13,950 nt of DNA from Candidatus Poseidoniaceae archaeon (GCA_013330765.1 DUHU01000230.1:1-13950); one strand, 5' to 3'. Positions 1-13,950 are shown, numbered from the stretch's first letter. Notes: generated from the letters alone by a model not told the origin. Program-made: numbers and translations.

Positions 1-2
1 AC

Positions 3-230
3 CCGTCGACCAATCCGTCAAAGAGATTCGACCGTCAGATGACGTACTTCGATCAAAGCGACGAGTACTACTTCGAATTCGACACGTCGGAGTGTGGCAC
101 CGGTTCTTCGAGCTGTTTCTACAGCGGTAGCAGCAACAGCAACTACTTCTACAACAACTGGATTGTCCAGTGGCAGACCTCGACCTACCCCGCAACCTCC
201 TCCTACAACACCGGCGGCACCAGCCCCGGC
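3..230 (+). other. Second half of a nidogen-like surface module, cut by the window edge
   Basis: The stretch PSKRF, a short gap, then TYFDQSDEYYFEFDTSEC resembles the stretch at 1068-1197 (PNKMFIVEWHDM, then VVFYDVTNEFEFKYDTGC). In known surface modules of this kind, a 'rFvVeW...tfQvvlYe.tneieFqY' half normally follows a 'fpFFG..Y..v.v..nGyl.f' half. The similarity reaches upstream of the ATG at 39, which argues that bases 3-38 are coding. Confidence 0.6.
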
Positions 231-3200
231 AAGGTGTACCTCGACGACGACAACGGTGGATTCCTCAGCATCTCCGCTGACGACGGCCCCGGCATGAACC
301 TGGTCTTCCTCTGGGACGGCGACGAGTTTGCCATGGTCGGTATCGGTGACGAAAACGACATCAACGAGCCTCTCGCGGGCGGAAGCAGCGCTTCCAGCGT
401 GTCCAGCTACGGCTACACCAACGCCTACCGCTATGTCGTCCCAGGCGACATCACGGGCGAATTCGCAGGCTACAACTGGAACGCCAGCTACTCCAGCACC
501 GGCCAGAACGTGATCTGCACGGGTACCAACGGATGGACGCACTTCCTGCGCTCCTCCTCCGGCAGCCCAAGCTGTTCCTCCGGTTACTACTACGTCTACG
601 CTGCGAACTACAAGTGGAACGGATTTGCTCTCGGCAGCGGTTACTACGGCTCCATGGCGAGCACCGGAAGCGTCACCTACGACGTGATGAAGATCGCACC
701 CGAGCCGGACACCTACGCTCCGACGATCACCCACACGGCCTTGGCCGATTCCTATGCGCAGAAGCGTACCGTCACCGCGACCATCACCGACGGCGGTTCC
801 CCGCCCGCTGGCCTGAACGTCAGCACCTCGGCAGGTACCGGTCCCACGCTGTACTTCAGCGTGAACAACGGTACCACGGACTCGCTGTCCATGTCGCCGG
901 TCGGCAAGACCCGCGCACAGTGTTCAGTCGCAGCATGCGACTGGGCGGCAGACATCGAGGATCTGAACACCTCGGACTACGTCGAGTACTACATCACGGC
1001 CGAGGACGTTTCACCTGACGTCTCGACCCCCAACTCCGTGCAAACCACGGCGACCTCTTTCGAGGTCGGTGACCCCAACAAGATGTTCATCGTTGAATGG
1101 CACGACATGGGTTACACCAGCGCATACCTGTGCACCTACCAAGTGGTCTTCTACGACGTGACGAACGAGTTTGAGTTCAAGTACGACACCGGATGCCAAG
1201 TCTACGTCGACTACTCGACCACGGGATACCAAGACACGACCCGCGCGAAGGGTGAGAACTTGCAGAAGGGAACCGGTTGGCTCTACGGATCCAACCCCTT
1301 CACCAGCAACTACCGCATGCACACCTCGTCGACTTCCTACGGCCACGAGAGTTTCGCACCTGGTCTGACGGAAATCAAGAACTTCGACACGGCCCTCAGT
1401 GGCAGCAGCAGCGGTACCCCGTACGGCTACTACTGCGCTTACAGCTGGTACTGGAACACCTACAAGAACAGCTGCAACGCCAACATCGACATGCCCGATG
1501 ACTTCGACTTCGAGTACTTCGGTACCCTCTACGAGGGATCGGACTCGAACGACCGCATCCGCCTTGGTCGTCAGGGATACATGTACTTCATCGACAACGG
1601 CGCCACCAGCCTCGAGCGCGGCGTCTCCACGTGGAGCAGCAGCTTCCCGACGATGCCCTACTCGGGCAACTCGGCTTCCCGCCCAGGTACGATTGCACCA
1701 TGGTGGGGCTACTACACCTCCTACTACTGCTACGACAACACCGCGATCGACTGCAGCGTCCGCTACCGTACCATGCCCTACGACGGGAAGGGTACGGACG
1801 TCGACAGCGACATCACCTCCGACACCACGTGGGATTTGGACGACAGTCCGATTCGAATCAACCCCAGCAACGACTACCTGTCCATCTCGGCCGACCTCAC
1901 CATTGAGGCGGGCGTTGTGGTCCAAGTGGCCTCCGGCAAGGGCATCTCCTTTGACGGCAGCTGTGACGAGATGAAGATCAACGGCAACGACGCCAACCAC
2001 GTCCGCTTCGAGGGCCAAGCCGGCTCCGAGTGGAAGGGCATGGCGTTCACCGCGGCTTGCGCCAGCGGAACCGACGATCGTCACGAGTTCTCCTACGTGG
2101 ACTTCGCCAACACCAGTTCAGCGGCCATTGCTGCGGGCAGCCGCCACGGCAGCTCCCCCAGCTCCAACGCGAACGTGGGCAACTTCACGATGAACGACGT
2201 GACCTTCACCAACGTCGCTGCAGCATTTGAGCACGGCTCCGGACAAGGAACCGCTCTCGAAATGACGAACTTCGCCGTGGACGGCGCTGACAACGCGTGT
2301 TTCAACTTCGCTGAGAACGCCGTCGCCGTCCTGCGCGAGGGTTCCCTCAAGAGCTGCAACACCGTCGGACAGAGCTGGGGCGGCGCGATCGTCAACTACC
2401 CCGGTTCCACCGCGGGAAGCCTGTTCGTTGAGAACGTCACCGTCACGAACTCCTACGTGAACTTCGTCGACGTTGACCTCCAAGACGTGACCTTGTCCAA
2501 CGTGAGCGTGAGCAACACCAACACCCAGACCGGTGTCGCAATCGACGCCATGCACGGTGTCGATTCTGACGTGCACCTGTTCAACGTCAGCGTCCCCGGG
2601 TATGCGAACAGCGGTTTCAACGCCGTGTCGAGCATCCACATGGAAGACGTTGACTTTGGCAGCGCAGATTTGTGGATGTACCCCAACGGCTGGGGCTCAT
2701 CTACGGTTGGACCCTCCGGCGACAACGCCATGATGAAGGACGTCGATGCCGGTGACATCACCATGCAGCGTCTGCACTTCGGCGTGTTCGAAGGCATCAA
2801 CGCAGGCGACGTCTCCATTTCTGGCACGACCACCCACACGGACACCGAGACCTGGAAGAACCTGGACATCGGCGACCTCACCATCAACGGTGGTGCATGG
2901 AGCCTCATGCTGGAGAACGCTGACCTCAGCCGTCTGTACAGCTTCTCGACCTCCGCCACCAACACGATCGTGATGGAGCAGGGTTCGAGCATCGACCACG
3001 ACGACTCGTCGGTTGACGCCGTGTACGGCCGCAACTCCCACATCACCTTGGTGGGCGTGGAAGTGACCTCCAGCGACATCGACGGAACCAGCAACTACGT
3101 GGCCAAGGCGTCGTCCAACAGCGACATCGTGCTCATCGACGTCTCCTACGACGACGGTAGCGGTGCTGCGGATTGCGCGGACGCCAACGGTGGCACCGGC

Positions 3201-6200
3201 GATTGTTCGGTCGACGTTTCGTCGTCCGCGACCGTCTGGTACGGTGGGCTTGCACAAGTGTCCCTCTACCGTGAGGCGCTTGTGAACAACGTCGTGACCC
3301 AGGTGTACAAGTCTGGACACAGCGTTCGCACCACCGTGATGGACACCACGTCCTCGCCTGCGACGCCTCTCTTTGAGGTTGGTACCGCAGTGACCGACAC
3401 GACGGGCATGGCAGAAGCGTGGGTTATCTCTGGTGACTCCGACAGCAACACCTACGGCGATCACAACATCTTCGGATGGGGTGCAGCCGGCCAGAACGAG
3501 ACCACAGTGACCTCGGCATGGTATCCCACGGCCGGTTTCGGCTACGGTGACCAGATCGAGTTGCTCTTGCAACCTGCTCCGATCAACTTTGACCAGCCCA
3601 ACATGGACTGCAACTGGATGTCCAACAACCAGACCTTCCAAGGTGCAGAATCCAGCCCAGGCGTCTACGTCTTCGACAGCTTCCCAATGACGCTCTCGGC
3701 TGACCTCGACATCGACGGCTGCACGCTGGTGATGATGGGATCCGTGATGACCGTTGACGCTTCGGCGACCAACAGTCCTGTGCTGACCATCAGCAACGGC
3801 GGTACGCTCCTCGTGAACGTGTCCACCGACACCGGTGGCAAGGGTACCATCAAGGCCCAGACTTCCTCCTACGGCGTCCGTCTGGACGTCGCTGACGGAA
3901 CCCTGTCCGTGGCCGGCGGTGTCCTGAAGGATCTCCATCAGGACTCCTCCACGATGTCGGCCCTCTACATCGGCAGCGACGGTGCTTTGGTGCTGTCTGA
4001 ATCTGCTGAAGTCTACGGCGCCACGGCGTCCGATGACGACATGGCCACGGTCAAGATTGACCGAGGAAGCGTCAGCATCAGCGACTCGACGATCATCAAC
4101 ACCGGAAACACCGGTACCGCCCTTTGGATTGAGGGGTCGACGGCGTCCGTCGACAACATCGTTGTCAAGAACGGTGCCGTCGGTATCATGTCGAAGAACG
4201 CAGCGCCTCAAATCGACGGCTTCACGTCGACCGACAACACCGTCGGTCTCGACATGGACGGCGGCATGAGCCTCCCAACCATCTACCGCTCACCCAGCCT
4301 CGCTGGTATGTCCCGTGGATGGCAAACCTACGACATCGACCTCTCGGCGTTCATCGGCAACAGCGACTTCCTTCAGGTCGGCGCGAACTCGATTTACGCC
4401 GGTGGAAACGCTCACCCGTCCTACAACTTCGCGACCGGCAAGTACTACTTCATCACCGACCGGTACCGCATGGAGCTCACCGACAACCAGGGCAACACCT
4501 GGAACATCAGCGCCGGAGACACTGGCTACTACCCCTACAGCTCAAGCGACCCCAACGAGGGCGTGGGCGATGTTGGCACCTACCAAGGTGGCGCCGGTGG
4601 CGTTCCTCAGTGGGACTGCAACTACTACGGCATTGACTACGGTCCCAACCGAGTCGGCAACACGGGTTACTACGGCTATGGACAAACCGGCGTTTACTGG
4701 TATTTCACCGGAAACAGCGGATCCTACCCCAACTACTACAACAAGCCCGCTCAGTTCGGATTTGCTTGGGAGAACATCGAAGGCGTGACCCCCACCGGAT
4801 CCTACGCGTACTACCCCTACCACTACTGGGGCTTCGGCACCTACTCCTGGCAGGGCTGGACCGGCGTCATGGCTCCTCCTGAGGGCCTCGTTGGTAACTA
4901 CAACTACAACGTCTGCTTGGATTATGCTTACTCGTACTACATGAACAGCGGACAGGGCGCTCGCGTGACCTTCCCGATTGTGGACATCTCCTCGAGCAAC
5001 CTGACCGCAGCCACGATGTACATCGACGTGCTGCACAACCGCGCCAACAACTACCAGGACCGGTACGAGTTCGTGGCCCGCAGCGGCGACGATCCCGCTG
5101 ACTTGGGCGACTACAAGCGCGAGTCCGGCACTCCATTGTTCAAGGACGGCACCATCAACGGTGCTGACACGGGTGTGGAACTCGGCGGCAACTTCGCCGC
5201 TGGACACCTCGACAACGTCGAGATCAACAGCCCGAACGATGCAGGTATCATGGTGGTTGGCTCTTCCATTGCCAGCGCCGACGGCGTCACCGTGAACGGT
5301 GGCGATTACGGTGTGCTTGTGGCCAACGGTGCTGCGGGCAGCATGGACATGCAGAACATGGATTTGGACTCCCAAACCGTGGCCGGTATGTACTACGTCA
5401 AGGACTTCGGTGGCGACTTCACCGGTACCGTGACCAACAGCGCCGGTGCAGCCATCAAGTTCGGCCCCAGCACGACGAAGGACTTCAGCTACGATTCCGT
5501 TGATTTCTCCGGAAACAACGTGGGCTTTGACCTCGCAGGAAGCGGCCAATTCAGCTTCGTTGATTCGACCATTGGAAGCACCAGCAACGACTTCAAGATC
5601 AGCGGTTCCTCCGTGGTCGACTACATCGAAGGTACCGTGGACACCACCAGCGTTGACGTTACCGGGTCTGGCGAATTCAACCGAATGCGCCAACTCGACG
5701 TGACCATGGAAGCTGACCAGGGATCTGGTGCTGCAGGTGTGGCTGACGTCGCGGTTGTTCTCCGCAACGCAGAGGGCGCTACGGCGTCCTCAGGCACCAC
5801 CGATTCAACCGGTGTGGCGGAAGACATGACCTTCACGTCCATTGTCGTGGACGCTGCAGGTACCCACGGACAGGACCTCAACGGTTACACCGTGTCCTCG
5901 GTCGCCAAGGTCGACTACTACTGGACCTCGTCCAGCGACAACAACGCCGACTTCCGCTTTGTGGAAGAAGCCGTGACGCTGACCGATACCAGCGGGAACG
6001 CGGCGACCGTCGAACTCGTCGATGAGTTCGATCACCGTGTCTGCTACTACTTCCAGTCTGCAAGCTACAACTACCTCAACCGCTGTGCGAACGGCTGGTC
6101 CTCTACTGGAAGCTCCCGAGTGTTCAGCAACGGCCTCGAAGAGCACGGTTACTACTACGGCTCCGTTGACGGAACCGACTTCACCTCCGGTGAATCGGTG

Positions 6201-9200
6201 ATGATCGACTCGCCGGTCTGGTACCTCGACGGAGACACCTACGAGTGGAACGGCACCACCTTGGTCTGGACCGCTTCGTACGCCTCCAACGACATCAGCC
6301 GAATGTACCCCCGTTACAACGAGGAAGTGAACGTGTACATGCACGACTCCAAGGTGCAAGGCATGTCTCTGAACGACGAGGGTCAGCTCGCTGGCATCAA
6401 CTTCGGTTACCAGTACTACTCGATGAACCTGGACGCGAACAACACCGAGTTCAACGGCATCGCCTCGATTGTTGCGGCGATTGGCTATGGGTACTACAAC
6501 GACTATGAGTTGAACTTCTTCAACGTCCGGAACTCGACCATCTCCCACTACAAGGGTTGGACCGCGCTGAACAGCGCGATTCAGGTCCAGGACATGTGCA
6601 TGCGCATCTACGGTGGCGAAGGCAACATGATCGAGAACAACACGTTCAACGATTGTGCGGTCGGCATCGAAATGATGCGCTCTCCGTACTACTGGAGCCA
6701 CAACTCCTACGAAATCGGTGCAGACAACATCACCATCCAGAACAACCTGTTCGAGGACGGTGGAGAAATCTCCGACATCCGTTTCTACCCTCTCGCCAAC
6801 GTCGAGGGTGGCATGGTGCTGAACAACGTCCTCAACAATACGCTTGGTGACGACTCTGCGATCTCCGCATGGGACGGTACCATTGAGGGACTGACGATTT
6901 CAGGAAACACCATCCGCGGATTCACGCAGAACGGTATCTACCTGAACGACATCGAAGGCTACGAGGTCAGCGGCAACGACATGACCGGGCCCGGTGAGGA
7001 CTCCGTCGGTATCTACGCAAACGGTGGCTTTGGTGACATCAAGAACAACGACATCGTCGATTCCGACACGGGTATCCTGATGTCCGAAGCCACGCAACCC
7101 GTCGGGACCACCACGGACCTGTGCGGTATCAGCGGCAACTACGGATACAGCGACTCGTGCACCTTCAACTTCGCCGGCAACGGTTCGACGCTCGTCATCG
7201 ACATCGAGACGGACAGCTGGGGCTACGAGATCTCCCTCGAGATCACCAAGCCCGACAACACGAAGGACAGCTGGAGCACCTACACCTTCAGTTCCAACTC
7301 GGCTTACAAGCCGCTTACGACCTACACGGCCGCGGGAACGTACACCATCGACGTCTCTGACAGTTGGGGCGACGGTGGTATCACCCTCGACGCCTACTAC
7401 ACGTCGGCGGTCAGCGGTGTAACCGGACCGGTCATCAGCGGCAACGACGTCTCGATGACGCCAGGCTCCGGTGCGATTTCCACGACGGGTATCCTTGTCG
7501 AGGACTGCACGGGTACGGCCATCAACATGGCTGACAACTTCGTCGCTGTGATCACCGATGCGGTGCTCACTGACGGCTGTGACGTCATCGATGAGAACTC
7601 CGAACTGCTTGGTGGCAGTCAAGTCTCCACCACCGGTTTCGTCTCCACCAGCGGAGACACCGTGACCCTGAGCGGTACAACCATCTCAGGCTACGACACC
7701 GGTGTGGAATCCGACGGTGGTACGCTCAGCATCATCGACAACGCGTCCATCGCAGGCATCACCCTCGGTGCTCATGCCTACGACACGCAGTTGATGGTGA
7801 ACTACGCTGACTTCGACGGCGGCACCTCCGGTGTCGGCCTCTTGGTCGAAGACAGCGGTGAGGCCCTGATGTACTGCATGAACCTTGACGGCGCCAATGG
7901 GTTGGAAGTCCGCAACACGGACTTCCGCTTCAACATGGGTGACGTGAACGCAGCGGAGGCCATCTTCGTCTCTGACTCGGTCGGTAAGGTCGAGAACCTG
8001 ACGTGGATGTCCGGCGTGACCACGCAGATGGAACTGGACCTCGGTGCAGAAGTGACCTCCATCGGTCAGGACCTGGAACCGTCGCAGCTCATTGTGCCCG
8101 CGGGTACGATGATCGACGAGGCCAACCTCCTCGACGTCAACGCCCAGCACTTGAGCCAGCCCGTCACCGGTGAGGTCGGCGTCTCCATCGTGAGCACCGA
8201 CGGCCTCCGTGCGGCCTACATCTCGCCGGACTTCCAGTCCGACGCGATGGGTGTCGACGGCGACAACAGCGATTGGGTCGGTTCGTCCCTGAACCCATCC
8301 GACGACGCGATGCCTGGCGAGTTGACCGAGAACTTCTACGTGACCTACACGGAGAACGACGACCTGTACGTGGCCATTGACGGCCTCGACCTGTCCACCT
8401 CGGACCTCTTGCTGTACTTCGACGTCACCGGTGGCGGTTCCGATGTCGGCTACGACTACGGTGCATCCGGTGCCCACGACCTGCCCTTCGAGGCAGACTT
8501 CGTGTACTGGGCCGAGTCGGACGCGAGCAACGATCTCTACGCCTACGGCTTCCTTGGCTGGGGCGTGACGTCGCTCTCCGCCGACAACGTGGACGGTGAC
8601 TTCTCTGGCGACTTCGCCGAGATCATGGTGCCATTCAGCCGCCTCGGTGGTATGCCGAGCTCTGTGCGCATGATTGCCATCGTTCAGAGCGACAGCAGCG
8701 CTGACGTGAGCGAGGTCTACCCAGACCAAGCCATGGACACGGCGACGACCTTGCAGGACTTCAGCGAGTACTACACTGTGGTGCTCGGTGCGAACAACCT
8801 GCCCGCTGGCGTGCTCGCTGACGAGGTGCTGACCTACCGCACCTTCCTCGGCAGCAACGTGCCATCGGCCGCGAAGGAATACGACGTGATGATCAAGCAC
8901 ACCAACGACGACTGTGCTGTCGACTGGGCGACCGAGACCGGCGTCAACATGTCTGACAACGTCATCCTGAACATGGACATCAAGCGCGCTTGCCCAAGCA
9001 TTGGCAGCCAACTCGAGAACATCACCGTGAACGAGGACTCTGCCGCGTACACGGTCACCTTGACCTCCTACGCATCCGACGAACAGGACGCCGCTGGCGA
9101 CCTGACGTGGGCTGTGAGCGAAGGTGAGACCGTGACCGTCTACAGCGACACGAATCTGCCCGCTGAAGGTCTGGTTTCCTGGACCCTCTCCGGTCATGAC

Positions 9201-11531
9201 CTCAGCATCACCCCGATCGCCGACCAGTTCGGCACGGTGCAGTTCAACTTCACCGTGACCGACAGCAACGGCCTCGTGGACGAGCGCTCAATCCTGTTCA
9301 CCGTGTTGAACGTGAACGACGCTCCTGAGATCTGCCAGCGCGACACCAACGGCGACTGCGTGGACACCATGATGCTCTTCGGAGATGCTGCTCACGTGAA
9401 CTACATCCCTGAGGACAGCCTTGTGGGTGGCCAAAGCGTGTCGGTGATTCTGTCGAGCGTGGCCAACCAGGGCACGAACGCACTGAACCTGATCAAGGAC
9501 CAAGCGAACGAGAACGACCCGTCCCGCCAGAACTACACGTGGGCTGTTTCGGTTGATTCCGCCTGCCCGCTCTTCGAAGTGGGCATGGTTAGCGGTACTG
9601 AGTTGACCGTGACCGGCAAGTCCGGCATGGCCTTCGAAGCCGGTGGCTCCTGCGACATCACGCTGAGCCTCTCCGACGACGGCGCTGAGAACCAGAACGC
9701 CGTTGACGACATCATCACCATCAGCGTGGTGCCCGTCAACGACGCTCCGACCATCGACGACTGGAACCTGCAGGCTGGAGACACGATCAACTGGGCTTCC
9801 AACGACTCGTCCCTCATCTACGGTGAGTGGACCATCAAGGTCATGGAAGACACCGAGGACGTCGACGAACTGACCTTCGACCTCTCGGCGATCAAGAACG
9901 ACGTTGACCACGACCTCAGCGACCTCACCTGGTCCCTGCTGCCGAAGCTCGACGACAACGGCCGTGCGTACTGCGCGTACTCGAACTACTTCGCGTTCAC
10001 CTTCAACGGTGACGAGTTGGTGCTCGACCTTGTCAAGGACGCAACGACGAACGCGCCGATCAACCAGATCGACTACCTCTACGACGGCGGTGTTCACCAG
10101 GTCAACCCGGCCGGCAAGGGCTTCTGTGAGATGGAACTCTACCTCACCGACAGCGCTTCCGCACCGGCTGGCTTTGCCTACGACATCAACGACGACGGAT
10201 ACATCCAGCAAACGTCGCTGAAGCGTGACGTGAAGATCATCGTGCAGAACGTGGCCGAGCAGGTCCCCGACTACTACTTCGAGTCGAGCACTGGCTTCGA
10301 CTTCAACGGCGTGTCCAACGTCATGGACGGCACCTGGGTGCCGGTCACCGTGTCCGTGACCGCCGGTGGAGACGAAGGTCCCTACAACCACGACAGCATG
10401 CTGATGATCACCTTCCAGAGTGACGGCCACAGCGAGACCGAGCGCGACGCGCTCTACATCGACGCTCCCGCCTACGGCGAGACCGTCACTGTGGACTCCG
10501 AAGTCTTCGTGAAGGGCGTCACCACGACCGTGTGGGTTGAGATGGACGTCAAGACCTGTGTCGACGAGAGCTGTGACATGACCAAGTCGGTCGACGACCG
10601 GTTCATCGCTGACGAGCCCGCCAGCCACGGCAAGGTCACCTTGCCGAACAAGCTCGACTACTGGGCCGAGCCTGGCTTCTACGGCTCTGAAGACGGTACG
10701 GACAGCATCCGCCGACCTGTGCTTGAGGACAAGGACTGGTGCAACAACGTGATGTACAACACCCTCACGGGCAACATCGACGTTTGTGACCAGGCTGACT
10801 ACGGTCGCGGATCCTTCGAGATCACCGACCAGGACCTGCCTGACGTGGTGCGCACCATCGGTGCCTCCGGCGTGCCCTCCTTCGCTCCGAGCATCGTCGC
10901 CGTCGCCCTCGCGGGCTTCGTCGTCGGTCTCCTCGCTATGGCGGGTCGCCGTGACGAGGAAGAAGAGGAGGAGAACACCTCCCAGCGCTTCGTCGACGAC
11001 GAGACGGCCGTGAGCCCGGTCATCGCGACCATCCTGATGGTGGCGATCACCGTGGTTCTGTCCGGTGTCATCTACGTCTGGGCCAGCAGCCTGGCCGAGA
11101 CCGACGTCAAGGGTGTGCCCCGCATCACCTTCGACATCGAAGACATCGATGCCTACAACGCCGAGACCGGCCACTGGAAGATCGAAGTTCAGCAGTCCGA
11201 AACCGAACTGGCTACGCAGGCCGTTGAGATCAAGATCTTCGCGGCTGAGATCGACGGTGTGTATGAGGCCAAGATGGCCAACTCCGACGGTGTGTACGGG
11301 TTCTCGCCCTACAACAGCGACAGTCTGGTGACCTTCTCCGACTCCGTTCGGACCGAAGGCGACGACAAGGTGTCCACCTTCTTCGTCGGTGACACGATCT
11401 TCGTGCGCACCCACTTGGCTGACGGTACCCCGTTGACCGACGTGACCATCCAGCTGTCCTACGCACCCGAGGTGGGTCAAGGCGCCATGCTCCGTACCTG
11501 GAGCGGCCTGTCCTACGACCTCGCTGCGTGA
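3..11531 (+). CDS. Giant modular cell-surface protein with C-terminal type IV pilin-like domain (5' partial)
   Basis: A single open frame codes for a secreted, membrane-anchored, beta-rich protein, probably an adhesin or particle/polysaccharide-binding surface protein. Residues below are numbered from the first ATG at 39. Modules in order: half of a nidogen-like module (1-60), Ig-like (about 223-340), nidogen-like halves (344-585), beta-helix 1 (590-1059), Ig-like (1060-1184), beta-helix 2 (1185-1409), Tyr-rich insert (1410-1702), beta-helix 3 (1703-1884), Ig-like (1885-1999), beta-helix 4 (2000-2689) with an inserted beta-sandwich (2360-2459), CBM9/DOMON-like (2727-2898), three cadherin-like repeats (2994-3413), stalk, anchor (3618-3636), pilin-like segment (3655-3830). 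Many Cys pairs and N-x-S/T sequons fit an exported glycoprotein. The ATG at 39 is probably not the start: the frame is open to base 3, no signal peptide follows it, and the first residues are the second half of a module. Binding target and function are unknown. The coding call is certain; module names are pattern judgements. Confidence 0.93.
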   Translation, partial: PSTNPSKRFDRQMTYFDQSDEYYFEFDTSECGTGSSSCFYSGSSNSNYFYNNWIVQWQTSTYPATSSYNTGGTSPGKVYLDDDNGGFLSISADDGPGMNLVFLWDGDEFAMVGIGDENDINEPLAGGSSASSVSSYGYTNAYRYVVPGDITGEFAGYNWNASYSSTGQNVICTGTNGWTHFLRSSSGSPSCSSGYYYVYAANYKWNGFALGSGYYGSMASTGSVTYDVMKIAPEPDTYAPTITHTALADSYAQKRTVTATITDGGSPPAGLNVSTSAGTGPTLYFSVNNGTTDSLSMSPVGKTRAQCSVAACDWAADIEDLNTSDYVEYYITAEDVSPDVSTPNSVQTTATSFEVGDPNKMFIVEWHDMGYTSAYLCTYQVVFYDVTNEFEFKYDTGCQVYVDYSTTGYQDTTRAKGENLQKGTGWLYGSNPFTSNYRMHTSSTSYGHESFAPGLTEIKNFDTALSGSSSGTPYGYYCAYSWYWNTYKNSCNANIDMPDDFDFEYFGTLYEGSDSNDRIRLGRQGYMYFIDNGATSLERGVSTWSSSFPTMPYSGNSASRPGTIAPWWGYYTSYYCYDNTAIDCSVRYRTMPYDGKGTDVDSDITSDTTWDLDDSPIRINPSNDYLSISADLTIEAGVVVQVASGKGISFDGSCDEMKINGNDANHVRFEGQAGSEWKGMAFTAACASGTDDRHEFSYVDFANTSSAAIAAGSRHGSSPSSNANVGNFTMNDVTFTNVAAAFEHGSGQGTALEMTNFAVDGADNACFNFAENAVAVLREGSLKSCNTVGQSWGGAIVNYPGSTAGSLFVENVTVTNSYVNFVDVDLQDVTLSNVSVSNTNTQTGVAIDAMHGVDSDVHLFNVSVPGYANSGFNAVSSIHMEDVDFGSADLWMYPNGWGSSTVGPSGDNAMMKDVDAGDITMQRLHFGVFEGINAGDVSISGTTTHTDTETWKNLDIGDLTINGGAWSLMLENADLSRLYSFSTSATNTIVMEQGSSIDHDDSSVDAVYGRNSHITLVGVEVTSSDIDGTSNYVAKASSNSDIVLIDVSYDDGSGAADCADANGGTGDCSVDVSSSATVWYGGLAQVSLYREALVNNVVTQVYKSGHSVRTTVMDTTSSPATPLFEVGTAVTDTTGMAEAWVISGDSDSNTYGDHNIFGWGAAGQNETTVTSAWYPTAGFGYGDQIELLLQPAPINFDQPNMDCNWMSNNQTFQGAESSPGVYVFDSFPMTLSADLDIDGCTLVMMGSVMTVDASATNSPVLTISNGGTLLVNVSTDTGGKGTIKAQTSSYGVRLDVADGTLSVAGGVLKDLHQDSSTMSALYIGSDGALVLSESAEVYGATASDDDMATVKIDRGSVSISDSTIINTGNTGTALWIEGSTASVDNIVVKNGAVGIMSKNAAPQIDGFTSTDNTVGLDMDGGMSLPTIYRSPSLAGMSRGWQTYDIDLSAFIGNSDFLQVGANSIYAGGNAHPSYNFATGKYYFITDRYRMELTDNQGNTWNISAGDTGYYPYSSSDPNEGVGDVGTYQGGAGGVPQWDCNYYGIDYGPNRVGNTGYYGYGQTGVYWYFTGNSGSYPNYYNKPAQFGFAWENIEGVTPTGSYAYYPYHYWGFGTYSWQGWTGVMAPPEGLVGNYNYNVCLDYAYSYYMNSGQGARVTFPIVDISSSNLTAATMYIDVLHNRANNYQDRYEFVARSGDDPADLGDYKRESGTPLFKDGTINGADTGVELGGNFAAGHLDNVEINSPNDAGIMVVGSSIASADGVTVNGGDYGVLVANGAAGSMDMQNMDLDSQTVAGMYYVKDFGGDFTGTVTNSAGAAIKFGPSTTKDFSYDSVDFSGNNVGFDLAGSGQFSFVDSTIGSTSNDFKISGSSVVDYIEGTVDTTSVDVTGSGEFNRMRQLDVTMEADQGSGAAGVADVAVVLRNAEGATASSGTTDSTGVAEDMTFTSIVVDAAGTHGQDLNGYTVSSVAKVDYYWTSSSDNNADFRFVEEAVTLTDTSGNAATVELVDEFDHRVCYYFQSASYNYLNRCANGWSSTGSSRVFSNGLEEHGYYYGSVDGTDFTSGESVMIDSPVWYLDGDTYEWNGTTLVWTASYASNDISRMYPRYNEEVNVYMHDSKVQGMSLNDEGQLAGINFGYQYYSMNLDANNTEFNGIASIVAAIGYGYYNDYELNFFNVRNSTISHYKGWTALNSAIQVQDMCMRIYGGEGNMIENNTFNDCAVGIEMMRSPYYWSHNSYEIGADNITIQNNLFEDGGEISDIRFYPLANVEGGMVLNNVLNNTLGDDSAISAWDGTIEGLTISGNTIRGFTQNGIYLNDIEGYEVSGNDMTGPGEDSVGIYANGGFGDIKNNDIVDSDTGILMSEATQPVGTTTDLCGISGNYGYSDSCTFNFAGNGSTLVIDIETDSWGYEISLEITKPDNTKDSWSTYTFSSNSAYKPLTTYTAAGTYTIDVSDSWGDGGITLDAYYTSAVSGVTGPVISGNDVSMTPGSGAISTTGILVEDCTGTAINMADNFVAVITDAVLTDGCDVIDENSELLGGSQVSTTGFVSTSGDTVTLSGTTISGYDTGVESDGGTLSIIDNASIAGITLGAHAYDTQLMVNYADFDGGTSGVGLLVEDSGEALMYCMNLDGANGLEVRNTDFRFNMGDVNAAEAIFVSDSVGKVENLTWMSGVTTQMELDLGAEVTSIGQDLEPSQLIVPAGTMIDEANLLDVNAQHLSQPVTGEVGVSIVSTDGLRAAYISPDFQSDAMGVDGDNSDWVGSSLNPSDDAMPGELTENFYVTYTENDDLYVAIDGLDLSTSDLLLYFDVTGGGSDVGYDYGASGAHDLPFEADFVYWAESDASNDLYAYGFLGWGVTSLSADNVDGDFSGDFAEIMVPFSRLGGMPSSVRMIAIVQSDSSADVSEVYPDQAMDTATTLQDFSEYYTVVLGANNLPAGVLADEVLTYRTFLGSNVPSAAKEYDVMIKHTNDDCAVDWATETGVNMSDNVILNMDIKRACPSIGSQLENITVNEDSAAYTVTLTSYASDEQDAAGDLTWAVSEGETVTVYSDTNLPAEGLVSWTLSGHDLSITPIADQFGTVQFNFTVTDSNGLVDERSILFTVLNVNDAPEICQRDTNGDCVDTMMLFGDAAHVNYIPEDSLVGGQSVSVILSSVANQGTNALNLIKDQANENDPSRQNYTWAVSVDSACPLFEVGMVSGTELTVTGKSGMAFEAGGSCDITLSLSDDGAENQNAVDDIITISVVPVNDAPTIDDWNLQAGDTINWASNDSSLIYGEWTIKVMEDTEDVDELTFDLSAIKNDVDHDLSDLTWSLLPKLDDNGRAYCAYSNYFAFTFNGDELVLDLVKDATTNAPINQIDYLYDGGVHQVNPAGKGFCEMELYLTDSASAPAGFAYDINDDGYIQQTSLKRDVKIIVQNVAEQVPDYYFESSTGFDFNGVSNVMDGTWVPVTVSVTAGGDEGPYNHDSMLMITFQSDGHSETERDALYIDAPAYGETVTVDSEVFVKGVTTTVWVEMDVKTCVDESCDMTKSVDDRFIADEPASHGKVTLPNKLDYWAEPGFYGSEDGTDSIRRPVLEDKDWCNNVMYNTLTGNIDVCDQADYGRGSFEITDQDLPDVVRTIGASGVPSFAPSIVAVALAGFVVGLLAMAGRRDEEEEEENTSQRFVDDETAVSPVIATILMVAITVVLSGVIYVWASSLAETDVKGVPRITFDIEDIDAYNAETGHWKIEVQQSETELATQAVEIKIFAAEIDGVYEAKMANSDGVYGFSPYNSDSLVTFSDSVRTEGDDKVSTFFVGDTIFVRTHLADGTPLTDVTIQLSYAPEVGQGAMLRTWSGLSYDLAA
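705..1060 (+). other. Ig-like domain of the giant protein
   Basis: It begins with the linker PDTYAPTITHTALADSYAQ and continues with alternating hydrophobic strands (RTVTATITD, PTLYFSVNN, DYVEYYITAEDVS). This is the usual look of a bacterial/archaeal Ig-like or fibronectin-type extracellular domain that describes a 'TITHTPLAD...vtatItD' pattern. One Cys pair (SVAAC and the preceding AQC) is within it. The fold is inferred from pattern only. Confidence 0.5.
1068..1800 (+). other. Nidogen-like module halves of the giant protein
   Basis: The first part reads FIVEWHDM and then VVFYDVTNEFEFKYDTGC. The second part reads FDFEYFGTLYEG, RIRLGRQGYMYF and PGTIAPWWGYY, which match the 'fpFFG.tY..i.v..nGyi.F...iaPfW' pattern of nidogen/tectorin-like surface modules. 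The halves appear in reverse of the usual order, so the first may complete a module whose opening half has been lost or lies elsewhere. The region is notably rich in Tyr, Trp and Cys. Confidence 0.5.
1806..3215 (+). other. Right-handed parallel beta-helix block 1
   Basis: It opens with the cap-like sequence YLSISADLTIEAGVVVQV, typical of the start of surface beta-helices. It continues with about 20-25-residue rungs that alternate short hydrophobic strands with Asn/Asp/Ser/Gly turns (for example VRFEGQ, EFSYVDFANTS, MNDVTFTNV, VENVTVTNSYVNF, LSNVSVSNTN). Beta-helices of this kind form long rigid stalks and often bind or cleave polysaccharides. No catalytic residues of a lyase are recognisable. 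Confidence 0.7.
3216..3590 (+). other. Ig-like (CNA-B / carboxypeptidase-regulatory-like) module 1
   Basis: A short beta-sandwich-like unit between beta-helix blocks. It carries AQVSLYREALVNN and the turn motif TDTTGMAEAWV (from base 3393), the usual 'tDs.G.a' signature of CNA-B/carboxypeptidase-regulatory-like folds. A similar motif, TDSTGVAEDMTF, is in the equivalent module at 5691-6035, so the two modules look like diverged copies. Confidence 0.5.
3591..4265 (+). other. Parallel beta-helix block 2
   Basis: Rungs such as MTLSADLDIDGCTLVMMG, PVLTISNGGTLLVNVS, GVRLDVADGTLSVAGG, ALYIGSDGALVLSES, VKIDRGSVSISDSTI and ALWIEGSTASVDNIVVKNG show the regular strand-turn-strand spacing of a right-handed beta-helix. 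It ends at a Gly-rich turn just before the Tyr-rich insert. Confidence 0.65.
4266..5142 (+). other. Tyrosine-rich insert in the beta-helix
   Basis: A 293-residue stretch that breaks the beta-helix pattern. Its core at bases 4623-4859 (residues 1529-1607) has 17 Tyr, 5 Trp and 4 Phe in 79 residues, mostly in YY and YxY pairs with Gly, Asn and Pro. The flanks include TYDIDLSAFIGNSDFLQVGANS and VTFPIVDISSSNLTAATMYID, which look like the outer strands of a jelly-roll (carbohydrate-binding-like) domain. Aromatic-rich surfaces of this kind often stack on sugars. That role is inference. Confidence 0.5.
5143..5690 (+). other. Parallel beta-helix block 3
   Basis: Rungs such as GTINGADTGVELGGNF, GHLDNVEINSPNDAGIMVVG, ADGVTVNGGDYGVLVANG, FSYDSVDFSGNNVGFDLAG and FSFVDSTIGSTSNDFKISG follow the 'G...s.n..gi.l' repeat of beta-helices. 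The block resumes the helix after the Tyr-rich insert and closes at the second Ig-like module. Confidence 0.65.
5691..6035 (+). other. Ig-like (CNA-B / carboxypeptidase-regulatory-like) module 2
   Basis: It reads VADVAVVLRNAEG followed by TDSTGVAEDMTF (Thr codon at 5799), the same turn motif as in the module at 3216-3590. Later strands (GYTVSSVAKVDYYW, EEAVTLTD, AATVELVD) complete a small beta-sandwich-like unit. Placement after a beta-helix block repeats the arrangement seen earlier in the protein. Confidence 0.5.
6036..8105 (+). other. Parallel beta-helix block 4
   Basis: The longest helix block. Its rungs are classic beta-helix repeats of the NosD/PbH1 type: NMIENNTFNDCAVGIEMM, NITIQNNLFEDGG, MVLNNVLNNTLGDD, LTISGNTIRGFTQNGIYL, YEVSGNDMTGPGEDSVGIYA and DIKNNDIVDSDTGILMS. 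A separate beta-sandwich is inserted at 7116-7415, after which helix rungs resume (PVISGNDVSM, TLSGTTISGYDTGVES, LSIIDNASIAGITLG). Confidence 0.75.
7116..7415 (+). other. PPC-like beta-sandwich inserted in beta-helix 4
   Basis: A 100-residue unit that starts with a Cys pair (DLCGISGNYGYSDSC). It has the look of a pre-peptidase C-terminal (PPC)-like or P-domain-like beta-sandwich: STLVIDIETDSWGYEISLEI, then AGTYTIDVSDSWGDGGITL. The repeated DSWG/DSWGDGG turns are Asp-rich and could bind calcium. It interrupts an otherwise regular beta-helix. The assignment is by pattern only. Confidence 0.45.
8217..8730 (+). other. CBM9/DOMON-like domain
   Basis: It begins with MGVDGDNSDWVG, the typical entry ('iDGd.sDW') of CBM9-like and DOMON-like domains. 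These continue with an acidic, aromatic-lined beta-sandwich; here FYVTYTENDDLYVAIDG, LLLYFDVTGGGSDVGYDY, FEADFVYWAES and FAEIMVPFSRLGG. Members of this group bind sugars, haem or other ligands. No ligand can be named from the sequence. Confidence 0.55.
9018..10275 (+). other. Three cadherin-like extracellular repeats
   Basis: Repeat 1 runs from NITVNEDS to FTVLNVNDAPEI (about 9018-9332), repeat 2 from YIPEDS to SVVPVNDAPTI (about 9399-9764), and repeat 3 from IKVMEDTEDV to IIVQNVAEQVP (about 9765-10275). The VNDAP linkers and 'v.Eds' openings are the hallmarks of bacterial/archaeal cadherin-like repeats, in which Asp/Asn residues at the domain junctions bind calcium. Repeat 3 has lost the NDAP linker. 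The repeats probably make a semi-rigid stalk just outside the membrane. Confidence 0.75.
10276..10946 (+). other. Membrane-proximal stalk and first transmembrane anchor
   Basis: A Cys-containing beta domain (including WVPVTVSVTAGG, TVWVEMDVKTCVDESC and a later Cys pair) leads to VPSFAPSIVAVALAGFVVGL, a transmembrane helix over residues 3618-3636. Two Arg, an Asp and six Glu follow at once (residues 3637-3645). A hydrophobic helix plus an Arg-Arg stop-transfer signal at the end of a large ectodomain is the normal C-terminal anchor of archaeal surface proteins, with the ectodomain outside. In this gene the frame continues past it. Confidence 0.8.
11001..11531 (+). other. C-terminal archaeal type IV pilin-like domain
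   Basis: Residues 3655-3682 read ETAVSPVIATILMVAITV and then VLSGVIYVWA. This is the conserved N-terminal segment of euryarchaeal type IV pilins (DUF1628-type, 'aVSPVIgtILMVaiTVilaavi'), where class III signal peptidase cuts just before VSP. Here the residue before VSP is Ala, as the peptidase prefers, and the upstream side is acidic. About 145 residues of pilin-type beta domain follow (HWKIEVQQSETEL, SPYNSDSLVTF, FFVGDTIFVRTHLADGTPL, IQLSYAPEVGQGAML). No ATG, GTG or TTG suitable for a separate gene precedes the segment. Confidence 0.8.
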
Positions 11532-11561
11532 GCAGTTCGGAAGAAGCACAACCGGCCAAGT

Positions 11562-11579
11562 GGTCCCCCTTCGGGGCCT
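11562..11579 (+). other. GC-rich hairpin 1 downstream of the giant gene
   Basis: CCCC (11565-11568) pairs with GGGG (11573-11576) around a four-base loop, and GG/CT outside a T-C mismatch extends it. It starts 30 bases after the stop codon. There is no T-tract, so it is not a standard archaeal oligo-T terminator, but it could stabilise the transcript end. Confidence 0.5.
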
Positions 11580-11586
11580 CCTTGGC

Positions 11587-11602
11587 GTGGCCTTCGGGCC
11601 AC
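11587..11602 (+). other. Perfect hairpin 2 with UUCG tetraloop
   Basis: GTGGCC, loop TTCG, GGCCAC: a perfect six-pair stem closed by C-G around a UUCG tetraloop, an exceptionally stable RNA hairpin. The octamer CCTTCGGG in its loop region also occurs at hairpin 1. Likely an RNA 3'-end structure of the giant transcript. Confidence 0.65.
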
Positions 11603-11604
11603 CA

Positions 11605-11642
11605 CCCCCCAGCGTGGGGGGAGCGCGACCAGCGCTCCCCCC
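11605..11642 (+). other. Two overlapping, mutually exclusive hairpins
   Basis: The G-run at 11616-11621 can pair backwards with CCCCCC at 11605-11610 (loop AGCGT). It can also pair forwards as part of an 11-base perfect stem, GGGGGGAGCGC (11616-11626) with GCGCTCCCCCC (11632-11642), loop GACCA. The second form is far longer and should win at equilibrium. The longest T-run in the spacer is two bases, so it lacks the T-tract of an intrinsic terminator. It lies 50 bases before the HAD gene. Confidence 0.65.
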
Positions 11643-11671
11643 GCCCTGAACTGGGACGAGCCTTGATGGTC

Positions 11672-11696
11672 TGAACGTTCATGCCTTAGGCATGGA
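11672..11696 (+). promoter_or_regulatory. Palindrome and start-codon hairpin before the HAD gene
   Basis: TGAACGTTCA (11672-11681) is a perfect 10-base palindrome and could be a small operator. Overlapping it, CATGCC (11680-11685) pairs with GGCATG (11689-11694) around a TTA loop and buries the HAD start codon at 11692. No AT-rich TATA-like box and no clear ribosome-binding site are visible in the spacer, which fits either leaderless transcription or read-through from the left. A regulatory role is inference. Confidence 0.35.
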
Positions 11697-12351
11697 CGGA
11701 CTCGAATGCGTGGTCTTTGATTGCGACGGCGTGCTCGTGGACGCTGTGTCATCATGGCGCACGCTGCACGATCACTTCGGAACCGACAACAACGCCAATC
11801 TCCAGCGCTTCATTGCAGGAGAGTTTGATGATTTGACCTTCATGAGGTCCGACATCGCGTTGTGGAAAGGCGTGCAGGACCCGATTCACAAGGACGACCT
11901 GTTTCGAGCGTATGCCGGAGCACGTCTGATGCCAGGCGCACGTGAGTTGGTTGCAGCGTTGCAAGAGCAAGGCGTCTACGTCGCCATCGTTTCTGCAGGC
12001 GTAGATCTCTTTGTCTCGAGCATTGCGGCCATGCTCAAAGTCGACGATTGGATCGCCAACGGCTTCACGTTCGACGACGAAGGCTGGTTGCTCGATGAGG
12101 GCATATGTCGCCTTCACGCCACGGGCAAGGGCGCCATCATTGACCGCCTGATTGCGATGCAAGGATTCGATCCTTCGAAGGTGGTCAGCATTGGCGATTC
12201 TGAAATGGACCTCTCGATGCAGGTTGAAGGAAGCCGATTTATCGGCTTCAACCCCTCCCGGGAGAGCTCAAAAGCTGCTTTTTTGGAAGCAGGGGTCCCA
12301 ACGGTGCTCAGCAAAGACCTGCATGACGTTCGTCAGCACCTTGGCCTGTGA
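11692..12351 (+). CDS. HAD-superfamily phosphatase, phosphoserine-phosphatase-like
   Basis: A 219-residue soluble hydrolase that removes phosphate from a small metabolite through an aspartyl-phosphate intermediate. All four HAD motifs are present: motif I FDCDGVLVD with nucleophile Asp10 and acid/base Asp12; motif II IVSAG with Ser101; motif III Lys146 in GKG; motif IV IGDSEMD (residues 167-173) with the Mg-binding Asp169 and Asp173. Between motif I and about residue 80 lies a helical C1-type cap. The order and length match the phosphoserine-phosphatase-like (HAD-IB) group. However, motif I is DxDGV rather than the DxDST of true SerB, and motif IV is GDSxxD rather than GDGxND, so the substrate is uncertain. 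The ATG at 11692 places motif I at the usual distance from the N terminus. The gene converges with the DP1 gene with no gap. Confidence 0.88.
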   Translation: MDGLECVVFDCDGVLVDAVSSWRTLHDHFGTDNNANLQRFIAGEFDDLTFMRSDIALWKGVQDPIHKDDLFRAYAGARLMPGARELVAALQEQGVYVAIVSAGVDLFVSSIAAMLKVDDWIANGFTFDDEGWLLDEGICRLHATGKGAIIDRLIAMQGFDPSKVVSIGDSEMDLSMQVEGSRFIGFNPSRESSKAAFLEAGVPTVLSKDLHDVRQHLGL

Positions 12352-12354
12352 TCA
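12349..12354. other. Abutting convergent stop codons (TGATCA)
   Basis: The HAD stop TGA (12349-12351, + strand) is directly followed by the reverse complement of the DP1 stop TGA (12352-12354, - strand), giving the palindrome TGATCA. There is no spacer, so each mRNA must end inside the other gene and the 3' ends overlap as antisense. Confidence 0.95.
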
Positions 12355-13950
12355 GGCAAAGGGAATCGACGTGGTCGCGTGGGTCCCAAGATTCACGACG
12401 GTCAACATGCACGGTCGTGGTTGGAATCCTAGCATTCGTTGGTAACTGGTTTGGTCTTGCCACGTCGACGAACATACCAATGTGGTTCCTTTGAAATCGA
12501 GGCAAGCATGACCGTGAACGTGGCCGGTCACGAAAATGTCTGGAACTTCCCGGATGACCAAGCCGTCTTCAGGTTCCGGAGACAGTGGCGTCTTTCCGCC
12601 CCATTGGGGTGCAAGATGACGCCGTCGAAGCATCTGGCGCATGGCCTCAACAGGCTCCGCATAGGACACGGTGCGCAAACCTGCGACAAAATCGTCGATT
12701 GACTTGCCGTGGTACGACAACACCCGCACGCCATGCAAACTGAAATCACAGGGGTTTCCGACGAAGGTCGTGGCGTGGTAATCGGATTGGATGTCCTTCT
12801 CAAAGGTGGGTTGAGGCTCTGCCGGTCGAACCGCGTCATGGTTGCCAGGAAGCATCACGCACTCGACCCACTCGGGCAGAAGGTCAAGCAATCGAGCAAA
12901 CTCCGTGTATTGGTTGAACAAATCTGGGATGGACAACTCCCGGTCTTGGCCAGGATAAATTCCAACGCCGTCGACGCAATCGCCGCTCAAGATGAGGTAC
13001 TTGATGGTCTTCGCGAGCGGATCTGTTCTGAACCATTGGATCATCTTGTGCCATTGCGCCTCAAGGAAGGTCTTGCTTCCAACGTGGATGTCCGAGAGGA
13101 ACGCCACCGAAACGCCGGTTTCGGCATGCGTCTTTTCATGCCGGTCTTGGAGGGGGAAATGCAGGTCGTCAACATAGAACAAATCCCCATTCTGAGAGAA
13201 GGTTCCGCTGACACCGATGACGTCGTCGGGCATCAGGCCGGTCTGGATGATCTCCTCATGGACTCGATCACGCTCTTCACCCTGCTTTTTGGTCAACAAG
13301 CAGTTGAGTTCTCCTGTTTCATCCTCGAGACCCCACATCAGGTGGCCGTTCTTGGTGTACCGAGGCTCGTTCACCAAACCGATGGCCACCGCGATGTTGT
13401 CGCGTCCCTTGTAACGTCCAGACTCCGCGGTCAATCGGGCAATGTCCGAAGGCTTGCGTGGCAGCCTTGAATTTCGTATGATGAGTCGTCGAATGGATTC
13501 CAACCGGTCGTTGAAGCACGCGTTGATGTCGGTCATCTTTCCTTCCGTGATCGAGTTCCCTGTGATGTCAAAATGAACCTTGATGTCCACGTCCACGTCG
13601 GTGGCCAGTTCCGGGAAATCAGAGGCCGCCCAATCGGGCGTGCCGTTTCTTAGCGGGAGATCCACGGGCTCCGGAGCAGCAAGGGGTGCAATCGTTCGAG
13701 CCAAGTCGTTCGGCCGTTGGTCGAGCAATCGGTCCACGCTGCTGGGGGATGACCCCGGCGTAGCTGTCCGATTTTGGTACGCAGCAAGCAGTTTCTCCAG
13801 TGCATCCTGATTCAGCAGACCTGTGATGCCGGCATGAGAGGCCGCGGAAATCAGGCCAAGTGGGTCGGAATGGTCCATCAGCCGTTGGCGAACGTCGGCT
13901 CCCTGGACAAGAAGCCCCTGTTCGAGGAGCCGGGCGTAGACGGTCCCCCA
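12352..13950 (-). CDS. polB: DNA polymerase D small subunit (DP1), 3'-5' exonuclease subunit (5' partial)
   Basis: DP1 is the proofreading subunit of the heterodimeric family D replicative polymerase; it partners the large subunit DP2. Numbering from the first ATG in the window (13878): a variable N-terminal region (1-90), an OB-fold segment (about 155-245, with NIAVAIGLVNEP and LEDETGELNCLL), then a calcineurin-like phosphoesterase domain (258-470). Every metal-site motif of an active nuclease is visible: DIHVG (263-267), GDCVDG (299-304) in the typical context GVGIYPGQD, GNHD (345-348), YHG (389-391) and GHVHGH (452-457). The C-terminal tail WQDQTSYQRMLGFQP is typical of DP1. The frame stays open from 13878 to the window edge, and those codons read YARLLEQGLLVQGADVRQRL, which looks like the usual DP1 N-terminal helix. 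The true start is therefore outside the window. The DP2 gene is not in view. Confidence 0.95.
   Translation of the reverse strand, partial: WGTVYARLLEQGLLVQGADVRQRLMDHSDPLGLISAASHAGITGLLNQDALEKLLAAYQNRTATPGSSPSSVDRLLDQRPNDLARTIAPLAAPEPVDLPLRNGTPDWAASDFPELATDVDVDIKVHFDITGNSITEGKMTDINACFNDRLESIRRLIIRNSRLPRKPSDIARLTAESGRYKGRDNIAVAIGLVNEPRYTKNGHLMWGLEDETGELNCLLTKKQGEERDRVHEEIIQTGLMPDDVIGVSGTFSQNGDLFYVDDLHFPLQDRHEKTHAETGVSVAFLSDIHVGSKTFLEAQWHKMIQWFRTDPLAKTIKYLILSGDCVDGVGIYPGQDRELSIPDLFNQYTEFARLLDLLPEWVECVMLPGNHDAVRPAEPQPTFEKDIQSDYHATTFVGNPCDFSLHGVRVLSYHGKSIDDFVAGLRTVSYAEPVEAMRQMLRRRHLAPQWGGKTPLSPEPEDGLVIREVPDIFVTGHVHGHACLDFKGTTLVCSSTWQDQTSYQRMLGFQPRPCMLTVVNLGTHATTSIPFA

Follow-up and report, generated by a model that had tools for sequence, protein, structure and literature searches.

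In PilB of Streptococcus sanguinis, a bacterial protein, the pilin comes first, at the N terminus, and the cargo lies behind it. PilB is reported to be modular and to carry a large adhesion part (PMC8179133), and it resembles the giant protein analyzed below in that a pilin is attached to a larger functional part, although in the giant the order is reversed. Thermoproteales offer a second parallel: their type IV pilus loci are reported to encode S-layer-like proteins with a C-terminal anchor (PMC4858521). In both cases a surface protein with a C-terminal helix is linked to pilins, there by genomic context between separate genes and here within a single chain (PMC4858521). Archaeal adhesion pilins (PF07790, Haloferax PilA type) differ from the giant, whose pilin helix is preceded by an anchor helix and then an acidic loop. 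Archaellins and the FlaF/FlaG (ArlF/ArlG) stator proteins are a further group for comparison: profiles gave no significant match to either of two FlaF/FlaG-like candidates in the single-contig genome G018, but the fold is similar. These candidates, picked by size and position (one with an Arch_flagellin match, the other with no Pfam match), are separate genes in the archaellum cluster of that genome. The region ahead of the pilin resembles signals of the PGF-CTERM and VPXXXP-CTERM type, the archaeal C-terminal sorting signals of archaeosortase substrates: the VPSFAPS motif, the helix and the basic residues (VPSFAPS-TM-RR) are alike, but the giant's copy is internal, is followed by the pilin, and would come to lie near a C terminus only after a cut. 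No NCBIfam CTERM model matched at E 1, and Exosortase_EpsH (PF09721) gave weak matches in 5 of 39 genomes, none above the cut-off. The giant's arrangement suggests that cutting of one chain may yield both a surface protein and the pilin that matches it.

The window, that is the whole stretch of 13,950 nucleotides from a Candidatus Poseidoniaceae archaeon that we analyzed, contains a frame open from base 3 to the stop codon at 11529-11531 (Table 1). The protein is about 4,500 residues long; five genomes of the same genus have frames of 4573-4719 residues. The order of parts is an export signal (judged by eye and seen in relatives, not in the window), a giant ectodomain, a VPSFAPS-type anchor helix, an acidic loop and a pilin.

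Table 1. Features of the giant gene, in window coordinates.
Feature	Position	Strand	Remarks
Giant surface protein	3..11531	+	at least 3,842 residues in window; contig edge truncates 5' end
Penultimate ectodomain, just 5' of anchor	10248..10860	+	also adjoins pilin head in two hairpin-less paralogues
VPSFAPS motif ahead of anchor helix	10872..10892	+	mean top-residue frequency 0.96, 40 rows
TM1 anchor helix, then Arg-Arg (cytosolic end)	10893..10952	+	hydropathy; conservation 0.72
Acidic cytosolic linker, sequence variable	10953..11006	+	SFAP/SFVP to +1 spacing
Putative class III peptidase site (A|V)	11007..11012	+	11007-11009 = -1 Ala, 11010-11012 = +1 Val; -2 = Thr
Hydrophobic helix of the pilin (H-domain, residues +1 to +25)	11010..11084	+	nearly invariant; Pilin_N match
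Pilin head, beta-sandwich	11085..11528	+	model closest to Haloferax volcanii type IV pilus subunit

The last 173 residues form a complete archaeal type IV pilin, with a Pilin_N segment and a pilin fold, that is a long N-terminal helix followed by a beta-sandwich head. Against a cut-off of 25.2, Pilin_N (PF07790) reaches 33.1 bits with the whole protein and 39.3 bits with just the last 187 residues, and TIGR02537 (NCBIfam) scores 33.1 (cut-off 20). The family search that the first-pass annotation had proposed bears out its pilin segment at the end of one giant frame, and both its coordinates (11001-11531) and its residue number (3655, numbered from the base-39 ATG) fit. Positions 11007-11060 encode the segment AVSPVIATILMVAITVVL, and the helix starts with residue 3670 of the frame rather than at an N terminus behind a short leader. 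Textbook prepilins have a positively charged leader; here the residues ahead of the pilin are acidic, a point that the annotation had missed, and the free pilins in these genomes likewise have acidic residues at that place. Residues -1 to +9 and +11 to +17 are identical in 89 sequences, not all of them independent. Because these residues are fixed while several synonymous codons are used, the conservation exceeds what chance would leave. Conservation is 0.99 across the 25 residues of the pilin helix, versus 0.72 in TM1.

Immediately 5' of the pilin, the chain has another hydrophobic helix (VPSFAPS-TM-RR, 10872-10952). The annotation had missed it, and it matters whether the chain is cut or not: if the protein were uncut, its pilin helix could not enter a filament unless the anchor were pulled along. 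The motif (SFAP/SFVP) was located in 90 of 92 copies, and in these it lies 40-45 residues before +1. Since the anchor helix directly precedes the pilin helix, we infer that the two form a hairpin, a well-supported topology in which the acidic loop would be cytosolic, the pilin helix would cross back out, and the head would sit outside beside the giant's last domain. The Arg-Arg pair after TM1 fits a cytosolic loop, and further support comes from two paralogues in which the whole membrane hairpin is missing and the ectodomains on either side of it adjoin.

Among 39 genomes, including the one that the window comes from, 23 carry the fused pilin in a single frame, and exactly these 23 match the giant body strongly. 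The junction recurs in G018 and in all 80 contigs that were retained as the best 80 among 526 relatives and that come from many assemblies. Orthologues split into two genes, which the annotation had named as evidence against a fusion, did not appear: across 145 genomes in the order, matches at E 1e-30 or better include 80 helix-bearing copies, none of them free-standing. The fusion is real and conserved, and either of the interpretations first offered for it, a polyprotein that releases a pilin or a pilus-anchored giant, may be right. We judge the chain to be built from parts already known, and to be either a precursor of two chains or a tethered pilin that stays uncut.

We favor, at just under an even chance, a reading in which the giant and its own partner pilin are made as a single-chain precursor that is cut, the pilin joining a filament and the giant docked there. 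The N-terminal signal would direct export of the giant part and the VPSFAPS-TM-RR helix would anchor it, leaving the loop in the cytosol and the pilin head outside. An archaeal prepilin peptidase would cleave the loop at A|V, at a site canonical in one family (f2) and non-canonical in the window's family (f1), to yield a mature pilin of 173 residues. The freed pilin may then enter a type IV filament machinery (pilus or archaellum), and its head may keep hold of the penultimate domain; the giant would in this way be docked on a filament or would anchor one.

Recurrence of the fusion, the whole pilin fold and the fixity of the H-domain next to a variable linker and TM1 all favor the precursor, as does the putative cut site, where alanine, one of the G/A/S residues of class III sites, occupies -1 in 89/89 sequences and, by family, in 71/71 distinct f1 and 17/17 f2 fusions. 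An acidic residue is found at -3 in 69/71 f1 and 17/17 f2 fusions, as in free pilins. A charged -2 residue, which a review calls critical for archaeal prepilin peptidases (PMC4371748), is present in 15/17 f2 fusions and 31/37 free pilins versus 4/71 distinct f1 fusions. Its absence from most of the window's family, the window included, counts against the precursor; however, 6 of the 37 free f1 pilins, two of them DESA, also lack the charge, so its loss is compatible with cutting. Judged from sequence, class III cutting at A|V is plausible but unproven.

The canonical f2 site, the like start site of free pilins, the cytosolic position that the hairpin topology would give the loop, and the filament machinery further favor the precursor. 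T2SSF platform proteins are encoded in 23/23 fusion-bearing genomes and peptidase candidates in 22/23, and 11 genomes without either have neither a fused pilin nor a strong giant-body match. Against this, most peptidase candidates fall below the PF06847 cut-off, five genomes have T2SSF yet no fusion, 21 of the 23 fusion-bearing genomes belong to one family, so that kinship confounds the correlation, and no pilus or archaellum genes were seen next to the giant gene, either in the window or, on inspection by eye, in 11 relatives. The hairpin-less paralogues cut both ways: joining penultimate domain to pilin head counts for the precursor, whereas a head able to exist without a cuttable helix counts against it.

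Alternatively, and possibly though we doubt it, the whole chain is kept: helix and head would stay in the membrane by the anchor as a fixed docking or capping subunit at the filament base and so link the filament with the giant. The pilin helix would then be under selection for helix-helix contact with other pilins, or for contact with the platform protein, rather than for cutting. The -1 alanine and acidic -3, kept as in free pilins, and the canonical f2 site speak against this, and the f1 loss of charge is no bar to cutting. We consider it unlikely that the pilin part is a mere second membrane anchor and scaffold, with no filament tie and a sequence kept by descent. A hairpin would grip a giant protein well, and the hairpin-less paralogues employ the head without the pilin helix, but a plain anchor would not hold 25 residues nearly fixed while TM1 drifts, and the fusion is missing from the 11 genomes where neither T2SSF nor peptidase was found. 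Very improbably, a free prepilin could arise from a start codon within the linker or TM1: some ATG, GTG or TTG lies in the 30 codons before +1 in 81/89 sequences, and 32/89 have a Shine-Dalgarno-like stretch, but no position is common to most copies (at best -7 in 33/89 and -2 in 29/89), 8/89 have none, and protein-level conservation covers the continuous frame. An erroneous joining of two genes in assembly or annotation, conceivable in so fragmented a genome (276 contigs, 60 percent complete), is contradicted by the recurring junction and can be dismissed for practical purposes.

An anchor-type tail (motif plus helix) also ends a different protein in six genomes, and a pilin-type segment starts the free pilins of the same genomes. 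The giant-pilin fusion is found in a widespread group of marine archaea.

The open frame spans positions 3 to 11531 of the window and encodes 3842 residues of a conserved giant surface protein that ends in a complete pilin. The window is an entire contig, C247 (13,950 bases), of a source genome that is 60 percent complete and split into 276 contigs; in five genomes of the same genus the corresponding frames measure 4573-4719 residues, with an ordinary-type export signal, judged by eye, near their start. Pfam places a Big_9 domain in the giant and Pilin_N, above cut-off, at its extreme end; a NosD-like stretch scores slightly under the Pfam cut-off. Some giants are publicly annotated as type IV pilin or FlaG/FlaF family flagellin (among 120 listed of 272 proteins).

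The first-pass annotation had asked whether the fusion recurs in related genomes and other assemblies, and it does. The fused pilin is present in 23 of 39 genomes (the window's own counted), including the single-contig genome G018, and matches in three further genomes are free pilins only. A strong match to the giant's body upstream of the anchor (at least 200 bits) picks out the identical 23 genomes, all weaker matches scoring 92 bits or less. Among the best 80 of 526 relatives, the pilin shares one frame with upstream sequence in 80 of 80 contigs: 76 frames are still open where the fetched stretch ends, and four stop 318-1261 residues upstream. Named contigs with the best matches carry the labels Euryarchaeota, Candidatus Poseidoniales, Candidatus Poseidoniaceae, Poseidonia or Candidatus Thermoplasmatota, and we accordingly assign the source to the Marine Group II archaea. 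One fused copy (CALDQY010000095.1) lies in a bin labelled Rhodobiaceae bacterium, the only bacterial label among the 80, and is most likely a misbinned archaeal contig.

Across the class, 201 of 292 genomes gave some match. Among the matches listed, at least 150, in at least 145 genomes, reach 227 bits or more, a few of them partial, and all belong to two families of one order, the window's own (f1) and a second (f2). The 20 listed genomes of a family outside the order (f3) gave weak matches only, with best E-values of 5e-15 to 1e-21. A single stop flagged in some rows of this search is consistent with a pilin shorter by a few residues, as checked in G009 alone. Five genomes (G047, G136, G155, G262 and G266) hold two giant-pilin matches each, which may reflect true paralogy or a bin of mixed strains; in G262 one of the two stops inside the pilin, at a contig edge.

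Orthologues split into two genes, which would have spoken against the fusion, were sought with the mature pilin as query in 145 genomes of the order. At E 1e-30 or better, 78 genomes yielded 83 matches; the 80 that contain the helix all lie within frames of 241-5478 residues, of which the shortest sits where a contig begins, and the three without it are one contig edge and two paralogues. A free-looking copy in G108 was rejected as a contig edge. Among 34 short homologues inspected (of 120 listed from 1553), P0122, P0124 and P0148 begin at a Met that matches the linker of known fusions, and so look like cut-off giants. In P0128, whose longest contig is 1,370 bases, an ordinary leader precedes the same head; it may be a true free copy, or a chimera, since fused and free genes have similar helices.

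The tail is ordered as a penultimate ectodomain, a VPSFAPS motif with a first helix, an acidic loop and the pilin. Its conservation is given in the table as means over 40 aligned rows, and positions are numbered about the putative class III (prepilin peptidase) site. Ala occupies -1 in 89 of 89 fused sequences (the 80 loci plus nine others, with some contigs present twice; a related fused set of 92 rows holds 81 distinct sequences). Across the same 89, positions +1 to +9 and +11 to +17 are invariant and most use several codons, which reflects selection on the protein, not recently shared DNA.

Features of the giant's tail, its downstream neighbours and two paralogues (window positions, except for the paralogues)
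Feature	Position	Strand	Remarks
Penultimate ectodomain	from 10248	+	~200 residues; mean top-residue frequency 0.61
VPSFAPS motif	after ectodomain	+	mean top-residue frequency 0.96
First helix, then Arg-Arg	after VPSFAPS	+	mean top-residue frequency of helix 0.72
Acidic loop	between Arg-Arg and site	+	mean top-residue frequency 0.56
Site Ala/Val-Ser-Pro-Val-Ile-Ala...	after loop	+	top-residue frequency 1.00 at -1
Pilin helix	from +1	+	mean top-residue frequency 0.99
Pilin head, ~148 residues	after pilin helix	+	mean top-residue frequency 0.66
HAD-IB phosphatase	11692-12351	+	downstream neighbour of giant gene
Archaeal DNA polymerase II small subunit	12352-13950	-	downstream neighbour of giant gene
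Paralogue L289 (G055)	184-2280	-	699-residue frame; penultimate domain and pilin head
Paralogue L080 (G017)	3-1880	-	cut by contig end; penultimate domain and pilin head

Both halves of this junction recur separately in other proteins. A 52-residue tail query gave 16 matches (E up to 1) in 13 genomes. In six of them (G018, G007, G014, G031, G010 and G021) the VPSFAPS-helix tail with its basic residues forms the C-terminal end of a different protein, in open frames of 605-864 residues (E 0.001-0.025); eight of the other ten matches are the giants themselves. The tail of these six proteins, which we take to resemble archaeal C-terminal sorting signals, is likely to be a sorting or anchor signal. 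Models of C-terminal sorting signals gave no match in the window, and a search of the 39 genomes for a sortase that would serve VPSFAPS returned none over cut-off. Free pilins of the same genomes, in turn, begin with the same site as the fused pilin (in the window's own genome, MNNENRNDEA/VSPVIATILMVAITVVL, the slash marking the site). The giant thus joins a C-terminal-type signal directly to an N-terminal-type signal.

The Arg-Arg after the first helix places the loop inside. Two paralogues, L289 and L080, have neither helix nor the loop; rather, a short linker joins the penultimate domain to the pilin head (46 percent and 42 percent identity to the giant for the two parts of L289, by BLASTP). 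This direct joining puts both domains on the same side of the membrane and indicates that they can form one continuous ectodomain. A hairpin of first helix, loop and pilin helix is therefore well supported, and from these paralogues we infer that domain and head touch in the giant too.

Would the site inside this hairpin be cut? Peptidase_A24 (PF01478) matched in one of 39 genomes, against 12 of 14 control genomes. A G011 protein used as query turned up peptidase candidates in 26 of 39 genomes, and PF06847 did so in 26 of 39, over cut-off in 10; combined, the two give candidates in 22 of 23 fusion carriers (weakly in G003, missing in G005). Among 25 peptidase loci fetched, including that of the query, 23 have the motif GGAD[AV]K and 17 also have the first Asp motif, by our own search patterns. 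According to a review (PMC4371748), processing needs G, A or S at -1, and archaeal pilin precursors depend critically on a charged -2. A charged -2 is found in 15 of 17 f2 fusions and 4 of 71 f1 fusions, and in 5 of 7 f2 and 31 of 37 f1 distinct free pilins (from 51 loci, five without a row under the pattern used, and including a few large proteins with an N-terminal pilin). Fused and free f1 pilins differ at Fisher 8e-17, a value computed over copies that are not independent. The f2 fusions thus keep the canonical site, and the window's family has lost one feature of it. That loss need not block cutting, since a charged -2 is also missing in 6 of 37 free f1 pilins, two of which carry DESA, seen in some fusions too. 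Peptidase cutting of the fusion is plausible, by our estimate somewhat more likely than not in f2 and a little short of even in the window's family.

Tentatively, and with rather less than even confidence, the giant may be a polyprotein: prepilin peptidase would cut an internal class III signal in the cytosol, and the freed cognate pilin would re-join the anchored giant outside, mounting it on a type IV filament. We know of no earlier internal class III signal, and the giant's would be the first. Were the peptidase to cut here, class III signals could act inside a protein, and searches confined to N termini would miss such substrates. The two families, one with and one without a charged -2, lend themselves to testing the peptidase's requirements. 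Three large proteins in G011 and G020 (L077-L079), with frames 600-720 residues long, bear an N-terminal pilin signal; one frame runs off the fetched stretch, some show repeats by eye, and the proteins may be mounted on pili in the ordinary orientation.

Use of the giant's pilin in a filament is suggested by the invariant helix and by co-occurrence with machinery, a co-occurrence that is confounded by kinship. T2SSF platform proteins are present in 28 of 39 genomes, including 23 of 23 with the fusion, and five genomes have T2SSF and lack the fusion; in 11 f2 genomes we found no platform, peptidase, fused pilin or strong giant-body match. That the fused pilin is a missing FlaF/FlaG became less probable with FlaF/FlaG-like candidates, with no sequence match, in the G018 archaellum cluster.

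A conserved giant physically joined to a pilin would link the surface coat with filament machinery. According to PMC6461757, Marine Group II (Poseidoniales) is the most abundant group of planktonic archaea in the surface ocean; the case for their attachment is built chiefly on archaellum genes, and the genes for thrombospondin and flotillin give extra hints. The arrangement had been put forward as one without a described system, and our literature search, with subscription journals mostly outside it, agrees: in what was seen of its sources, including PMC6461757, PMC4858521, PMC12448462, PMC4371748 and PMC5069720, a giant with a C-terminal pilin is undescribed.

We saw no pilus gene adjoining the giant gene in the window or, by eye, in 11 relatives. 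A HAD-like frame lies downstream of the giant in 9 of these 11, and most have another long frame upstream, both by eye. In G018 the archaellum cluster lies ~26 kb from the giant gene and a second pilus cluster ~170 kb away.
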